64,000 nt of DNA from a virus. Under the pieces are notes generated by a model. It saw only the letters and a list, made by a program, of their open reading frames with translations, did no database searches and was not told the origin of the DNA. Below are positions 1 through 64,000 of the stretch, in pieces (position 1 is the stretch's first letter; every line of letters starts with the position of its first letter). The translations under genes were made by a program, and so were the position numbers. The DNA lies in the IMG/VR virus record IMGVR_UViG_3300045974_000041, positions 1-64,000 of that record; one strand, 5' to 3'.

Positions 1-137
1 TGTTAGTACCTGTTAGTACCTGTTAGTACCTGTTAGTACCTGTTAGTACCTGTTAGTACCTGTTAGTACCTGTTAGTACCTGTTAGTACCTGTTAGTACC
101 TGTTAGTACCTGTTAGTACCTGTTAGTACCTGTTAGT
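1..137. repeat. Tandem array of a perfect 10-bp repeat (TGTTAGTACC)
   Basis: Thirteen identical copies of TGTTAGTACC stand head to tail and end in a partial copy (TGTTAGT). The window begins inside the array, so its true length is unknown. Copies are identical with no spacers, so this is not a CRISPR. A 10-bp period places each copy on the same face of the helix. The core TAGTAC resembles the TAGTATC repeats near 3.8 kb. It could be a genome-terminal repeat, a protein-binding array, or an assembly-collapsed repeat. The array itself is certain; its role is unknown. Confidence 0.98.
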
Positions 138-900
138 GGTGTCTCCCTTACTTACTAATCAGTAAGTATCAATACATTACAATCAAACCTTACACCAACC
201 TTACAAAAGTGGTATCACTTTAATATCACCCTGCTAACCTGTTATGGCTTGCTATTGTCTTTTTATGCCTCTATTTGGCACAGAAACGGTGTTTAAGGGC
301 GCTGTAATCTGTAGCTAGCTACTACCCTACAGGCTCACACTTGCAACGGTTTACAGTGTCCAACTATCTAGTGGTACCGAGACAAACCAAGATTGCAACG
401 GATTGCAAATATCTAGAAAAGCCTTATAAATCAAACACTTACAGATATTTTAAAATAATCGCTTGACAAAACCCGCAGGCTGTGGCTCTGTTCAACCCCT
501 ATCACTTCACAATTATTACAATCTAAGTATTACCCCTTAGGAAAAGCTAAGAATCCTCCCACGCCTTACTACCATTTCTATTAACTTTCCACTATAACTC
601 CGCCCTAACACCAACTTCCCACCCACTTATGATTTTCCTCTAACCTCTTGTATCCATTGATAATTCTCTGCCATCCACTCCCACCCTCTTACACACGAAT
701 AGGCTCTGCAACAATCTTATGAAGCTGGTAATTGTTTTCTGAAAAGCCTGCTAAGAAATTAGCCCCTGTGAGTGCTACAAATACGCATGTTATTGATTGT
801 ATTCCGCACACAGAAATGCTAAAATGTGTCATAGGTGGATAATTTTTTAAAAAAATTTTTAGAAAAATTCGTGACAAGAGGTTTTCAGGAATTACAGACA
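138..900. other. Gene-poor DNA after the terminal array
   Basis: I find no open frame with a convincing ribosome binding site here. It contains short inverted repeats, such as AAAGTG/CACTTT near 207-222 and TTACT/AGTAA near 148-166, and a repeated TGCAACGG motif near 343 and 394. These could be operator or replication-protein sites, but nothing shows this directly. The only long frame, leftward from 916, starts inside the terminator hairpin and is judged spurious. Confidence 0.5.
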
Positions 901-936
901 TAAAAATACCTACCACACTTTATAAAGCATGGTAGG
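901..936 (-). terminator. Terminator of the leftmost leftward operon
   Basis: CCTACCA (909-915) pairs with TGGTAGG (930-936). On the minus strand the hairpin is followed by UAUUUUUA, the form of a rho-independent terminator. It lies just downstream of the last leftward gene, which stops at 972. Confidence 0.7.
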
Positions 937-971
937 CTAGATATTACACCTAGGGTGTTACACCTCAGTTG

Positions 972-1154
972 TTACAACTTAGTGATGCGTCTTTGCACAT
1001 CCTTGACATACCATTCCACTGTAGTTTTATGTCCTGCCCATTCAGGATAGTTGTAGATGTCTGTAATAGGGGGTTCAACACTATCAAGAAGCCTATCAAC
1101 CACCCCATAACACTTTAGCAAAAACACTAGCCAGAGATTTTTAATCCATTTCAT
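972..1154 (-). CDS. Small hypothetical protein, 60 aa
   Basis: Starts at ATG 1154 behind a strong AGGAGCTAAAT site that lies in the end of the preceding gene, so the two are translationally coupled. A longer frame from 1214 has no such site. The N-terminal third (residues 3-20) is hydrophobic with Trp and Leu and could be a membrane segment; the rest is polar. Last gene before the terminator. No family recognised. Confidence 0.6.
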   Translation of the reverse strand: MKWIKNLWLVFLLKCYGVVDRLLDSVEPPITDIYNYPEWAGHKTTVEWYVKDVQRRITKL

Positions 1155-2133
1155 ATTTAGCTCCTTTCTTGTGCAAAGGTATAAGGCTCTTATCACAAGC
1201 TTGCCACTTATCATAGAAGTTCCCTTTTTGGTAGTACAAGCCTAGAACAGAGTAGTAATGTTTGTAAGCCCATTCTCTCCACCAACCTGATGAGATGCTA
1301 GTGCAAACTTTCTCCAAGGCTTTAAGGAAAGCTTTATCAGGATTAGTATTGTGAGGGATAACACTACGCTCTAACGCTAGCACAGCAGCCTCTTCATACA
1401 CTGTAGCAAACTTGTCATTACGTGACATAGCTTCCCACTTCTCTCTATCACACATAACAGCTGCTGACAACATCTTTGTATAGGCTGGCACATCCCCTAG
1501 TTTTACAATCTCATGCAAACTATCATGGCTATAAATGTAATTCACATTATCTGTGAAGAAGTCTTCTTTCTTTTTATTAAGGCTGTATTTACGTTGCTTC
1601 GTGTAGCTTATAAGCTCTTCACGTTCTTTCTGCAAACGTAGTAGCTCTCCTGTAATACTTTTTTCTTTGCAATTATGAAAACGCTCCATCCACATAATGT
1701 CATTCATAGTTTTCAGAAAGTGTGGAGAATTAGATTTATATTTGTGCGACTGCTTTAACATATATAGTGTCACTACATTAGCTGCCACTTGCTTGCAATT
1801 CCACTCATTACCTTCTAATATTAGATTACCAGTGGTACAGATGTATTCATGCAAAGCTTCAATATGGTTATTAAGCGGCTCATCCAATCCTTCGTAAAAG
1901 ATTTCAAACTCGATTGCACATCTAGCCTTAGTCGGTTTGATAATGGCTTTATGCTTATTAACCCACTCCACCCTTTTAGCTAGGATTGTTGGGCTACTAT
2001 TTACATACTTCTTGAATGTGTCATAAGAGCAAACAAAATCTAGGTCAGTGTATGTATCCCTATAATTGTAGAAAAACAAAGGATAACTACCAATAATAGC
2101 CAGTACATCTTTTGTACTATAATTCTTTAACAT
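1141..2133 (-). CDS. Possible nucleotidyltransferase-fold protein, 330 aa
   Basis: Near the N-terminus a Gly-Ser pair is followed about 16 residues later by D-L-D (around residues 14-34), and an E-F-E lies near residue 78. That is the layout of the minimal nucleotidyltransferase motif (hG[GS] then DxD, then a third acid). The remainder is mostly helical and charged, with Trp-rich patches near the end. I chose ATG 2133 with GGAA upstream; GTG 2145 is an alternative. If the fold is right, it would transfer a nucleotide to RNA, protein or a small molecule; the substrate cannot be read. The motif match is by eye only. Confidence 0.55.
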   Translation of the reverse strand: MLKNYSTKDVLAIIGSYPLFFYNYRDTYTDLDFVCSYDTFKKYVNSSPTILAKRVEWVNKHKAIIKPTKARCAIEFEIFYEGLDEPLNNHIEALHEYICTTGNLILEGNEWNCKQVAANVVTLYMLKQSHKYKSNSPHFLKTMNDIMWMERFHNCKEKSITGELLRLQKEREELISYTKQRKYSLNKKKEDFFTDNVNYIYSHDSLHEIVKLGDVPAYTKMLSAAVMCDREKWEAMSRNDKFATVYEEAAVLALERSVIPHNTNPDKAFLKALEKVCTSISSGWWREWAYKHYYSVLGLYYQKGNFYDKWQACDKSLIPLHKKGAKYEMD

Positions 2134-2407
2134 TCCATTTTCCACGTTTATTTCCTTCTACCCAAGTATTATCTTTTGCATAATACTCAAGTGCTGGCAT
2201 GTTGTCAAATAGTTTTAAAATAAGTTGGCACTCAGGATAAGTGTCTATAATTTCCTGACACTCTAGTAGCTTTTTGTGTATTAGTTTAATACGTCTATTT
2301 ACACCAAGCTGTGCTTGTCTATCAGTTTTTGTAGGTATGAGTCTACCAAGCCTATCACGAGAAGGGGCAGGTTTTAATCTGCCCTTCATATTAGCTTTTG
2401 TCAGCAT
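2117..2407 (-). CDS. Basic hypothetical protein, 96 aa
   Basis: Overlaps the downstream gene by 17 bases and follows an acidic-protein gene, so it sits in a tight leftward operon. The N-terminal half is rich in Arg and Lys (repeated R-L-G-R and K-x-D-R pattern), suggesting nucleic-acid binding; the C-terminal half is mixed. The start is uncertain: ATG 2407 has a weak ribosome site, and an internal ATG follows at codon 7. No family recognised. Confidence 0.6.
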   Translation of the reverse strand: MLTKANMKGRLKPAPSRDRLGRLIPTKTDRQAQLGVNRRIKLIHKKLLECQEIIDTYPECQLILKLFDNMPALEYYAKDNTWVEGNKRGKWNVKEL

Positions 2408-2413
2408 TTTACA

Positions 2414-2659
2414 TTAGCAACCACTATCATCCCACTCCTCACCACTGTCACTACACCCGCTGTCATTCCATTCTTCCTCACCAGAGCTTTCCCAATCTTC
2501 TTCTTCAGAGTCATCACGAGCGCCTACAGCAGCCAATAGGAGAGCTTCCAAGCCAATCATCTCCAGATTGGAGGGGTCTTCAAGGTATAGCTCATGCACT
2601 TCCTTAACAAGCTGTGTAGCTTGTGCAATCTTATCATTAATAACACTTTGTGTAGACAT
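2414..2659 (-). CDS. Acidic-tailed small protein, 81 aa
   Basis: Good TAGGAG site before ATG 2659. The first 45 residues look helical. The last 35 are almost only Asp, Glu, Ser, Trp and Gly, with repeated E-E-W and D-S-G-C units, giving a very acidic tail. Such tails can mimic DNA or bind basic proteins; early phage proteins that inhibit host factors are sometimes like this, but that is inference. Confidence 0.65.
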   Translation of the reverse strand: MSTQSVINDKIAQATQLVKEVHELYLEDPSNLEMIGLEALLLAAVGARDDSEEEDWESSGEEEWNDSGCSDSGEEWDDSGC

Positions 2660-2668
2660 AACATTCTC

Positions 2669-2962
2669 CTAGTTAAAAATCTTCTTAATCTTGACAGCAA
2701 TCTCTGCCACTTTACTTTTCCCTTGCACACTCCAATCAAGATAGAGTTCCCAGCCATCTACACTGTCCCTATGTGTTACCACCCTGTAGCCTTTGCTATT
2801 AAAGTGTTCTACAATGCTTTGCACATATTCTCCATTAGTTTGTTCAATAGTAAATATAGCTTGCTCTTCTCCCTTACTATCTGCAAGGTCAATAGCATAG
2901 TAGATTTCTTCCAGCCCTTTTGATAGTTGCACATCCATAATGAGCTTGTCAAGATTTGCCAT
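2669..2962 (-). CDS. Hypothetical early protein, 97 aa
   Basis: Overlaps the upstream gene by 14 bases. Charge is balanced, with predicted alternating strands and helices and a compact soluble look. No signal peptide or membrane segment, no recognised motif. Its place in the operon of small genes behind the 3.6-kb promoter suggests early expression. Confidence 0.6.
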   Translation of the reverse strand: MANLDKLIMDVQLSKGLEEIYYAIDLADSKGEEQAIFTIEQTNGEYVQSIVEHFNSKGYRVVTHRDSVDGWELYLDWSVQGKSKVAEIAVKIKKIFN

Positions 2963-3206
2963 GCGAGAGTTTCTCCAAAAGTGTAAGACGTTGTTGAGCT
3001 ACAGTCGCATTGTGAGCTAAAGTGGTTGTTAAGTCAAGCTGATGTGACAAATCTTTTATCTTGCTAGTGTAGTATTCTTCTTTCAGCTTTTCCAGCTTGC
3101 TGTCACGCACTCCTAGCCAGTAGAGAGCCTTGCGAATAAAGTTTCTATTACGTTCATAGTAGAAAATAATATTAGCTGTTACAAGCTCTTCAGTCTTCAC
3201 TGTCAT
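2949..3206 (-). CDS. Hypothetical helical protein, 85 aa
   Basis: ATG 3206 is preceded by GAAGG and lies within the end of the upstream gene, so coupling is likely. The longer frame starting at 3245 lacks a site. The sequence is rich in Lys, Glu, Leu and Thr with heptad-like spacing, suggesting a helical or coiled-coil protein. Function unknown. Confidence 0.55.
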   Translation of the reverse strand: MTVKTEELVTANIIFYYERNRNFIRKALYWLGVRDSKLEKLKEEYYTSKIKDLSHQLDLTTTLAHNATVAQQRLTLLEKLSHGKS

Positions 3207-3555
3207 ACTTAACACCTTCATCTGAGTATTCACCACTGCCACCAATCAAGCTACGTGCTAGTTGCTTATCCTCTTCTGACATATCTTTCATATCACGTAG
3301 CACAGCCAACATAGCCTTGTCAGCAGCCCTTTGTTTAGCAGCCTTAGCAGCCATACGCTTGAGCATCTTACGACGCCTTACAATACCTCTAGCCTTGATA
3401 ATTCTTTCCACCATTCTACTATTACCTGTGTCACAATAGTAGGCCAGTTGCGCACTAATACGGGATGTAGGTGATTTCTCTACATGGTCTGCAAGTTCTT
3501 GCAATGTACAGGTTTGATAGTTGAGTTGGTTGGTCTTTTTAACATATTTACGCAT
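3190..3555 (-). CDS. Basic first gene of the leftward operon, 121 aa
   Basis: ATG 3555 follows GGAGAA at good spacing and is the first start after the promoter at 3587-3615; longer frames would include the promoter. Residues 60-90 form a run of Arg, Lys and Ala suited to nucleic-acid contact, and the C-terminus is acidic (Asp, Glu, Ser). No known family seen. Position suggests immediate-early expression. Confidence 0.65.
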   Translation of the reverse strand: MRKYVKKTNQLNYQTCTLQELADHVEKSPTSRISAQLAYYCDTGNSRMVERIIKARGIVRRRKMLKRMAAKAAKQRAADKAMLAVLRDMKDMSEEDKQLARSLIGGSGEYSDEGVKYDSED

Positions 3556-3586
3556 TGTTATTATTCTCCATAATGTAAAGAATACA

Positions 3587-3615
3587 ATATTAGCAGAAGT
3601 TTGCAAAAATGTCAA
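3587..3615 (-). promoter_or_regulatory. Sigma70-like promoter for the 3555-972 operon
   Basis: On the minus strand TTGACA (3615-3610) and TAATAT (3592-3587) are separated by 17 bases, close to consensus. The predicted start lies about 25 bases before the first gene of the operon. It diverges from the plus-strand promoter at 3732-3760. Confidence 0.8.
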
Positions 3616-3731
3616 TAGATTTGCACCAATGCTACGCCTTCGGCTTAAAAGCATGCACTCGATTAATCACATAAGTAACGTAACAATGCAAAATAAATAT
3701 TAAGGATTTCCCTAATATTGGTATCAAAAGC

Positions 3732-3760
3732 TTGACAAAGTGAAAATCTCATGATAAACT
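3732..3760 (+). promoter_or_regulatory. Sigma70-like promoter firing into a gene-free region
   Basis: TTGACA at 3732-3737 and TAAACT at 3755-3760 are spaced by 17 bases. No credible gene follows on the plus strand for over 1.3 kb, so its transcript would cover the repeat-rich and structured region up to about 5.1 kb. Confidence 0.6.
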
Positions 3761-4480
3761 GCGTCCTATGTGCCAGAGAGGTTACAGTGTATATTATACT
3801 CTCTTATACTACTTATAGTATCTAGTAGTATCTAGTAGTATCTAGTAGAGGTAATACTACTTATAGGCTACTGTAGGATGTAGTATGATACTACAAGGTC
3901 TATTAGCTACTGGTAGTATCTTACAAGACCTTGTAAGCTCTTGTAAGTAGTAATAGGCTACTCATACTACTTGTAACTCTGATAAAGTAATATTAACTAC
4001 TTATAGGCTCTCTAAGGAGTAATAGTCTACTAGAGTTTATTAGAACCTAGTAAGCCTTTTAGTACCTAGTAATGTATCTTACTACTCTCCTAATAGACGT
4101 TAGTAGGCTTACTGATACTTAAAAGAAATTGGTTAATTACAAGATATAAGTATTAATTATCTAGTAGAGCTTACTAGGTCTACTAGGTTGTAACAATGTT
4201 CTTGTAATGCTAGTAACAGGGATTGTTAGTGATTAGTAGACAGTTAGTAAGCCTACTACTAACTCCATAAGCCTAGTAAGCTCCTGTAAACTGTCATAGG
4301 GGGAGAGGATGATCGTAGCCTAACAGTAGCAGAGAGATTCCTCTCCTTTACAGGAATACTTACTAACTAGGTTTATTGCAAGTTAGTGATAAGGTGTTCC
4401 ACCAATTATCGCTGTTCTCCATAATAACCCTGCTAGAGCTGGAAATAAGGTGATAGGTTAGTAATATGTCGCATTCGCTC
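3761..4480. other. Gene-free region rich in TAGTA and CTAGTA motifs
   Basis: About 700 bases contain dozens of short TAGTA, CTACT and AAGCTC words on both strands and no usable reading frame. Word use is unlike the coding DNA around it. Possible roles are a replication origin, a protein-binding region or the 5' part of a long transcript from 3732-3760; the sequence alone does not decide. Confidence 0.6.
3816..3848. repeat. Three 10-bp direct repeats (TAGTATCTAG)
   Basis: TAGTATCTAG is repeated three times exactly and followed by TAG. Rotated, the window-start repeat reads TAGTACCTGT, identical at 7 of 10 positions. Both have a 10-bp period. Confidence 0.9.
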
Positions 4481-4525
4481 CTGTAGGTTTGTTTTTAAAG
4501 TCAAAAGCCGAGAAGGTAATAGTGG

Positions 4526-4922
4526 TGGTAGGATATTGCCAGTTGTTACAAGAGTTGGCACAACCTACCAAGGCTAAAGAGAGGTTAGCACCAACCATAC
4601 ACGTTAGGATAGTGCAGAAAAGAGCGATAGCGACTCTTGTACTGCCTTGCTACTGTGTCTACATGACGTAGAAAGTGGCATAGAAGGCTTTGAAAGCTAC
4701 TTGGAGCTACGAGTTTACCTTTCAAGCTTTCTATCGCCTTCTAGGGGTGTTTATGAGGGATTGAGCAATATCAGATTTTTGTGTTCGTGCAAAGATGTGG
4801 CAATATCCTGCCAGTCGCCTAATCGCTCTGGCTCGGTTTGGCCGCGCTCATTAGGCTCTATGGCAAATTGCCAGTGGTGGGATGTTCGTACTAGAACATT
4901 CGGATACGTGCAAAGCTTTCCG
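4526..4922 (+). ncRNA. Candidate structured non-coding RNA
   Basis: Successive hairpins fill this gene-free stretch. TGGTAGG (4526) pairs with CCTACCA (4564) and encloses TGCCA/TGGCA. GCTAA (4573) pairs with TTAGC (4585). GCAG plus AAGAG (4614-4624) pairs with CTCTT plus CTGC (4634-4645). ATAGAA and GCTTTGAAAG (4680-4696) pair with CTTTCAAGC and TTCTAT (4719-4734). GCCTAAT (4817) pairs with ATTAGGC (4850). ATGTTC (4882) pairs with GAACAT (4894), and CGGA (4901) with TCCG (4919). Strand is inferred from the promoter at 3732. Large structured RNAs are known from phages (for example GOLLD and ROOL, often near tRNAs), but I cannot assign this to a known class. Confidence 0.45.
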
Positions 4923-4938
4923 ATCTCCTAGTAAGCCA

Positions 4939-4976
4939 TTTTAAGGCGTTTTAAGGCGTTTTAAGGAGTTTTAAGC
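4939..4976. repeat. 10-bp period repeat (TTTTAAGGCG), about 3.8 copies
   Basis: TTTTAAGGCG occurs twice, then TTTTAAGGAG, then TTTTAAGC. The 10-bp step matches the other two arrays in the left end of the window although the sequence differs. It lies directly after the structured region. Confidence 0.85.
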
Positions 4977-5058
4977 CTTCCAAGCTACCCTTGCCTATCT
5001 ACCACTGTTATAAAGCCCTGTAGGGTTGTTTCTGTGTCATCTAGCTATGTGTTTGTGC

Positions 5059-5101
5059 AAAAAGAAAAGCCCTGCAATCCGTGTTAGGGATATACAGGGC
5101 T
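5059..5101 (-). terminator. Terminator closing the 5.1-9.0 kb leftward operon
   Basis: AGCCCTG (5068-5074) pairs with CAGGGCT (5095-5101), and a second CAGGGCT copy lies at 5105. On the minus strand the hairpin is followed by UUUCUUUUU. It sits just past the stop of the last gene at 5129. It might also stop plus-strand transcripts from the gene-free region, though the U-tract there is weak. Confidence 0.7.
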
Positions 5102-5128
5102 GTACAGGGCTTTGTAACGTCGATGTAG

Positions 5129-5686
5129 CTACAATACACTTGTAATGGCAGCAATTTCAACTTCCTTTAGCCACTCTATGAGTTGTTCGTGTCTTTCTTG
5201 CCATCCTGTGTCTGGTCGAATTTTAGCAAGACGGGAGAATTTGCTATCGTTCGAGGATAGGATGTGCTTTCCAACACTATCCCACCAGTGTAAAAGGTTT
5301 TTGGAGTAGTTTTGCATTGCCAAGCTTTCCCATTCGTGCAAAATAATATTGGGATGCAAAATAATATGTTTACCACCCTTTAAGTATATTGATGCAAAAT
5401 CAAAGTTTTCATATAATTCATAATACTCCCAAAGTTGTTCCACAACCTTCTTACGTAATTCCCATACTGGTACATTAATTCCATGCTTACTTTTAACTAA
5501 TAAAAGGTTATGACGGAGCAATTTAACAAAATCACTCTTTGTAATCCTGTATAATCCACTAATGTTGTTGTAATTTTCAAGCATATTCTGTCCTATAAAA
5601 CTTTGTACTAATTCGTAAAGAACACTTTTACCGTATCTAGGATAACCTAGAAAATTTACATTTGGTTCCATTTTAACAAAACTCAT
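5129..5686 (-). CDS. Hypothetical protein with a P-loop-like motif, 185 aa
   Basis: Residues 13-21 read L-G-Y-P-R-Y-G-K-S, which fits the Walker A pattern GxxxxGK[ST] near the N-terminus, where it occurs in small kinases and ATPases. I see no clear Walker B. The rest is helical with many aromatic residues. It could be a phage nucleotide kinase-like protein, but the match rests on one short motif. Overlaps the upstream gene by 14 bases, so the start at ATG 5686 is coupled; ATG 5671 is possible. Confidence 0.55.
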   Translation of the reverse strand: MSFVKMEPNVNFLGYPRYGKSVLYELVQSFIGQNMLENYNNISGLYRITKSDFVKLLRHNLLLVKSKHGINVPVWELRKKVVEQLWEYYELYENFDFASIYLKGGKHIILHPNIILHEWESLAMQNYSKNLLHWWDSVGKHILSSNDSKFSRLAKIRPDTGWQERHEQLIEWLKEVEIAAITSVL

Positions 5687-5876
5687 CTAAATCGTATATC
5701 ATCCATTTTAATGGTGAAAGCCCTAGCTTATTACGCTCCACTTGTATCAATCCCCACTCCATTGTTTGTTCTTCTACCCATTTGTCACGAGCTTCCACGC
5801 TTTCAAAATCTTGTAGCACTGATTCGTAATTTCCATACTCATTTTCACGTAGCACTACAGTAATAATGTTTTGCAT
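5673..5876 (-). CDS. Hypothetical protein, 67 aa
   Basis: ATG 5876 has TAGGAGAATGT just upstream; a longer frame would run through the hairpin at 5916-5943. Acidic, with a C-terminal W-M-I-Y-D-L-D-E segment. No family recognised. It follows a repeated hairpin that may mark an independently processed or partly terminated transcript. Confidence 0.55.
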   Translation of the reverse strand: MQNIITVVLRENEYGNYESVLQDFESVEARDKWVEEQTMEWGLIQVERNKLGLSPLKWMIYDLDEFC

Positions 5877-5915
5877 ACATTCTCCTAAGTTAGTATTGCT
5901 GAGTACAAATAGTAA

Positions 5916-5943
5916 AGCCCCTGACAATCTCTTGTCAAGGGCT
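5916..5943 (-). terminator. Intergenic hairpin, copy 1
   Basis: AGCCCCTGACA (5916-5926) pairs with TGTCAAGGGCT (5933-5943) with one mismatch. On the minus strand it follows the protease gene and is followed by UUUACUAUUUG, a weak U-tract. A nearly identical hairpin occurs at 7382-7409. It may attenuate transcription or protect mRNA ends. Confidence 0.55.
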
Positions 5944-5952
5944 ATTTGCAAA

Positions 5953-6546
5953 TTATTCCATATCTTCTTGTAAGGCTTTGATGGCTTCCAAGCGTTTAGT
6001 AAAACGTTCTGTCAATTCTTCACTATCCATCCACATTGTACGTCCATTTAACACTTCAGTGATTTCACTTTCTGTCAAGAAGTATTTGTAGTGGTGGTTG
6101 ATAAGCTTTTCTGACAACTTTTGCACATGTTCCACTTGGGCTAACACGTTATGACCAGCTCCGTAGCTTCCGTATGTTACGTTATGTACCATGAAGCTTA
6201 CAAACTCGTCAAAACTAACACTATCAGCTTCCAGTGCTACGAAGGTTGCAGCGCTGCAAACACTGCCCACAAGCTCTGCATGGATGTTGCACTCTGCATG
6301 TCTCATAGACAGTAGTAATGGTGCTACAGCGTCCAAACTACCACCAGCGCTGTTAATCCGTAGCACAATAACATCAGCTTCCGAGGCATTATCAAGGCAA
6401 TTAATGACACTGTAGAATTGGCTAGAGTGTTCAAATGTGTCATCTAGTTCAAATGTATATACACCACCTTCATTTGGTTTGAATGTACCTTTAAATGGCT
6501 CAAGCTTTCCTTCCATTGTTTCATTTTCTTCGTTGTATTTAGCCAT
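5953..6546 (-). CDS. ClpP-like serine protease, 197 aa
   Basis: The fold signature of ClpP/crotonase peptidases is visible: I-N-S-A-G-G-S near residue 64, a nucleophile context G-S-V-C-S-A-A near residue 95, a His in M-V-H-N-V-T-Y-G near 123 and an acidic residue near 170 in the W-M-D-S-E-E segment. Length matches ClpP. No Clp ATPase partner is encoded nearby. Phages usually place such enzymes next to the portal as prohead proteases, but here it lies in the early operon beside PhoH, while a separate S49 protease sits in the head cluster. A role in turnover of host or early proteins is an inference. Confidence 0.75.
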   Translation of the reverse strand: MAKYNEENETMEGKLEPFKGTFKPNEGGVYTFELDDTFEHSSQFYSVINCLDNASEADVIVLRINSAGGSLDAVAPLLLSMRHAECNIHAELVGSVCSAATFVALEADSVSFDEFVSFMVHNVTYGSYGAGHNVLAQVEHVQKLSEKLINHHYKYFLTESEITEVLNGRTMWMDSEELTERFTKRLEAIKALQEDME

Positions 6547-7359
6547 TTATTTTCCTTCGTTGTAGTAAATTTTAACAAATGCTCGTGTCAAGCCAGATCG
6601 TACACAGTCTTCAGGCTCAAATGTTACAACAGCTATGCCATCGCTAAGGTGATCTAAATCTTCATCACTAAGGTAGTTAGGTTGTTGTTCAATAACATTT
6701 TGCAGAAGATTGATAGTTGATGACAATCCACTTACACCCTTCAAATCATGCTGTCTTTCATCACCTGTAAAAATAAATTGGCAATTCTTACCGAGTCGTG
6801 ATAACACCATTTCAAATTCTTCGGCAGTGAAGTTTTGAGTTTCTTCAAATATCACTACACAGTTTTCAAAACTCATACCACGTAAATACTCCACAGCAAA
6901 CATTTCAATCTGTTTCTTCTCTAGTAAATATTTAGTAAACCCGCCACCTAAAAAGTGTGTCAAGTGAGCTATAGTTTGTGCAAAATACGGTGCTAGCTTT
7001 TCTTCAAGAGTGCCTTTCAACAGTCCTACAGTTTTACCAGCTGCTACAGCAGGTCTTACTAGGTATATCTTCTCAATTTGTCTGCTATTCATCAAACAAG
7101 CTGCATGATAGGTTGCTAACATACTCTTACCAGTGCCTGCGGAGCCTCGTAGCACCACTACAGGACGGCGTTCTCGTAGGTAGGCTAGGGCAGTACGTTG
7201 ACGCTGGTTAGCAGGCTCCAAACGAGGTGTATGAGGTCGCTCATAAGGGGTTGCACTATCATTAGCAGCTGGCTCAATATTGGTGCTACGTCTATTAGCT
7301 CTTCTAACAGCTCTATCTTGCTTCGTAGGGGCTTGGGCTTTTCTTTGTGGACGTGACAT
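6547..7359 (-). CDS. phoH: PhoH-like ATPase, 270 aa
   Basis: Residues 1-55 are basic and low complexity. The PhoH core follows: Walker A G-S-A-G-T-G-K-S near residue 66, a V-R-P-A segment typical of PhoH, Walker B-like V-V-I-F-E-E, and sensor motif F-T-G-D-E-R-Q. PhoH proteins are cytoplasmic RNA-binding ATPases common in phages; their exact role is unsettled. ATG 7359 has CAGGAG at good spacing. The upstream frame to 7404 would cover a hairpin and is rejected. Directly upstream of the ClpP-like gene. Confidence 0.88.
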   Translation of the reverse strand: MSRPQRKAQAPTKQDRAVRRANRRSTNIEPAANDSATPYERPHTPRLEPANQRQRTALAYLRERRPVVVLRGSAGTGKSMLATYHAACLMNSRQIEKIYLVRPAVAAGKTVGLLKGTLEEKLAPYFAQTIAHLTHFLGGGFTKYLLEKKQIEMFAVEYLRGMSFENCVVIFEETQNFTAEEFEMVLSRLGKNCQFIFTGDERQHDLKGVSGLSSTINLLQNVIEQQPNYLSDEDLDHLSDGIAVVTFEPEDCVRSGLTRAFVKIYYNEGK

Positions 7360-7381
7360 TTGTACTCCTGTTATGTGGTAA

Positions 7382-7409
7382 AGCCCCTGACAATTTCTTG
7401 CCAAGGGCT
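7382..7409 (-). terminator. Intergenic hairpin, copy 2
   Basis: AGCCCCTGACA (7382-7392) pairs with TGCCAAGGGCT (7399-7409). The minus-strand hairpin is followed by UUUACC. It closely matches the hairpin at 5916-5943, including loop sequence, and sits between the 7856-7416 gene and phoH. Confidence 0.55.
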
Positions 7410-7415
7410 TTTAGG

Positions 7416-7856
7416 CTAGAGAGGTTTCAAAGGTAGAGGGAAGTAGCCAATACAGTCTTCATCACGCCAGTTGCCAATTAAGGCTTTGCCGTATTTAGTA
7501 TAGATTAGCATTGTTCCTTTTGGTGCAGGTTTATCAGGAGTGGGTTTAATAAATCTGTGTTCTAGGCTTATCCAACGCTCCCCATCCTTTGACAATTTAC
7601 CTGATGGTTGTTCATTGTCAACTATTAAATCTTGCTCAACACTAATGTTAAAATGGTTGTTAGAATAATCTGTTTCAGGCTTAGTTTCTACCTCTTTGTT
7701 TTTATTACCAAATATTCTGTCCCACCCATCTTTATAAGCATTTGATGTTGTAGGGGATGTACTAATTGAAGCACCTGTGATTTCATTTCTAGCTCCACCA
7801 AAACCAGAAGTTTTACGAGAAGTCTCGAATTGGTTTTCTAAAAATGTTCTAGCCAT
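7416..7856 (-). CDS. Hypothetical protein, 146 aa
   Basis: The N-terminal half is Ser, Thr and Asn rich and probably disordered. The C-terminal 60 residues hold a compact Trp and Pro-containing segment ending in Y-F-P-L-P-L-K-P-L. Overlaps the upstream gene by 8 bases. No family recognised. Confidence 0.6.
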   Translation of the reverse strand: MARTFLENQFETSRKTSGFGGARNEITGASISTSPTTSNAYKDGWDRIFGNKNKEVETKPETDYSNNHFNISVEQDLIVDNEQPSGKLSKDGERWISLEHRFIKPTPDKPAPKGTMLIYTKYGKALIGNWRDEDCIGYFPLPLKPL

Positions 7857-8052
7857 TTACAGATTCCTTTGGAGGGCGTCCTACTGGTTTCTTAGTTTCT
7901 TCCTCTTTCTCAATAGTGCAAGTAAAGCCGCCGCCAATTGTCATCATTGGAAGACCGTGAATATCTTCCGTGATACGCCAACCTTCCAGTACAAGCTGTT
8001 GTAGCTCCATACTGTAGTTGTAGATATTAGTTGCAAAGATTTGTCTCTTCAT
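7849..8052 (-). CDS. Small protein with AT-hook-like tail, 67 aa
   Basis: ATG 8052 overlaps the previous stop (ATGA) and has AGGAGC upstream; a longer frame from 8100 is less likely. The C-terminus has V-G-R-P-P-K, which resembles the minor-groove-binding AT-hook core. DNA binding is possible but one motif copy is weak evidence. Confidence 0.55.
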   Translation of the reverse strand: MKRQIFATNIYNYSMELQQLVLEGWRITEDIHGLPMMTIGGGFTCTIEKEEETKKPVGRPPKESVNG

Positions 8053-8288
8053 ACAGAAAGCTCCTGTGTTGTTGCAGCGTACAAACATTCTTCCATCCAT
8101 GTAGAAAGTTGCACTGTAATATACTTAGTGTCTTCAATACCTAAAACATCTCGTAAAAAGTTTTCAATTGTCATTGTTTTAAAAATCTGTTTGTAGTGGA
8201 AATAGTTAGTAGACCATTCTACAAAATCAGTTGAAATACTGAAAGCACAGTTCTTTAAATCTTCATTCACTGTCATGTGTATGTTCAT
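8049..8288 (-). CDS. Hypothetical protein, 79 aa
   Basis: I chose ATG 8288, with GAGG about 7 bases upstream; ATG 8276 is also possible. Balanced soluble sequence with several aromatic residues. Overlaps genes on both sides, so it is part of a tightly packed operon. Function unknown. Confidence 0.5.
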   Translation of the reverse strand: MNIHMTVNEDLKNCAFSISTDFVEWSTNYFHYKQIFKTMTIENFLRDVLGIEDTKYITVQLSTWMEECLYAATTQELSV

Positions 8289-8400
8289 AATCATCCTCAT
8301 ATTTATCGTCGTCAGAATAGTTTGCTACAAAATCATCAACATCAATATAGTCTGTACTATCGTCTGCTAGATTCCAACTATCAATTGTATTACTACTCAA
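8263..8400 (-). CDS. Very acidic small protein, 45 aa, TTG start
   Basis: AAAAGGAGACATAAAA precedes TTG 8400 at ideal spacing, whereas the ATG at 8448 has no site and lies deep inside the upstream gene. More than a third of residues are Asp or Glu. Such size and charge fit phage inhibitors or DNA mimics, but this is speculation. The choice of TTG is inferred from the ribosome binding site. Confidence 0.45.
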   Translation of the reverse strand: MSSNTIDSWNLADDSTDYIDVDDFVANYSDDDKYEDDYEHTHDSE

Positions 8401-8812
8401 TTTTATGTCTCCTTTTATGGGTTGCCATGTCTCTTTCAAACATTTCAACCCATTTTATTTTAAATAGATTCCTAGCCAATTCTTCAACACTTGGTTGCAA
8501 AAGGTCTAGTTCACGACTGTTAAAGAGTTTTGCACTACCTCTATCCCTATACAGTTTGTAGCCACCTCTATCTTTTTTATGTTTGAAATAAAATCTAAGT
8601 CCACTTTCTTCGTGTGATACAGACCAGAAAGCTATCTCAGAATTTTCATTCCACCAAGCTTTCCAGCCCTCAAAGTCTGACATACTTAGTATGATTAAGT
8701 CTATAGCATCTTCCACAACATCTACAAACTTCTCTTCTTTTTTGTAGACAAGTGTAGGAGGTGCTAGCTCTAAAGGAGAACCTTTTAAGGTGTTATTCCC
8801 AATCTTCGTCAT
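8393..8812 (-). CDS. Hypothetical protein, 139 aa
   Basis: AGGAAG lies 6 bases before ATG 8812. Mixed alpha-beta look with a Trp-rich stretch near residues 49-55 and a basic C-terminus. Overlaps the first operon gene by 20 bases. No motif recognised. Confidence 0.6.
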   Translation of the reverse strand: MTKIGNNTLKGSPLELAPPTLVYKKEEKFVDVVEDAIDLIILSMSDFEGWKAWWNENSEIAFWSVSHEESGLRFYFKHKKDRGGYKLYRDRGSAKLFNSRELDLLQPSVEELARNLFKIKWVEMFERDMATHKRRHKIE

Positions 8813-8954
8813 ACAGGGCTTCCTTGCGCTCTTTCATCTTTTTATCTTTTTCAAGATGTTTACGGCGCTCATCTGAGTGTGTCTTATGTCCAAGCTCAAC
8901 TAGATGTTGATTAAGGGCTTGGCGACGAGGAACAGCTGTGGTTGTTTCTTTCAT
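8793..8954 (-). CDS. Highly charged first operon gene, 53 aa
   Basis: ATG 8954 is the first start after the promoter at 8991-9019 and has AGGAT upstream. The protein is mainly Lys, Glu, Arg and His and probably a single helix. The longer frame from 9008 would include the -10 box. Function unknown. Confidence 0.55.
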   Translation of the reverse strand: MKETTTAVPRRQALNQHLVELGHKTHSDERRKHLEKDKKMKERKEALYDEDWE

Positions 8955-8990
8955 TTCTAATCCTATGTGGACAGTTGTTAAGGAGATTTG

Positions 8991-9019
8991 ATGATAGGAC
9001 AATATCAATCGTATGTCAA
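8991..9019 (-). promoter_or_regulatory. Sigma70-like promoter for the 8954-5129 operon
   Basis: On the minus strand TTGACA (9019-9014) and TATCAT (8996-8991) are spaced by 17 bases. It diverges from the rightward promoter at 9028-9055, so the two compete in one short control region that may switch between early and late programmes. Confidence 0.75.
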
Positions 9020-9027
9020 CACATTGT

Positions 9028-9055
9028 TTGACAAACGGGAGATGTGTATTAGTAT
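9028..9055 (+). promoter_or_regulatory. Rightward promoter at the start of the late region
   Basis: TTGACA at 9028-9033 is followed after 16 bases by TAGTAT (9050-9055); TATAAG at 9053-9058 is an alternative -10 box. First gene starts at 9077 behind AGGAGGG. Confidence 0.6.
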
Positions 9056-9076
9056 AAGAGCTTCTAGGAGGGTATT

Positions 9077-9547
9077 ATGACACAAGCTATTGATAGTATA
9101 GAAGATATTTATGACGAGAATGAGCCAGAAAGTAGTGGCGGGGAGATGAAACCTGCTACTGAATTGAGCTTTATTCGCACAGAACAACATGACTTAGCAT
9201 TTCTATATAAAGGGTTGAAGGCTAACAGCCAAAAAGCTATTCGCAGATTGGTGTTAGGTATGGAAAGCGAGAATGAGAGGTTAGCAATTGATTGTGCTAA
9301 GACTCTACTGTCTTTCCAAATGGAAGTTAGTAAAGAAATCAATGCAGATATTATGCAACGAATGATACAGGAAGTAAAGAACAAAGGTGCTAATCGGGTA
9401 ATGAAGGACATTATGGATTATGACTACGAGGATGAAAGCTTAACACCTGAAGAAGTTGAGCAGGTTGAAAAGAAGAAAGCTAAAAGAGTTAGGTCTAATG
9501 CTCCCATTATTAATTTCTCAAAAGTAGGAAAGGTGGAAGCATTATGA
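9077..9547 (+). CDS. Candidate small terminase subunit, 156 aa
   Basis: Strong AGGAGG site before ATG 9077. Residues 1-30 are acidic. The middle (about 35-105) is helical, with a K-A-N-S-Q-K-A-I-R-R stretch and a helix rich in Lys and Glu. The C-terminus is acidic then basic. Size, helical nature and position as the first rightward gene upstream of the large terminase suit the DNA-recognition subunit, but no diagnostic motif is seen, and a separate gene and tRNAs lie between. Confidence 0.5.
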   Translation: MTQAIDSIEDIYDENEPESSGGEMKPATELSFIRTEQHDLAFLYKGLKANSQKAIRRLVLGMESENERLAIDCAKTLLSFQMEVSKEINADIMQRMIQEVKNKGANRVMKDIMDYDYEDESLTPEEVEQVEKKKAKRVRSNAPIINFSKVGKVEAL

Positions 9548-10068
9548 TGTATATAGTATGGTTTTTCAAGGCTTTAATAGACCTATCATTAGTGGTTATT
9601 AATCTTCCATTGGCACCATTGGTTGCTACCCTATCTGATAAAGATGGCAATCTTCCTAAGTGGCTAAAATGGATGCAAACCAATGATAACACATTATTTG
9701 GCGATGATGGTTGGAAGAACTATCATTTTATAAATGGTAGCAATACATCTTGGTGGGCGCGTACTAATTGGATGTGGAGAAATCCTATGGGGAGTTTCGC
9801 ATACGATGTTATGGGCGTTATTCCAGAAGGGTGGCTCACTGTAGTAGGTAATGACAAGGTTGGTAATAGACCTCTGGTAGAAGGTAGTTGCTTTGCTAAG
9901 TGTGCTAACGCTTGGATGGTCTATTATGTTAAAAAGGTGAGTGATACAAAATGTATCCGAATCTACCTTGGATATAAACTTATGACCAATATCCATGAAC
10001 ATACAAATGAACGTGCAATGCTGGTATATTCCGTTAATCCTTTTATGGGTTGGAGTGATAAGGCTTGA
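9544..10068 (+). CDS. Hypothetical protein with N-terminal hydrophobic segment, 174 aa
   Basis: Overlaps the previous stop (ATGATG). Residues 2-28 are hydrophobic and could be a membrane anchor or signal. The body is rich in Trp, Gly and Asn (near 55-90), then has Cys and Tyr residues. I recall similar proteins of unknown role next to terminase genes in other tailed phages, but assign no function. Confidence 0.6.
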   Translation: MMYIVWFFKALIDLSLVVINLPLAPLVATLSDKDGNLPKWLKWMQTNDNTLFGDDGWKNYHFINGSNTSWWARTNWMWRNPMGSFAYDVMGVIPEGWLTVVGNDKVGNRPLVEGSCFAKCANAWMVYYVKKVSDTKCIRIYLGYKLMTNIHEHTNERAMLVYSVNPFMGWSDKA

Positions 10069-10093
10069 CAAAGATAGTGGAATGCTTTAATAT
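10065..10093 (+). promoter_or_regulatory. Promoter for the tRNA cluster
   Basis: TTGACA (10065-10070), 17 bases, TAATAT (10088-10093). The predicted start falls directly at the first tRNA (10106), so tRNAs and possibly terL are transcribed from here. Confidence 0.75.
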
Positions 10094-10105
10094 GGCTTTA
10101 TTAGC

Positions 10106-10181
10106 GCTGTAGTAGCTCAGTTGGTAGAGCATCGCACTTGTAATGCGGTGGTCGAGGGTTCGAGTCCTTCCTACAGCACCA
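10106..10181 (+). tRNA. tRNA-Thr(UGU)
   Basis: Acceptor GCTGTAG/CTACAGC, D-arm GCTC...GAGC, anticodon loop with TGT, T-loop TTCGAGT and an encoded CCA all fit the standard cloverleaf. Confidence 0.93.
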
Positions 10182-10183
10182 TA

Positions 10184-10270
10184 GGGGAGGTAGACCGTTA
10201 AATAGGCGGGACAGACTGTAAATCTGTTGTTATTGCAACCCACTAGGAGCATTACCTAGACACCCCACCA
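10184..10270 (+). tRNA. tRNA-Tyr-like gene (GUA) with aberrant T-loop
   Basis: The anticodon arm ACAGA-CTGTAAA-TCTGT is perfect and gives GUA. A long variable arm (TTG/CAA) fits tRNA-Tyr, and CCA is encoded. However the T-arm CTAGG-AGCATTA-CCTAG lacks the universal TTC in the loop, and the acceptor pairs only four GC pairs firmly (GGGG/CCCC). It may be a decaying or unconventional tRNA. Confidence 0.55.
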
Positions 10271-10321
10271 GACTTTAACAAAGCCTTCAAAGCTTCCTGA
10301 TAGCTCAAACCTGAAGGTTAT

Positions 10322-10407
10322 AGAGGGTAGCGCAGCGGCTGCAAAGGAGTTTTGAAAGCTCTGCCATCTAGGAATAGGTGATTGTTCGACTCAATTACTC
10401 TCTGCCA
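10322..10407 (+). tRNA. tRNA-Ser(UGA)
   Basis: Acceptor AGAGGGT/ACTCTCT pairs fully, with discriminator G and CCA. Anticodon loop TTTGAAA gives UGA, the variable arm is long as expected for Ser, and the T-loop is TTCGACT. Confidence 0.88.
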
Positions 10408-10409
10408 AT

Positions 10410-10485
10410 CTATCTGTAGGCTAGTAGGTAAGTCGTCTGGTTTGGAGCCAGAAGATCGCAGGTTCGACCCCTGCCGGATAGACCA
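10410..10485 (+). tRNA. tRNA-Pro(UGG)
   Basis: Acceptor CTATCTG/CGGATAG, anticodon arm TCTGG-TTTGGAG-CCAGA giving UGG, T-arm GCAGG-TTCGACC-CCTGC and CCA are all present. Confidence 0.92.
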
Positions 10486-10486
10486 T

Positions 10487-10564
10487 GTTCTCATCGTATA
10501 ATGGTTAATACAGTCCCCCTTTCAAGGGATAAACAGAGGGTTCAATTCCCCCTTGAGAACTCCA
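10487..10564 (+). tRNA. tRNA-Glu-like (UUC) with 8-nt anticodon loop
   Basis: Acceptor GTTCTCA/TGAGAAC is perfect and CCA is encoded. The D-arm is GTAT...ATAC. The anticodon stem GTCCC/GGGAT encloses eight bases, CCTTTCAA, instead of seven. The T-stem is six pairs with one mismatch. UUC (Glu) is the natural reading. An extra loop base recalls +1 frameshift suppressor tRNAs, but a base-calling error in a C5 run would give the same picture. Confidence 0.7.
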
Positions 10565-10800
10565 ATTTAAAAACCTCTGACGCTTATTAGCATTTTAATA
10601 GCGCACCACAGAGGTTACTATTACAGCTCTTACACAATATTGTTTATTGGCGCTAAGGGTTATTTACACTAGCCTGCAAAGGCTATAACAGAGTACCTGA
10701 AAAGGGCTTGTGGAGAAGGCGAATCATTGCCAGCGTAAGCTGCCTATTGGATTCGAGAGTGATGGAACAGGCAGGGTGGTTGCCATTGCACAATTTAGAT
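10565..10800 (+). other. Intergenic hairpins between tRNAs and terL
   Basis: AACCTCTG (10572) pairs with CAGAGGTT (10609) around an inner TATTA/TAATA stem directly after the last tRNA. Further on, CTGCCT (about 10739) and AGGCAG (about 10770) can pair. No reading frame is convincing. The hairpins may process the tRNA transcript or be part of a small RNA ending at the terminator at 10801. Confidence 0.45.
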
Positions 10801-10844
10801 GCCCTGATAAGTGAGTGTAACAGCTTGCATATCAGGGCTTTTTG
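10801..10844 (+). terminator. Rho-independent terminator after the tRNA cluster
   Basis: GCCCTGATA (10801-10809) pairs perfectly with TATCAGGGC (10830-10838), then TTTTTG. It separates tRNA transcription from terL, which starts at 10868. Confidence 0.85.
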
Positions 10845-10867
10845 TTATCTACCGAAAAGGAGAATAT

Positions 10868-13336
10868 ATGGGTAGACCTCGTAAGGAGCCAAGGCCGAGG
10901 TTCGAGCCTGCTTCTGAAACGCAGTTGAAATTTTTGCAATGTCAAAGTAAATTTATTATTTATGGTGGCGGTTGAAAGTCCAGTGCTCCACCTTAAACAC
11001 TCTTCTAATTGCTGGAATAGCTTGTTAGCAAGCCAATCAGCAGCGAAGCCTTTAATTAGGAACGTTCAACGACTAGAGCAGAAGCTCGTAGTGCTAAGTG
11101 GCACGAAACGGAGAGGGGCTTGGTAGCCTAAGATATAGTCTGATCTGCATAGTGATATGCAGCTGTGGATAATTCCACGGGGGTAGATTAACGACCTACC
11201 TTGAACAAGCCACAAAGGCTGGCAGTGGCAAGTCCCACTTAGCACTAATGTCAGTGCTACAGTATATCACAGACCCTAACTTTAGGGGAGTGTTTATTCG
11301 ACAAACTAACACACAATTAACACAAGCTGGTGGTTTGTTTCCAGAGGCTTGTGATATGTACAAATACTTTGGTGCTAAAAGTAAGCAAATGCCTGTACCA
11401 ACTATCACGTTCCCTTCAGGAGCACAAGTACAATTTAAAGTGTGTGCAGACCCTAGAGATACAAAGAACTTTGACGGTGGTCAATACAGTTTGGTAGTAT
11501 TCGACGAAGCTCAATGGCATTCACAGGCTGAAATTAGCTATTTGGAATCTCGTATTCGTTCAAAAGCCAAAGCACCTCATAGAATGATTTGTACTTGCAA
11601 CCCTTTGCGTGATAGTTTTTTGTATAAGTTTGTAGAATGGTATCTAGACCCTGAGACGGGGATTCCAAAACCAGAACTTTCTGGTACTGAACGTTGGTAT
11701 GCTCAGTATAACGGAGAATATGTATTTGGTGCAACAGCTGAAGAGTTGATAGAAAAATATGGAGATAGGGCAAAACCTCAGACATATACATTTATTGCTG
11801 CTACGATTTATGATAATCCTATATTAATTCGTAACGTACCAGAATATTTAACACGTCTTGAGAACTTGAAACGTACTGAAAGGGAACGTCTACTATTAGG
11901 TAGTTGGCATGCTAGAGAAGAAGCCGCAGGCTATTTTAAACGTGATTGGGTAGAAGTGGTTGACCATCCACCTATTAACCCTGTATCAGTTGTTCGCAGT
12001 TGGGACTTGGCTGCAACACTTGCCACAGAATCAAATCGTGACCCTGACTACACTGCAACAGTTAAAATGTCTCGTGACAAATATGGAACATATTATATTG
12101 AGCATGCAGATAGATTCCGAAAACTTACAGATGGCGTACTAAAGGAAATCGTAAGAGTTGCAAAGGAAGATGGCATTGAAAACCTCACAGCCATTACAAT
12201 CCCTCGTGACGGCGGGGCTGGTGGTAAAACTGCCAATTCTTTCTACACTAGAGTATTGGCAGAACAGGGTGTACCAGTTAGAAGTGTTGTTATGTCTGGT
12301 CACTCTGGTAAAGTACAACGCTTTTTACCATTCTCTTCATTATGTGAAAGTGGTAATGTTAAAGTGGTAAGAGGTGAATGGAATGAAGCTTTCTTTAATG
12401 AATTAGAGAGTTTCGACGGTGGCAGAAAAGGTCATGACGATTAAAATTGGTCGTCAATAAACCTATTGAATTCAAGGAATCTCTTCGATAGAATTATCCT
12501 AGACAATCTTGAGCGAAGCCCTTATAATATAAGGGAACGTGCAACGACTAGAGCGAAAGCTCGTAGTGTCAAGTGACACGAAGCGGTAGGCTCTCTCAAA
12601 GCCTTGAGAGAGATGATATAGTCTGATCTGCATAGTGATATGCAGCATTTACTAAAAATAAAGGAATCTTTATGAAAGTCTCAGAAGTTTACACAAACAA
12701 TGCAGGACAGCAGTTTGAAATTGTAGCCATAGTTGGTAAAAAAGCTTTGGTAAGATTTTTAGAAACATCTTCCACTAGGTTAGCTTATAGGGAAAATATC
12801 ACTGCTGGAAAAGTTAAAGACCTCTATTCCAAATCCACTAATGGGGTTGGGTACTTAGGAGAATTTGAGAAAAATCAGTATTGGAAGCAGGCTATGCAGT
12901 TGTGGCGCAATATGATGAAGCGCTGCTACACCGATGACCCTAAAGGGTATAAATACAAAGGTACAACTGTAGATGCTCATTGGCATTGTTTTGCTAATTT
13001 CCATAGAGATTTACCAAAACTGAAAAACTTTTCAAACTGGCTAGCCTTCTACGAAGGTAAGTCAAAAGTTCAATATAACCTTGATAAAGATTTGCAAGTA
13101 GGTAGTAACAATATCTACAGTCCAAATACTTGCGGGTTTGAACTTGAGAGTGTAAACAAGGCCGCTGGCAAAGGCGGCAAGAGACTGGTAGATGGGTCTT
13201 GGGTAACGTCCAAGGCTTAACATAAATGTATGTCGATTGTTGCTCTGATGCTTTTAACACCCTATCAAAACAACTACAAATCCCGACCTTTTCAATACCA
13301 ACATTAGCACAAGCCTCTGTAATTCCACGCCTGTAG
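10868..13336 (+). CDS. terL: Large terminase subunit, three exons, 478 aa
   Basis: Exons 10868-10972, 11218-12441 and 13229-13336 join in frame. Together they encode an ATPase-nuclease that pumps DNA into the prohead. The spliced Walker A is G-G-G-A-G-S-G-K-S (residues 33-41), Walker B V-V-F-D-E-A is near residue 127, and the RNase H-like nuclease begins at S-W-D-L near 297 and ends with the H-D-D-Y-V-D motif at 441-446. Exon 1 is split from exon 2 inside Walker A, and exon 2 from exon 3 directly after the nuclease Asp codons. AAAAGGAG precedes ATG 10868. Without splicing only a fragment would be made. Confidence 0.93.
10973..11217 (+). ncRNA. Group I intron 1, in terL Walker A
   Basis: The exon ends in T and the intron ends in G, as group I introns do. 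The core words CAACGACTAGAG (near 11070) and GATATAGTCTGATC (11132) are present, with complementary GACTA/TAGTC. Removal restores the P-loop frame exactly. 245 bases, no internal gene, so mobility would depend on an enzyme in trans. Confidence 0.88.
12442..13228 (+). ncRNA. Group I intron 2, in terL nuclease motif
   Basis: The exon end GACGAT (12436-12441) pairs with the internal guide GTCGTC (12450-12455), placing the required U-G wobble at the splice site. The core words GTGCAACGACTA and GATATAGTCTGATC follow, and the last base is G. It carries a 182-residue homing-endonuclease-like gene near its 3' end. Confidence 0.9.
12672..13220 (+). CDS. Intron-encoded homing endonuclease-like protein, 182 aa
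   Basis: AAAGGAATCTTT precedes ATG 12672 within intron 2. Residues near 78-105 (L-W-R-N-M-M-K-R-C-Y ... W-H-C-F-A-N-F) and near 140-158 (L-D-K-D-L ... N-x-Y-S-P-x-T-C-G-F) match the pattern of HNH/AP2-like phage endonucleases that I know as free-standing or intron-borne. Its role would be cutting intronless alleles to spread intron 2. The gene ends only 8 bases before the 3' splice site. The nuclease class is inferred; catalytic residues are not proven. Confidence 0.75.
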   Translation: MKVSEVYTNNAGQQFEIVAIVGKKALVRFLETSSTRLAYRENITAGKVKDLYSKSTNGVGYLGEFEKNQYWKQAMQLWRNMMKRCYTDDPKGYKYKGTTVDAHWHCFANFHRDLPKLKNFSNWLAFYEGKSKVQYNLDKDLQVGSNNIYSPNTCGFELESVNKAAGKGGKRLVDGSWVTSKA

Positions 13337-13340
13337 TAAT

Positions 13341-13390
13341 AGTGATATGTACGTAATACCCTCCCCTTATTACTTACATATCACTTTATT
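13341..13390 (+). terminator. Terminator after terL
   Basis: AGTGATATGTACGTAATA (13341-13358) pairs with 13368-13385 over about 18 positions with one mismatch, followed by TTATT. It isolates the packaging gene from the head operon. Confidence 0.75.
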
Positions 13391-13398
13391 CTCATCTA

Positions 13399-13426
13399 TT
13401 GACAAAAAAGAATGTCATGTTATCCT
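13399..13426 (+). promoter_or_regulatory. Promoter of the head gene operon
   Basis: TTGACA at 13399-13404 and TATCCT at 13421-13426 with 16-base spacing, 40 bases before the portal gene and just after a terminator. Confidence 0.7.
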
Positions 13427-13467
13427 CGCCTTATTCGCGTTGAGACAATTATTAAAGGAGCCTACTA

Positions 13468-14967
13468 ATGGCAGAAGAATCTACTGCCTACAGGGCTGTT
13501 GATAAGGACACATCACTTCCTAGACTCAAACTTGGTGAAGTAGGCTTTACAGGACTAAGAGTTAGAAACAAGCAGATTATTGAAGAAACTAATCGTATCT
13601 TTCAATTTCCGCAATTCTGTAACCTAGTCCATGAGATGCGTCTTAGTCCACCTGTTGCAACAGCACTAAACGCTTACAAGAATACAATGAATCGCTCTGA
13701 GGTTGACGTAGTAGTTGATGCAGACGCAGATGACATATTAAAAGAACGTGCAGAATTTATCAAAGAGTGTTTGCACGACATGCAAGATAGTTGGCAATCA
13801 ACTATGAGTAGCTTTACACCATATCTGGAATACGGTTTTGGTGTACATGAAATTGTGCTGCGTCGCAGACTGAAACGGAATGGTAGTAAATACAACGATG
13901 GTCTTGTAGGGCTTGCAAAGATAGCTCCAAGGCATCAGGACACAATAGTTGGATGGGTATTCGATGAGAGTGGCAACAACTTACTAGGTGTCCAGCAATC
14001 GCTTAAATCCCTACAAAATCCTGCAAGGTACTTAAACCGAACTGATGAGAATGGTAGAATCACTATTCCTCGTGACAAGTTTATCCTAATAACAGCAGAC
14101 GCTACAAAGAACAATCCTGAAGGTAATTCAATCCTAAAGCCTATCTACTTGGCCTATAAACATTTATCACTGTTGCAAGATCAACAACTGCTAGGTGTTG
14201 CTAAAGATATTCAAGGTATTCTAAAGATTGCAATTCCTCCACGCTACCTATCACCTGATGCAGATTCTGGTGAAAAAGCTGTAGCAGATAGTTTTAAGAC
14301 AATTATTGATAATTACAATAACGGTACACAAGCAGGTTTGCTAGTACCTCAAATGCTAGACCCTGAAACTAAGCAACCATTGTTTAGTTATGACCTCTTA
14401 GAGAGTAAGGGTGTTGCTAAGTTTGATATTGAAAAGATTATTAATAGATTGCAGCAAGATATTTTAACAGCTTTAAGTTGTGATGCAATTAAGATGGATG
14501 CTGCCAAGGCCGGTAGTTTTAGCTTACAAGATGGCACCACAAACATGTTCACACTAGCTATAGCTCACCGTCTTAGTGAAATTGCAGACGCACTTAATAC
14601 ACAATTGGTTAGAACACTTTTTGAAATGAATGGCTGGGATACATCCAGTTTGCCACGCATTGTATTCAAAGATATTTCTAGCGCTTCTCGTGATGAGTTT
14701 AGTAGTTTTGTTCAACGTGTATTCTCAGTTGGTGGCATTGAAATTGACAGAGATGTTATGAACAAGATTAGAGAAGTTGGTGGATTCCCACTAAAAGATG
14801 ATGATGCTCCAATTGACTACGACAACCTTTCTACTACATTAGCAGGTAAATCTTCTAGTGCTGCTGAAGGGCTTCAGGTAGGTGTTGGTAACGTGAACGG
14901 TGGGACTTCAACGTCTACAGTTAGTAGCGGTGACACCACAGTAACTAATACAGAGAATAAACCATAA
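13468..14967 (+). CDS. Portal protein, DUF935/Mu gp29-like, 499 aa
   Basis: Length and order (after terminase, before protease, scaffold and capsid) fit a portal. The sequence has portal-like features: an N-terminal R-L-S-P-P-V-A-T-A-L segment, a central region on W-V-F-D-E-S-G-N, and R-Y-L and Y-L-A-Y-K-H-L-S-L-L typical of the DUF935 family. The dodecamer would form the DNA gate at the head vertex. The last 45 residues are Ser/Thr/Gly-rich and likely disordered. AAAGGAG precedes ATG 13468. Confidence 0.85.
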   Translation: MAEESTAYRAVDKDTSLPRLKLGEVGFTGLRVRNKQIIEETNRIFQFPQFCNLVHEMRLSPPVATALNAYKNTMNRSEVDVVVDADADDILKERAEFIKECLHDMQDSWQSTMSSFTPYLEYGFGVHEIVLRRRLKRNGSKYNDGLVGLAKIAPRHQDTIVGWVFDESGNNLLGVQQSLKSLQNPARYLNRTDENGRITIPRDKFILITADATKNNPEGNSILKPIYLAYKHLSLLQDQQLLGVAKDIQGILKIAIPPRYLSPDADSGEKAVADSFKTIIDNYNNGTQAGLLVPQMLDPETKQPLFSYDLLESKGVAKFDIEKIINRLQQDILTALSCDAIKMDAAKAGSFSLQDGTTNMFTLAIAHRLSEIADALNTQLVRTLFEMNGWDTSSLPRIVFKDISSASRDEFSSFVQRVFSVGGIEIDRDVMNKIREVGGFPLKDDDAPIDYDNLSTTLAGKSSSAAEGLQVGVGNVNGGTSTSTVSSGDTTVTNTENKP

Positions 14968-14980
14968 TAGGAGCCTTTTA

Positions 14981-15844
14981 ATGGCAAAGAAGCACAGCCT
15001 TTTTAGGCTTACTAACAGTGTTTATAACACTCCACATTTAACAACTGCAACCAATTTAGACTTCATTCTTTCATGGCTTGAAAGACGTAATTTTGATATT
15101 GAGCCTCTTGAGCCTACTGAATTCCCTGAAGAGGATGATTGTTGCGATGATGAAGATGAAGAGATTGTGGATGGGTTTGGAATATTAAAAATTGCTGGCA
15201 CACTCACTTATCAACCAGTTGAAGGAATGTGTGGAGAGATTGGATGCTCTTACACAGGAATTTTAGAAGATGCACAAGAGCTTATCGACAACGGTTGCCA
15301 CACAATTATTATGGAAGTTAGTAGCGGTGGTGGCAGTGCTAGTCATTGCTTCGAGTATGCTACATACCTCCGAGAGCTTTGTGATGAGAATGGTGTAGAG
15401 CTACTGGCATATATTGATGAGTGTTCTGCTAGCGCTGCCTATGCTCTCACCTGTATTGCAGATGAAATCTACATTAATCCGTCAGCACAGGCTGGCAGTA
15501 TTGGTTGTGTTATCTCTCTAATGGATACTTCCAAAGCAATGCAACAAGCTGGATTGAAACGTATTTACATCACATCTGGTAGTGAAAAGGTTCCATTCGA
15601 TAATGATGGTAGTTTCAAACAGTCTTTCTTAGATGATTTGCAAAAAGAATGTAATAAGCTCAATGAAGAGTTTACAGCATTTGTTAGTAAGTATACAGGA
15701 TTAACAGTTGACACTATTAAAGGATTTCAAGCTAAATGCTTCAATGCTGAAGATAGTGTTGCTAACGGTTTAGTTAATGGAGTATTAACTAAGAATGAAT
15801 TCGCAGCATTCATTGCCGCGAAGAATAATAACAAGGAGCAATGA
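14981..15844 (+). CDS. S49-family prohead protease, 287 aa
   Basis: The signature of SppA/lambda gpC proteases is visible: V-S-S-G-G-G-S-A (near residue 108), the nucleophile region S-A-S-A-A-Y-A-L (near 150), G-S-I-G near 170 and a Lys in G-S-E-K-V near 203. It would mature the prohead by cutting the scaffold. Residues 40-65 are very acidic. The scaffold is encoded as a separate gene just downstream rather than fused. Confidence 0.85.
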   Translation: MAKKHSLFRLTNSVYNTPHLTTATNLDFILSWLERRNFDIEPLEPTEFPEEDDCCDDEDEEIVDGFGILKIAGTLTYQPVEGMCGEIGCSYTGILEDAQELIDNGCHTIIMEVSSGGGSASHCFEYATYLRELCDENGVELLAYIDECSASAAYALTCIADEIYINPSAQAGSIGCVISLMDTSKAMQQAGLKRIYITSGSEKVPFDNDGSFKQSFLDDLQKECNKLNEEFTAFVSKYTGLTVDTIKGFQAKCFNAEDSVANGLVNGVLTKNEFAAFIAAKNNNKEQ

Positions 15845-15847
15845 ATA

Positions 15848-16360
15848 ATGCTTGAAGCATTGAAAAAGAAACTTGCTGGCGATAAGCCACAGGTAGATAT
15901 GAAGGAAGTGACAGAACTGGCAACTGCTCTTGAAGCAGCTAATACAGCGCTGGCACTAAAAAGTAATGAAGTAGTAGAGGCTGTTGCTAAGTTGGCTACG
16001 TTTGAGGCTGAAATGGCTACACAGGCTGCTAGTTTGGCACAAGCATTGGAACAACTTGCAGAATTCAAAGAGCAAGCTGGAGCAAAGGCCGCTAAAGAGT
16101 TAGCTGATAAGTTGGCTGCACGTAAAGCTGCACTGTCAGCTGTTGTAGGCGATGATAAGGCTGCTAGCATGTTGGAAGGTTTGGCAGGCTTGGATGATAA
16201 GAGCTTTGAAGTTGTTGTAAATGTTACAACAATTGCTATGGCTAAAGAAGAAGCTTCCCCAATGTTTCAAGAAATTGGTGCTAGTGAAGAATCCGCTGAT
16301 AAGAGCAAAGTTCAAGAATCTCTTGAAATGAAGCTCTTGAAAGCAAAGTACAGTAAATAA
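15848..16360 (+). CDS. Scaffold-like coiled-coil protein, 170 aa
   Basis: Almost entirely Ala, Glu, Lys and Leu with heptad spacing from residue 15 to 115, the composition of phage scaffolds. It lies between protease and decoration/capsid genes. GGAG lies upstream of ATG 15848. Likely removed by the S49 protease during maturation. Confidence 0.75.
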   Translation: MLEALKKKLAGDKPQVDMKEVTELATALEAANTALALKSNEVVEAVAKLATFEAEMATQAASLAQALEQLAEFKEQAGAKAAKELADKLAARKAALSAVVGDDKAASMLEGLAGLDDKSFEVVVNVTTIAMAKEEASPMFQEIGASEESADKSKVQESLEMKLLKAKYSK

Positions 16361-16408
16361 TAGCCATTGCTATTAGCTTATATTAAATAAAAAGAAAAGG
16401 AAAATAAA

Positions 16409-16828
16409 ATGGCTGTTATTGCAACCGATACCCAACGTCTGTCGAATCTGGTAAAGCAACTGGATGCAGATGATATGTCGCTCTTCGTTGAACTGGTTAC
16501 AGTTAATGAAGCTGCTCTCACAACTTACAAGGTTGGTACAGTGCTTGGTAAAATCACTGCATCCGGTAAGTACATTGTTTCAAAGCAAGCTGCTGTTGAC
16601 GGTAGCCAAGTTCCAGCTGGTATTGTGGTTGGTAACTCTTTTGGTAGACCTGACGATATGTCTATTCCTGCTACTACAGATACTAAAGTTCTGGTGTTGG
16701 CTCGCGGCAAAGCTGTTGTATCGCGTGGCGCTTTGTTCTTGGATGCCAGCTTTGGTACACAAGTTCAAAAAGATTTCGCTGAAGCTTCTTTGAAAGCTTT
16801 GGGAATTATCACGGAAACTACTAAGTAA
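16409..16828 (+). CDS. Lambda gpD-like head decoration protein, 139 aa
   Basis: The family pattern G-T-V-L-G-K-I-T near residue 45, then A-A-V-D-G-S-Q-V-P-A-G-I and later V-L-A-R-G-K-A-V-V, matches head decoration proteins (HDPD). It binds the outside of the expanded capsid and stiffens it. Directly before the capsid gene, as in lambda. AAAGGAA site upstream. Confidence 0.85.
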   Translation: MAVIATDTQRLSNLVKQLDADDMSLFVELVTVNEAALTTYKVGTVLGKITASGKYIVSKQAAVDGSQVPAGIVVGNSFGRPDDMSIPATTDTKVLVLARGKAVVSRGALFLDASFGTQVQKDFAEASLKALGIITETTK

Positions 16829-16859
16829 TTTGGTAGATTTTTCTACCTACTCTACCAAA
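16829..16859 (+). terminator. Hairpin between decoration and capsid genes
   Basis: TTTGGTAGA (16829-16837) pairs with TCTACCAAA (16851-16859). The U-tract is poor, so it is more likely an mRNA-stabilising or partial attenuation element that tunes the ratio of the two highly expressed proteins. Confidence 0.5.
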
Positions 16860-16880
16860 TAATAATAAAGGAAATAAATA

Positions 16881-17906
16881 ATGATTATTCGTTCGTTTTC
16901 AAACGGGTTCCAAATTTCTGATTGGTCAGAAGAACTCAATGTAGTACCTAATGAATGGGGTACTATTGGTCAGCTCGGCCTGTTCCAAGAAGAACCTGTA
17001 GCTGCTGATAATGTCACCTTTGAAGAAATCATCCAAGATGGTAGCTTACTGGTTGACCGTGTACGTGGTGATAGAAGCTCTGTTGGTAAGGACTACACAC
17101 GCAAGGTTCACACCTTTGCTGTGCCTCACTTCCCGCTGGAAGACGCAATTCTGCCTAAAGACTTGGAAGGCAGTCGCGCCTATGGTAAAGCTTCGGAAGA
17201 AGAAAAACTTGCAGAAGTTCGCGCTCGTAAGATGCAGCGTATTGCCCGTCAACACGCTTGGACTCTGGAAGCTGCCCGCGCTCAAGTATTGACAGCAGGT
17301 ACTGTATATGCACCTAACGGAACAGTGTCACAAAACTGGTTTACAGAGTTTGGTGTTTCGCAAACTACTGTTGACTTTGTGCTGGGTACTGCTGGTACTA
17401 ACGTTCTTGGTAAAATTGAATCGGCTATTGCAGCTATTCAAGATAACACTGGTAACGGTGGTGTTATTACGGGTGTTGTAGCTCTATGCTCTCCAACTTT
17501 CTTTGCAAAATTGATTTCACACGCAACTATCACTACAGCCTATCAATACTACGCTTCGACACAAGACCCATTGCGTAGTCGTTTGGCACCTAATGGTAGC
17601 GCTTCTGCAATGCACCGCGAATTCTTCTTCGGTGGCGTGCGTTTCGTTGAAATGCGTGACCAATATGCTGGTAGCCCATTGATCCCTGTTGGCGATGCTG
17701 TGTTTATCCCAACTGGTACAGATGCTTTCCGAACGTACTTTGCACCAGCTGGTCGCTTCGGCTTGGTTAATACCCTTGGCGAACGTATGTATATGTTTGA
17801 AACTGCTTCACTCAATGGTACTAAGATTGAGATTGAAACAGAATCGAACCATATTTCAGCTTGTATGCGTCCTGCCTGTATTATCCGTGGTTTCAGTTCT
17901 AACTAA
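16881..17906 (+). CDS. Major capsid protein, lambda gpE-like, 341 aa
   Basis: Length matches lambda gpE (341). Features include an N-terminal L-x-L-F-x-E-E-P-V segment, a V-P-H-F-P-L-E-D stretch near residue 78, and C-terminal I-E-I-E-T-E-S-N with P-A-C-I-I-R-G. It forms the HK97-fold shell. Codons here are richer in C and G at third positions (for example CGC, CTG) than in neighbours, a sign of high expression. Confidence 0.92.
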   Translation: MIIRSFSNGFQISDWSEELNVVPNEWGTIGQLGLFQEEPVAADNVTFEEIIQDGSLLVDRVRGDRSSVGKDYTRKVHTFAVPHFPLEDAILPKDLEGSRAYGKASEEEKLAEVRARKMQRIARQHAWTLEAARAQVLTAGTVYAPNGTVSQNWFTEFGVSQTTVDFVLGTAGTNVLGKIESAIAAIQDNTGNGGVITGVVALCSPTFFAKLISHATITTAYQYYASTQDPLRSRLAPNGSASAMHREFFFGGVRFVEMRDQYAGSPLIPVGDAVFIPTGTDAFRTYFAPAGRFGLVNTLGERMYMFETASLNGTKIEIETESNHISACMRPACIIRGFSSN

Positions 17907-17928
17907 TTGACATAAAAGTCTTTTAATC

Positions 17929-17956
17929 TTTGGGATTCTCTTAGGGGAGTCCCAAA
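17929..17956 (+). terminator. Terminator or attenuator after the capsid gene
   Basis: TTTGGGA-T-TCTC (17929-17940) pairs with GGGA-G-TCCCAAA (17944-17956) around a short loop, followed by TAATTAG. It probably reduces read-through from the capsid into the connector genes. Confidence 0.6.
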
Positions 17957-17991
17957 TAATTAGAAGTATTTAACACTAGCAAGGAAACGTC

Positions 17992-18435
17992 ATGCAACTA
18001 GATTTAACAAAAAATGAACACAAAGTAAGACTACGAGTTGGTGACTACCTTGATTTACAATGGTTTCCTGATAGTGTCTATACATCTGTTCTAACTGACT
18101 GCAATAATAACATTAACAAAGCTACCAAAGCAATGGCAGGTTACATTCTAGGTCAATTAACACGGTCTACTAAAGCCCAATTAGCACAAATGGTAAGCTA
18201 TGACAATCAACAGTTTGACCAGTATTTACAATTCATTCATTTAACTATCACCAATCCTCATTATGATAGTGCTTGTCCAATACCTTACACTGGTGCTACA
18301 CCTTTGGATGGTGATATTGGTAATTTCTTGACAGCCTTTCCTAAGAATAATATTGAGTTGCCAGTAGATGATGACATGCTCTCTTACGCTGGCATTAATC
18401 CAACTGCCACAACTGTTACGAGCCAGACAGTATGA
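17992..18435 (+). CDS. Probable head-tail connector protein, 147 aa
   Basis: First gene after the capsid and, with the next gene (4-base overlap), in the usual place of head-completion proteins. Mostly helical between residues 25 and 100, with a low-complexity Thr/Ala tail. The role is inferred from position; no motif recognised. Confidence 0.6.
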   Translation: MQLDLTKNEHKVRLRVGDYLDLQWFPDSVYTSVLTDCNNNINKATKAMAGYILGQLTRSTKAQLAQMVSYDNQQFDQYLQFIHLTITNPHYDSACPIPYTGATPLDGDIGNFLTAFPKNNIELPVDDDMLSYAGINPTATTVTSQTV

Positions 18436-18833
18436 TTACAAATAACAGTAAATGGGACATAGTGGTAGCTAAGTTTATGAAGCTTTATGGATTTGAGGCT
18501 GACATAGTTACAGAAGGTGTAGCAACATATAATCCTGCTACATCTCAATACACCAAACCTACAATTATTGTTAAAGTTAAAGCTATCTTGATGGAACGTA
18601 CCCTACCCTTCAATGGTGATATGTCAGATAGTGGTATTCTGTTTGGTGATAAAATATTATATGTTCAACCACCTGTAAAATCTTCTCTGTATACTGATGT
18701 TGTATTAGATGAGCTACAAGCTAATAGGGATAGGGTCAGAATAAATGGTGATGAGTTTAAAATTGTCACATTCAAGAATACAAACCCTTCCACAGCTGAT
18801 AGCAGTTTGTGGGAATGTTATATAAGGAAATAA
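18432..18833 (+). CDS. Probable head closure protein, 133 aa
   Basis: Starts within the previous stop (ATGA). Predicted beta-rich with I-L-F-G-D-K-I-L-Y and a final E-F-K-I-V-T-F-K-N ... E-C-Y-I-R-K, a pattern common in small head-tail stoppers. The function rests on gene order. Confidence 0.55.
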   Translation: MITNNSKWDIVVAKFMKLYGFEADIVTEGVATYNPATSQYTKPTIIVKVKAILMERTLPFNGDMSDSGILFGDKILYVQPPVKSSLYTDVVLDELQANRDRVRINGDEFKIVTFKNTNPSTADSSLWECYIRK

Positions 18834-18834
18834 A

Positions 18835-19233
18835 ATGGCTTTGCAATATAGTGTCGCAGTAAATAATGCAAGACTTGATGCTGTTGAATCTACTACAGGT
18901 GTATCTGCCAAGTTTAGAATCTATTCTGGCACAGTTCCTGCCAATTGTGCAGCAGCTGCTACAGGTACATTGCTAGCCGAGCTTATACTACCTTCTGATT
19001 GGATGAATGCAGCCAGTGCAGCCAGTAAAACAAAGCTAGGTACATGGACTGGTACAGGGGCTGCTACAGGCACAGCAGGTTATTTCAGAATTGTAGATAG
19101 TGCTGGTACTACTTGTCATACCCAAGGTACGGCTGGTATGTCTGGTACAGACGCAATCCTAGACAATAGTTCGATTGCTACGGCTCAAACCGTTACAGTT
19201 AATACATTTACACTGAATTCTGGTAACCTGTAA
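18835..19233 (+). CDS. Virion-associated Thr/Ala/Gly-rich protein, 132 aa
   Basis: Beta-rich and low in charge, with G-T-G-A-A-T-G-T-A-G-Y-F-R-I-V in the middle. Such proteins are typical of head or neck decorations. Starts two bases after the previous gene. No precise assignment. Confidence 0.55.
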   Translation: MALQYSVAVNNARLDAVESTTGVSAKFRIYSGTVPANCAAAATGTLLAELILPSDWMNAASAASKTKLGTWTGTGAATGTAGYFRIVDSAGTTCHTQGTAGMSGTDAILDNSSIATAQTVTVNTFTLNSGNL

Positions 19234-20858
19234 TGGCAGATAATTCACTACAACAAGGTACAGATAATATTGCAACAGACGATGTAGCCACCCTGAATGG
19301 TAGTGGCTCCGCTGGTGTGAAAGTCCCTCGTACAAAAGTTATGTATGGTGATGATGGTGATGCTAGAGATGTATCAACCACATTCCCACTACCTGTTATT
19401 GATACAGCCCTACAAGCTGCATTTAAACAAAAGAATACAACTGCCAATATTACAGATTTTGGTCAAGTTATATTAGCACAAAGACGTGATAGTGATACAG
19501 CTGAAACAACTGCTGATGGTCAATATACTGGCCTTAAAATGGACCAAGCAGGCAGACTTAAAGTTGCTATCCAAGCTGGTGATATTGTGGCAACCGCTGG
19601 TAACATTACAGCTGTATCTAACACTGTATTTGTTAATACTAATCGTCTAGGCGCTTTGTCGATTACACTGATTGGTACATCCATAGTAGGCCACAACAGT
19701 ATTTTTGAAGTTAGTAATGACAGCACAAATGGTACAGATGGTAATTGGAAAACAGTACAAGTTGTTAGAACAGATAGCAATGTAATTGAAACAACCACTG
19801 GTATATTGGCTGCCACACCTAGTTATGGTTGGGAATTAAATGTAGCCAATTATACTTTCTTTAGAGTGAGAGCTACAGCCCATACAAGTGGTACAGCATC
19901 TTATGTATTAAAGCCTAGTGCTGTTGCAACTGAGCCAGTACCTAGTAGCCAGAATCCAACGCTAGTAGCCTCTAACTATAGTGTGGCTGGTGTTATTGCG
20001 ATTAACACAACACTGTTAACAATTGATTGCGCCAACTACAAATCATTATCAATCCAGTGTACCAGTATGGGTACTACAGGTGTTGTAACTCCACAATGGA
20101 GTAATGACGGGGCTACTTGGATTACTGCAACATTGTTGTCAGAATCTGGTGCAAGCTCTACTACCTTTAATGCGGCTGTTTTAAGAGCTACTAATGTTAT
20201 TGCAAGATACTTTAGATTGCAACTCACTACAGCAACTACAGCAGGTACTACAACAATCGTTGTACAGGCATCTCAGGCTGCTTTGCCACCTATTGTAACT
20301 ACACAGCCTGTCAATGGCACTGTAGGGGTAACAGGATACCCCGCAGCCGCTGCAAGTGCTGATGCACTTGCTAACCCCACTATCACCCAAATCGGCGCTG
20401 ATAGCATGATCTACAACGGGGCTACTTGGGATAGGGCTAGAAACAATGCCAACATCACAGGTGGTGATACTGGTGCTAAAATAGTCACATTCAATGGTGC
20501 AACACAAACCAACTTCAATGCCGCTGGTGCTTATATCACAGCAGCAATTGGTGCTGTATCTGGTACTACGCCTACAATGACGATGCAACTACAATGGTCA
20601 TATGATGGTGGTACAAACTGGATTAACTTAGGTGCTGCTTCTACTGCTGTTACAACAGGTACACAAAATGTAACATTTATTGTTTACCCTAACAATACTT
20701 CTACAGCTGGTGCAACTCCTGCCAATCTTACTACAGGTGCTGCACAAACAATTGCAATCAATGCCCCGTTGCCGCGCACTTGGAGAATTGTTTATACAAT
20801 TGGTGGTACTACTCCTAGCTTCACATTAACTAATATGTATGTGAACTATATCAACTAA
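19233..20858 (+). CDS. Large beta-rich virion protein, 541 aa
   Basis: Overlaps the previous stop by one base. Thr, Ala and Asn make up much of the protein, and segments such as W-S-N-D-G-A-T-W (about residue 290) and W-S-Y-D-G-G-T-N-W (about 455) look like repeated carbohydrate-binding or Ig-like beta-sandwich units. Likely displayed on the head or neck; contact with the host surface is possible. No family assigned. Confidence 0.6.
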   Translation: MADNSLQQGTDNIATDDVATLNGSGSAGVKVPRTKVMYGDDGDARDVSTTFPLPVIDTALQAAFKQKNTTANITDFGQVILAQRRDSDTAETTADGQYTGLKMDQAGRLKVAIQAGDIVATAGNITAVSNTVFVNTNRLGALSITLIGTSIVGHNSIFEVSNDSTNGTDGNWKTVQVVRTDSNVIETTTGILAATPSYGWELNVANYTFFRVRATAHTSGTASYVLKPSAVATEPVPSSQNPTLVASNYSVAGVIAINTTLLTIDCANYKSLSIQCTSMGTTGVVTPQWSNDGATWITATLLSESGASSTTFNAAVLRATNVIARYFRLQLTTATTAGTTTIVVQASQAALPPIVTTQPVNGTVGVTGYPAAAASADALANPTITQIGADSMIYNGATWDRARNNANITGGDTGAKIVTFNGATQTNFNAAGAYITAAIGAVSGTTPTMTMQLQWSYDGGTNWINLGAASTAVTTGTQNVTFIVYPNNTSTAGATPANLTTGAAQTIAINAPLPRTWRIVYTIGGTTPSFTLTNMYVNYIN

Positions 20859-20873
20859 TAAGGGGAGAAGATT

Positions 20874-21485
20874 ATGTCACTTCTCTTATTACTTTCTAGG
20901 GCTAGTGCAGGGGGTGGTGTCAATGTCTCTGCCGATATTACAGAGAGTGGTGACACACTTACATCAGATGTAACACACCCTGTCGTAACCACTGCGAATA
21001 TTACAGAGAGTGGCGACAGTGTTTCTTCTAGTGTTTTACTACCTGTTGTAGTTAATGCCAATATTACTCAGGCCAATGACGGTGCTATCAGTACAGCCAG
21101 TATAGTTGTAGCAGCAAATACCATCCTGTCAGAAGCTGGCGATGTGATGTCAAGCACTATAACTGTGGTTAGCAACACTATAAATGTTTCTGCCAATATT
21201 ACAGAGGCTAGTGATGATGTTATAGCTAATGCTACCATAAAGGTTGCTACTAATGCTGCTATTTACGAAGTGGGTGATGTCTTGTCCTCCTTTGTTCATG
21301 TGGATGTTGGGTTATATCAGCCTGATAAAGATTATATAATAAAGATTGGCAAAGATAATAGGGTTGGCGTAATTAACACAGAAAATAGAAAAGTAGCTGT
21401 GCTGAAGGAAACTAGGACAGGTGTAATTTACTTAGAGGATAGGAGCATAGTTTTGTCAAATACAGGAAGAGTGGGTGGAGTATGA
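20874..21485 (+). CDS. Structural protein with about six ITExGD repeats, 203 aa
   Basis: From residue 22 to about 145 a unit of about 20 residues recurs, with the core A-N-I-T-E-x-G-D-x-x-x-S and a following valine-rich strand. Copies diverge towards the C-terminus. After residue 150 the sequence changes to a charged beta segment (G-K-D-N-R-V-G-V-I). A fibrous or stacked beta structure on the virion is likely. AGGGGAGAAG site before ATG 20874. Confidence 0.6.
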   Translation: MSLLLLLSRASAGGGVNVSADITESGDTLTSDVTHPVVTTANITESGDSVSSSVLLPVVVNANITQANDGAISTASIVVAANTILSEAGDVMSSTITVVSNTINVSANITEASDDVIANATIKVATNAAIYEVGDVLSSFVHVDVGLYQPDKDYIIKIGKDNRVGVINTENRKVAVLKETRTGVIYLEDRSIVLSNTGRVGGV

Positions 21486-21778
21486 TTAAAACAAGTGAAG
21501 GTGGGTATGAAACTTTACACTCCCCTCTTGCCAGTTTGAATTACAGCTTTGATTGGAATGCTTGGCTAGATAGTGGTGAGACAGTTGTAGTTAGTAATTG
21601 GGCTAGTGATAGCATAGATATTGTCCTAACACTACAGCAAAACTCAGCAGGAGTTTGTAGTGTGTATGCTACAGGTGGTGTAGATGGTAAGGTGTATAAA
21701 ATCACTAATTACATAACAACATCTGTCAATGCTAAAAAAGATAGCAGAACAATTACACTCGTCTGCAAACAACGCTAA
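21482..21778 (+). CDS. Small beta-rich structural protein, 98 aa
   Basis: Overlaps the previous stop (ATGA). It contains W-N-A-W-L-D-S-G-E-T and a V-Y-A-T-G-G-V-D-G-K-V-Y-K-I strand, resembling small phage proteins associated with decorations. It probably works with the repeat protein upstream. No function assigned. Confidence 0.55.
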   Translation: MIKTSEGGYETLHSPLASLNYSFDWNAWLDSGETVVVSNWASDSIDIVLTLQQNSAGVCSVYATGGVDGKVYKITNYITTSVNAKKDSRTITLVCKQR

Positions 21779-21781
21779 ATG

Positions 21782-21809
21782 TTGACAAATAAGGTTTGTA
21801 CCCTATAAT
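21782..21809 (+). promoter_or_regulatory. Strong promoter for the tail operon
   Basis: TTGACA (21782-21787), 16 bases, TATAAT (21804-21809): both boxes are consensus. First gene ATG 21830 behind GAGGAAA. Confidence 0.85.
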
Positions 21810-21829
21810 CGCTTTTATAGAGGAAACGC

Positions 21830-22246
21830 ATGGCAGATGAAATTAAAAAAGCTCTCCTAGCTTCCATAGAAAAATCCAAGGAAGATGTTAAAAAACAAGT
21901 TGAGACAATAGCTCAAAACTTCTTTGAAGATGTGATACAAGGTAGTCCTGTACAAAAGGGTGACTTAGTAGCTAACTGGAATGCTGCTACAAATGCTTTT
22001 GATGTATCTATAAATCAGATTACAACAAATCAATTTGCAAAAGTAAATGAGGCTGGTGCAAAGGGTGCTGCTATTGCCAAAATGAAGGCCAGTATTAGCT
22101 GGAAAGATATTAAAGGCGACGGAGACTATTTTAGTTTAACCAATGCCACCCCCTATGCTTACAGGGCTGAAATGTTAGGATGGGCTGGAACACCTGCTTA
22201 TGGCATGGTTAGTAAAGCCCTAGTCAGACTAGGAAGCCAAAAATGA
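21830..22246 (+). CDS. HK97 gp10-like tail/neck protein, 138 aa
   Basis: Residues 1-40 form a charged helix; then F-F-E-D-V-I-Q-G-S-P-V-x-x-G-D-L-x-x-N-W matches the characteristic P-V-x-T-G-x-L-R-x-S-W-type motif of the family. Position before the tail terminator fits. Acts at the head-tail junction. Confidence 0.75.
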   Translation: MADEIKKALLASIEKSKEDVKKQVETIAQNFFEDVIQGSPVQKGDLVANWNAATNAFDVSINQITTNQFAKVNEAGAKGAAIAKMKASISWKDIKGDGDYFSLTNATPYAYRAEMLGWAGTPAYGMVSKALVRLGSQK

Positions 22247-22629
22247 GCGTAAGATCAGAATTTGAATCAAGACTAAATACATGGGCATTGGCAAATAATA
22301 TTCCTGTAGCTTTCGAGGGTGTACCATTTACCAAGCCAACTAATACGCCATATGCTCAATCATTTCTAGTTGTAGCTTTGGTAGAAAATCCTAATGTAAC
22401 AGCAATTCGTACTAGGGCTAAAGGATATTTCCAAGTTAATATTTGGGGATTGGATGGGCTTGGTGCATTAGAAACTGAAACACTTGCTAATTCTTTAGCA
22501 GCAGCTTTCCCTGTAGTACCCAAGATTGGTACTGTCAGTGTTGAAAGGCCACCTTACATTGCGCCAGCATTAGTTGTTGATGCTTGGCGATGCGTACCTG
22601 TACAAATATATTACAGGGTAGAAAACTAA
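22243..22629 (+). CDS. Tail terminator protein, DUF4128-like, 128 aa
   Basis: Overlaps the previous stop. It contains the family features L-N-x-W-A near residue 11, F-T-K-P-T-N-T-P-Y near 27, the strand G-Y-F-Q-V-N-I-W and a C-terminal V-P-V-Q-I-Y-Y-R. It caps the tail tube at its head-facing end. Confidence 0.78.
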   Translation: MSVRSEFESRLNTWALANNIPVAFEGVPFTKPTNTPYAQSFLVVALVENPNVTAIRTRAKGYFQVNIWGLDGLGALETETLANSLAAAFPVVPKIGTVSVERPPYIAPALVVDAWRCVPVQIYYRVEN

Positions 22630-22647
22630 TAATAAAGGAATAATAAT

Positions 22648-23004
22648 ATGGCGGTTATTGCCCAAACAACGGTATCAGGTGCTAGCGCTCCTGTAGTTAT
22701 GACTGTAACTACAATGACAGCATCTGACACTCTTACTTATGTTGCTAACACTAATCAACTACTGGAACTAGATAATGGTACAGCTGGCGCCCTGCCTGTC
22801 GTAATCGTTGGTACAGCTCCCTCTGCTGCTTATCCAGTACCTAACACATCTACCACTGTCTCCCTGACAGCTGGTTTGACAATCTCTGTAGCCGCTGGTC
22901 AGGTCAAGATTGTAAACTTGGACAAGATTAGTGCATACCTTACTGGTACGGGCGTTTGTACCCTTACTGGTGGTACTGGTATTAAAGCACGTCTGTTCAA
23001 CTAA
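22648..23004 (+). CDS. Small beta-rich virion protein, 118 aa
   Basis: Between tail terminator and tail tube genes. Rich in Thr, Val and Ala, with predicted beta strands and little charge. Its codon choice is CTG/CGT-rich like the capsid gene, suggesting high expression. Likely a tail or head decoration; no family recognised. Confidence 0.6.
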   Translation: MAVIAQTTVSGASAPVVMTVTTMTASDTLTYVANTNQLLELDNGTAGALPVVIVGTAPSAAYPVPNTSTTVSLTAGLTISVAAGQVKIVNLDKISAYLTGTGVCTLTGGTGIKARLFN

Positions 23005-23028
23005 TTAAAAGAATAAAGGAATAATAAT

Positions 23029-23472
23029 ATGGCTATTCAATCAGCAGCAGGCGTAACCTTTGCCATTGCTACAGTTGCAGGCACCCCTGCTACCTACGAT
23101 GCTTCAGGTTTCGGTGCTAAAACCTACCAAATCTGCGGTGAAGTTACACAGATCGGTGACTTTGGTAAGAACTACAATAAAATCGAACACAAACCAATTG
23201 GTACACGTTATACAAAGAAGCTGAAAGGCTCCTACGATAATGGTAGTTTGTCGCTTGACTTGGCATTCGACAGTGCAGATGCTGGTCAAACTCTTCTGAA
23301 AACAGCAGCTGGTGTTGATACATCGTATTGCTTTAAGATTGTTCTGCAATCTGGTGCTATTCGTTACTTCACCGCTCAAACCATGTCAGCCGTTCTGAAA
23401 ATCGGTAGTGTTGACAATATCCTTGGTATGACAGTATCGCTTGAACTCGACAGCGACATTGTAGAAGCGTAA
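23029..23472 (+). CDS. Major tail tube protein, 147 aa
   Basis: Placed directly before the frameshifted chaperones and tape measure, where the tube subunit is expected. Beta-rich with an N-terminal S-A-A-G-V-T-F-A-I and a motif near residues 60-85 (R-Y-T-K-K-L-K-G-S-Y-D-N-G-S-L-S-L-D), consistent with the tail tube fold. Codon use indicates high expression. Confidence 0.8.
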   Translation: MAIQSAAGVTFAIATVAGTPATYDASGFGAKTYQICGEVTQIGDFGKNYNKIEHKPIGTRYTKKLKGSYDNGSLSLDLAFDSADAGQTLLKTAAGVDTSYCFKIVLQSGAIRYFTAQTMSAVLKIGSVDNILGMTVSLELDSDIVEA

Positions 23473-23502
23473 CACATTTGGGAGGGCTTTTCAAGCTCTC
23501 TC

Positions 23503-23540
23503 ATTTTCTAAGACTATTTTAACAAGTGGTCTTAGAAAAT
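23503..23540 (+). terminator. Strong hairpin after the tail tube gene
   Basis: ATTTTCTAAGAC (23503-23514) pairs perfectly with 23529-23540. A shorter GAGGGCTT/AAGCTCTC hairpin lies just upstream near 23483. Together they probably limit transcription or stabilise the abundant tube mRNA. Confidence 0.6.
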
Positions 23541-23586
23541 ACAACGGCATTTGCCAAATAACAAAACGAGAAAAGGAACTCTATCA

Positions 23587-24003
23587 ATGTCCAAATCATT
23601 TAACATCGCTAGCCTGAAAACTGATGACAGCGCTGTACTTCATTTACGTAGCCCTGCAACCGACGAACTTCTTTACGCAGATGATGAAAAGAAATTGCCA
23701 GTAACTATCACCCTGTTTGGTAGCAGCTCTTCGCAATATCGTAATGCTATCAACGCTATGCAAAATCGTGCTTTGAAGCGTGGTAAGAAACAAGCCTCTG
23801 CTGAAATTATGCGTGAAGAATCCACTGAACTTTTGGTGGCATGTTTCAAAGAGGCTAGCAATTTTGACTACGATGGTCAAGCTATTAATGAAGCTGGCTT
23901 CCGAGCTGTCCTAGAGGATAGTGGCCTAAGTTTCGTACGAGATCAAGTGGATAGTTTCATTGGGGAACAGTCAAATTTCTTGAAAGCTGCCGCGAACAGC
24001 TAA
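23587..24003 (+). CDS. Tail assembly chaperone, lambda gpG-like, 138 aa
   Basis: ATG 23587 has AAAGGAA at good spacing; the longer frame from 23551 has none. The gene lies between tube and tape measure. Near its end the heptamer A-AAT-TTC (23973-23979) stands in the zero frame, allowing a minor -1 frameshift product that continues into the next frame. It wraps the tape measure during tail assembly. Confidence 0.8.
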   Translation: MSKSFNIASLKTDDSAVLHLRSPATDELLYADDEKKLPVTITLFGSSSSQYRNAINAMQNRALKRGKKQASAEIMREESTELLVACFKEASNFDYDGQAINEAGFRAVLEDSGLSFVRDQVDSFIGEQSNFLKAAANS

Positions 24004-24437
24004 TCTTATATGTTAGGCAGATGGCTTGGTTGTCTGCCTGTCCTGAAGATGGCAAAGGTAAATCTAGTAAAGAAACAAACTATACAAAAATTAAGAATTC
24101 AGGCAAAGAACCTGAAATGCCACCCTTAGACGGTGGAGAATACATTATTGAGCTATTCAATGAAGTTGGTCATTGCGAATCAACGGGCTTTGGGGCAGGG
24201 GCAGTGAGTTGGACTAACCTAAAAAGTTGGTACGATTTATCTGGCCTTGCCCTTTCTTCTTGGGAGCTATTATTGATTCGGGAGCTGTCTCAGGCTTTCG
24301 CAAACGAATATAATAAAAAAGATAATGCACAACCACCTTATAAAGCTACTGTATCTAAGTATCAAATGACAGGTGAAAAACGTAAGAAGGTTGAGGATGA
24401 TTTATTAGCCGCCTTCGAGGTATTTAAAGCAAAATAA
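23979..24437 (+). CDS. -1 frameshift extension of the chaperone (gpGT-like)
   Basis: After slipping on AAATTTC, reading continues L-E-S-C-R-E-Q-L-I-L-Y-V-R-Q-M-A-W, with no stop until 24437, giving a fusion of about 283 residues. The Q-L-x-L-Y-V-R-Q-M-A-W stretch is typical of the T domain of such fusions. The ATG at 24021 has no convincing ribosome site, which supports expression only by frameshift. The T domain binds the tube and tape measure. Confidence 0.75.
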   Translation, partial: LESCREQLILYVRQMAWLSACPEDGKGKSSKETNYTKIKNSGKEPEMPPLDGGEYIIELFNEVGHCESTGFGAGAVSWTNLKSWYDLSGLALSSWELLLIRELSQAFANEYNKKDNAQPPYKATVSKYQMTGEKRKKVEDDLLAAFEVFKAK

Positions 24438-24457
24438 TAATTGAGGGCGTAATAAAC

Positions 24458-27400
24458 ATGGCAGATAATGTTACAACGATTAAAGCTCAGGTAGTAGTTG
24501 AGGGCATGGGGTCTTACGATGACTTAGTTAAAAAGTCGTCTAATGCCACTACGTCTGTTGAAAAGCTTATTGCTAAATTTCAACAACAAGCTGACCTTTT
24601 TAATAAGTCTACAGAAGAGATTAACAAGTATAAAGCCATTGTTGCCAAAGCTTCTTCAGATGAGGTTGCAATGGCTGCTGCTATTGGTAGAACACTGGAT
24701 GCTAAAAGGGCAGCTGTAGTTACAGAGAAGGAATTAGTAAAAGCTTACGACCAAGCTATAGCAATGGATGCAAAGCGTACATCTGCTATGGACGCACAGA
24801 TTCAAAGAATGGGTAGATTGCAATCCCAAGCTGAAGCTATGAATAAAAAGTTTGATGAACAGAAGAACAGTGTAAATAATGCTAGTGGGGCTGGTAAACT
24901 CTTGGCAGGCGTCTATGAACGTATGTTGGCAGCAGCTGTTGCTTATATGGGTGTTGCTCTTGTAAAAGAAACTGTAGCATTGTCTGATGCTTGGCAGAAT
25001 ATGCAAGCTCGTCTTACTATTGCTACAGGTAGCATGGAGAAAGCTAAAGCTGCCCAACAAGACCTTTATGATTTGTCACAAAAACTGGCAATCCCTTTAG
25101 CAGAGACTGTGCAGTTATATACTCGCATGGCTCCTGCTATGGAGAAGATGGGTAGAAGCACTGCTGATACTTTAAAAGTGACAGAAGCTATGGGCTTGGC
25201 ACTGAAACTTTCTGGTGCTACATCTCAAGAAGCTTCTAGTGCTATGCTACAATTCTCACAATCCATGAATAGTGGTGTGTTGAACGGTCAGGAGTTTAAT
25301 GCTGTATCTGAGGCTGCACCACTAATTCTTGTAGCTCTTGAAAAGCAGCTTGGCAAAACTCGTGGCGAGCTTAAAAAGATGGGTGCCGATGGTAAGCTAA
25401 CAATGGACTTGGTAACAAATGCACTGCTCGTGCAAGTGCCAGTTTGGGAAGAGTCTTTTAAGACTATGCCTGTTACAGCTGAAAATGCTTTCCAAAGATT
25501 GAAGAATTCTTATGCTAAGAATGTTGGTGAGAGTGACTTTGTTAGAGAGGCTACCGTAGCCTTGGCAAAAGTTTTCCTAATGCTAGCAGATAACTTGAAT
25601 GTAGTAGGCGCAGCATTAACAGCTGGTGTAGTTGTTTTAGGTGCCTATGCAGTAGCTACGGGCGCGCTTACTACAGCCTTTGCAGCAGCTTATGGGGCTA
25701 TGGGTACGCTAGTTACCAGTGTTCTTGCATTGAATCCTCCCATGTTAGCCCTTGTCGCAGTTGCTACAGCTTTGGGTGCTGCATTTGTATATCTGGCAGT
25801 AAAAGAAACAGAATTGGAGAAGGCCGGTAAAAAGCTAGCAGATAACTATGTCGAACAAGCTGAAAAATTAGCTACACTGAATAAGTTAAAACAGCAGTAT
25901 GGCGAATTAGCTGACGGTGCAAAAAGATCAGCAGCTGAAGAGATTGAAAAAAATAAAGTTGCCATTCAAGATATTAAAGAGCGTATTGGTTTGGAGATTA
26001 TCAAACAACGGTTAATGCTTAACACTAATGAAGAAATTTATAAAAGTGATAGGATTAAAGAATACAAAGCTGCTTTGGATATAGCTGCCAAAGCTCTCCA
26101 AGTGAATGAAGCTAATTTATATGGTGTAGAACATGCTTCAGCAGCTGCCAATGCAGAAATGAAAAGGTTTGCTGAACATGGTACTAAAGCAGCAGAGGTT
26201 CAAAAGTATTTAGACAAAGCTCCATCTAATATAAGACTAAAAGCAATAAAAGAGGAAAATGAGGCTTATGCACAAAGCCTGAAAGACGCTGGAGATAATT
26301 TGGAGCTACAGAAGAAGGCTCTTGCTGTGCATAAAGAGATGCTTGCCCATATAAATAAAGGTGAAATCGCTAAAGCCACTGCTGAAGAGACAGCTTATGC
26401 AGAATCTTTAAAAACACATGGAAAAGCAGTTGCTGACTTAATAGCCCATAATATTACTCTTAAAGAGCAGATAGCTGTACTAAACTCTGGCGGTAATGTT
26501 AAAACTATCACATCTGAAACAGAGGCATATAACAAACTAAACCTAGAACTTGATTCTTATAATAAATCCCTTGCCATATTAAATAGACAAGGCGTTTCTG
26601 AAAAAGCTAAGAAAGTTATTAAAGGTCAAATTTCACTGGTTCAAGAGAAGTTGGTGCCCGCTAAAGAAGGTAGTGATTTATCTATAGAGAAAGCTAACAC
26701 AGAGGCTAATAGAAGAGCTAATGATAAATTGGCAGCCTCTATTACAGAGGCCACTTTTGCTAGATATAAGGCTGTAGCTGCTGTTCAGGCAGAAGTTGAA
26801 ATGTATGGTAAAGGTAGTGATGCTGTAAGAGCTAATACAATCCAATTAGAGGAAGCCTCGCTAGCAGAAGCTAAGAAGCTTGGTTTGGATGAAAATGCTA
26901 TCAAGAAAATGGAAGAGCGTATTGACACACTGAAAGCTCTCCTACCTTGGCAACAAAAATTGGATGATTTGAAATATAATGAGTCTGTACACCAACAAGC
27001 CATGAATGCTTGGAAAGAACTAGGAGATACAATTGGTAGCAGTTTGTCCCAAGGTTTTGGTACAGCTGGTAAAGCTTTAGGTGATTTCGTATCGTCTTAT
27101 GGTAGTATGCTTACTGAACAAGCTCAATTGAAAGATAAGTTTGATAAGGAAGTGGCAGCACATCCTAAAGATCAAGCTAGACTTGAGAAAGAGTATCAAG
27201 ATAAGTCTACACAAGGCCAATTGAAATCTTATGCTTCTATGGCTAAGTCTGCTCAAGGGTTCTTTAAAGAAGGCAGCACTGGTTGGAAAGTGATGGGTGC
27301 TGTTGAAAAAGGTATCCGTATTGCTAATATGGCTATGGCTGTTCAAGAAGCTGTTGTTAAGATGTCTTCTCTGAAAGCTGTGGACGGTGCTAACGAGAGT

Positions 27401-30400
27401 AGTATGTTGATGCGTATGGCAATGAATGTTAAAGAGCAATTCAGTAATGCTGTAACAGGTGTTTCTAAGGCTTTGGCATCTGCCCCGCCACCTTTCAACC
27501 TATCAATTGCAGCAGTGACAGCCGCAGCCTTTGCAGCGCTTGGTATTGGTGTTATTGGAGCTTTTTCAGGTGGCAGTGGTAGTGGTCAAGATGAAACTCA
27601 AACAGCAGCCTATCGTCAAAAAAATCAAGGCACTGGTACAGTATTTGGTGATGCTTCTGCTAAATCAGAATCCATTGCCAAAAGCTTAGAGATAATGGTG
27701 AAAGCCTCTGATAGTGGCTTGGCTTATGATGCAGGCATGTTGCAATCTTTGAGAGCAATTGAAGCTGGTATTAACAATCTGGCAGCTGTTGGTGCTAGGC
27801 AAGGTGTCACAGGCAGCTTCGGTGCAAGTGCTGGCTACAAATACCTCACTGATAGTGGCTTGACAGGCAGTGCTACAAGTCTTGGCTCTATTATGGGCGG
27901 TGGTGGTATTAATGCACAACAGTATGCTACAGAAGAGTTGAAGAGTAAAAACTGGCTAGGACAAATGAAAACAACTGGTTATGTAGACCATTTGACAGCT
28001 TTGTCTAGCGACATGCAAAGCCAATTCTCTAACATTGTTTTAGGTATGGCAGATAGCATTACAAAAGCTGGTATGAATTTTGGTGTGTCGGCAGATGTGA
28101 TGAAAGAGAAACTTTCTAAATTCGTTGTAGATATTGGTCACATTAGTTTGATGGGCTTATCAGCAGATGAAATTCAAAAAGAATTGAACGCTGTGTTTGG
28201 TAAGATGGGCGATGAAATGGCAGCTTTCGTAGCAACAGGTGCTGATGGTAAAAACGCTCTAAGCGAATTCCAAAAGGTTGGTGAGGGTAGTTTTGAAACC
28301 CTTATCCGAATCTCGAATGAATTTACTACCACTAATGCAATTCTTGATGCAATGGGTACTACTTCTGAAAAAGCTTTCGGTGTTACAGGCATTGCAAGCT
28401 TAAAGGCTCGTGAACAGCTTATTGATTTTGCAGGCGGTTTGGACAATCTTGTTAAAGGTATTAGTAGCTATAACAAGAATTTCTACACGGCAGCAGAACA
28501 AACTAAAATGGGTTTAGATGCTTTGCAAAAATCATTCACTGAGATGAATATGGGTACACTCCCAACAACTAGAGAAGCATATCGTAAAATGATAGAAAAT
28601 TTAGTTAACGGTGGTGGGCTGGCAACAGAGGCTGGTAGAAAGCAATATGCACAACTCATCCTGCTAAGTGATAAGTTTGCTGAGCTAGTTCCACAAACTG
28701 AAGCTGCTACAACTGCTATTAGTAATTACGTACAAGCTCAGAAGGATATGATTAAGCAATATTCAGCAGCTGAGACTGTTGATGAGGCTTATGCTAAACT
28801 GAAAGGCACGTTCTCAGGCTTGGTAGACCAGACAACATTGTTGTCAATGTCCTCTAAAGACTTGAAGGCTGCCTTGATTGGTATTATTGCTGGTGCAGAC
28901 CCTACCACAGCTTCTGGTAAAGCCTTATTAGATAGTTTAAGTGCTTTGTCACCAGAGATTGATATTCTACTAAAAGCTAGTGATGATTATGCAGCAGCCC
29001 TTGTAAAAGAAGCTGAAGCTAAGAAGAGCGCTACAGATAGTATGAATAGCTTTATCAATAAGTATTCTGCTAGTATGACAGGTAAGCAAGCTAGAGATAG
29101 TTTAGTTGCAAAAGGGGCTAATCCTGCTATAGTAGATGAAGTTATTGGCAGAGGTAGTAGCGGTATTAAGCAATATTTGGTAGATTGGGCTAAGACAGCT
29201 GACCCTGCAACTGAGGCTGGTAGAGCGTTAATCAAGGCATTGCAAGACTTAACACCTGAGTTTGATGCAATTATCAAGGGTGCTGACGATGCTGCGGCTG
29301 CTATTAAAGCTTCGCAAGATGCTCAACAGTCTTTCCATGATAAGTATATGCCTGAAACTGCTGCTGAAGCTCGGGCTAAGATTATCGCATCTAGTAACAA
29401 TCCTGACATTACTGCTATAGTTGATAAGGCTATTGCTGGTGGTAGTGGTGCTATTAAAGACATTATCACACAACAAATGGCAGCTACTGATGCTACTACA
29501 GAGCAAGGTAGGGCATGGATTAAGGCAATGCAAGACCTGTCACCTGAGTTTGATATACTCATCGCATCTGCTGAAAAAGCTTCGGCAGCATTGGTAAGTA
29601 GTATTCAAAATCTTATGTCTGCTAAGAGTGCTATCACAGACCAGCGCAGCGCCATTACAGATGCCAAGTTTAGTGTCGGTGGTAAGTATGGTGTGGCAGG
29701 ATATGGTAGTGGTGATTATGTTAGTATGCTTAGTGGCAGAACAGCGTCTGCTAGGGCTGCTTTCAAGGCTGCTAGTGTGTCTGATAAGGCTGGTGCAGCT
29801 GGTAAGCTTGTAGGTGCCTTGCAAGCCCAATTTGAGGCTCAAATGGCACATACACAAGAGCTTCGTAATCAACAGCAACAAGCTTTTGAAGCTAATAGAG
29901 CTAATGCACAAGCAGCAGCTGAAGCTCAGACAGCCTACTTGCAAAATGCTCAACAAGGTGCTGAAGCTCTCAACTCAATTTATATTGGATTGAAAGAAGC
30001 AGCTGAACAGCTCCTATTGTCAGATTTGTCTCCACGCACTATTAGCCAACGTGTTGATATTGCTAAAGAAACATTTGACAGTTTGGCTAGAAGAGCAGGC
30101 GGCGGAGATCAGGATGCTTTGAGTAAGCTTGGTCAAGCTGGTAATGAATACTTGACAGAATTCCTTACTAAGTTCCCTAGAGCATCAGCGGAATACGGTA
30201 AAGAGTTTGATAGAGTACAAGGTTTGATGGAGCAGTTTGGTGGCAAGGCTCAAGACCCAGCAGCACTTACAGCACAGTATTCCCAGCAAATTGCACAGGC
30301 TACATTTGATAGCGCTGGTTTTGATAAGCAATGGGCTGATATACAAGCTAAATGGGCTGAAGAGGATAAAGCTAGTGCGCAAGCCTTAATAGATCAGATG

Positions 30401-30724
30401 ACAGCAGTTGATGGAGACTTAGGTGCTGCACTTCCAACAATAGATGAAAACATTGCATCTATGGCTACAAGTTTGGGTGCTATGACTACTGACCTTTCAA
30501 CTCTTCCAGAAGATATTGCAGCTATTATTCTTGAAGAAAGAAAAGCAGCAGCAGATGCAGCAGCCAAGGTTGCAGCAGAACATCAAGCAGCTCTGGATAA
30601 GATTGCTCAACTACAAGAGGCTCAATTACAAGCTCTGTGGAGACAGCATGAAATCACTGAAGATTTACCAATGTACATAGCAGAAGCTTCAGCAAGTGCA
30701 ACAAGCAATATAACATTACGTTAA
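24458..30724 (+). CDS. Tape measure protein, 2,088 aa
   Basis: Residues about 165-330 form the tape-measure N-terminal domain (L-T-I-A-T-G-S ... L-Q-x-Y-T-R-M-A-P and the G-x-L-N-G-Q-E-F-N-A-V-S-E-A-A-P motif). A hydrophobic pair of segments lies near residues 380-450, and long Ala/Lys/Glu coiled coils follow. Four diverged repeats of about 95 residues start near 1387, 1480, 1582 and 1678, each with a [ST]-E/A-x-G-R/K ... L-x-P-E-F-D core. It sets tail length; at about 0.15 nm per residue the tail would be roughly 310 nm. Confidence 0.95.
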   Translation: MADNVTTIKAQVVVEGMGSYDDLVKKSSNATTSVEKLIAKFQQQADLFNKSTEEINKYKAIVAKASSDEVAMAAAIGRTLDAKRAAVVTEKELVKAYDQAIAMDAKRTSAMDAQIQRMGRLQSQAEAMNKKFDEQKNSVNNASGAGKLLAGVYERMLAAAVAYMGVALVKETVALSDAWQNMQARLTIATGSMEKAKAAQQDLYDLSQKLAIPLAETVQLYTRMAPAMEKMGRSTADTLKVTEAMGLALKLSGATSQEASSAMLQFSQSMNSGVLNGQEFNAVSEAAPLILVALEKQLGKTRGELKKMGADGKLTMDLVTNALLVQVPVWEESFKTMPVTAENAFQRLKNSYAKNVGESDFVREATVALAKVFLMLADNLNVVGAALTAGVVVLGAYAVATGALTTAFAAAYGAMGTLVTSVLALNPPMLALVAVATALGAAFVYLAVKETELEKAGKKLADNYVEQAEKLATLNKLKQQYGELADGAKRSAAEEIEKNKVAIQDIKERIGLEIIKQRLMLNTNEEIYKSDRIKEYKAALDIAAKALQVNEANLYGVEHASAAANAEMKRFAEHGTKAAEVQKYLDKAPSNIRLKAIKEENEAYAQSLKDAGDNLELQKKALAVHKEMLAHINKGEIAKATAEETAYAESLKTHGKAVADLIAHNITLKEQIAVLNSGGNVKTITSETEAYNKLNLELDSYNKSLAILNRQGVSEKAKKVIKGQISLVQEKLVPAKEGSDLSIEKANTEANRRANDKLAASITEATFARYKAVAAVQAEVEMYGKGSDAVRANTIQLEEASLAEAKKLGLDENAIKKMEERIDTLKALLPWQQKLDDLKYNESVHQQAMNAWKELGDTIGSSLSQGFGTAGKALGDFVSSYGSMLTEQAQLKDKFDKEVAAHPKDQARLEKEYQDKSTQGQLKSYASMAKSAQGFFKEGSTGWKVMGAVEKGIRIANMAMAVQEAVVKMSSLKAVDGANESSMLMRMAMNVKEQFSNAVTGVSKALASAPPPFNLSIAAVTAAAFAALGIGVIGAFSGGSGSGQDETQTAAYRQKNQGTGTVFGDASAKSESIAKSLEIMVKASDSGLAYDAGMLQSLRAIEAGINNLAAVGARQGVTGSFGASAGYKYLTDSGLTGSATSLGSIMGGGGINAQQYATEELKSKNWLGQMKTTGYVDHLTALSSDMQSQFSNIVLGMADSITKAGMNFGVSADVMKEKLSKFVVDIGHISLMGLSADEIQKELNAVFGKMGDEMAAFVATGADGKNALSEFQKVGEGSFETLIRISNEFTTTNAILDAMGTTSEKAFGVTGIASLKAREQLIDFAGGLDNLVKGISSYNKNFYTAAEQTKMGLDALQKSFTEMNMGTLPTTREAYRKMIENLVNGGGLATEAGRKQYAQLILLSDKFAELVPQTEAATTAISNYVQAQKDMIKQYSAAETVDEAYAKLKGTFSGLVDQTTLLSMSSKDLKAALIGIIAGADPTTASGKALLDSLSALSPEIDILLKASDDYAAALVKEAEAKKSATDSMNSFINKYSASMTGKQARDSLVAKGANPAIVDEVIGRGSSGIKQYLVDWAKTADPATEAGRALIKALQDLTPEFDAIIKGADDAAAAIKASQDAQQSFHDKYMPETAAEARAKIIASSNNPDITAIVDKAIAGGSGAIKDIITQQMAATDATTEQGRAWIKAMQDLSPEFDILIASAEKASAALVSSIQNLMSAKSAITDQRSAITDAKFSVGGKYGVAGYGSGDYVSMLSGRTASARAAFKAASVSDKAGAAGKLVGALQAQFEAQMAHTQELRNQQQQAFEANRANAQAAAEAQTAYLQNAQQGAEALNSIYIGLKEAAEQLLLSDLSPRTISQRVDIAKETFDSLARRAGGGDQDALSKLGQAGNEYLTEFLTKFPRASAEYGKEFDRVQGLMEQFGGKAQDPAALTAQYSQQIAQATFDSAGFDKQWADIQAKWAEEDKASAQALIDQMTAVDGDLGAALPTIDENIASMATSLGAMTTDLSTLPEDIAAIILEERKAAADAAAKVAAEHQAALDKIAQLQEAQLQALWRQHEITEDLPMYIAEASASATSNITLR

Positions 30725-30734
30725 AAGGAAAAAT

Positions 30735-32198
30735 ATGGCAATCTCTGACAGTCAATATCTAGCATGGTTACAAAAGGATGGTGTTAGACGAGTGGTATTA
30801 GTGGAAGTGCAAGTATACAGTGGTAGCTCTATCACTACAAGATATTTGTCAAATTCTGCTTATGCTTCTTTTCCATCTGATACACCAGCCAATCAACCAT
30901 ACGACGATTTGCTGTTAGAGATTCCACGTTTCTCTAACAGTATGTCTGAAGCCTTTGGCGGGGCTAGTAAGCCTGCCTTTGGCGATGTTGTAATAGACAA
31001 TAGCAGTGGTGCAAGAGATAGCTGGCTCAATGATAGTTGGGCTGGTTATCCTATTAACATCTATTTAGGTGATGTTAGCTGGGCTAAGAGTGATTTTAGA
31101 CTCATCCTCTCAGGCATTACAGCCGATATTCAGGCTAGAGATAATGCTAGCTTAATTGTTAAAATGAGAGATAAGCAAGACCTTCTCAATAAACCTGTCA
31201 ACTCTAATCTTTATACGACAGGTAGTGCTGTAGGATTGCCAAAGCCTTTGTGCTATGGGCAATGTTACCAAGTGGAGCCTATACTAATTGACAGTGCTAC
31301 ACACAAATATCAAATACACGATGGAGCTATTAATGGCATTACCACAGTGTATGAAAATGGTTACACCATTCCATTTACAGCTGACTTAGCAAATGGATGT
31401 TTTACATTACCAGCTAACCCAGCTGGACACATTACAGCTGACTGTACTGGTGCAAAACCTTCTGGCACCTATATTACCAAAGTTGCTGACATTGCTTTGG
31501 ATTTGATTACAAGAGCAGGATTGTCAGGCTCTGATATTAGTTCTACCAGTTTGGCTGCAATGAATACGCTATGCCCTCAAACAGTGGGATTGTTTATTAA
31601 AGATCGTACTAATTTATTGCCAGCCTTAGATGAATTGGTTGCTAGTGTTCAAGGTTATTATGGTTTTGGTAGAGATGGTAAGTTTCAAATGGGTAGATTA
31701 TCTACACCAGCTGGCAGTCCTACACTATATTTGATAGCTGATGACATTGAACAATATGGTGTTACAGTTAAAACTGTTAGCCCTCCTATTAAAACTTATA
31801 GAATGGGATATAAACAGTATTACACCATTTTATCAGACGGTGTAGCAGGAGCTGTAACAGAGACTGTTAGGGCTGATTATTTGAATGAATACAGAGCTGT
31901 CACAGCAACTAACACTGTCACTGGATGGCCTTTAGCAGCAGAACCAGAGCTAGTTGGTGGCAATTTGGCGATACAATCAGAAGCACAAACAGAGTGTAAT
32001 AGACGTGCAGCATTATTTAGTGTGCCTAGGAAAGTGTTACAAGTGAAAGCTTTCACAGCCCCACAAAGAATAGAACTAGGGCAAGAGATAAATATAACAT
32101 ACCCTCGCTATGGATTGAATAACGGTGTAAATGGTATTGTTATAGGTGTTTCAGAATCTCCAACAAGTAGTAGAGTAGACTTAGAGGTGTGGTTATAG
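30735..32198 (+). CDS. Tail tip or hub protein, 487 aa
   Basis: Follows the tape measure. The N-terminal half has a D-V-V-I-D-N-S-S-G-A segment and G-D-V-S-W; the C-terminus has I-E-L-G-Q-E-I-N-I-T-Y-P-R-Y-G, a turn-rich pattern of hub domains. Likely a distal tail or baseplate-hub component connecting tube and fibres. The precise homologue is not recognised. Confidence 0.7.
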   Translation: MAISDSQYLAWLQKDGVRRVVLVEVQVYSGSSITTRYLSNSAYASFPSDTPANQPYDDLLLEIPRFSNSMSEAFGGASKPAFGDVVIDNSSGARDSWLNDSWAGYPINIYLGDVSWAKSDFRLILSGITADIQARDNASLIVKMRDKQDLLNKPVNSNLYTTGSAVGLPKPLCYGQCYQVEPILIDSATHKYQIHDGAINGITTVYENGYTIPFTADLANGCFTLPANPAGHITADCTGAKPSGTYITKVADIALDLITRAGLSGSDISSTSLAAMNTLCPQTVGLFIKDRTNLLPALDELVASVQGYYGFGRDGKFQMGRLSTPAGSPTLYLIADDIEQYGVTVKTVSPPIKTYRMGYKQYYTILSDGVAGAVTETVRADYLNEYRAVTATNTVTGWPLAAEPELVGGNLAIQSEAQTECNRRAALFSVPRKVLQVKAFTAPQRIELGQEINITYPRYGLNNGVNGIVIGVSESPTSSRVDLEVWL

Positions 32199-32199
32199 T

Positions 32200-33057
32200 A
32201 TGGCAAATCCAAATGTAAGGTTTATTATTGACAACTACGCAGATGATGCTACACTTAGCGCTAGTGCTGGGGTAGTAGCTGCTATGCCTGTCACCAATCT
32301 TCAAGACCCTTCTCGTGGTAGATTCATGCGCACCACAAGCATTGCCAGCCAAACAATTAATGGTAATTTCACATTAGCAGCTTTGGTAAGTAGTGTTGTA
32401 TTGTATAGTCATACATTAACATCTTCTGCCACATGGCAAATCAAGTTTTACGATGGATTGAATCAAACTGGCACACTTTTATTTGATAGTGGAGCGCAGC
32501 CTGCCTATTCTGGCAAATCCTTTGGAGAACTTATCTACGGTGTTGACGTATGGGGAGCTTCAGTATTTACAGGTTGGGGTAAAGCTTTTAGTCAATTATG
32601 GATGAATAGTGGTGTTGTTGCACTAAGTTTTCAAATCATCATTCAAGACCCTTCCAACACTGTAGGTTATTGGGATGCTGGTAGACTCATTATTGGCAAC
32701 TACTTAGAGCCACTAGAGAATATTGACTACGGTGCTATTGAGTTTGGTTGGCAAGAAGATAGCAAACAAACTCGTACAGGTGGCGGTACATTAAGAACAG
32801 ACGTTGCAGCAGCTGGTAGCTTTAGACAACTTTCATTCTCCCTTGACTATTTAAATGAAGGTGAGCGTGCTAAGTTTGCAGAATTTCAACGTAAAGGTGG
32901 TTTGCGAAAAGACTTCTTTGTATCTGTATTCGCAACACAAGGTGGTGCTTTGGAACGTGACCATGCAATGCTAGGTAAGATTACAACTCTTTCAGCTATG
33001 GGCAGACCTAGCTACATTCAAGCAGGCAGTATTAAATTAAATATAGAGGAAGCGTAA
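32200..33057 (+). CDS. Tail tip protein, 285 aa
   Basis: Starts just after the hub gene. Beta-rich, with several Trp-containing strands and a galactose-binding-like W-Q-I-K-F-Y-D-G segment near residue 80. The C-terminal R-D-H-A-M-L-G-K-I and S-Y-I-Q-A-G-S-I-K-L look like structural strands. Assigned to the tail tip by position. Confidence 0.6.
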   Translation: MANPNVRFIIDNYADDATLSASAGVVAAMPVTNLQDPSRGRFMRTTSIASQTINGNFTLAALVSSVVLYSHTLTSSATWQIKFYDGLNQTGTLLFDSGAQPAYSGKSFGELIYGVDVWGASVFTGWGKAFSQLWMNSGVVALSFQIIIQDPSNTVGYWDAGRLIIGNYLEPLENIDYGAIEFGWQEDSKQTRTGGGTLRTDVAAAGSFRQLSFSLDYLNEGERAKFAEFQRKGGLRKDFFVSVFATQGGALERDHAMLGKITTLSAMGRPSYIQAGSIKLNIEEA

Positions 33058-33058
33058 T

Positions 33059-33529
33059 ATGGCAGCAGCATCGCAAACTTCCGTAGTTATTGCCAATGGA
33101 GCTAATGACTACGTTGAAAAAATTAACAGATTTGTAACAGATATTGCTAGTTTGCTTGGTGAGATTGTAGCAGCGCGTGGTGGTAGTGCTGAAATTGCTA
33201 CAAGGCTTGCAACAATGCAAACACAACTCAACCAAGCAATATCATCTACAGCAGGCTTAACAGCTGATGTGGCAGCAAACGGATATAAGATAACAGGGCT
33301 TGGTAATGCTGTCAACCCTTCTGATGCTGTTAATCTCACTACAGCTCAGGCTATCCTTTCAGGTGGTGGTACTCCCAGCAGTATTGCCATCACTGCATTG
33401 AATAAAGGTACTGCTGCTAATCAATCTTTTATTACAATTAATGACAGTGGAGCTATTGTAGGCTCTTTAAACACTAATGATATTACAAGAGCTAAAAGAA
33501 AAGCTAACATTGCTTTCGCTAGCATTTAA
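33059..33529 (+). CDS. Short tail fibre-like protein, 156 aa
   Basis: Residues about 65-95 contain the fibre motif N-G-Y-K-I-T-G-L-G-N-A-V-N-P-S-D-A-V-N, the repeat type of trimeric tail fibre shafts. The N-terminal half is helical. Probably a short fibre or the shaft base of the receptor apparatus. Confidence 0.65.
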   Translation: MAAASQTSVVIANGANDYVEKINRFVTDIASLLGEIVAARGGSAEIATRLATMQTQLNQAISSTAGLTADVAANGYKITGLGNAVNPSDAVNLTTAQAILSGGGTPSSIAITALNKGTAANQSFITINDSGAIVGSLNTNDITRAKRKANIAFASI

Positions 33530-33546
33530 TTTAAAGGAAAATAATA

Positions 33547-34266
33547 ATGGCTTTTGATGTTTTAGTAAATGGCAATGTAAACGATACATGCATTGCATCA
33601 TTCGTAACAGCTTCTGGCACCAATCTTAAAATCTTAGTAGATGCTTCTCCTGCTAGAATGTTGGCAGCTATCTCTGGTGAAACGCCAGCTGTTAGTAGAC
33701 CATTACAGGGTGGTGTTAGAATTACAGACGCTACAGCTAGTAGCACAAATGCCTCTGCCAATACTCTGCTAGTTTATGATGGCATGCAAATCCTCACAGC
33801 CACAGCTATATCGGGTGCTGGCTCTGTCACGGTAACTAACGCTACCACTATCACTTTTGGTACTTCTGGTGCGCCTTATACGGCTGGTATCAGGGTTGGT
33901 GATGTGTTGACAGTTTTTAGTGCTAGCGCAGGCGCTGTACCAGAAGCTAATGAAGGTTTGCTAATCCCTGTTACGGCTGTGACAGCTACAACTATTACAA
34001 CTTCTGCAACACTTTCTGGTACAGCTGCTTTAGCAATTGGTAGCAGGCTTGTTAAGGTGGCTCTTGATTATGCTACAAGCGTTCCTGCTAATGCTGGTAA
34101 CTCCGCCACTATTGCTAACGTAGCTTTGCTTGCTAACGGTAATGATAGTAGCGCTGATAAGATTGGTATTGATATGGGTGCTAATAGCGTTCTATTAGCT
34201 GGTATGTCAGCTGCTATTTCTGGTACAGGTGCTGTAGTAGCTAGAGCAAAAGCTAGAGGATATTAA
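33547..34266 (+). CDS. Tail-associated structural protein, 239 aa
   Basis: Ala/Thr/Gly-rich, beta-rich, low charge, no motif recognised. It sits between two fibre-type genes and has a good AAAGGAAAAT site. Likely part of the tail tip or a surface decoration. Confidence 0.55.
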   Translation: MAFDVLVNGNVNDTCIASFVTASGTNLKILVDASPARMLAAISGETPAVSRPLQGGVRITDATASSTNASANTLLVYDGMQILTATAISGAGSVTVTNATTITFGTSGAPYTAGIRVGDVLTVFSASAGAVPEANEGLLIPVTAVTATTITTSATLSGTAALAIGSRLVKVALDYATSVPANAGNSATIANVALLANGNDSSADKIGIDMGANSVLLAGMSAAISGTGAVVARAKARGY

Positions 34267-34268
34267 GA

Positions 34269-35384
34269 ATGCCAAACCCTATTCAAGAATTGGGTTTACC
34301 TTCCAGACAAGTTAGCGGTAGCAGTAGCCCTACATATTATACACAAACCCCTGTTATTACAACATCACAGAATATTACAGTACCCCAAGGATGTAAAAAG
34401 ATTGAAGCACTGCTTGTAGGTGGTGGTGGTAGTGGTGGTGCTGGCATCCTCAACTCCCCTGTACGTGGCGGTGGTGGCGGATTCGGTGGAGCCTATGTGA
34501 TGGAACTGCCAATGTGCGTAGGTCAGCTGCAAATCACTATAGGGGCTGGTGGTACTGCTCCTGCTGCTGGCACTGCTGCTGATGGCACAAGAGGTGGTAC
34601 TACCAAGATTACAAATAACGGTGTCGTACTCGCAGCTGTTGGTGGCGGCGGGGCAGGGGCGGGCATTAATAATTCTTACAGTGTTAGTGATTTACCATAC
34701 ATCTACAGTGGTGTTTATGGCGGAGCAGCAGGAGGTGCAGCAGGGTCTTCGTCAGTTAATAATCAAGGGAACTTTGGCAGTGTCCCTCCAAACCTGAACA
34801 GGGTAATAGACAGTGCCTATGCTCAATATCCGTCTGTCAGGTCTACAGTGGGTGCGGATTACTCCACAGGAGCTTTTGGGGCTGTTGCTAACCCGTCATT
34901 AGGTACTGCAAACTCTTCTGCTGTTCCGACACCACAGGGTACAGGTTTACACGCATCAGGTAGCAGCAGTGGTTCAAGCGGCACAGGCACAGGCCAACAA
35001 CTAAGGGGTATAACCGTACCTCTGGCTGGGGCAGGTACAAGTGGCTGCTACCAATCAGCATCTGCCCACGCAGTATGTGGAGGTGGCGGTGGCGCTGGCG
35101 CTGGCAATTCTAATGGTGGCAACGGTGGCGATCTCACTGGCATCTCTTTATGGGGCTACGGCAACACCACAGGCGGTGTTAGTAATGGCTACGGTGGCGG
35201 TGGTGGCGCAGGATTGTTAGCTAATGGTACAGCTGGTAGTAGTGCGGGTGGCACATGCTTTGGTGGTAACGGTGGTAACGGTGGTGGGGGCGGTGGGGGC
35301 GGTACAGACGGTCTGGGTGCTGGCTCTGGGTGGAAAGGTGGCAACGGTGGTAATGGTTTTGCTGTCTTACGATTCTATTTTTAA
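34269..35384 (+). CDS. Glycine-rich tail fibre, module 1, 371 aa
   Basis: The N-terminus (P-x-x-x-Q-E-L-G-L-P-S-R-Q-V) is shared with the fibre at 35897 and probably attaches to the tail. After residue 45 the sequence turns into glycine runs (G-G-G-G-S-G-G and more), ending in G-F-A-V-L-R-F-Y-F. Glycine-rich fibres with polyglycine II sandwiches occur at the receptor-binding ends of phage fibres. Likely host recognition; codon use differs by Gly bias. Confidence 0.7.
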   Translation: MPNPIQELGLPSRQVSGSSSPTYYTQTPVITTSQNITVPQGCKKIEALLVGGGGSGGAGILNSPVRGGGGGFGGAYVMELPMCVGQLQITIGAGGTAPAAGTAADGTRGGTTKITNNGVVLAAVGGGGAGAGINNSYSVSDLPYIYSGVYGGAAGGAAGSSSVNNQGNFGSVPPNLNRVIDSAYAQYPSVRSTVGADYSTGAFGAVANPSLGTANSSAVPTPQGTGLHASGSSSGSSGTGTGQQLRGITVPLAGAGTSGCYQSASAHAVCGGGGGAGAGNSNGGNGGDLTGISLWGYGNTTGGVSNGYGGGGGAGLLANGTAGSSAGGTCFGGNGGNGGGGGGGGTDGLGAGSGWKGGNGGNGFAVLRFYF

Positions 35385-35393
35385 AGGAATATT

Positions 35394-35888
35394 ATGAAAT
35401 ACGCATTAGTTAAAAATGGAGTGGTAGAGAACATTATTCTAGCTGATAGTGGATTTGCAGCAACACTGGAAGGCTATGATGCAGTGTTAGATTGTAATGA
35501 TAGTCAACAGTGTCACCCTAGTATTGCTATTGGTTGGGTATATGATAAAACCAATGGTAGTACATCTCCGCCTGTCTATGCACCTATCAATCAACTTACA
35601 TGGGACAATGCCCCTGCTGAATATTGGTGGCTAGATATTGGTACTTTCTTTGACAGATTTGGTAGTAAGAAGCTGGCAATTCTATCGTCTACTGATGTTT
35701 TAGTACAAGCTATTATTATGGATGTGTCAGTAAGAAAATACGTAGACCTTAAAAGAGCAGACGTTGCACAAGCATTGACATTGATTGCTAATAAAGGGTT
35801 ATTGACAATTCAAGAGGCTGCTATAATCACTACAACACACACAACAGATTATGAACGCCATATTAAAAATCTGCCACAACCAGTATAG
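35394..35888 (+). CDS. Fibre partner protein, module 1, 164 aa
   Basis: The C-terminal 100 residues align with the 114-aa product at 37193 (both have W-x-D-I/V-G-T-F-x-D-R-x-G-S-x-K-L and end in Y-E-R-H-I-K-x-x-x-Q-P). The N-terminal 65 residues (start Y-A-L-V-K-N-G-V-V-E-N-I-I) resemble tail fibre assembly proteins. Probably a fibre chaperone or a cap paired with the fibre upstream. Confidence 0.65.
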   Translation: MKYALVKNGVVENIILADSGFAATLEGYDAVLDCNDSQQCHPSIAIGWVYDKTNGSTSPPVYAPINQLTWDNAPAEYWWLDIGTFFDRFGSKKLAILSSTDVLVQAIIMDVSVRKYVDLKRADVAQALTLIANKGLLTIQEAAIITTTHTTDYERHIKNLPQPV

Positions 35889-35896
35889 GAGGATAA

Positions 35897-37192
35897 ATGC
35901 CTACAAGTGTACAAGAAATAGGCTTGCCTGCTAGGCAGGTTGTAACAACAGTAACAAGTAAAATTGGCGATATGCGCGGTGATACGGAAATGGGCGGCTT
36001 AGTTGTAGACCCTGAAGATGGTACAAGTTGGGCTAGAACAGGCACACTGTTCCCAGCAGCAGCATACCCTAAAGCTGCTAAGAATCCTCGCACAATGGTT
36101 AATGGTATAGCAATTACCTTGCCAACGCTTGTAAATATTACAGGTATTGCAGACAATGGTGCAGGTACAATTGTTGCAGCTTTCGGTAGTAACTTGGTTA
36201 TGTATTCCACCGATAATGGGGTTACATGGAATACAGTTAGTGGAGGTAACGCCAACCTTGTAACAGATGTGGCATGGTGTGCAGCTGCTGGTAGGTTTAT
36301 CAATGTAGGTAATAGTGCTACAGATGTGACTGTAAGCTGGTCTGCAACAGGTGTTACTGGTTGGACTACAGGTGTAGCTTTTACTGCTTCATTATCAACA
36401 GGTACTGCGGGAACAGCCCGTATTAAGTCTGATGGGAGTACCTGCGTAATAGCAGCCAAGCACAACGGCAGCTTTCTGTTTACTACTGTCAACGGAGCCT
36501 CCGGTTTTACCCGTACCACAGCCTCTGCTTTTGCAGGGGGTCAACCTTATATAACTGTGTTACCTTCATTGGGGGCTACTAGGTGGCTTGTTGTACAAAA
36601 CAATGGCAATGGTGGCTTTCAATCTGTAGCGGCTGATGGTAGTGGTACATGGGCTAGTATGAATATTTCAGCAATAGGTAATATTTGTGGATTAGCTAGT
36701 GGTAACGGTATATTCGTAGCTTTTGCTGACTCCCAATCCAGTTATGCGACAAGTATTAACGGAACTACTTGGACAACTAGGGGATTACCTTTTGCAAATC
36801 CCGGTAATGCTCTTGCAGACGGCCTGTTGCCCTACACAGGGGGTGGAGGAAGCTGGGTAAAATTTGACGGGTTTAGATTTGTAACAGATTGTGGGGCGAC
36901 TCAGGCTACAGCTGTAGCACAGGGATTATTTGCATACTCCACTGATGGTATTAATTGGACAAGTAGGCAACTAACAGTAGGAGCTACAGGCGCTATTAAT
37001 AATAAATTCGGTGTGTATTCTACAGGGAGTAATCTTTTTGCCTACTACAACGGTGGCGGGGCAGGGTTAACTACAGCACAGTATTCCTTTAATTGGGCGA
37101 CTTCTTGTGATTATGTAGGCAAAGCTCGTAATGGGTTAGTTAATTACTTGTCTGGTAATGTTATGCAGTCTTCATACGTAAGGATTAATTAA
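35897..37192 (+). CDS. Tail fibre, module 2, 431 aa
   Basis: The N-terminus (P-T-S-V-Q-E-I-G-L-P-A-R-Q-V) matches module 1. The body contains repeated W-x-x-V-S-G-G and S-T-D-G-I-N-W-T units (Y-S-T-D-N-G-V-T-W near residue 105, Y-S-T-D-G-I-N-W near 350) typical of beta-propeller or sialidase-like folds. Likely a receptor-binding fibre with a different head domain from module 1. Confidence 0.68.
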   Translation: MPTSVQEIGLPARQVVTTVTSKIGDMRGDTEMGGLVVDPEDGTSWARTGTLFPAAAYPKAAKNPRTMVNGIAITLPTLVNITGIADNGAGTIVAAFGSNLVMYSTDNGVTWNTVSGGNANLVTDVAWCAAAGRFINVGNSATDVTVSWSATGVTGWTTGVAFTASLSTGTAGTARIKSDGSTCVIAAKHNGSFLFTTVNGASGFTRTTASAFAGGQPYITVLPSLGATRWLVVQNNGNGGFQSVAADGSGTWASMNISAIGNICGLASGNGIFVAFADSQSSYATSINGTTWTTRGLPFANPGNALADGLLPYTGGGGSWVKFDGFRFVTDCGATQATAVAQGLFAYSTDGINWTSRQLTVGATGAINNKFGVYSTGSNLFAYYNGGGAGLTTAQYSFNWATSCDYVGKARNGLVNYLSGNVMQSSYVRIN

Positions 37193-37537
37193 ATGAACGA
37201 GCCTCTAACCTTTATACCGCCTGCTCCGACACCTATAAAATGGACAGACACCAACCTAGACCCTACCTATTGGCATATTGACGTAGGAACTTTCTATGAT
37301 AGGCTGGGTAGTGCTAAGCTACCAATCCTAGCTTCCACTGATACAACAGTGCAAGCTATTGTTAAAGACACTCAAATCAGATTGTTTATTGACTTGAAAC
37401 GTCAAGACGTAGCAGACAGTTTGACATACGTATCATCAAAAGTGCCAGCCCTCACTGCTGCTATGATTGTAACAATTATTACCACTCCGACCACAGAGTA
37501 TGAACGTCATATTAAAGGAATGGTACAGCCATTATAG
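37193..37537 (+). CDS. Fibre partner protein, module 2, 114 aa
   Basis: Paralogue of the C-terminal part of the 35394 product, lacking its N-terminal domain. It immediately follows the second fibre, keeping the fibre-partner order. Probably a chaperone or cap for that fibre. Gene start has no strong ribosome site and is coupled to the preceding stop (TAAATG). Confidence 0.65.
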   Translation: MNEPLTFIPPAPTPIKWTDTNLDPTYWHIDVGTFYDRLGSAKLPILASTDTTVQAIVKDTQIRLFIDLKRQDVADSLTYVSSKVPALTAAMIVTIITTPTTEYERHIKGMVQPL

Positions 37538-37546
37538 GACTAGGAT

Positions 37547-37981
37547 ATGTCAATAACAGTAGTATTCACTAGAAGCAAGAACATTGGTAGCTACCTTATC
37601 AGAAAAATCTCTTGGAGCGAATGGAGTCATTGTGCTATAGTTGACTACTCATCTAACACTGTCATTGAGGCTACATGGCCTCAAGGTGTGATAGAGAGGC
37701 CATTAGAGGAATTCTTAGCACAACACACTACTAATGGTGAGGTATGCTTTAGAACCTACAAGGGTGATAAGAGGGTAGTAGAATATTGTCGTAGCCAAGT
37801 AGGTAAGCCTTATGATACACTCGGTGTGTTAGGTGTAGGTATTCATAGAGAATGGCAAGATGATAGTAAATGGTGGTGCAATGAATTGATTGAAGCTGGA
37901 TTAGTAAAATACGGCTACAGTCCTTACATTGCTGCCAATCTTAGACGACTTACACCTCAACATAGGTGGATTGTCAAATAA
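37547..37981 (+). CDS. Permuted papain-like (YiiX/NlpC-type) hydrolase, 144 aa
   Basis: A W-S-H-C-A-I near residue 26 and a later W-W-C-N-E-L-I near 105 give the His-then-Cys order of circularly permuted NlpC/P60-like enzymes (YiiX, poxvirus G6R type), which cleave amide or ester bonds. Placed after tail fibres and before the lysis genes: either a tail enzyme for envelope entry or a helper of lysis. Confidence 0.65.
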   Translation: MSITVVFTRSKNIGSYLIRKISWSEWSHCAIVDYSSNTVIEATWPQGVIERPLEEFLAQHTTNGEVCFRTYKGDKRVVEYCRSQVGKPYDTLGVLGVGIHREWQDDSKWWCNELIEAGLVKYGYSPYIAANLRRLTPQHRWIVK

Positions 37982-37998
37982 CCCTGACAAATGGATTG

Positions 37999-38030
37999 TT
38001 AAATAGTGTTAATAAACTAACATTATTTAA
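37999..38030 (+). terminator. AT-rich 13-bp hairpin before the lysis genes
   Basis: TTAAATAGTGTTA (37999-38011) pairs with 38018-38030 over 13 positions with one G-U pair. It may act as terminator, attenuator or operator between tail and lysis genes; the downstream U-tract is weak. Confidence 0.45.
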
Positions 38031-38071
38031 TAAAATGTCATTATAGTAACACAACTTGAAAAGGAAATACA

Positions 38072-38182
38072 ATGCCAGTTGGTAGCGGTGGTAAAGATAA
38101 GAAAGATGTTCCAACAACGACAGCAACGACAGCTAAAACTAAAGCTGCCCCTAAGCCTGTAGCAACCCCTAAGAAGAAATAA
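38072..38182 (+). CDS. Very small Lys/Ala/Thr/Pro-rich protein, 36 aa
   Basis: AAAAGGAAATACA precedes ATG 38072. The protein starts P-V-G-S-G-G-K-D-K-K and ends in P-K-K-K with Thr/Ala/Pro repeats, so it is disordered and strongly basic. Too short for a domain call. The clear ribosome site supports translation. Confidence 0.55.
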   Translation: MPVGSGGKDKKDVPTTTATTAKTKAAPKPVATPKKK

Positions 38183-38187
38183 TGTAA

Positions 38188-38661
38188 ATGAGCCTGAGCA
38201 TATTATTTGCTAACATCCTAGGACTACTAGCTATTTACAGGAATAGAGGCTGCAAGAGCAGAATGATTGCTATCCTGATTGTATTAATTATACAGGCTGT
38301 ATATTTTCCTATTGGATGTGCAATTGATGATGCTTGGGTGTACTACATCTCAGCAGCGGCGGCAGATGTATTTGTAGTATGTCTGCTAGCCTCTGTACAA
38401 TATAGTAGTCTGTCAGAAGACTTACAACTTATATCCCTTACCAGTAGTGTAGTAAATCTTTGGGGATTATTAGCATATGAATCCTACATCTCTTCCTCTT
38501 TTTATAACACAGCAATGACAACATTATTAGTGATACAACTAATCCGTATGAATAAAGTTACATGGGATGACAGGGTTAGTAAGTATATAGAAGATACATT
38601 CAGAGGTAGGTGGAATACTTGGACAAGGGGTAAATGGAGTGAAAGAAGCGAGCAAAGATAG
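38188..38661 (+). CDS. Multi-spanning membrane protein, 157 aa
   Basis: About four hydrophobic segments (near residues 1-15, 27-45, 50-70, 85-120) followed by a charged tail with many Arg and Trp. Weak ribosome site; close to the previous stop. Sits at the head of the lysis cluster. Could be a holin-related or antiholin protein; no family signature. Confidence 0.55.
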   Translation: MSLSILFANILGLLAIYRNRGCKSRMIAILIVLIIQAVYFPIGCAIDDAWVYYISAAAADVFVVCLLASVQYSSLSEDLQLISLTSSVVNLWGLLAYESYISSSFYNTAMTTLLVIQLIRMNKVTWDDRVSKYIEDTFRGRWNTWTRGKWSERSEQR

Positions 38662-39040
38662 ACTGTATAGGGGTATTACCCTTCTTGCTAGGATTGATAG
38701 CCAAGCGTTTGCACAATTGTCCATTACCATATTATGTGCATGGATTGTGTACCTATCATTAGATGGAGCTTATGAATTATTTAATCTCCTTGTAAGTGAT
38801 AAAGTAGTAATTAAAATATTGGTGTGTGCTGCAATATTCGTCACACCAGCTGCAATATTAGAATACCCTCCAAAGCTCCTTCGCACAGCATCTAGTACCG
38901 CTAGTTTGTTTGCTTGGAGCTTTTTGGCCTTCCTCGCACTATTTCATGGTGGTATAGGTTGGTCAATAGATGCTAGCCTCATTATATTAACAGTGTTAAG
39001 CTCTGTTAATTATTTTACTATCCTACTAAAAGAAAAATAA
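38639..39040 (+). CDS. Membrane protein, candidate holin, 133 aa, GTG start
   Basis: Starts at GTG 38639, overlapping the previous gene by 23 bases. Three hydrophobic segments (about residues 25-45, 60-80, 85-125) end in a short basic tail (L-K-E-K). Topology and location upstream of an endolysin fit a class I holin, but no diagnostic motif is seen. Confidence 0.5.
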   Translation: MKEASKDRLYRGITLLARIDSQAFAQLSITILCAWIVYLSLDGAYELFNLLVSDKVVIKILVCAAIFVTPAAILEYPPKLLRTASSTASLFAWSFLAFLALFHGGIGWSIDASLIILTVLSSVNYFTILLKEK

Positions 39041-39044
39041 CAAA

Positions 39045-39473
39045 ATGGTGGAGACAACAGATATAGTAGTAGGTAGTGGCCTAGGGGCTGTACTACTGAC
39101 AGTGATAATTAGAGTTGGAAGCAAAGTAATAAGTGGCTTGGTAGGTGACAGGGCTGGTGACACAGCTACACAGAAACAAACAACCTATATGAATACTCTG
39201 GAAAAGCGTAATGAAGAGCTTACAGCAGAGAATACACAATTAAGGAATGACTGGCAAAAGATGGTGAGGGAAGAAGCTAAACTATCTGCACAAATTGCTA
39301 GCCTACGTTCTGATATTGAAAGCCAAGCAGCACACATAGAATATCTCGGGACGCTTATTGAATGGCTTGCTAGCTGTTCTGATAAACCTTTGCCAGCCTC
39401 TTTATTAGCTGAAGGGTTGAAGCGTAGAAAAATAAAAATAACGGAGAACGATTATGGCGAGCAGGAAGATTGA
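39045..39473 (+). CDS. Membrane-anchored coiled-coil protein, 142 aa
   Basis: Residues 8-30 form one membrane segment, then a coiled coil (about 45-105) rich in Glu, Lys, Asn and Gln, and a charged tail. Overlaps the endolysin gene by 20 bases. The one-TM plus coiled-coil plan resembles an inner-membrane spanin (Rz-like). No separate outer-membrane lipoprotein is obvious. Confidence 0.5.
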   Translation: MVETTDIVVGSGLGAVLLTVIIRVGSKVISGLVGDRAGDTATQKQTTYMNTLEKRNEELTAENTQLRNDWQKMVREEAKLSAQIASLRSDIESQAAHIEYLGTLIEWLASCSDKPLPASLLAEGLKRRKIKITENDYGEQED

Positions 39474-39867
39474 AGATTTGCACCCTGATTTACAGAAACT
39501 TTGTAGACAGTTTTTAGGCCGTTGCCAAGCAGCTGGCCTTTCAACATTCTTAGTATGCACTTATAGAAGCGATGAAGAACAGAACACGTTATACGCACAA
39601 GGGCGTACCGCTGCTGGCAGTATTGTCACACGAGCCAAGGCAGGACAATCTGCACACAATCATACGATGGATGGTAAGCCTGCTGCACTGGCTTTTGATA
39701 TTGGTGTATTATTGAACGGTAAATATGATGGCGCTGGTAAGAGTGATGAATGGGCTAAGAGTGGCAAGATTGCTGAAGAGTTAGGTTTAGAGTGGTATGG
39801 TAATCCTAAGTCTGAGTTCATTGAGATGCCCCATGTGTCCATGCCAAATTGGAAGAGCTACAAATGA
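39454..39867 (+). CDS. Endolysin, M15 D-Ala/L-Ala-D-Glu peptidase type, 137 aa
   Basis: Zn ligands of the VanY/T5-endolysin family are visible: S-A-H-N-H (about residue 67), A-F-D-I (about 78) and M-P-H-V-S-M near the end. It cleaves peptide stems of peptidoglycan at the end of infection. Length fits this family. Overlaps both neighbours, as in compact lysis cassettes. Confidence 0.85.
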   Translation: MASRKIEDLHPDLQKLCRQFLGRCQAAGLSTFLVCTYRSDEEQNTLYAQGRTAAGSIVTRAKAGQSAHNHTMDGKPAALAFDIGVLLNGKYDGAGKSDEWAKSGKIAEELGLEWYGNPKSEFIEMPHVSMPNWKSYK

Positions 39868-40103
39868 AGGCATTTCTCCTTGGCATGTTTACAGAAAAAG
39901 ATAATACAACCCCCTGTCCCGTTAGAATTGCAGCTGGTGCGGCCAATGCCGTTTATCACTTTGCAGCTATTGCGGGGATTGCAATGGGGCATATTACGCT
40001 GGATATTAACACCCTTGGACTATACCTGCAACACATGAGCATGATTATTGCTACAGGTGGTGTGAGTGTTGGTGCCAAATCAATTATGAAGGCTGATGCC
40101 TAA
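39864..40103 (+). CDS. Small membrane protein of the lysis cassette, 79 aa
   Basis: Chosen start ATG 39864 overlaps the endolysin stop (ATGA). Residues 25-50 and 55-72 are hydrophobic with Gly and Ala, i.e. two likely membrane helices with a polar start. A second holin candidate. The longer frame from 39849 lacks a site. Confidence 0.5.
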   Translation: MKAFLLGMFTEKDNTTPCPVRIAAGAANAVYHFAAIAGIAMGHITLDINTLGLYLQHMSMIIATGGVSVGAKSIMKADA

Positions 40104-40117
40104 CAACGGAGCTATTT

Positions 40118-40711
40118 ATGACATTAAGCGTTACAGCTATGCAAGCTAAAATTGCAGGAATTATATTAGCTGTAACGCTAATAGCAGGATTGGGAGTGTA
40201 CACAGGTATTAAGCTTGCAACCCACAAAACAACCACAGAAAACGTATCAGATACCTCTGAAGAGCATTACATGGATGGTAGTAGCATGTTACGTAGGCAA
40301 GGGGCTGGTGAGCATGTTTCTGTGCCTTCTAGCCCTATTACAATCCCTAAGGGTGGCAAAGTGTTAAGGAAAGCAGGCGTAACAATTGCACCTGACAAGA
40401 AAGCTGATAAAGATGGTAAGTGTCCAGATGTGTCAGTTAATTTTGCATTGGTAGATGATGGCAAAGGTGGTAGACGTGTAATAGCTTCATCGCCAGATGG
40501 TAAAGTTGTTGACGGGTACGATATACCTGTTATAAAGGAAACAACATATGTCACTAATAAGACATTTGTAGGTTTGTCTTATAGTGCTAGAAAATCTGTT
40601 GGAGTGTTTATTGACAGAGACTTAGCTGCCAATTTAAGAGTTGGTGGTAGTGTAAGTAGAAGTGAAGACGGCAAGCTAGATGCCAGCCTGAAAGTTGGTG
40701 TCTCCTTTTAA
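40118..40711 (+). CDS. Membrane-anchored periplasmic protein, 197 aa
   Basis: Residues 8-30 are a membrane anchor. The remainder is polar, with Lys-rich segments, a K-C-P-D-V near residue 107 and a C-terminal beta segment (L-S-Y-S-A-R-K-S-V-G-V-F ... L-K-V-G-V-S-F) reminiscent of outer-membrane strands. It follows the lysis genes and may act in disrupting the outer membrane; the function is not shown. Confidence 0.5.
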   Translation: MTLSVTAMQAKIAGIILAVTLIAGLGVYTGIKLATHKTTTENVSDTSEEHYMDGSSMLRRQGAGEHVSVPSSPITIPKGGKVLRKAGVTIAPDKKADKDGKCPDVSVNFALVDDGKGGRRVIASSPDGKVVDGYDIPVIKETTYVTNKTFVGLSYSARKSVGVFIDRDLAANLRVGGSVSRSEDGKLDASLKVGVSF

Positions 40712-40733
40712 TGTAATTGTAAGGAGAATTAAC

Positions 40734-41012
40734 GTGCAACCAACCCTGATACAAGTAGCACATGCAGTAAACAAATTCCCAACAGGCGTAATGCCAGCAG
40801 GTATAAGGATAACAGTTATGGGTGTACAAGAGCAAGTAGTTCCTGCTGCACCCTACCAAGCTATCTTTGACCTAGAAGCTGGTACGTATGACGCTGTAGC
40901 TCAAAGTGTAGATGCCAATGGCAGTGCTTTAGGCGAAGCCCTAAAGACCACTTTCACTGTTGAAGATGGTGTATCTGTAGATGTACCAGTGAGTATTCAA
41001 ATAGGATTGTAA
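40734..41012 (+). CDS. Small Ig-like virion protein, 92 aa, GTG start
   Basis: AAGGAG lies 8 bases before GTG 40734. The sequence has I-R-I-T-V-M-G-V-Q-E and G-T-Y-D-A-V-A-Q-S-V-D-A-N-G, the strand pattern of bacterial Ig-like (Big) domains seen in phage decorations. Could decorate the capsid or tail. Confidence 0.55.
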   Translation: MQPTLIQVAHAVNKFPTGVMPAGIRITVMGVQEQVVPAAPYQAIFDLEAGTYDAVAQSVDANGSALGEALKTTFTVEDGVSVDVPVSIQIGL

Positions 41013-41115
41013 TACAAAATATTATGCTTTCCCTGTAATGGAGCCTGAAAGGGGCTTCAGAATGTAGGAGTAGTATCCGCAATTGTGTAGCGTACTTGAA
41101 GGAAAGGAGCCATAA

Positions 41116-42081
41116 ATGGTTGACTTGAATTCAGTGAGTGCAAGCTTACTAAGTCACGAGAGTAGAAGTCAAGCTCGATTTGAAGAGTTGAAATCTATCG
41201 TATCACAATCAAAGGAGAACGAAATGACACATGAAAAAGAAGCTGTTGAAGTTAATAACATTTTCAAGGGAAAGGGACATGGTATGGAAAGCATTTTACC
41301 TATGTTGGGGACAGGTGGTTTTGGTGGTGGCAGTGCTATCGGTGCTGGCGCATTGGGTTTCGTAGCGGGTGCCGTGTTAGGCGGCAATGGTAACGGGGGC
41401 TTGTTTGGAGGGGATAGTAATGGTAATAGTGGCACTGTCCAAGAATTGACAGAGATTGCCACTCTTACTAAAGTTGGCGACAGTATTGCTGCGACACAGC
41501 TGGCAGCTGCTAACACACAAAATGTAGTTAATACAACAGCTGCACAAACACAGACAGCAACGTTACAGCAAACTATCGAGCTTAACAATGCCATCTCACA
41601 ACAAAGCTTGTCACAACAAGCTCAAATTGCAAACGTTAAAGATGCTGTGCAAACCAGCCTGTTAGCCTCCCTTAGTGCTATCAGTGGCGTATCTACAAAT
41701 GTGGATAAAACTGGAAGTATGTTGGCAGCATCTATTGTAGCAGAAGGACAAGCTACAAGAGCGCTTATCAATGAAATTAATACTGCCAATCTTGGCAGGG
41801 AATTGTCAGACACTAAAGCAGCCCTAATCGAGTTGAGAAGTGACAGTGTTAGCCGAGCTCATGCTAGAGAGGTTGAAGTGAATGTAACACAAACTGTCAA
41901 CCAAAATCAAGCACAATCACAAGCTCAACAACAATTCCAAATCCTTGCAAACTTGGCAGCACAGGTACAAAACCTTGCCAATGATGTACAGATTGTAAGA
42001 CAATCGCAATCCACTGTCAACTTCGGCACAATGACAGGTAGTGGTCAAACTGCTAGCGCTGCTAACACTCGTGTAAACTGA
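41116..42081 (+). CDS. Coiled-coil protein with Gly-rich hinge, 321 aa
   Basis: The N-terminal 50 residues are helical and charged. Residues 55-105 are Gly/Ala-rich, including a possible hydrophobic segment, then Gln/Ala/Thr-rich coiled coils (about 110-300). Strong AAAGGAG site before ATG 41116. Last rightward gene, followed by the bidirectional terminator. Possibly a virion internal or ejection protein; no family recognised. Confidence 0.55.
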   Translation: MVDLNSVSASLLSHESRSQARFEELKSIVSQSKENEMTHEKEAVEVNNIFKGKGHGMESILPMLGTGGFGGGSAIGAGALGFVAGAVLGGNGNGGLFGGDSNGNSGTVQELTEIATLTKVGDSIAATQLAAANTQNVVNTTAAQTQTATLQQTIELNNAISQQSLSQQAQIANVKDAVQTSLLASLSAISGVSTNVDKTGSMLAASIVAEGQATRALINEINTANLGRELSDTKAALIELRSDSVSRAHAREVEVNVTQTVNQNQAQSQAQQQFQILANLAAQVQNLANDVQIVRQSQSTVNFGTMTGSGQTASAANTRVN

Positions 42082-42082
42082 G

Positions 42083-42289
42083 TTATTTGCCAGAAGATAG
42101 GAAGGACATATACTCTGCCCAAATAAGTTCCACAATAGGTTTCAGACGTGCAGAAGCTAAGAACTGTGGCAAGCCTTCACACCCTTCTTCAATGTGCTTC
42201 TCTACCCATGTGAGTTGAGTAGGCGTTAGACATTCTGAAGTGTGCTTTACAACAAGCTGTTGTAATACGAGAAGTGCGATGGGTGACAT
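42083..42289 (-). CDS. Hypothetical protein, 68 aa
   Basis: AGGAAGGGAATTAT precedes ATG 42289. Helical, with T-x-x-Q-L-T-W-V-E-K. It lies beyond the terminator at 42313 and ends facing the last rightward gene, so expression may be low or from read-through. No family recognised. Confidence 0.5.
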   Translation of the reverse strand: MSPIALLVLQQLVVKHTSECLTPTQLTWVEKHIEEGCEGLPQFLASARLKPIVELIWAEYMSFLSSGK

Positions 42290-42312
42290 ATAATTCCCTT
42301 CCTATAAAAGTT

Positions 42313-42349
42313 AAAGCCCTATAAAGCCTAATAAGCTCTATAGGGCTTT
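42313..42349. terminator. Bidirectional terminator at the convergence point
   Basis: AAAGCCCTATA (42313-42323) pairs perfectly with TATAGGGCTTT (42339-42349). T-rich tracts follow on both strands (TTCTTATTT rightward; UUAACUUUUAU on the minus strand). It separates the rightward late region from the leftward DNA-metabolism region. Confidence 0.85.
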
Positions 42350-42351
42350 TC

Positions 42352-42471
42352 TTATTTGTGGTCGCCAATACTATCTGTTTGTCGGTTACTATCAATCCAT
42401 TGCTTAATTAGTACAGGAATTGTAAGGAGCATTACAAACAGCGTAACACGAGCTTTTACAAAGTCTGCCAT
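42352..42471 (-). CDS. Tiny membrane protein, 39 aa
   Basis: Start overlaps the previous stop (TAATG). Residues 8-23 are a hydrophobic helix flanked by charged residues. Position among coupled small genes and directly before a terminator supports a real gene. Function unknown. Confidence 0.5.
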   Translation of the reverse strand: MADFVKARVTLFVMLLTIPVLIKQWIDSNRQTDSIGDHK

Positions 42472-42737
42472 TATTTCAACTTAGCCTCAAGTGCCTTAAA
42501 GATTGTGGCAGCATTGTCAACTTCATCTACCTTGTCTTTATACATGGTGCGGAAGAACTTGGCAAGAACAGCTTTATCAATCTGGAACTTCTCTGACAAC
42601 TCTTCCACCATTACTTTAAAGTCTGCCTTAGCATTCTCTTCACGCTCTAATACACGTTCAGCTTCTGCATAAGCACCTTGAAATTCTACAGGATTAACAT
42701 TGGCTGCCAAGAATACATTTGCGTCATTATCAGACAT
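42471..42737 (-). CDS. Hypothetical acidic helical protein, 88 aa
   Basis: ATG 42737 is preceded by AGAAGGAAATAAAA; a longer frame from 42767 has no site. Helical and rich in Ala, Glu and Lys. Overlaps neighbours by one base or a few bases, indicating translational coupling. No motif. Confidence 0.6.
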   Translation of the reverse strand: MSDNDANVFLAANVNPVEFQGAYAEAERVLEREENAKADFKVMVEELSEKFQIDKAVLAKFFRTMYKDKVDEVDNAATIFKALEAKLK

Positions 42738-42927
42738 TTTTATTTCCTTCTTCTTTACGTTTAACATAGATTTCTACTACTGAGCAAAACAAACCTAACA
42801 CTACACCAATAACAGCTGCACCTAAAAACCCTACATTGAAGATGTTTGACAAGCTGATAAACAGCATCACCATTACAACAAAGAATGGACTAAATTGTGG
42901 TTTGAAAAAGTCATAAAAGAATTTCAT
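42730..42927 (-). CDS. Small membrane protein, 65 aa
   Basis: Two hydrophobic stretches (residues 12-30 and 33-53) end in a basic-acidic tail (K-R-K-E-E-G-N-K). AGGAAATACTATT site. Could be a holin or inner-membrane protein; not in the main lysis cassette. Confidence 0.5.
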   Translation of the reverse strand: MKFFYDFFKPQFSPFFVVMVMLFISLSNIFNVGFLGAAVIGVVLGLFCSVVEIYVKRKEEGNKNV

Positions 42928-42942
42928 AATAGTATTTCCTAG

Positions 42943-43389
42943 TTAAACTTGCTTGTTAAGTTGGTTGTCAATACGTTTAAAAGCAATTGCATACTTTTCC
43001 ATACGCTGTACATCTTTTTCCGTAATTCCTTGTAACCGTGTAATGTCTGAATTATCTCTTAAATCTTCACGCTTGACAAGCATTGCATCGTGATTAGTAA
43101 GACAACGTGTAATAAATTCTTCATAAGTTTCACCACGTTGCTTTGTCAGAGCTTTCACGCCTGCAATCACTCTATCAGACATCCCTTCTAATTGCAAATC
43201 GGCGTAAGAAACACCACAATCCTCTACAACATCATGCAGCACTGCAATTGCCATCAACTCTTCATCAGTGGTTCGTAGGCGCATCATCATTCGCAGAGGG
43301 TGTAAGATATAAGGCTTACCACCCTTATCAAGTTGCTCTAAGTGTTCAGAGGCTGCGAGGGCAATTGCTCTAGCCAGATTGTTAGCCAT
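42943..43389 (-). CDS. HD-domain hydrolase, SpoT/MESH1-like, 148 aa
   Basis: Y-I-L-H-P-L near residue 26, A-V-L-H-D-V-V-E-D near 49 and a late V-K-R-E-D-L-R-D-N-S-D match the HD motifs of the RelA/SpoT hydrolase domain. No synthetase or TGS domain follows, so it resembles the small alarmone hydrolases that remove pyrophosphate from (p)ppGpp. It could blunt the host stringent response or neutralise toxic alarmone synthetases; the substrate is inferred. ATG 43389 is chosen over 43443. Confidence 0.72.
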   Translation of the reverse strand: MANNLARAIALAASEHLEQLDKGGKPYILHPLRMMMRLRTTDEELMAIAVLHDVVEDCGVSYADLQLEGMSDRVIAGVKALTKQRGETYEEFITRCLTNHDAMLVKREDLRDNSDITRLQGITEKDVQRMEKYAIAFKRIDNQLNKQV

Positions 43390-43390
43390 T

Positions 43391-43543
43391 TTAAATCTCA
43401 TCCATAATAATTTGTGTACCAAGAGTGGCAGGGTTAATACCACGTTGCCAATTCACTCCAACAACACCTTCGTGGAGCATTTGCATTACGTTGATATTAT
43501 TGAAGCTTGGTGCAAAGTAGGCAAAATCTAGATTCATTTTCAT
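43391..43543 (-). CDS. Small hypothetical protein, 50 aa
   Basis: AGGAAG precedes ATG 43543 at 1-2 bases beyond the minimum; an in-frame ATG two codons later has better spacing. Contains F-A-Y-F-A-P-S-F and a Trp-Gln-Arg segment. The stop overlaps the spacer before the HD gene start by one base. Too short for a motif. Confidence 0.45.
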   Translation of the reverse strand: MKMNLDFAYFAPSFNNINVMQMLHEGVVGVNWQRGINPATLGTQIIMDEI

Positions 43544-43556
43544 CTTCCTGAGAATT

Positions 43557-43572
43557 CCCCGCTTTCGCGGGG
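43557..43572 (-). promoter_or_regulatory. GAAA-capped hairpin in the small-gene operon
   Basis: On the minus strand CCCCGC-GAAA-GCGGGG folds into a very stable stem with a GNRA tetraloop, just before the ribosome site of the next gene. It probably stabilises or partly terminates the mRNA. Confidence 0.5.
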
Positions 43573-43582
43573 CTTGTTAAGG

Positions 43583-43942
43583 TTAGGGGAATACTGCGTT
43601 ATAAATCTCTTCACACAATTCGTTTGCTGTATGGTCGCATATAATTTCATCAGCAGAATTACCATAAACTAAGTAAAACCAGCCAACCCTTACACCTTCA
43701 CTATCACGAATTACAAGTTGTTCTTCATCACAGGCCATTAGATTATCACAAATTTCCTTGAAGCTACCACTTCTCTTTACAGGCCATTCACCGCCATCGT
43801 TCACACTAACAACTAACCCGCGAGACAAGATGTTACGAATCAGTTTACGAAGGTTGGTTTGCTCGCCAGCTACGCGCAGTGCAATTTCTTTGTTCATTCT
43901 ACCATCTGCTACCAGTGCTGCGAGTTGTGCTTTGCTGTACAT
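43583..43942 (-). CDS. Hypothetical protein, 119 aa
   Basis: First gene behind the promoter at 43979-44007, with AGGAGCTTCAA before ATG 43942. Residues 1-45 resemble a winged or helix-turn-helix start (Q-L-A-A-L-V-A ... K-E-I-A-L-R-V-A-G). The C-terminal half is acidic. A DNA-binding role is possible but weakly supported. Confidence 0.6.
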   Translation of the reverse strand: MYSKAQLAALVADGRMNKEIALRVAGEQTNLRKLIRNILSRGLVVSVNDGGEWPVKRSGSFKEICDNLMACDEEQLVIRDSEGVRVGWFYLVYGNSADEIICDHTANELCEEIYNAVFP

Positions 43943-43978
43943 TTGAAGCTCCTAAGTTGTGTCGTGTTGACAGGACAA

Positions 43979-44007
43979 ATAGTATGCTCATCTAAAAGTA
44001 ATGTCAA
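43979..44007 (-). promoter_or_regulatory. Promoter of the 43942-42352 operon
   Basis: On the minus strand TTGACA (44007-44002), 17 bases, TACTAT (43984-43979), between nrdA and the small genes. Confidence 0.8.
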
Positions 44008-44031
44008 CACCTATTGCCAATTATTTTACAA

Positions 44032-45753
44032 TTATTGGCACAACTCGCACTCACCCTTACTGGCAGCTACACCAGCCTTGCTATAGCAATAGTAGAGTCC
44101 CAATATCATAGGGTCTAAGAAAGCCTCTCTATGAATCTCAGCAATGTACTCTTCATCCTCTTCAGCTGCAAAGAACAAATTCAAACTCTGACCTTGACAC
44201 AAATTCCGCTGTCGAACAGATGCTAAGCGTAAGATGGCTCGTTGGTCAATCTCAAATGCTGTCTTAAACACAGCCTTTTCTTCATCTGTCAACCATGCCA
44301 CTTTTTGCACGCTACCCATAGCGTCTGTAAGCTCTTGCATGTGCTTGTTGTCATACACGCCACGCTTCTTCATAAGCTCAATTAGTACAGGGTTAGCTCT
44401 ATCAACTTCGCCAGCTGGTGTTAGCTGCGTAAAAGTCATAGCAACATCAGGGTTAATACCTTCTGATACACCAGCCATTAGTAATGCACTAGACTTCGTA
44501 GGAGCAATAGCTGTACGATGTGTATTGCGTACCCCATAACCTTTGCACCATTCTGGTTCACCTAACACTTGTGCCATCCATTGTGAAGCTTCCAGACTTT
44601 GATCGTGCAGATGCTTAAACAGTTGGTTGTTAAAGAAATGAGCCTCCATGCTTTCAAACGCAATCATATTGGCTTGCAAATAGGTGTGAAAGCCACAAAC
44701 ACCTAGTCCAAGCGGCCTGCCTAGCTTCGTACTTTTTACAGCCTTCTCGCAGCCTTCTATGCCCTCCGCTTTACGAATAAAGTCTTCTGCAACACAATCT
44801 AACATCACTGTAGCAATGAATACAGATTTGTTATTCTTAATAGTGTCCCAATGGACAGCATTCATAGAGGATAGTACGCAAGTGTATGTCATGTCTTCGC
44901 TAGAGTGCAAGTGAATTTCATTACACAATTGCGGGGCTACAACATCCAGCTCTAAGTCTTTATACATATTCGGAGAACGCGCATTGATTTTGTCAATGAA
45001 TGCAAAATACCCCTTACCAGTTTTCATCTTCACTGTCATGGCAGTTTGGAATCGCTCAATAGCTTCCTCGTCACCAGCTTCCAAACGATTGGTAAATTTG
45101 TCTGAAATGTTCCAGCCAATGTTCAAACCATCAGGGGCTTCTTCTAAATAGGCGCAAACCTCGTTAAAGTCTCCATGCTCGACAGGGAGGTATGCAGCCC
45201 AAGCACCACGTCTACTAGAGCCTTGTGCTACATACTCCATATCCTGTACGAAGCCTTTAATAATAGGCAGCACACCATTGCTAACAACACCTTTAGTTGT
45301 CTTGCTACCACGAGGCTGGATATGCCCTAAATAGGAGGCTGTGCCGAAACTGTTCTTTGTAAGAACAGCCACTTCTTTCTTAGCCTCGTAGATGCCTGCA
45401 ATGCTATTAGAAATAACATTGCCAGAGCAGCTTACAGGAAATCCTCGTGAAGTGCCAGTGTTACCAATAACAGGTGTAGAGCCTGATAGGCGTCCTTCCC
45501 ACATCTCATTAAAGAAAGCATCAGACCATGTAGTATAACCCTCATCCTTCCACCAGCTAGGATAATGGCCTTCAATGTATTGTGCAAGTGTATCAGCAAT
45601 ACGACGATATTGTTCTCTAGGTGTGACAGCTTCAAACAAGTATTTACTCTTGAACAACTGCCAAGCTCCTGTACTCCACCAAGGAGCCATTTCACCTTTG
45701 GCTTGTAACTCTTTACGCTCTTTGCTAAGCTTATCATACAAGCTGTCTGTCAT
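44032..45753 (-). CDS. nrdA: Ribonucleotide reductase large subunit, class I, 573 aa
   Basis: Reduces ribonucleoside diphosphates for phage DNA. Active-site Cys near residue 110 (F-P-V-S-C-S-G-N), the L-C-N-E-I motif near 275 (radical Cys and Glu) and a T-Y-T-C-V-L-S near 289 are present, and the C-terminus ends C-E-L-C-Q, the thioredoxin-reducible pair. At 573 residues it lacks the N-terminal ATP-cone, so dATP inhibition at that site would be absent, as in many phage enzymes. ATG 45753 with AAAGGT is preferred over TTG 45768. Confidence 0.93.
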   Translation of the reverse strand: MTDSLYDKLSKERKELQAKGEMAPWWSTGAWQLFKSKYLFEAVTPREQYRRIADTLAQYIEGHYPSWWKDEGYTTWSDAFFNEMWEGRLSGSTPVIGNTGTSRGFPVSCSGNVISNSIAGIYEAKKEVAVLTKNSFGTASYLGHIQPRGSKTTKGVVSNGVLPIIKGFVQDMEYVAQGSSRRGAWAAYLPVEHGDFNEVCAYLEEAPDGLNIGWNISDKFTNRLEAGDEEAIERFQTAMTVKMKTGKGYFAFIDKINARSPNMYKDLELDVVAPQLCNEIHLHSSEDMTYTCVLSSMNAVHWDTIKNNKSVFIATVMLDCVAEDFIRKAEGIEGCEKAVKSTKLGRPLGLGVCGFHTYLQANMIAFESMEAHFFNNQLFKHLHDQSLEASQWMAQVLGEPEWCKGYGVRNTHRTAIAPTKSSALLMAGVSEGINPDVAMTFTQLTPAGEVDRANPVLIELMKKRGVYDNKHMQELTDAMGSVQKVAWLTDEEKAVFKTAFEIDQRAILRLASVRQRNLCQGQSLNLFFAAEEDEEYIAEIHREAFLDPMILGLYYCYSKAGVAASKGECELCQ

Positions 45754-46727
45754 ACCTTTGCTCCCCAAGTGAAACTCTTTTTATCCCAATCCCTGCTATA
45801 TTCTCTACCAACACCTTGAAAGAAGTCATTCATTTGGTAGTTATTGATACCTTTGTAAAACCAGTCTGCAATAGGGTTGTACTTCACTTCAAACAACGAT
45901 GGCAAGCCAAGGTTGTTAAGGCATACATTGATACGGCTCTGTGCAAAGTGCTTTAGCTGCACATCTGTAATACCGTCCTGCTTACCCTTTTCAAACAGCT
46001 TATCGACAATCAAGCACTCATGCAAATAAATCTGATGTGCAGCTTCATTGACAGCTTGCTTGAATTGTTCTAACTCTTGTGTAGTGCGTTTCTGTTCTGC
46101 TAGCGCTGTCTTAACAATCAATGCACCACCCACAGCGTGCAAGTTTTCATCTCGTGCAGACATATTCAAACCACGTACAACATTCTGGATACGGTTCTTA
46201 CCACCATTTTGATAATGCTTCAAGTATGCAAAGTTGGTGTAAAGTACACTACCTTCCACCATACTGAAAATAGCTGTTGACAACTCATCATCAGGATTAT
46301 CAATCAGTGTTTCAATAAATTTAATACGGTCTGACAATACACTATCATCCAAGTAAGACGAATGGAATTCCAATGTAGCAATGCCAAGCTCTTTGTTAAT
46401 TTCATTGTAGAACGGTGCATGACTATTCAACTCTACGTGTGCAAAACACGCTGCCATACGTTGCACACCAACACTAGGGTATGCCTTAGCAATTCTACCA
46501 CTCCAATGCTCATTACCTACAAATGTCTCATACTTTGTAAATAGCTTCAATGTAGTGATAGTGCCATGATACTCTGACTCTGACATATTCACTAATAGGT
46601 CTTGCTTATCTTTCCCCACCTTGATTTCATTCCAAGGCCAGAAGATTTTCATTTGTTCATCTGCAATTTTACTAAATTCTGGATAGGAGTCTACATACTC
46701 CGTCACTGTCTTAAATGGAATTGTCAC
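45750..46727 (-). CDS. nrdB: Ribonucleotide reductase small subunit, 325 aa, GTG start
   Basis: Carries the diiron-tyrosyl cofactor. E-G-S-V-L-Y near residue 156 and R-D-E-N-L-H near 192 match the second-half ligands. The first-half ligand region near 96 reads V-E-L-N-S-H-A-P-F-Y, with Glu and His separated by three residues rather than the two of the textbook E-x-x-H, and a Tyr four residues on. Starts at GTG 46727 behind AAAGGGATATGC and overlaps nrdA by 4 bases. Confidence 0.92.
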   Translation of the reverse strand: MTIPFKTVTEYVDSYPEFSKIADEQMKIFWPWNEIKVGKDKQDLLVNMSESEYHGTITTLKLFTKYETFVGNEHWSGRIAKAYPSVGVQRMAACFAHVELNSHAPFYNEINKELGIATLEFHSSYLDDSVLSDRIKFIETLIDNPDDELSTAIFSMVEGSVLYTNFAYLKHYQNGGKNRIQNVVRGLNMSARDENLHAVGGALIVKTALAEQKRTTQELEQFKQAVNEAAHQIYLHECLIVDKLFEKGKQDGITDVQLKHFAQSRINVCLNNLGLPSLFEVKYNPIADWFYKGINNYQMNDFFQGVGREYSRDWDKKSFTWGAKV

Positions 46728-46753
46728 GCATATCCCTTTCTTATTATTTTATC

Positions 46754-46786
46754 TACAAGGACAGAGATTATAACTCCATCCTTGTA
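46754..46786 (-). other. Hairpin upstream of nrdB
   Basis: TACAAGGA (46754-46761) pairs with TCCTTGTA (46779-46786) in the leader between the upstream gene and nrdB. The sequence that follows on the minus strand is A-rich, so it is not a typical terminator. Confidence 0.4.
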
Positions 46787-46798
46787 AATTGCAACAGG

Positions 46799-47284
46799 TT
46801 ACAAAGCAATTTTACCACGTAGCTGAATAATAATGTCAGACAGGGTTGAAAGCATTGTGCTATCTTCTTTATAACAATCATTCAACTGGCTTTCTGGCAA
46901 CTTCTCCCATACAACTTCCTCACCACCATCACTAAAGTTATTGAAGTTCACAGTGTTACCTGATAGTTCTACAAGTTCCTTAGTTAGTGTAACATCTGAG
47001 TAGGCTGTAGCAGCAATACGAGAAGTCATATCACAAATCTTACTTTGTGTCCAAGCCCTATCAATACGAGGGCTACCAGAATAAATATAACCAATTCCGG
47101 TGTTATTGTTCATGTCACGATGGTTAGCAGCAAACACACCAAAGGGTTTATTAATATCAATGCCTAGCAAATGTAGGAATGGTTTAACAACTCCATCGTT
47201 TACAATGTTGATCAATTCTACTTCATTACGAAACTGTGCTTTCACCTCTGGAATGGTTAGTAGGTCACGAGCGCTTACATTCAT
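46799..47284 (-). CDS. Hypothetical protein, 161 aa
   Basis: ATG 47284 overlaps the previous stop (ATGA). Soluble, mixed charge, with a D-G-G-E-E-V-V-W segment and an H-R-D-M-N-N-N near residue 59. It lies directly upstream of nrdB and could be co-expressed with the reductase; no family recognised. Confidence 0.6.
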   Translation of the reverse strand: MNVSARDLLTIPEVKAQFRNEVELINIVNDGVVKPFLHLLGIDINKPFGVFAANHRDMNNNTGIGYIYSGSPRIDRAWTQSKICDMTSRIAATAYSDVTLTKELVELSGNTVNFNNFSDGGEEVVWEKLPESQLNDCYKEDSTMLSTLSDIIIQLRGKIAL

Positions 47285-47760
47285 AGCAGGCCACCCATAG
47301 TGACAGGTACACATTCTGATAAGTCTACAGGAACAAAGTTGGAAGGCTTCATAACCTTGCCATATTCATTCTTAATTACCCAGCGAGATGTTACAGCAGT
47401 AAACTCAGCACTCCACGTAGGGTTGGCTGCTAGGGTGGCATCAACAACAGCTTTATCTGTAGGGAATTTGCTAAGGTTATTAATCCCAACTAGCTCGCAA
47501 GCTTTTTCTACATCACAGCCTAGATTGGCTAATAGTTGTAACAAGCCATCGTTAGTTACTTTAACGTCAACTGCACCATCTAACACTTCTACCCAATTTG
47601 TGATAGGTAGGTCAAACGCATCTACAGTTTCTTTCAACTCACTTTCAATGTATTTCAATTGATTGTTAATCTTGATGTAAGCTTCACCAGCCTGATAGAT
47701 GGATTTTAAGTTGCCAGCAGTGATGTTAAATTCTTGTGTAGCTTCATAGTGTTTATCCAT
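47281..47760 (-). CDS. Hypothetical protein, 159 aa
   Basis: Tight overlap with the next gene. Helical first half (Y-I-K-I-N-N-Q-L-K-Y-I-E-S-E-L-K), then beta-like. AAAGGAATAAT site. No known motif or export signal. Confidence 0.6.
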   Translation of the reverse strand: MDKHYEATQEFNITAGNLKSIYQAGEAYIKINNQLKYIESELKETVDAFDLPITNWVEVLDGAVDVKVTNDGLLQLLANLGCDVEKACELVGINNLSKFPTDKAVVDATLAANPTWSAEFTAVTSRWVIKNEYGKVMKPSNFVPVDLSECVPVTMGGLL

Positions 47761-47770
47761 ATTATTCCTT

Positions 47771-48049
47771 TTAATTAATGATGTGATAAGATTTTAGCCA
47801 CATTGTCATAAGCTCACTAACACCCTTATACTCAATAGCTTCATTATACTTATACACTTCTTCTGTGTTCACTTTACACAACACAATCTCATCGTTATAC
47901 AGGTGAGCGCCATAAGCCGTGTCATCCTGAATAAAGTAGTCTGTGTATGTGTTGAAGTGTTCGGCTACTTGGAAAGCCACCCTACCATCGCTAAGACAAA
48001 TTAGCAAGACAGGGCAGTTACCCATTTTAAACACCTTCTGCATTAACAT
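47771..48049 (-). CDS. Hypothetical protein, 92 aa
   Basis: AAGGATTAAGT precedes ATG 48049. Residues 12-28 are moderately hydrophobic (C-P-V-L-L-I-C-L); the rest is Tyr- and acid-rich. Function unknown. Confidence 0.55.
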   Translation of the reverse strand: MLMQKVFKMGNCPVLLICLSDGRVAFQVAEHFNTYTDYFIQDDTAYGAHLYNDEIVLCKVNTEEVYKYNEAIEYKGVSELMTMWLKSYHIIN

Positions 48050-48051
48050 AC

Positions 48052-48246
48052 TTAATCCTTTAAATGCTTATTATCCACCTTTTCAGGTGTAATAGCCACT
48101 ATAATGCGTGTGATTGGCAAATTCTGTTTGTATTTACCTTCCCACCACACTTTAACATCATTTGCTATCTCTTCATAAGAGAATTGCCCTGTAGCTTCTA
48201 GGATATGCTTTTTGCTACCGCCTTGCACACCAATCTTGTATTTCAC
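48052..48246 (-). CDS. Hypothetical protein, 64 aa
   Basis: Start overlaps the stop of the phosphoesterase gene by 4 bases. Begins M-K-Y-K-I-G-V-Q-G-G-S-K-K, with predicted strand-helix-strand order. Small domain, no match recognised. Confidence 0.55.
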   Translation of the reverse strand: MKYKIGVQGGSKKHILEATGQFSYEEIANDVKVWWEGKYKQNLPITRIIVAITPEKVDNKHLKD

Positions 48247-49202
48247 TTTTTATACCGTTTCATTAAGTATTTCAAGCTTACAAACATAGGGTCATAACTA
48301 CCCTTGTGAACATTATGCTTAACAATCACACCACGGAAGTGATGATTACCTTGTACACCTTTATATCCTTCATTATGAGGGTAGCAGGCTCCTGCAATCA
48401 ATCCCCATTGCTGAGTGCCTGATGTTGGCAGAAAACGTGTTGCTACGTCAAGTGTTTGTTTATGGCCTTGTGTGAAACTTTCGCCAACCTTTTGTAAAAT
48501 ATTCAAAGTGCTACCACCATAAGGTTTACCAGTGAAAGGATTAGCAAAGAAGTGGCAGTAGTTAATACCGTCAATGTTGATAGGTGTCAGAAATGGCACT
48601 ACTTCCCATCCAAACTGTTCATATTGCAAGCTATCCATTGTCAAGAATCCTTCAAGCTCCGGATTGGATTCAATATGACGTGTCAACCTATCTTCGTGAT
48701 TACCAAGCGTCAACACCATACGAGGCTGGTAGTCAGGATTAAACTGTTGGTAGGATCGCAAAGGTGCTAGTAGTGTTTCCATACCTTTTACAGCTGCATC
48801 AATATCTTTTTGAATACGACGCCCTTCAGCACTCTTCTTACCTTTGTCATAGCTTGACAGGCTTTCAAGGTCTGCAAAATCACCAAGATGGATGATTACA
48901 TCAGGCTTCTTAGCCACAATATATTCACCAATGCAACGGAGCCAATCAAGATTGGTAGATGCCTTAACTTGACTATCAGGGATAACAAAGTGTGTTACAT
49001 CCTTTTTCTTATTGGCCTTAACCTTACTAGGACATAAGACAGTTTCAACAATATCAACAGGTGTATCTACAGTGTGTAGAGTTTCTACAGTTCGTAGAAA
49101 ATCACTAACAGTAGATTTGCCAATACCTAGCATCTTGGCAATGTTACGCCATGACATACCAGAGTTGGAAAGATTGATTGCAGTGGAGTGCCAGTGTTTC
49201 AA
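48243..49202 (-). CDS. HTH-linked metallophosphoesterase, 319 aa
   Basis: Residues 8-40 form a helix-turn-helix (M-S-W-R-N-I-A-K-M-L-G-I-G-K-S-T-V-S). The calcineurin-like catalytic domain follows, with motifs I-P-D-S-Q (usually D-x-H), H-L-G-D-F-A-D, L-G-N-H-E-D-R and later C-H-F-F. It would hydrolyse a phosphomonoester or diester, perhaps on DNA given the HTH. A Gln in place of the first metal-binding His is notable. Target unknown. Confidence 0.75.
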   Translation of the reverse strand: MKHWHSTAINLSNSGMSWRNIAKMLGIGKSTVSDFLRTVETLHTVDTPVDIVETVLCPSKVKANKKKDVTHFVIPDSQVKASTNLDWLRCIGEYIVAKKPDVIIHLGDFADLESLSSYDKGKKSAEGRRIQKDIDAAVKGMETLLAPLRSYQQFNPDYQPRMVLTLGNHEDRLTRHIESNPELEGFLTMDSLQYEQFGWEVVPFLTPINIDGINYCHFFANPFTGKPYGGSTLNILQKVGESFTQGHKQTLDVATRFLPTSGTQQWGLIAGACYPHNEGYKGVQGNHHFRGVIVKHNVHKGSYDPMFVSLKYLMKRYKK

Positions 49203-49525
49203 GATAGTTGTCCCTCTAAGTGAGCAATACGGTGTTTCAATTCTTTAATCTCAGCACGAATTTTATGGTTTTTGAAGTCTGAAGTGTTACTATATACAAC
49301 CTCTCCTACCCTATTAGGGTTAATGCTGGTCATACCAAACTGCTCTTTGCAAATAGTTTGGATAACATCACTCCCACTAAGGTCTAAGCTAGATAAGTGG
49401 TAATATTTATCCTTCTCGTCTACGAATACCCATTCACTATTTTTTAGGAATGCAATGTGCCATTCATCTTCAATTTCAACACGATAGAGAGGTTTGAGAA
49501 TACGTGCAAAATCTTCTTTAGTCAT
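49199..49525 (-). CDS. Hypothetical protein, 108 aa
   Basis: Overlaps the phosphoesterase gene. The C-terminal 25 residues form a leucine-rich coiled coil (I-R-A-E-I-K-E-L-K-H-R-I-A-H-L-E); the N-terminal part is alpha-beta. Possibly an oligomeric partner of the neighbour. Confidence 0.55.
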   Translation of the reverse strand: MTKEDFARILKPLYRVEIEDEWHIAFLKNSEWVFVDEKDKYYHLSSLDLSGSDVIQTICKEQFGMTSINPNRVGEVVYSNTSDFKNHKIRAEIKELKHRIAHLEGQLS

Positions 49526-49526
49526 T

Positions 49527-50051
49527 TTACAATCCTTTTCTGATAATCTCTGTCAAAGCTTTTCTACGCTTAACTTCATTACTAACATCTGTGTAGCCAT
49601 GCTTGTTTAGTAATGCCAGCATAGCAGGTTTTGTCATCTCTTTCAACATCTTGATAGCTTTAATTTGTACAGTAGCTTCTTCCAATGTCACACCCTGTTT
49701 TTCAGAGTAGGTTTTAATGTTGTGGCAAGTGTCACACAATACTTGAAGCTTGTCAACATCACAAAACAGCCTTTGTACAAACGGTGCTAGGTGACTCCAG
49801 TCTGTCAATTCACCAGCAGGCGCTATATGGTCTACTGCCACCTCTTTAAAGCTATACAAGCCCTTACAAGAAGCACAAGCATAACACACCTTCTGACGCT
49901 TGTTATCACCCTTGTAAGGCTTCTGTGCAGCCTTTAGAGCCATAAAAATAGGAGGCCAGCGCCTGCTAGCACTCCGTAACACAGACCGTATGTATGTTAG
50001 AAAGCGCTTGTCATCGGATGACAATATTGGCGCAGCTTTCTTAGTTGCCAT
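49527..50051 (-). CDS. HNH endonuclease-like protein, 174 aa
   Basis: C-Y-A-C-A-S-C-K near residue 56, V-D-H-I-A-P near 73 and C-D-T-C-H-N-I-K near 107 match the zinc-HNH (CxxC...DHI...CxxCH) fold. Placed between replication exonuclease and phosphoesterase genes, it could act in recombination or Holliday junction or packaging-related DNA processing, or be a free-standing homing enzyme. The basic N-terminus supports DNA binding. Confidence 0.8.
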   Translation of the reverse strand: MATKKAAPILSSDDKRFLTYIRSVLRSASRRWPPIFMALKAAQKPYKGDNKRQKVCYACASCKGLYSFKEVAVDHIAPAGELTDWSHLAPFVQRLFCDVDKLQVLCDTCHNIKTYSEKQGVTLEEATVQIKAIKMLKEMTKPAMLALLNKHGYTDVSNEVKRRKALTEIIRKGL

Positions 50052-50430
50052 AGATAGATTTCAAGCGAAAAAACTCTCTTAGTGTCAAGCTGTGTATAAA
50101 TTGTACACCACAGACAAGAAAACTGCCCCTACCTGAGTTTGTACTTACTCCGTTAATGTAGAAGTCGTAAATACAATAAACTTCTTGGAAAATGGAATGA
50201 TCGGCAATCTCAATAGACACATGGGCAAGACTGGTGTAACGGTCTTTGATAGTTCTCTCGAACTTCGCAATGTTATGTATGAGTTGGTAAGTAATATCTC
50301 CGTTTTCGTCGTTTGCTAACAGATCAACTTTAAACAAATTATGGAATGCTTCCCCCACTTCACTACTTTGATCGGTGTATCTTTCACCCTTCTCTGTCAT
50401 AACAATTACGCGCACATCTTTAAAGTTCAT
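50041..50430 (-). CDS. Hypothetical protein, 129 aa
   Basis: Overlaps both neighbours. Alpha-beta soluble protein without motif; the C-terminus has F-F-R-L-K-S-I-Y-G-N. No export signal. Confidence 0.55.
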   Translation of the reverse strand: MNFKDVRVIVMTEKGERYTDQSSEVGEAFHNLFKVDLLANDENGDITYQLIHNIAKFERTIKDRYTSLAHVSIEIADHSIFQEVYCIYDFYINGVSTNSGRGSFLVCGVQFIHSLTLREFFRLKSIYGN

Positions 50431-50717
50431 ACAATGCCTTTCAATTTAATATCAGCTGTTGGACAAAGGACTTCTCTCTTAGCCTCTCTCACTTGCAATT
50501 CTATCACTTCATATAAACCATAATGCTTATTAAACATTTGTTTATGTTTAGCTTCAGCTTTACCTTTCGTAGTGTATGTGGCAGGAGAATTACTACTACC
50601 TGTACGCATGTAAAGGCCAAACTGCTCTGTCCTGCTAATTCTCTCTACCTTTGGTTTTCTCTTAACCACCCAAAGCTGTGTAAGCTCTACGTCTTCCACG
50701 TCTAGCCAGTAGTGCAT
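50427..50717 (-). CDS. Hypothetical protein, 96 aa
   Basis: Start overlaps the exonuclease stop (one base) and its own stop overlaps the next start (ATGA-type coupling). Basic and aromatic, with W-V-V-K-R-K-P-K-V-E-R near residue 16. Possibly nucleic-acid binding; no family. Confidence 0.55.
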   Translation of the reverse strand: MHYWLDVEDVELTQLWVVKRKPKVERISRTEQFGLYMRTGSSNSPATYTTKGKAEAKHKQMFNKHYGLYEVIELQVREAKREVLCPTADIKLKGIV

Positions 50718-51763
50718 TATTCAATCCCTAGCTTGTCTAACATCGTTGGGACATGCACACAATCACCTTTACGTCTAAGCATCATAGCCAATGTCCAATT
50801 CTCTTGCAACATATATTTCCAATCAATCTTAATCTTATCACCACGCCAGCCTACAATTTCCATAGGCTCAGGATAGATTGTTTTGTAACCAGTTGCAAGC
50901 GCTTTGATAGCTTCCTTATGCTTCTTGCAATCTTTCAACAGTTTGTAGCTAGCCTTCTCACCCCACTTTACACTTGGGTTTCCACTGTTAGCTTTGTAAT
51001 TGTCTACACTGTCTCCGCATAGTATCTGGTGGTAGAGCCACAAAGCCCCTTCCCCATCTACATCTCCCTTGGCATTCAAGTAAAGCTCTCCTAGCCCCTC
51101 TACAAGTCTTGGAATAGCCTTTACACCACCTTCTTCAGATGGATGATAATCTTTGTCAGGATTAAAGTGCCAACCTTCCGTTTGCTTTGCATCCTTATCA
51201 ACAGCGATGGCAATCACTTTCACCTTACCATTTTTCTTCCAAGCCCTATACCCTTCCAAGCAATCAATAGCAACCATATCATCAGCTTCTACACCTTCTA
51301 CTAGATGACAATTATGAATAGCCATTGCATACTCTTTCATAGCATCTAAATGTATAGGACGTATCAGGTCTTTACGATTACCTTTATACTCCATCACTGT
51401 AGCAGCATTGTTTCTAAATGTCTCACCTCTACCTGTGTAGCCATAATAACTCTTAGCACCTAAGTTTTCACAAATCTTCCTAACATCTTTGTCAAGCTTC
51501 TTAGTGGCAATATGTATTCCTAAATCAATTTGCAAATCTTCTACAACGAAGTCTTCAGCTTTATACGCTTTGCCATATTCTTCATTTTGCTCTTTAATCC
51601 AACCACCATCCTTTGTACGCCAGTTTCCCCATAGCTCTGTACGATTGGAGAATGTGAAAGGCTCACCAGTTGGGATGTGTGTAGCACAAACCTTAGTTTG
51701 CTGTGCTGAACAAGCTGCTGCATAGATTGCAAAGTCCATGTCAAATACTAATTTTATTTCCAT
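50717..51763 (-). CDS. T7 gp6-like 5'-3' exonuclease, 348 aa
   Basis: The N-terminal L-V-F-D-M-D-F-A-I-Y-A-A, the central E-G-V-E-A-D-D-M-V-A near residue 153, and D-K-D-A-K-Q (about 182) with later G-D-S-V-D-N-Y (about 245) follow the acidic metal-site pattern of the FEN/gp6 family. It would remove RNA primers and degrade host DNA. In the replication operon next to SSB and DNA polymerase. Confidence 0.85.
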   Translation of the reverse strand: MEIKLVFDMDFAIYAAACSAQQTKVCATHIPTGEPFTFSNRTELWGNWRTKDGGWIKEQNEEYGKAYKAEDFVVEDLQIDLGIHIATKKLDKDVRKICENLGAKSYYGYTGRGETFRNNAATVMEYKGNRKDLIRPIHLDAMKEYAMAIHNCHLVEGVEADDMVAIDCLEGYRAWKKNGKVKVIAIAVDKDAKQTEGWHFNPDKDYHPSEEGGVKAIPRLVEGLGELYLNAKGDVDGEGALWLYHQILCGDSVDNYKANSGNPSVKWGEKASYKLLKDCKKHKEAIKALATGYKTIYPEPMEIVGWRGDKIKIDWKYMLQENWTLAMMLRRKGDCVHVPTMLDKLGIE

Positions 51764-51784
51764 ATACTCTCCTAGCTGGAATGA

Positions 51785-51820
51785 TAAAAGCCTCCTACCC
51801 CTGTTAAGGATAAGAGGCTA
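51785..51820 (-). terminator. Terminator between SSB and exonuclease genes
   Basis: AGCCTC (51789-51794) pairs with GAGGCT (51814-51819) and on the minus strand is followed by UUUUAUCAUU. It may let SSB be made in excess over the exonuclease. Confidence 0.6.
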
Positions 51821-51863
51821 TTAACTACCTCACAGGTAGCTACCTTACAGGAAGCTTACATTC

Positions 51864-52562
51864 TTAATAAGGAATGTCATCTTCTTCATCAGATTCTACG
51901 GGCGGCTTAGGCTTCTTGACAGGTTTTGTAGGCTTAGCAGGAGCTTCGTCTTCTTCCTCGTCAGCTTTAGTAGCTTTCTTAGGGGCTGTCTGCTTCTCTA
52001 CAGCTGCCTTGCTATCCTCTGGAAGTGCTGCTAGCTCTTTAACACCCCAGCTGCTACCAACTGCCACGCTAGCGCTGCTATCACCATCACCCTCGTCAGG
52101 TGGTGTGTATTCAATCATATCTGTTACTAGGATTGATACAAGCTGCACGTTCAAACCAAAATTGTTAGAATATGAGGAGTATTCCAAACTGCCTTTACTA
52201 CCATTACCAATCAACTTTGTAGCTGTTACATCTACAATCTTGCTGCCAACCTTTTGAAATGCCCGTGGTCGATATTGCTCTGGCAGAGGTACACCATCTT
52301 TAGAGGCCATCTTTTTGATGTTAATGACATATTGATTTTCTTGTTCAGGGAATGGAGCTTCAAAGCCGTATTTAGCTTCAAAGTCTTCAGTGTCAATAGC
52401 CTTTGCATCAGTTTTACTGCCTTTGAACTCAGTATTCCAAGCCTTAGCAGCAGCCTTGCTCATAACACATGCGACGCTAAATTCGGTGTTAGCTTTGTTA
52501 ATTGCTGGTACAGGATTCTTAATCTTGGTGAAAGCGAAGAATACATTATCAAGAGTAGCCAT
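51864..52562 (-). CDS. T7 gp2.5-like ssDNA-binding protein, 232 aa
   Basis: N-terminal beta-barrel region (V-F-F-A-F-T-K-I) and R-P-R-A-F near residue 102, then a long acidic, Lys-alternating tail ending D-D-I-P-Y. This acidic C-terminus is typical of phage SSBs that contact polymerase and helicase. AAAGGAACTATAG site before ATG 52562. Coats ssDNA at the fork. Confidence 0.85.
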   Translation of the reverse strand: MATLDNVFFAFTKIKNPVPAINKANTEFSVACVMSKAAAKAWNTEFKGSKTDAKAIDTEDFEAKYGFEAPFPEQENQYVINIKKMASKDGVPLPEQYRPRAFQKVGSKIVDVTATKLIGNGSKGSLEYSSYSNNFGLNVQLVSILVTDMIEYTPPDEGDGDSSASVAVGSSWGVKELAALPEDSKAAVEKQTAPKKATKADEEEDEAPAKPTKPVKKPKPPVESDEEDDIPY

Positions 52563-52657
52563 ATCTATAGTTCCTTTAAGTTAAATAATGTGCAGAGCAT
52601 TTGCGTTATGACTACTGCACTAGCCAGCTGGTTCCAATCAGCTATTATGGAATTGAA

Positions 52658-52729
52658 AAGAATGTGTAGGATTTGAACCTACATTGCCACCACTCAAAGG
52701 TGGTATCTTGCCAGTTAGATGAACATTCT
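52658..52729 (-). tRNA. tRNA-like gene with UGA anticodon loop and short variable arm
   Basis: Acceptor AGAATGT/ACATTCT pairs fully, D-arm ATCT/AGAT, anticodon arm CCACC-TTTGAGT-GGTGG, T-arm GTAGG-TTCAAAT-CCTAC. A standard loop reading gives UGA (Ser), but Ser tRNAs have a long variable arm and this one is short; a shifted reading would be UUG (Gln). G at position 37 is also unusual. No CCA is encoded. Confidence 0.6.
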
Positions 52730-52733
52730 TATT

Positions 52734-52812
52734 TGGTGAAGGCGGCAGGACTCGAACCTGCATTGATCCACTTACTCGGCTACGGGTTAGAAGCCCGTTG
52801 AGATACGCCCCC
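52734..52812 (-). tRNA. tRNA-Arg(UCU)-like gene lacking a D-arm
   Basis: Acceptor GGGGGCG/CGCCTTC, anticodon arm ACGGG-CTTCTAA-CCCGT (UCU), T-arm GCAGG-TTCGAGT-CCTGC and CCA are clear. Between acceptor and anticodon arm there are only seven bases (TATCTCA), too few for a D-arm. The variable region is 20 bases long (about 52757-52776) and holds a D-loop-like GTAAGTGGAT. Either a rearranged tRNA or an unusual architecture. Confidence 0.6.
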
Positions 52813-52820
52813 ATGTTTGT

Positions 52821-53039
52821 CTATCGCTTCTTAATCCCTGCCAAGCTCCCTACTAAAATGAATAGCAAAGCCACTCCAAAGATTGCTGCTATGATGGCTA
52901 GAGGAATCCACAGGGGACTCATAACCCACACCCAACTCCAAGTTGCCACCGCGCCAATCCCTGCCAGCTTTAAAGTGATAAAGATTAGCAACAGGATGCC
53001 AGCGAAGGGGAATGTGTTTGCAGCTTTATTAGTTGACAT
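52821..53039 (-). CDS. Small membrane protein (Fragile-X-F-like), 72 aa
   Basis: Two membrane segments (about 12-32 and 40-66) with W-S-W-V-W-V-M-S-P-L-W-I-P-L between them, the hallmark of a family of small phage membrane proteins of unknown role. AAGGTGTATA site before ATG 53039. Confidence 0.7.
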   Translation of the reverse strand: MSTNKAANTFPFAGILLLIFITLKLAGIGAVATWSWVWVMSPLWIPLAIIAAIFGVALLFILVGSLAGIKKR

Positions 53040-53195
53040 TATACACCTTTCTAAGATATTTGCAAATAATTCGTTCCGCTTACAATTATACGGAGCTAGC
53101 TTAACGTACTAGCTGCATGTTCCCAATAGTACACCTATCACGTTCCTTGAAACGACTCTGCTTGAGTAAAGGGCAAGCTACGTTGCCAGAATTTA

Positions 53196-55319
53196 TTAGT
53201 GAATCTCACACCAGTTTCTACCTATTTTAGCCTCTCCGTCTAATTCGACGGACAGTTTTAATAGTTTCCCTGCTTCCCTGATAGCTTTGATAGACATTTC
53301 TGCAATCTCGTCAGCAATATCAGGGCTTACTTCCCAAGTGTACTCATCGTGGTAGTAAATCACTCGTCTTACTTCATAGCCTTTATATAAGTAGCAAGGC
53401 TTGTAGTTGCTGTCAAGCTCTATGCCACCTAACCAACTATCCATCAAAGCACATGCTACATCCATTACAATCGCACCACAACTTTGAAAACAAATGTTGA
53501 TAAGGCTGTGCTTACTTCTGGTGCAAAGCATTCTACCATCAATAGCTTTTACATAACGCTCTCTGCCGACACCTTTCCAATAATTCTCAATACCTTCCTT
53601 GAGTACCTTCAGAGCTAGGTTATTATCCCAAAAATTGTCATACATTCTCTTCCCAACCGACTCCGGCTTACCGAGTGTCTTGGCAAGTTTTGGCGGGCTA
53701 CAACCATACAAAATAGCGTAAATGCCTGTTTTTGCTTTATTCCTCCAAGGCTTAAAATCCTTGTCATCCTTGTTGAAATCTGGTGAATCAAGATCAAACT
53801 TTGCAGTCTCTTCTGGAAAGAAGATTTTGGAATTCCTGCTATGCACGTCGCCAAACATAACAACATTAGCATACTCACCACCATCATACTTGAATGTGTA
53901 TGCCCCTGCTACACGATTTTCCAAGCCTGCTGCATCAGTACCTACAAACACTGTTCCTTCAGGAGCCTTGAAAAGTTCTCTAAACTCTTTACCCAATAAC
54001 ACATCGTCAGACGCTTTTGGCACGTTACAAACTTGCCTATGTGCCTGTCTAAACGTATTAGTAATCTTACTAGCTCCTGCTGTCAATCTCCCATCAATAG
54101 CGATTCTAGGCTCTTCAATCCACGTAGAAAGCACTCCAAGCCTATTACGCAAGCTTAGATACCTAACCACCTTTTTAGGCGTTTCAGCCTCGATTAAAAG
54201 CAAATTAGGGCATATCTTGCCAGCTTCTTGTAGCTTAGGTGTTGTAGGGATGAGTTGTTTATTATCATCCTTCTCAAACTTACCCTTACTGTCTTTCTTG
54301 TAGTTCCACAATGTAGGTTCCCAACCAAGCTCTAGGAAATAATCTTTCATTTCCATCTGGTCTTTCAGCTTCATTGGTAACTTTACATCTAGCAATACAT
54401 TACTACCCACTTCGTAACACTTGCCATACGCATCTACAATCCTACCATCTTCCAACACTTTGCAATTATGCTTCTCTACAAAGTTAAGCATGTGGCTACT
54501 ATACTCACCATTCTTTTTGAATGGTTTAGCAGGCATTGTGTAATATCCCCCTTCACCCTTCTTCAAAGGTCTTGGTGGCAAGAGAGGTTCAATCTCTTGT
54601 GCAATCTCTTCGATGTAAGCTTCAATACGAGGCTTCAATATTTTGGCCTTATCAATGTCAAAACTAACACCTGTCACAGCTTGACACTGCATTAGCCAGA
54701 ATGCTTTTTGCCCAAGTCGGTAAGAAGGGTGCGGAGTCCAAGAAGCTCCATACAACTTCTCAGCAGCTGTCCATTGTCGTTTAAACAGTCCAGAGTTTGC
54801 CCATACGTCTTGGTCGCAATAATCTTCCATGAGAATATGGTAGAAACTAAACTCAAAGCCTTTAGGCTCATCACCTGTCATAGCACCAGCTGCCACAAGC
54901 TTTCCTCGATAATCCATCTTCTCTGAGCCAGTGTTAAAACACAATGATTCCAGAGAATAGCTGTTTAAATCTGGCTCTAAGAATTGTGCAAGGTAGAATG
55001 TATCAATAAACTGTACAGGCTTCCCTTCAAAATAGTCTTTACCCTTCTTACCAACTTCTGTCCTAATATCTAGCAACTTCCACATGGCTAGATTGTCATA
55101 ACCTAAAATGTTGTGACCAGCTACAACACAACCGTCTGGAAAACTATTAAGCCACTCCATCCATCTGTCATAACTATCTTGCACACCATCACGGAACGGA
55201 TGCAAGGAAATGCTACGTTGGTTGTCAATACTACGAGCATTAATATACCAGATAGTTGTTACAGCCGGATAAAGGTTGTCTCCTTCAATGTCATATATAA
55301 AACCTTCTGGTAATCCCAT
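53196..55319 (-). CDS. Family A (T7-like) DNA polymerase, 707 aa
   Basis: 3'-5' exonuclease motifs: Y-D-I-E-G near residue 9, A-G-H-N-x-x-G-Y-D near 62 and Y-C-D-Q-D near 168. Polymerase motif A D-A-A-G-L-E-N near 460, motif B around K-A-K-T-G-I-Y-A-I-L-Y-G near 528, motif C Y-Y-H-D-E near 656. Length equals T7 gp5 (704). It likely recruits host thioredoxin or acts alone; the thioredoxin loop is not decided here. Replicates the genome with the primase-helicase and SSB encoded beside it. Confidence 0.95.
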   Translation of the reverse strand: MGLPEGFIYDIEGDNLYPAVTTIWYINARSIDNQRSISLHPFRDGVQDSYDRWMEWLNSFPDGCVVAGHNILGYDNLAMWKLLDIRTEVGKKGKDYFEGKPVQFIDTFYLAQFLEPDLNSYSLESLCFNTGSEKMDYRGKLVAAGAMTGDEPKGFEFSFYHILMEDYCDQDVWANSGLFKRQWTAAEKLYGASWTPHPSYRLGQKAFWLMQCQAVTGVSFDIDKAKILKPRIEAYIEEIAQEIEPLLPPRPLKKGEGGYYTMPAKPFKKNGEYSSHMLNFVEKHNCKVLEDGRIVDAYGKCYEVGSNVLLDVKLPMKLKDQMEMKDYFLELGWEPTLWNYKKDSKGKFEKDDNKQLIPTTPKLQEAGKICPNLLLIEAETPKKVVRYLSLRNRLGVLSTWIEEPRIAIDGRLTAGASKITNTFRQAHRQVCNVPKASDDVLLGKEFRELFKAPEGTVFVGTDAAGLENRVAGAYTFKYDGGEYANVVMFGDVHSRNSKIFFPEETAKFDLDSPDFNKDDKDFKPWRNKAKTGIYAILYGCSPPKLAKTLGKPESVGKRMYDNFWDNNLALKVLKEGIENYWKGVGRERYVKAIDGRMLCTRSKHSLINICFQSCGAIVMDVACALMDSWLGGIELDSNYKPCYLYKGYEVRRVIYYHDEYTWEVSPDIADEIAEMSIKAIREAGKLLKLSVELDGEAKIGRNWCEIH

Positions 55320-55327
55320 ATAGCCCC

Positions 55328-55588
55328 TTAACTGTTATCAACGTCCTTCATAGTGTAGCACAAGTCATCAAACTCTTGCAACCACTCATTAGGAATTTTC
55401 TTGCTAGCATTATTATACCGTAACATTGCTTCCAACAACTCTGTCACCCTCATCCTATCGACAACCTCTCTAGGTCTGCAAGGGATAGGAGAAAGATTTT
55501 TAGCTAAGTATTCTGCAAAGTTGTCACGAGCGCTCTCTTTTGACAATACAGCTTTAACATTTGGTGGGTCAAAGAACCTATTAGACAT
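55328..55588 (-). CDS. Hypothetical protein, 86 aa
   Basis: GAGG lies upstream of ATG 55588, which overlaps the previous stop. Helical, with R-M-R-V-T-E-L-L-E-A-M-L. It stops 9 bases before the polymerase start, so it is translated just ahead of it. No family. Confidence 0.55.
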   Translation of the reverse strand: MSNRFFDPPNVKAVLSKESARDNFAEYLAKNLSPIPCRPREVVDRMRVTELLEAMLRYNNASKKIPNEWLQEFDDLCYTMKDVDNS

Positions 55589-55841
55589 ATTTCGATAACC
55601 TCGTTAGTTGGTTGATAAGGGTGTAAGCGTAGTAGTCAATACCATCTCGCATTCCACCACTATAAGCGTCATCAATATTACCTCCAAAGCGGTTTTCCGC
55701 ATCTACAAACTCTTCCTCTTCTTCCTGATATTCTTTAGCTCGTCTAGCAAGCATATCTATTACCCACACTAGCAACGGTTTACAAGCCTCTCCTGAAAAA
55801 TCTTCTATCTTAGCCTGTAACTCTTTGATTTCAGTTTCCAT
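55581..55841 (-). CDS. Hypothetical acidic helical protein, 86 aa
   Basis: Coupled to both neighbours (one-base and 8-base overlaps). Glu-rich helix near residues 36-48 (Y-Q-E-E-E-E-E-F), then Gly/Tyr-rich. Unknown function. Confidence 0.55.
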   Translation of the reverse strand: METEIKELQAKIEDFSGEACKPLLVWVIDMLARRAKEYQEEEEEFVDAENRFGGNIDDAYSGGMRDGIDYYAYTLINQLTRLSKYV

Positions 55842-56080
55842 TACCTGTTTACCTCATCAGTCAATTGTACACCAAATCTGCACACTGTAGAGTAAGCATG
55901 TTGCAATAAGTGTTCAGCATAACTTTTAATACCTTCAGCATACTCATCTAAGTCTCCTTCATCAATATCTTGAGCATTGATTGCAAAAGATGATAGTAGT
56001 TCTTCAATCAGTTCATAAAGATACTCAGAAGGTATATGTTTTATTTTTTCCAGTATTTCAGTCTTTCTAGGTATTGCCAT
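55841..56080 (-). CDS. Paralogous small protein B, 79 aa
   Basis: Shares the pattern M-A-[IL]-P ... I-x-x-[IL]-P-x-E-Y-[LV]-Y-E-L-[IL] ... S-F with the 56080-56340 product; identical spacing over the first 35 residues, after which they diverge. Tandem duplication in the replication operon; role unknown. Confidence 0.6.
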   Translation of the reverse strand: MAIPRKTEILEKIKHIPSEYLYELIEELLSSFAINAQDIDEGDLDEYAEGIKSYAEHLLQHAYSTVCRFGVQLTDEVNR

Positions 56081-56340
56081 TATTCTTCACCCTCATTATC
56101 ATCAAAGGCTTCTTTCTCATAACCATCAAGAAGGTAGTCAGTAAGATTTAGTAAAAATCTCGCACAACTTTCTTTTCCTCTCTCGAAGTCTTCATCTGGA
56201 AACCCATGCCTTTCACCTTCAGGGTCGGTATTAGTATTTACCGAAAAAGATGTTATTAGCTCATCCAACAGCTCATAAACATACTCAGGAGGAAGTTTTT
56301 GGATGCGGTGTATTAGCTCTAAGCTTGTAGGTAATGCCAT
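56080..56340 (-). CDS. Paralogous small protein A, 86 aa
   Basis: Sister of the 55841-56080 gene, with the same P-P-E-Y-V-Y-E-L-L-D-E-L-I core. The C-terminus is acidic (F-D-D-N-E-G-E-E). One-base overlaps with the paralogue. Function unknown. Confidence 0.6.
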   Translation of the reverse strand: MALPTSLELIHRIQKLPPEYVYELLDELITSFSVNTNTDPEGERHGFPDEDFERGKESCARFLLNLTDYLLDGYEKEAFDDNEGEE

Positions 56341-56349
56341 TATTACTCC

Positions 56350-58358
56350 TTAATAATCCGTGTGATTCGCTTCCAACCACGACCTCTTATCCCACAACTG
56401 ATGAGACACGTTATCGTAATAATAGTCTCCACATGGCCCTGTCACACCGTTATCTCGATTCTTTGAGATGTAGGCTTTAGTTGTGTTACGCACTACAGGG
56501 TCATCTGCCATCTTATCACGAACCAGCAAGATATTCAAAGCAGCACTCTTGAAAATGGTACTGCTGCCAGCAAAATCTTCTTCACTAATCATAGCACCTT
56601 CACTGTTTTGCTTTGCACCACCACCACTCTTACGGACATGGTTGATGTTAATAAAGGTGATATTGTGAGACTTGATAAGCGCCTTCTGCCATTTCAAGAA
56701 TAAAGATTGATCTTCAATAGACAGCCCGTCAAGAATATCCTGAAGAGGGTCTAGTACAATCACCTTACAATCACAAGTGATTACAAGCTGCTCTACAGTA
56801 TTTTGTAAATCAGCGATAGTGCCATCACGGTCATCTACTAAGTGCCAACGGTGACTGCCATCATCGCGAAAGAACAGTTCCTTTTGCGCTTGCTTTACCT
56901 CATCACTCTGCAAATAAGCCATCTTCTCTTCACGAGAACTCATGTTTGAAATCTTCTTACCTAAGTGACGAGATAGCATAGACAAACCATAACTACCTGC
57001 ATTTAATTCCATACTAACCACACCTACACGGTGAGGGCTGTTAAAAGCTAGATAGTACACAATCGTGTCTACATACACAGTTTTACCCAACATTTGTGTT
57101 CAAGATAGGTCGTTAATCTATCCCCGCCAATTGGCAGCTATATGTCACCATATAGATCAGACTATATCATCCTCTCAAGGAGAGGGTATGCGCTTCCACC
57201 TACTTAGGTGTACTCCATTTCTGGATAGTCGTTGCACGTTCCTCACTGTTGTAAGGCTTCGCTCAGGATTGTCTCATTACTGTGATTTGAGAGTTTCCCT
57301 GAATTCACATACTTCTCAATAAGTGTCGCCACTTAAAGGGGCTATTAAAAACCGCTCCCAGCACCAATGTTACATATACGTCCCAAACTTAACCCGCCTG
57401 TCATTTCATTAAGCTGTGACATGAACGGTGGGAACATAATCTTTTCAACATCTACTTCTTCTAGGATTTTACTTGCTAAATCCCCACTACCAACAATACC
57501 CACTGGTACATGCTGTCGAGCCTTGAAATAAGCATTGATAAATTCCTTCTGCTTACCAGCCTCTAATAGCTCATTCACATCCTTAGCATTGAAACTGGCA
57601 ATATACACTTTACCCTTTGGCAACACCTTGACAGCTTTATCAGTAGCTTCTTTGCCAGCTTCATCATTATCAAAGATTAGAATGATTTTGTCAAACCTGT
57701 CAAACCATTCATAATGAGCTTTCAGTTGTTTCATGCTACCTGTTTCACCAGTGACAGGACTCACTACAGGGGTTTCTTCACCTGTCCAACCACTTTGAAC
57801 AGCATATTGCACAAGCATATCACGAGCAGACATGCAATCAATTTCACCAGCTGTTACAACACATACCTTACTGTTGGAATTCCTATAGCGAAACAGTCCA
57901 AACAATTCGCTAGTATTTCCCACCTTGCCAATAGTTGAAAAGCTTTTAGGTAGCTTTCTCACTTTGAATCCAGCGATACTACCCTCTTCAAAGATTGGGT
58001 AGAAGTGTGCTAAAGGCTTACCATCCTCTTCACCCACCTTAGTACGAACTCCATACCACTTATATGTCAAGTCACTAATACCCCGTACACCAAAACCTTT
58101 GGTAGTGGTGAACTGTTTTAGCTCATCCAATTCTTCATCTGTAATCACTTCTGCTGCCATAAAACTACTCTCCCAATCAATGTCTTCATAGCCCTGTTCG
58201 GCTGTCAGCTTGCCAAGGTAATCGCTGCTAGGCTTTGTATAACCACAAGAGAAGCAATGACTGCCCCTCTCATCGCCATATACGTGCAGATTGTTACGAT
58301 GCCTATCTCTACCATTGGCAGCACAGCGAGGGCATTGTGCCTTGTACTCTTCTGCCAT
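56350..58358 (-). CDS. Primase-helicase, T7 gp4-like, two exons, 582 aa
   Basis: Exons 58358-57351 and 57090-56350 join after excision of a group I intron. Zinc ribbon C-P-R-C ... C-F-S-C near residues 8-39, TOPRIM motifs G-E-I-D near 170 and D-N-D-E-A-G near 226, Walker A G-A-G-S-G-L-G-K-T near 332-340 (formed only after splicing), Walker B V-I-V-L-D-P near residue 455 and an N-H-V-R-K. It unwinds the fork and primes the lagging strand. Unspliced it would stop one codon after the splice site. Confidence 0.93.
57091..57350 (-). ncRNA. Group I intron 3, in primase-helicase Walker A
   Basis: On the minus strand the upstream exon ends AGCGGT and the intron ends in G. Core words GTGCAACGACTA and GATATAGTCTGATC are present and near-identical to the terL introns. 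Splicing restores G-S-G-L-G-K-T. 260 bases without a gene, so it would need an endonuclease from elsewhere to move. Confidence 0.88.
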
Positions 58359-58366
58359 TATATTCC

Positions 58367-58666
58367 TTATTTCCGATTTGCTGCTAGATACCCTGCCAGT
58401 CTAACCAAGGCGCTATTTTCTACCACTTTCCATGCCTCTTCAGGATTTGGTAGATATTTACGTGGAGGGCTACCTTCTAGTACGTCTAGTACAGCATGCA
58501 GCTGTTCCACCTCATTCTCAAGATTAACTTTCTGTTCGTAGGTGTATTTGGAGCTATTCTCTTTAGTAGTCAACGAAGCATTGAGCTTTACCACTTGAGC
58601 TTCCAAATCCACAATCTGATTTTTAGAATTACGGAGTTGTGTTGTTACACTAGGTTTAGTTGCCAT
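58367..58666 (-). CDS. Coiled-coil protein, 99 aa
   Basis: ATG 58666 with AGGAATAAGC; a longer frame from 58693 lacks a site. Residues 8-62 are a coiled coil (L-R-N-S-K-N-Q-I-V-D-L-E-A-Q-V-V-K-L). Lies just upstream of the primase-helicase and may be an accessory factor. Confidence 0.6.
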   Translation of the reverse strand: MATKPSVTTQLRNSKNQIVDLEAQVVKLNASLTTKENSSKYTYEQKVNLENEVEQLHAVLDVLEGSPPRKYLPNPEEAWKVVENSALVRLAGYLAANRK

Positions 58667-58668
58667 GC

Positions 58669-59025
58669 TTATTCCTTTTCTGAAAATTTCCAATAGTAGC
58701 GAATGTCAATCTTTACTACTTTACACTTGCTACGCTCTTCTTTAATCTGTCTTCCATCATTATCTTGATTAAGAAATCCAGCTGGCAAAGTGTCAATACC
58801 CTTTAGCTGCGGGTTGTAGTGCTGAAACATCTCTACATCCCTGCTGACATTGAAAGCTTGCCAAGGACTATCAACATATCCAATGTAACGATTGTTGGAG
58901 TTGTCAACTCTAACCACTGCAAACTTGTTTGTCAACTTGTTTACAACATACCAGCGAGACTCTTCTATACCCCTTTCAGGGTTAGCAACAACCTCTGAAG
59001 GGGTTGGTGTCAGTGTGTTAGGCAT
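58669..59025 (-). CDS. Hypothetical protein, 118 aa
   Basis: Overlaps the thyX stop by 8 bases. Contains a W-Y-V-V-N-K-L-T-N-K-F-A-V-V-R-V beta segment and later basic strands (C-K-V-V-K-I-D-I-R-Y-Y-W). No known family. Confidence 0.6.
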   Translation of the reverse strand: MPNTLTPTPSEVVANPERGIEESRWYVVNKLTNKFAVVRVDNSNNRYIGYVDSPWQAFNVSRDVEMFQHYNPQLKGIDTLPAGFLNQDNDGRQIKEERSKCKVVKIDIRYYWKFSEKE

Positions 59026-59986
59026 CTGTATAGCACTCCCCTGTCAACGTCTTACGATGCTGAATCCAGCCCTTGAAATTTCCACTCCAAAGCTCACCAT
59101 CTGAATCCATGTGGCTAACACCTGAAGGCCAGAATAGTTTGCTGCCTTGTTCAAAACTTCTACACTCGGTAAATGGCATTGGAGTTGCTTGGTGTTCCAA
59201 AGCACTGGAATGTTTCTTCTCACTGCCTACAAGTCTATCATAAACTTGCTTACTCTTGTCAAGTGTGTAATCAACATTACGATAGGATACAGCTGCACAA
59301 CGGGCTGCACTTACCTTGATAGCATCTGCTGTTGCCACTTCCTGTTCGTTTCCATTATCCCCTTCCACAAGATATAGCAACTCACCAGCGCTGCTACGCT
59401 TACAAGCAATATAGGGTAGGTGATATTCTCCATAACTAAGCTCCTGTGGCTTACTACTATCATAGGCGATTTTCATACACTTTGCAATCTCTGCAATAGT
59501 TGGGTCAGCAGCTTCGTCACAACGCAGCCAGAAGAAGTTATCATACTCTGTGGAGCTGATAACACCCTTAATCATCTGGAAAGGCTCTGTTAGGCGATTA
59601 TACACTTGTTTGTGGTAGCCGCTCTCATAAAACCGTTCCATCCATGTAACAGCATCTTTCTTGGCAGATTCCCAAGCAATCTCTGGAGAAATGTATTGCC
59701 CATTACCAGAATGAATGACAACATTACTATCAACACCCTTATCCTGCATGCCAGCGTTAGCTTCACCAAATCGTACAGGACGTGCTGTGAGTTGGCTAAT
59801 CATCTTCTGGAAGGGAATAGCACGAGAGCTGGCGTAGTTACGAGACAGCTGGCGATGTGTATTCATTTCTGCCAAAACAATACGAGGGAATTCCACTTCA
59901 AAAGTTGTCAGACGCTTACTACTTGGTGCAACACTGTCTGCCAAAATTGTAGCGCTAATACCATACACTCCATCCACTTTCACCAT
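59018..59986 (-). CDS. thyX: Flavin-dependent thymidylate synthase, 322 aa
   Basis: The ThyX signature appears as H-R-Q-L-S-R-N-Y-A-S-S-R (residues about 43-54), a variant of R-H-R-x7-S, followed by a helical FAD/dUMP domain. It makes dTMP using FAD and methylene-folate for phage DNA. Longer than the usual 220-250 residues of ThyX, as in several phage forms. RBS GGAGAAATG before ATG 59986. Confidence 0.85.
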   Translation of the reverse strand: MVKVDGVYGISATILADSVAPSSKRLTTFEVEFPRIVLAEMNTHRQLSRNYASSRAIPFQKMISQLTARPVRFGEANAGMQDKGVDSNVVIHSGNGQYISPEIAWESAKKDAVTWMERFYESGYHKQVYNRLTEPFQMIKGVISSTEYDNFFWLRCDEAADPTIAEIAKCMKIAYDSSKPQELSYGEYHLPYIACKRSSAGELLYLVEGDNGNEQEVATADAIKVSAARCAAVSYRNVDYTLDKSKQVYDRLVGSEKKHSSALEHQATPMPFTECRSFEQGSKLFWPSGVSHMDSDGELWSGNFKGWIQHRKTLTGECYTDA

Positions 59987-59987
59987 A

Positions 59988-60389
59988 TCATTTCTCCATC
60001 ATAAATTTATGTTTGCCAATTGTTTTCACAACTTTAAGCTTACTAATCCATCTAGCCCTCATGTTAGTGCGAACGAAGTATTCTGTCTTCGCAGGTACAA
60101 TAGGGTGCATTCTAGACACCCTATCATAAATAGCAAGCATTTTCTTGTCAGGACTCCTGATACACTTACTAGCCCATGAAAATTGACTTTGTTCTATTAG
60201 TACACCATTGACGGATAGATGACGAAGCTTTGTACGATTAAGAATAACATCCATAACAGCACGCTTGCCTTTGTCACTCTCAGTGTTGGCTTCTTCGTAA
60301 ATAGCACGAGCTAACAATGCCCTGTCAGGGCTATGAATGCACTTAGCAGACACAGACAGTGACAGGAGCATCAGTATTGCATATTTCAT
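59988..60389 (-). CDS. Exported SleB/CwlJ-like cell wall hydrolase, 133 aa
   Basis: A short signal peptide (residues 1-16, M-K-Y-A-I-L-M-L-L-S-L-S-V-S-A) precedes A-R-A-I-Y-E-E-A-N near residue 27 and V-I-L-N-R-T plus S-Q-F-S-W-A near 68, the pattern of the SleB hydrolase domain (A-R-x-I-x-x-E-A ... Q-F-S). The catalytic Glu is present. It would act on peptidoglycan in the periplasm. Located far from the main lysis cassette, between thyX and ligase. Confidence 0.75.
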   Translation of the reverse strand: MKYAILMLLSLSVSAKCIHSPDRALLARAIYEEANTESDKGKRAVMDVILNRTKLRHLSVNGVLIEQSQFSWASKCIRSPDKKMLAIYDRVSRMHPIVPAKTEYFVRTNMRARWISKLKVVKTIGKHKFMMEK

Positions 60390-60790
60390 TTGTAACGATA
60401 CATTTGCTTTTGTGCAGCTTCTAAACTAATAGCACCTTTGCAAACGTCCTTATTCAGTTTAGTCTCAAGAACATCTTTCTCTACAGCATTTTCATTCTTG
60501 GAGGTGTCCCAAGATTGTAACCAGAGATTATCAGGTGATGTTGGACTACCACCAAGAGAGATTGGAATATAATGGTCAAGCTCGTAAGCTGACAAGTATT
60601 CCTTTGGAGCATATTTACGCATAAGTTGTTTCTTAATTGTGTTAGTATAGCTGACAGACGGTCGTACACTGCTACTCCAACCTGCTACACAAATTGTTGA
60701 ACGAATATTATTTTGATTGACAGCAGGGTTAAGCTCCCCTTTCGGGGCAGGCATAACACCCATTGTCAATGCTAGGATTAGTGGTAGCAT
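60386..60790 (-). CDS. Exported HNH nuclease-like protein, 134 aa
   Basis: A hydrophobic signal-like start (residues 1-14) is followed by a single HNH-type motif: Y-E-L-D-H-Y-I-P-I-S-L-G-G near residue 82, then S-P-D-N-L-W-L-Q and two Cys. Bacterial homologues of this layout are periplasmic or secreted proteins. Possible roles are attack on incoming phage DNA or on periplasmic nucleic acid. Its stop overlaps the next start by 4 bases (ATGA). Confidence 0.7.
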   Translation of the reverse strand: MLPLILALTMGVMPAPKGELNPAVNQNNIRSTICVAGWSSSVRPSVSYTNTIKKQLMRKYAPKEYLSAYELDHYIPISLGGSPTSPDNLWLQSWDTSKNENAVEKDVLETKLNKDVCKGAISLEAAQKQMYRYK

Positions 60791-62112
60791 TATAGTCCTT
60801 TTGCAGAGTTAAGTTGTTGCATGATGCGCTCGTAGCTATCAGCTTCGGATTTATCTGTACGAAGCTCTACAAACACTGGAAGGAACAAACTATACGTTGT
60901 CTTACCTTCACTGTCAATAACATCGTTAGCCTCCACTTCAACAATCTTACCAACAACACCATCGTTGAAAAGAACTTTCCGATCAGCATCTGTGAAGCCA
61001 GAGCCTACACGACATTTCACTTTACTACAAGAGCTTTCCAGTTCAAAGCCACCTAACATTCCCTTGGCCTTTCCCTCGCCTTCGTAAATTCCTACAATTT
61101 TCATATCACAAGTGAATTGAATTTTCAGTTTCACTTGCTTAGGGCTTGTGTGGTCTTTGTAAGGTAGGCTAAACATCTTGATTACAGCCCCTTCAGCACC
61201 CTCTGAGAGCTTCAAAGCATAGAAGGCTTTAGCTTCTTCCATACTACTAACAACTTGCGTTTGAATAACACTGTAAGGGCGTGTAGGCACACTCTCTACA
61301 AGCTTGTTAAGGCGTCCAAGACGTACAACATAGTGTACATCACTGCTACCTTCGTGCCACTCTTGGAATGTCAGATAGTCCCAAGCTTGGATATAAATAT
61401 CATACTTATCGTCAATCTCACCACTCTTCAGTAGCTTGTTAAGAATACCATTACCAATCTTGCGTGAGAGTAATGCACAGTTTTCAAAGATGACAGCTTC
61501 GCCACACAGTACGACACCATCTGGTAATGTGCTAGCAAGCTTCTCAGCGTACTCTTTAGGCCATGCAGTACCATTACGGGTGAATGCAAAGCAATCCCCT
61601 GTAGGCGTTTTGCCAAATTGCACATACTGACCATCACTTTTAAGCTGTACAAAGAACTCTTTTTCTTTACTAAATGCAGCTTCAATTTTATTATCTAGTA
61701 AAGAGCAACGCATATAACTCGGTACGAAGAAAGCGTCAGGCCACACTTTCAATACTAATGTTTCACCAACGTTAGCTTTAATGTCTTTCAACAAAAGCAT
61801 TGACAATAACTCTTGGCCTTCTGCATTAAGCGTTTCAAGTCCTTGCTTAATGTAAGCTTTAGCAGCATTTCCACTCACCTTACGTGTAGAAATATCACGC
61901 AAAGCCAATACAATATCATTATCTGAAAACTCACGTTCACCAACCTTATCGACAGTTGGTAGCTTTGTCAGGAAGAAATTGATAGCAGGCGCTGTTACAG
62001 CTGTCAGGTAGTTTTGGAAGTGTTCATTGTCCTTGTTAGCTTCCATAATGGCAAGCTTCTCTTTACTAGAGCTAGTGGATTGTAGGAGTTTAGTAAACTG
62101 GTAAAGCGTCAT
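60790..62112 (-). CDS. ATP-dependent DNA ligase, 440 aa
   Basis: Adenylation motif I appears as Q-L-K-S-D-G-Q near residue 155 (K-x-D-G), motif III region F-A-F-T-R-N-G, motif IV-like E-G-A-V-I-K-M and motif V V-K-L-K-I-Q. An N-terminal domain of about 140 residues precedes the catalytic core, as in phage and archaeal ligases. Seals nicks during replication. AAAAAGGAAATT site; start overlaps the macro gene end by 23 bases. Confidence 0.9.
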   Translation of the reverse strand: MTLYQFTKLLQSTSSSKEKLAIMEANKDNEHFQNYLTAVTAPAINFFLTKLPTVDKVGEREFSDNDIVLALRDISTRKVSGNAAKAYIKQGLETLNAEGQELLSMLLLKDIKANVGETLVLKVWPDAFFVPSYMRCSLLDNKIEAAFSKEKEFFVQLKSDGQYVQFGKTPTGDCFAFTRNGTAWPKEYAEKLASTLPDGVVLCGEAVIFENCALLSRKIGNGILNKLLKSGEIDDKYDIYIQAWDYLTFQEWHEGSSDVHYVVRLGRLNKLVESVPTRPYSVIQTQVVSSMEEAKAFYALKLSEGAEGAVIKMFSLPYKDHTSPKQVKLKIQFTCDMKIVGIYEGEGKAKGMLGGFELESSCSKVKCRVGSGFTDADRKVLFNDGVVGKIVEVEANDVIDSEGKTTYSLFLPVFVELRTDKSEADSYERIMQQLNSAKGL

Positions 62113-62626
62113 TTGGAATTTCCTTTTTGTTCATAACGTAAACAATAATATCACGAGTGGGAAAGCTTGTGCTAACTATTTCTTCAATGATATTCCAATC
62201 TCCACCACCCAGCCCTGCACCGATCTTGGGCATAGCTATGGGAGATTTTGAGGGATATGTATAATTAATTACAGAGAAAACTTCTTTCAAAGCATCATAA
62301 CTCACATACCTCTTGCCATCTGTACCATACCCGTCTTGTGTTACAGCATTAATGATCAGTTTAGTGTTATGCCTATCATTACCTGCAATCCAAGCTTTAC
62401 TGAAAGTGCCTAGAAACTCTTTGGAATTTCCATCATATCTTGCATAACCCTCTTGGTAGGATTTATAAGCTGCTGGAAACTTGGTGCAAATAGTCTTAGC
62501 AACACCTTTGCCCATAACACCTCTATTATTGCAGCCATGAATTATGAAAATTTCGTCAGCCTCTGTAACATCTCCAATTTTGTAGTAGATGTTATGGAAT
62601 CTCCCACTTATCCAATTAGTTGTCAT
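62090..62626 (-). CDS. Macro-domain protein, 178 aa
   Basis: The macro fold signature is clear: G-D-V-T near residue 18, I-I-H-G-C-N-N-x-G-V-M-G-K-G (about 28-41) and M-P-K-I-G-A-G-L-G-G-G-D-W near 135. Such proteins bind ADP-ribose or remove ADP-ribose or 1''-phosphate. Overlap with the ligase gene suggests a shared process, such as clearing ADP-ribosylation or tRNA/DNA repair by-products. Substrate is inferred. Confidence 0.85.
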   Translation of the reverse strand: MTTNWISGRFHNIYYKIGDVTEADEIFIIHGCNNRGVMGKGVAKTICTKFPAAYKSYQEGYARYDGNSKEFLGTFSKAWIAGNDRHNTKLIINAVTQDGYGTDGKRYVSYDALKEVFSVINYTYPSKSPIAMPKIGAGLGGGDWNIIEEIVSTSFPTRDIIVYVMNKKEIPNDALPVY

Positions 62627-62901
62627 AGTTGACCTTGTTCGTAGACAGAGTATCCAAGGCGTTTAAGAATATATGTAATAACAATCATAGGTAGTTTGTT
62701 GATGTAAATTGCTAGGAGATACACACCTATTAATGGCACAGAGATAGGCCAGAAAGCCAACATCTTACCCATATCGGCTACCTCCCACTCATGGATTGCT
62801 TTGGGTTTATCGCAATAAGGCTTTAGCTCGGCAAAGATAATACAAGCTACCATCCATAAGATGATAAACACTAGGAAATAAAATAGCAGCAGTTTAATCA
62901 T
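62623..62901 (-). CDS. Membrane protein with three hydrophobic segments, 92 aa
   Basis: Starts at ATG 62901 in the overlap with the previous gene (ATGA). Segments near residues 3-24, 47-70 and 72-85 are hydrophobic. The stop overlaps the macro gene start by 4 bases. Unknown function. Confidence 0.55.
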   Translation of the reverse strand: MIKLLLFYFLVFIILWMVACIIFAELKPYCDKPKAIHEWEVADMGKMLAFWPISVPLIGVYLLAIYINKLPMIVITYILKRLGYSVYEQGQL

Positions 62902-63236
62902 TCTTCCCACCCATGTAAAGGACAATTAGATGATATGACGTATCTACCATAAGGGTAGCTGTCATCATTGTCCATCTTGGGACAAGTGCAACGAGGAACT
63001 TCCCAAAAACGATAGTAGTTTTGATTAACACCAAACTTCCAAACCTCTTGCAACTTCTCTTCAATTGCCCAAAGCTTGTCAGTGTATTCTTTACGATTGG
63101 TACGAATAACATCTTCTTCTGTGCTTAGAAGCTCTTCAAACAACTCTTTTCTGATGTAGTGTAGTAGCTCCACTAATTGAATGTCCTTAGTTGTCAAGAC
63201 TTGCTTCTCTGCTAAATTCATATTAACTGTTGTCAT
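62898..63236 (-). CDS. Protein with C-terminal Cys cluster, 112 aa
   Basis: Residues 1-75 are helical. The C-terminus has C-T-C-P-K (about residue 84) and N-C-P-L-H-G (about 106), a likely zinc knuckle. AGAAAGGTAAAA site before ATG 63236. Perhaps a nucleic-acid or protein-binding adaptor; no family. Confidence 0.6.
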   Translation of the reverse strand: MTTVNMNLAEKQVLTTKDIQLVELLHYIRKELFEELLSTEEDVIRTNRKEYTDKLWAIEEKLQEVWKFGVNQNYYRFWEVPRCTCPKMDNDDSYPYGRYVISSNCPLHGWEE

Positions 63237-63657
63237 TTTTACCTTTCTGTAGTATACGCACAGCTTCTTTTACGCTCTCTACTTTTTGAGCAGTCTCTTG
63301 AAGCTTCTTAATCTTTGTAAGAGCTTCAGCAATATCTACCGCTGGCTCTAGTGGTAAATCAACACGTACACCCCCTACATATAATGTAGCTACGATGCAG
63401 TCAGTGTATGCGTCAATCATACGGGAATTAACGTATAGTTGAATTTTCTCATTCTTTCTAAACTGGAAAGAATTCTGTACTACACTCCAATCATCAGGAC
63501 TATTAAGGTAGCCAATAAACTCATCTAGCAGAAGTTGCATATCCTCACTAATAGCTATTTCTTTAGGGAGTGTAAAGAAAGCTACCACTTTATCACTCCA
63601 GAGCAAGCTAGCTACTAAACAAATACTCCCTGCCACCACTGCTAAGTGTTCTATCAT
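63223..63657 (-). CDS. Membrane-anchored hypothetical protein, 144 aa
   Basis: Residues 5-20 form a likely membrane anchor, then a soluble domain with V-A-T-L-Y-V-G-G-V-R-V and a C-terminal helix rich in Lys and Glu. Coupled to both neighbours by short overlaps. Function unknown. Confidence 0.55.
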   Translation of the reverse strand: MIEHLAVVAGSICLVASLLWSDKVVAFFTLPKEIAISEDMQLLLDEFIGYLNSPDDWSVVQNSFQFRKNEKIQLYVNSRMIDAYTDCIVATLYVGGVRVDLPLEPAVDIAEALTKIKKLQETAQKVESVKEAVRILQKGKNDNS

Positions 63658-64000
63658 TTCTTAGCCCCTTGCAAAATCTTGGCAACAGCTTTCTCTAGCG
63701 ATAGTTCCACTTGCTTTCTATGAACAGCGTTTTCCCTGTCTTCCCAAGCATTAATAGCATCAATAAGTTTATCCTTTTCAACCTCTGTCAGTTGAATATC
63801 ATCCAAGAAACTCCCATCCAAAGTGAAACGTAGACGGACAATTAGCTTACCACGGCTTGAACGGAATGAGACAGATAAGTCTGCAACAGTGCATATCATG
63901 GTAACACTGGAATATCGTTCCCAATTCTCTTGCACATTGAAGCTATCAATGATAGTTTGAATGTTTGTGCGAACACTGCTACCAGCTGTCCCTACAACAT
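63654..64000 (-). CDS. Partial hypothetical protein, cut by the right edge
   Basis: The frame stays open through the window edge: the minus-strand codons from 63998 read V-V-G-T-A-G-S-S-V-R-T-N-I-Q with no stop. At least 114 residues are visible, ending in a helix rich in Lys and Glu. An internal GTG at 63935 is possible but not needed. No motif recognised. Confidence 0.6.
   Translation of the reverse strand, partial: VVGTAGSSVRTNIQTIIDSFNVQENWERYSSVTMICTVADLSVSFRSSRGKLIVRLRFTLDGSFLDDIQLTEVEKDKLIDAINAWEDRENAVHRKQVELSLEKAVAKILQGAKK

Follow-up and report, generated by a model that had tools for sequence, protein, structure and literature searches.

A stretch of viral DNA between two leftward genes carries a promoter that faces no gene, and we propose, with a probability of about one half, that it is transcribed rightward into a lineage-specific noncoding RNA of around 1.3 kb with a folded 3' domain. 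The promoter without a gene, the strand skew, the excess of folding and the absence of a coding signal fit a noncoding RNA, as the initial annotation had proposed. Against this stand the lack of a homologue, a weak rightward terminator, the resemblance of part of the region to a DNA repeat cluster, and folding z-scores for 4496-4935 that differ little between the strands (-3.4 and -3.0), as is expected of inverted repeats in DNA. The case that the candidate works as an RNA is circumstantial.

A promoter facing gene-free DNA

The window, i.e., the whole stretch analysed, comprises positions 1-64000 of a virus record of 64,970 bases. The capsid protein of this phage is 44-47% identical to those of Limnohabitans phage DC31, Curvibacter phage P26059A and the Pseudomonas KPP10/PAK_P3 group, and the closest relatives found in IMG/VR have capsid proteins at most 67% identical. 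The gene order includes PhoH, a Clp-like protease, terminase and structural genes, and from our own reading of the translations the phage presumably also encodes a family A DNA polymerase, a ribonucleotide reductase and a DNA ligase. The window contains three group I introns (10917-11162, 12386-12645 and 57138-57360), of which two seemingly interrupt the terminase large-subunit gene and the third the helicase-primase gene. None of them lies within 3557-5128, and a group I intron (RF00028) was discarded as an identity for the region.

The region is free of genes for about 1.5 kb, between leftward genes at 3190-3556/3654 and 5129-5686. An internal ATG near 3556 is, by inspection, the probable start of the left gene, which extends the gap to approximately 3557-5128 (1.57 kb), more than first annotated. 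The claim that this DNA is gene-free was borne out: the only ORF of at least 61 aa in the gap (4647-4931, + strand, TTG start, 94 aa) has a codon log-likelihood of -16.4, compared with a median of about +0.2 per codon for called genes, and searches with Pfam, PHROG and tblastn found no relatives of it. A coding signal was absent from every frame of the gap and no protein remnant was detected. We reject a protein-coding gene or its remnant, since no frame has coding bias or a homologue. The richness of 3767-4370 in stop codons is accounted for by its dinucleotide content and was dropped as a special feature.

The rightward promoter (Table 1) matches the consensus at 10 of 12 positions, with a predicted transcription start near 3767. 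It was correctly described as facing no gene: the next gene on the + strand starts at 9077, which leaves 5.3 kb without a gene on that strand; this is the strongest ground for expecting a noncoding transcript. The record has nine rightward sites where a perfect TTGACA is followed by an acceptable -10 element, 3732 among them. Many of the sites with a perfect TTGACA are sensibly placed, for example a divergent pair at 9019/9028, one at the tRNA cluster (10065) and two before genes (13399 and 21782). The promoter at 3732 and the site before the tRNA cluster have the core gcTTGACAaag in common. The leftward promoter bounds this divergent intergenic region on the left.

The composition of the strands points in the same direction. 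The sense strands of the phage genes have a skew of G over C (mean +0.145, 92% positive), and the + strand of the region has values of +0.10 over 3767-5035 and +0.14 over 4371-4935, as against about -0.2 in both flanking leftward genes and in the other large gap (1-1140). This is modest, independent support for rightward transcription. At the far end of the region, the hairpin at 5066-5118 is followed on the minus strand by TTTTCTTTTT, which marks it as the terminator of gene 5129-5686; it is primarily the terminator of this opposing gene and may also stop rightward transcripts.

Table 1. Features of the gene-free region and its edges, in window coordinates.
Feature	Position	Strand	Description
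Leftward sigma-70-like promoter	3615-3587	-	TTGACA...TAATAT, 17-nt spacer; serves gene 3190-3556
Rightward sigma-70-like promoter	3732-3760	+	TTGACA (3732-3737), 17-nt spacer, TG-extended TAAACT
Block of TAGTA/TACTA/CTAG words, direct and inverted	3767-4370	+	35% GC
Strongly folded domain	4496-4935	+	About ten predicted hairpins, 440 nt
Long-range inverted repeat, 5' arm	4526-4541	+	TGGTAGGATATTGCCA; pairs locally (4564-4570) or with 4798-4813
Bulged helix	4680-4696/4719-4734	+	16 bp, one bulge, inner 5-bp hairpin; mean probability 0.89
Long-range inverted repeat, 3' arm	4798-4813	+	TGGCAATATCCTGCCA; partner of 4526-4541
10-mer array	4939-4975		TTTTAAGGCG, 3.7 direct copies; preceded by CCTAGTAAGC at 4927-4936
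Weak terminator-like hairpin, rightward	5012-5030	+	AAGCCCTGTAGGGTT then GTTTCTG; -5.7 kcal/mol
Hairpin	5066-5118		AAAAGCCCTG...CAGGGCTTT; z -3.6 on -, -2.1 on +

Folding and repeats

The domain at 4496-4935 has a minimum energy of -148.1 kcal/mol, compared with -127.3 +/- 6.2 in shuffles (z -3.37), and none of 100 shuffles folds as well; the complement strand has a z of -2.97. The chain of at least seven hairpins initially described within 4526-4922 becomes about ten in this fold, where most helices have mean pairing probabilities of 0.73-0.99 (about 0.74-0.99 for those at 4606-4647, 4649-4679, 4680-4734, 4771-4800 and 4874-4907). The 16-bp bulged helix at 4680-4734 was recovered and is the best supported single element among the predicted ones, with a z of -5.2 when 4672-4742 is folded alone. 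The direct repeat CGTGCAAAG near 4786 and 4907 exists, but it is at chance level, as we estimate that about three such 9-mer repeats are expected in 1.3 kb.

The two arms of the long-range inverted repeat match at 15 of 16 positions, and one shuffle in 100 has an inverted repeat as good. When their pairing is forced, the alternative fold has an energy of -146.6 kcal/mol and keeps most of the inner hairpins. The near equality of the two predicted folds (-148.1 and -146.6 kcal/mol) opens the possibility of a two-state RNA.

In a genome-wide scan, where the 5% level for 200-nt windows lies at z -2.8, the single 200-nt windows of the region are not extreme. When means are taken over 1.4 kb and ranked from the lowest, the region comes first on the minus strand and third on the plus strand, where another stretch of similar rank contains a group I intron. 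The domain thus folds better than its shuffles and moderately so against the genome: the excess of folding is clear but not extreme, and it is similar on both strands.

The initial annotation had overlooked the block of repeated words that precedes this domain. Within 400 nt, the block has 80 inverted 8-mer pairs (19.5 +/- 7.0 in dinucleotide shuffles) and 84 direct ones (18.5 +/- 6.4 in shuffles); the next best 600-bp stretch outside the region has 14 inverted pairs, so that the block exceeds anything elsewhere in the window five-fold. The words vary around CTAGTA, CTTGTAAG and CCTAGTAAGC, and the density of CTAG in 3770-4370 is about five times that of the window as a whole. CCTAGTAAGC occurs at 4046 and 4272, inverted at 4169, and a fourth time just before the 10-mer array; these four exact copies are the only ones in the window and all lie inside the gene-free region. 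The block has folding z-scores of -3.3 on the plus strand and -5.9 on the minus strand, the latter folding better. The symmetry between strands of the block, and of most of its folding, makes a role at the level of DNA possible, as an origin or as binding sites, and 3770-4370 could as readily be taken for a DNA repeat cluster as for an RNA.

Arrays with a 10-bp period are found at 3816-3848, 4939-4975 and 5093-5111, and also at the left end of the record, where positions 1-137 of the window hold 13.7 perfect copies of the 10-mer TGTTAGTACC. The end of a related contig (L003) has 5.1 perfect copies of a 25-mer, and tandem arrays of this kind in DNA without genes are a probable cause of assembly breaks in the phage group. 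IMG/VR contigs contain 26 exact copies of the 18-mer TTTTAAGGCGTTTTAAGG, from the array at 4939-4975, and 24 of these are intergenic. In INPHARED, 58 records were matched by a 30-nt query made from the repeat and 40 by its reversed control, the latter mostly in genes. The intergenic enrichment of TTTTAAGGCG repeats is partly trivial because the unit carries stop codons.

Relatives and known RNA families

No Rfam family was found in the region when the whole window was scanned with cmscan (4227 families, gathering thresholds), and a scan of 3600-5200 at E-values up to 5 gave chance-level matches only, none of them to ROOL or GOLLD, in agreement with the initial statement that neither was recognised. 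A BLAST search of INPHARED and PLSDB with the region gave only short chance or repeat matches. Scans of IMG/VR with the flanking genes found no homologue of the region, and those with DNA patterns of its fold and repeats found no relative, the matches to GGCAATATCCTGCCAGT being in unrelated sequence. Scans of GTDB with the gene at 5129-5686 and with the capsid gene found none. This flanking gene is itself an orphan, with no homologue in any collection searched. Single-sequence covariance models of two subdomains (4604-4736 and 4768-4910), which are mostly sequence models and thus a weak test, recovered only the window itself when run against 25 other phage records. Since no recognisable counterpart was found in related phages, a functional RNA, if real, is not common to them. 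The best antisense match within the phage's own genome is 14 nt long (E 0.3), and no targets were found there.

In the related phages, gaps of 0.6-1.5 kb without genes lie left of the PhoH operon, and several of them adjoin a serine recombinase gene. Going by our reading of its translation, the counterpart of this gene here lies at the right end of the record. In position and in A/T tracts, the gaps of the relatives match 1-1140 of the window better than 3557-5128. Two of them (L035, 2744-3886, and L036, 1897-2850) are 69% identical over 191 bp and contain the DnaA-box-like TTATCCACA, which suggests that this common stretch, rather than 3.6-5.1 kb of the window, is a candidate replication origin of the phage group. 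Folding like that of 4496-4935 is absent from gap 1-1140 and from most gene-free gaps of the relatives, the exception being an AT-rich gap that adjoins a serine recombinase gene (L038, reverse complement, 5262-5887). This gap has 27 inverted words (10.8 +/- 4.5 expected) and strong folding on both strands, in a style like that of 3770-4370.

Among described RNAs, ROOL is likewise large, ornate and encoded by phages or prophages, without known function, and it forms a homo-oligomeric cage; its covariance model gives no match here, even at an E-value of 5. GOLLD is a large phage RNA with a less conserved 5' part and a conserved 3' part (PMC12286853). The candidate resembles this layout, with a repeat-like 5' part and a compact 3' part, but the GOLLD covariance model does not match it, and the likeness is known from one sequence. 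Both ROOL and GOLLD are often found near tRNA islands (PMC12286853), whereas the region is about 5 kb from the nearest tRNAs, which form a cluster starting at 10106. Pseudomonas phage PAK_P3 (NC_022970), with a related capsid gene (44.7% aa identity), has small and antisense RNAs annotated from RNA-seq; those seen in the part of its annotation considered here are sRNAs of 83-134 nt or are antisense to genes, and none is a gene-free unit of 1.3 kb. Direct tests with the covariance models thus exclude ROOL, GOLLD and group I introns, and the locus is best listed as an orphan candidate outside all families.

Alternative readings and significance

The main rival is an RNA-primed origin, which is compatible with transcription. 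The region would be a replication origin or another replication site at the level of DNA, where the repeats at 3770-4370 and 4939-4975 bind proteins and a rightward transcript, if there is one, forms an R-loop that primes the family A DNA polymerase. RNA II of plasmid ColE1 and the R-loops at T4 origins are such origin transcripts. As in the candidate, a promoter, repeats and an untranslated, structured RNA share a single gene-free region in such systems, and in the case of ColE1 the replicon uses a family A polymerase, as the phage presumably does; the likeness seen is one of layout rather than of sequence, and the region has no known priming site. The exceptional, strand-symmetric density of inverted and direct words, the arrays with 10-bp spacing and the promoter beside repeat-rich DNA of 35% GC argue for an origin, as does the DnaA-box-like motif in the two related gaps, which indicates that gaps of this group may hold origins. 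A DnaA-dependent origin is disfavoured by the lack of a TTATNCACA box within 3557-5128, and gap 1-1140, whose A/T tracts are like those beside the recombinase gene of the relatives, fits the gap of the relatives better by position. Genome-wide cumulative skew has no turning point at the region, and an origin does not need the compact folding of 4496-4935. We consider an origin a serious but rather unlikely explanation.

The confinement of CCTAGTAAGC to the region and the local density of CTAG could also reflect clustered sites where a regulator or a packaging protein binds, with transcription being incidental. This is improbable in our view, as the other promoters of the phage have no such cluster beside them and the folded part would be left unexplained. 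Least probable is that the region is nonfunctional, either leftover or expanding DNA made of repeats grown by slippage and of remnants of lost genes. The perfect tandem arrays elsewhere in the gene-free DNA of this phage group and the lack of conservation in the collections searched are in its favour; the consistent rightward skew, the good promoter, the non-random long-range pairing and the lack of any protein remnant speak against it.

Under the favoured reading of a noncoding transcript, 1) transcription by the RNA polymerase of the host, with the main sigma factor, would start near 3767; 2) the product would be an untranslated RNA of about 1.3 kb, ending in the hairpins at 5012-5118; 3) its first 600 nt would be rich in UAGUA and pair into long hairpins; 4) its 3' 440 nt would form a compact domain; and 5) this domain could switch between a series of individual hairpins and a state that the 4526-4541/4798-4813 helix closes. 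The molecule would work at the level of RNA, and its most likely role during infection would be that of a scaffold or a sequestering molecule, which we guess by analogy with the roles proposed for other large phage RNAs. That it represents a new class of large phage RNA, untranslated over 1.3 kb, with UAGUA repeats in its 5' half and two states of its 3' domain, and unrelated to described families, is a tentative and somewhat doubtful proposal.

We know of no mapped origin in this phage group, and if the region is an origin instead, it would provide a testable replication start for the group. To our knowledge, phages have few large structured RNAs, and none of known function. If the region is transcribed, it would add a further, unrelated large RNA, which would suggest that phages invent such RNAs repeatedly and would offer a new test case.
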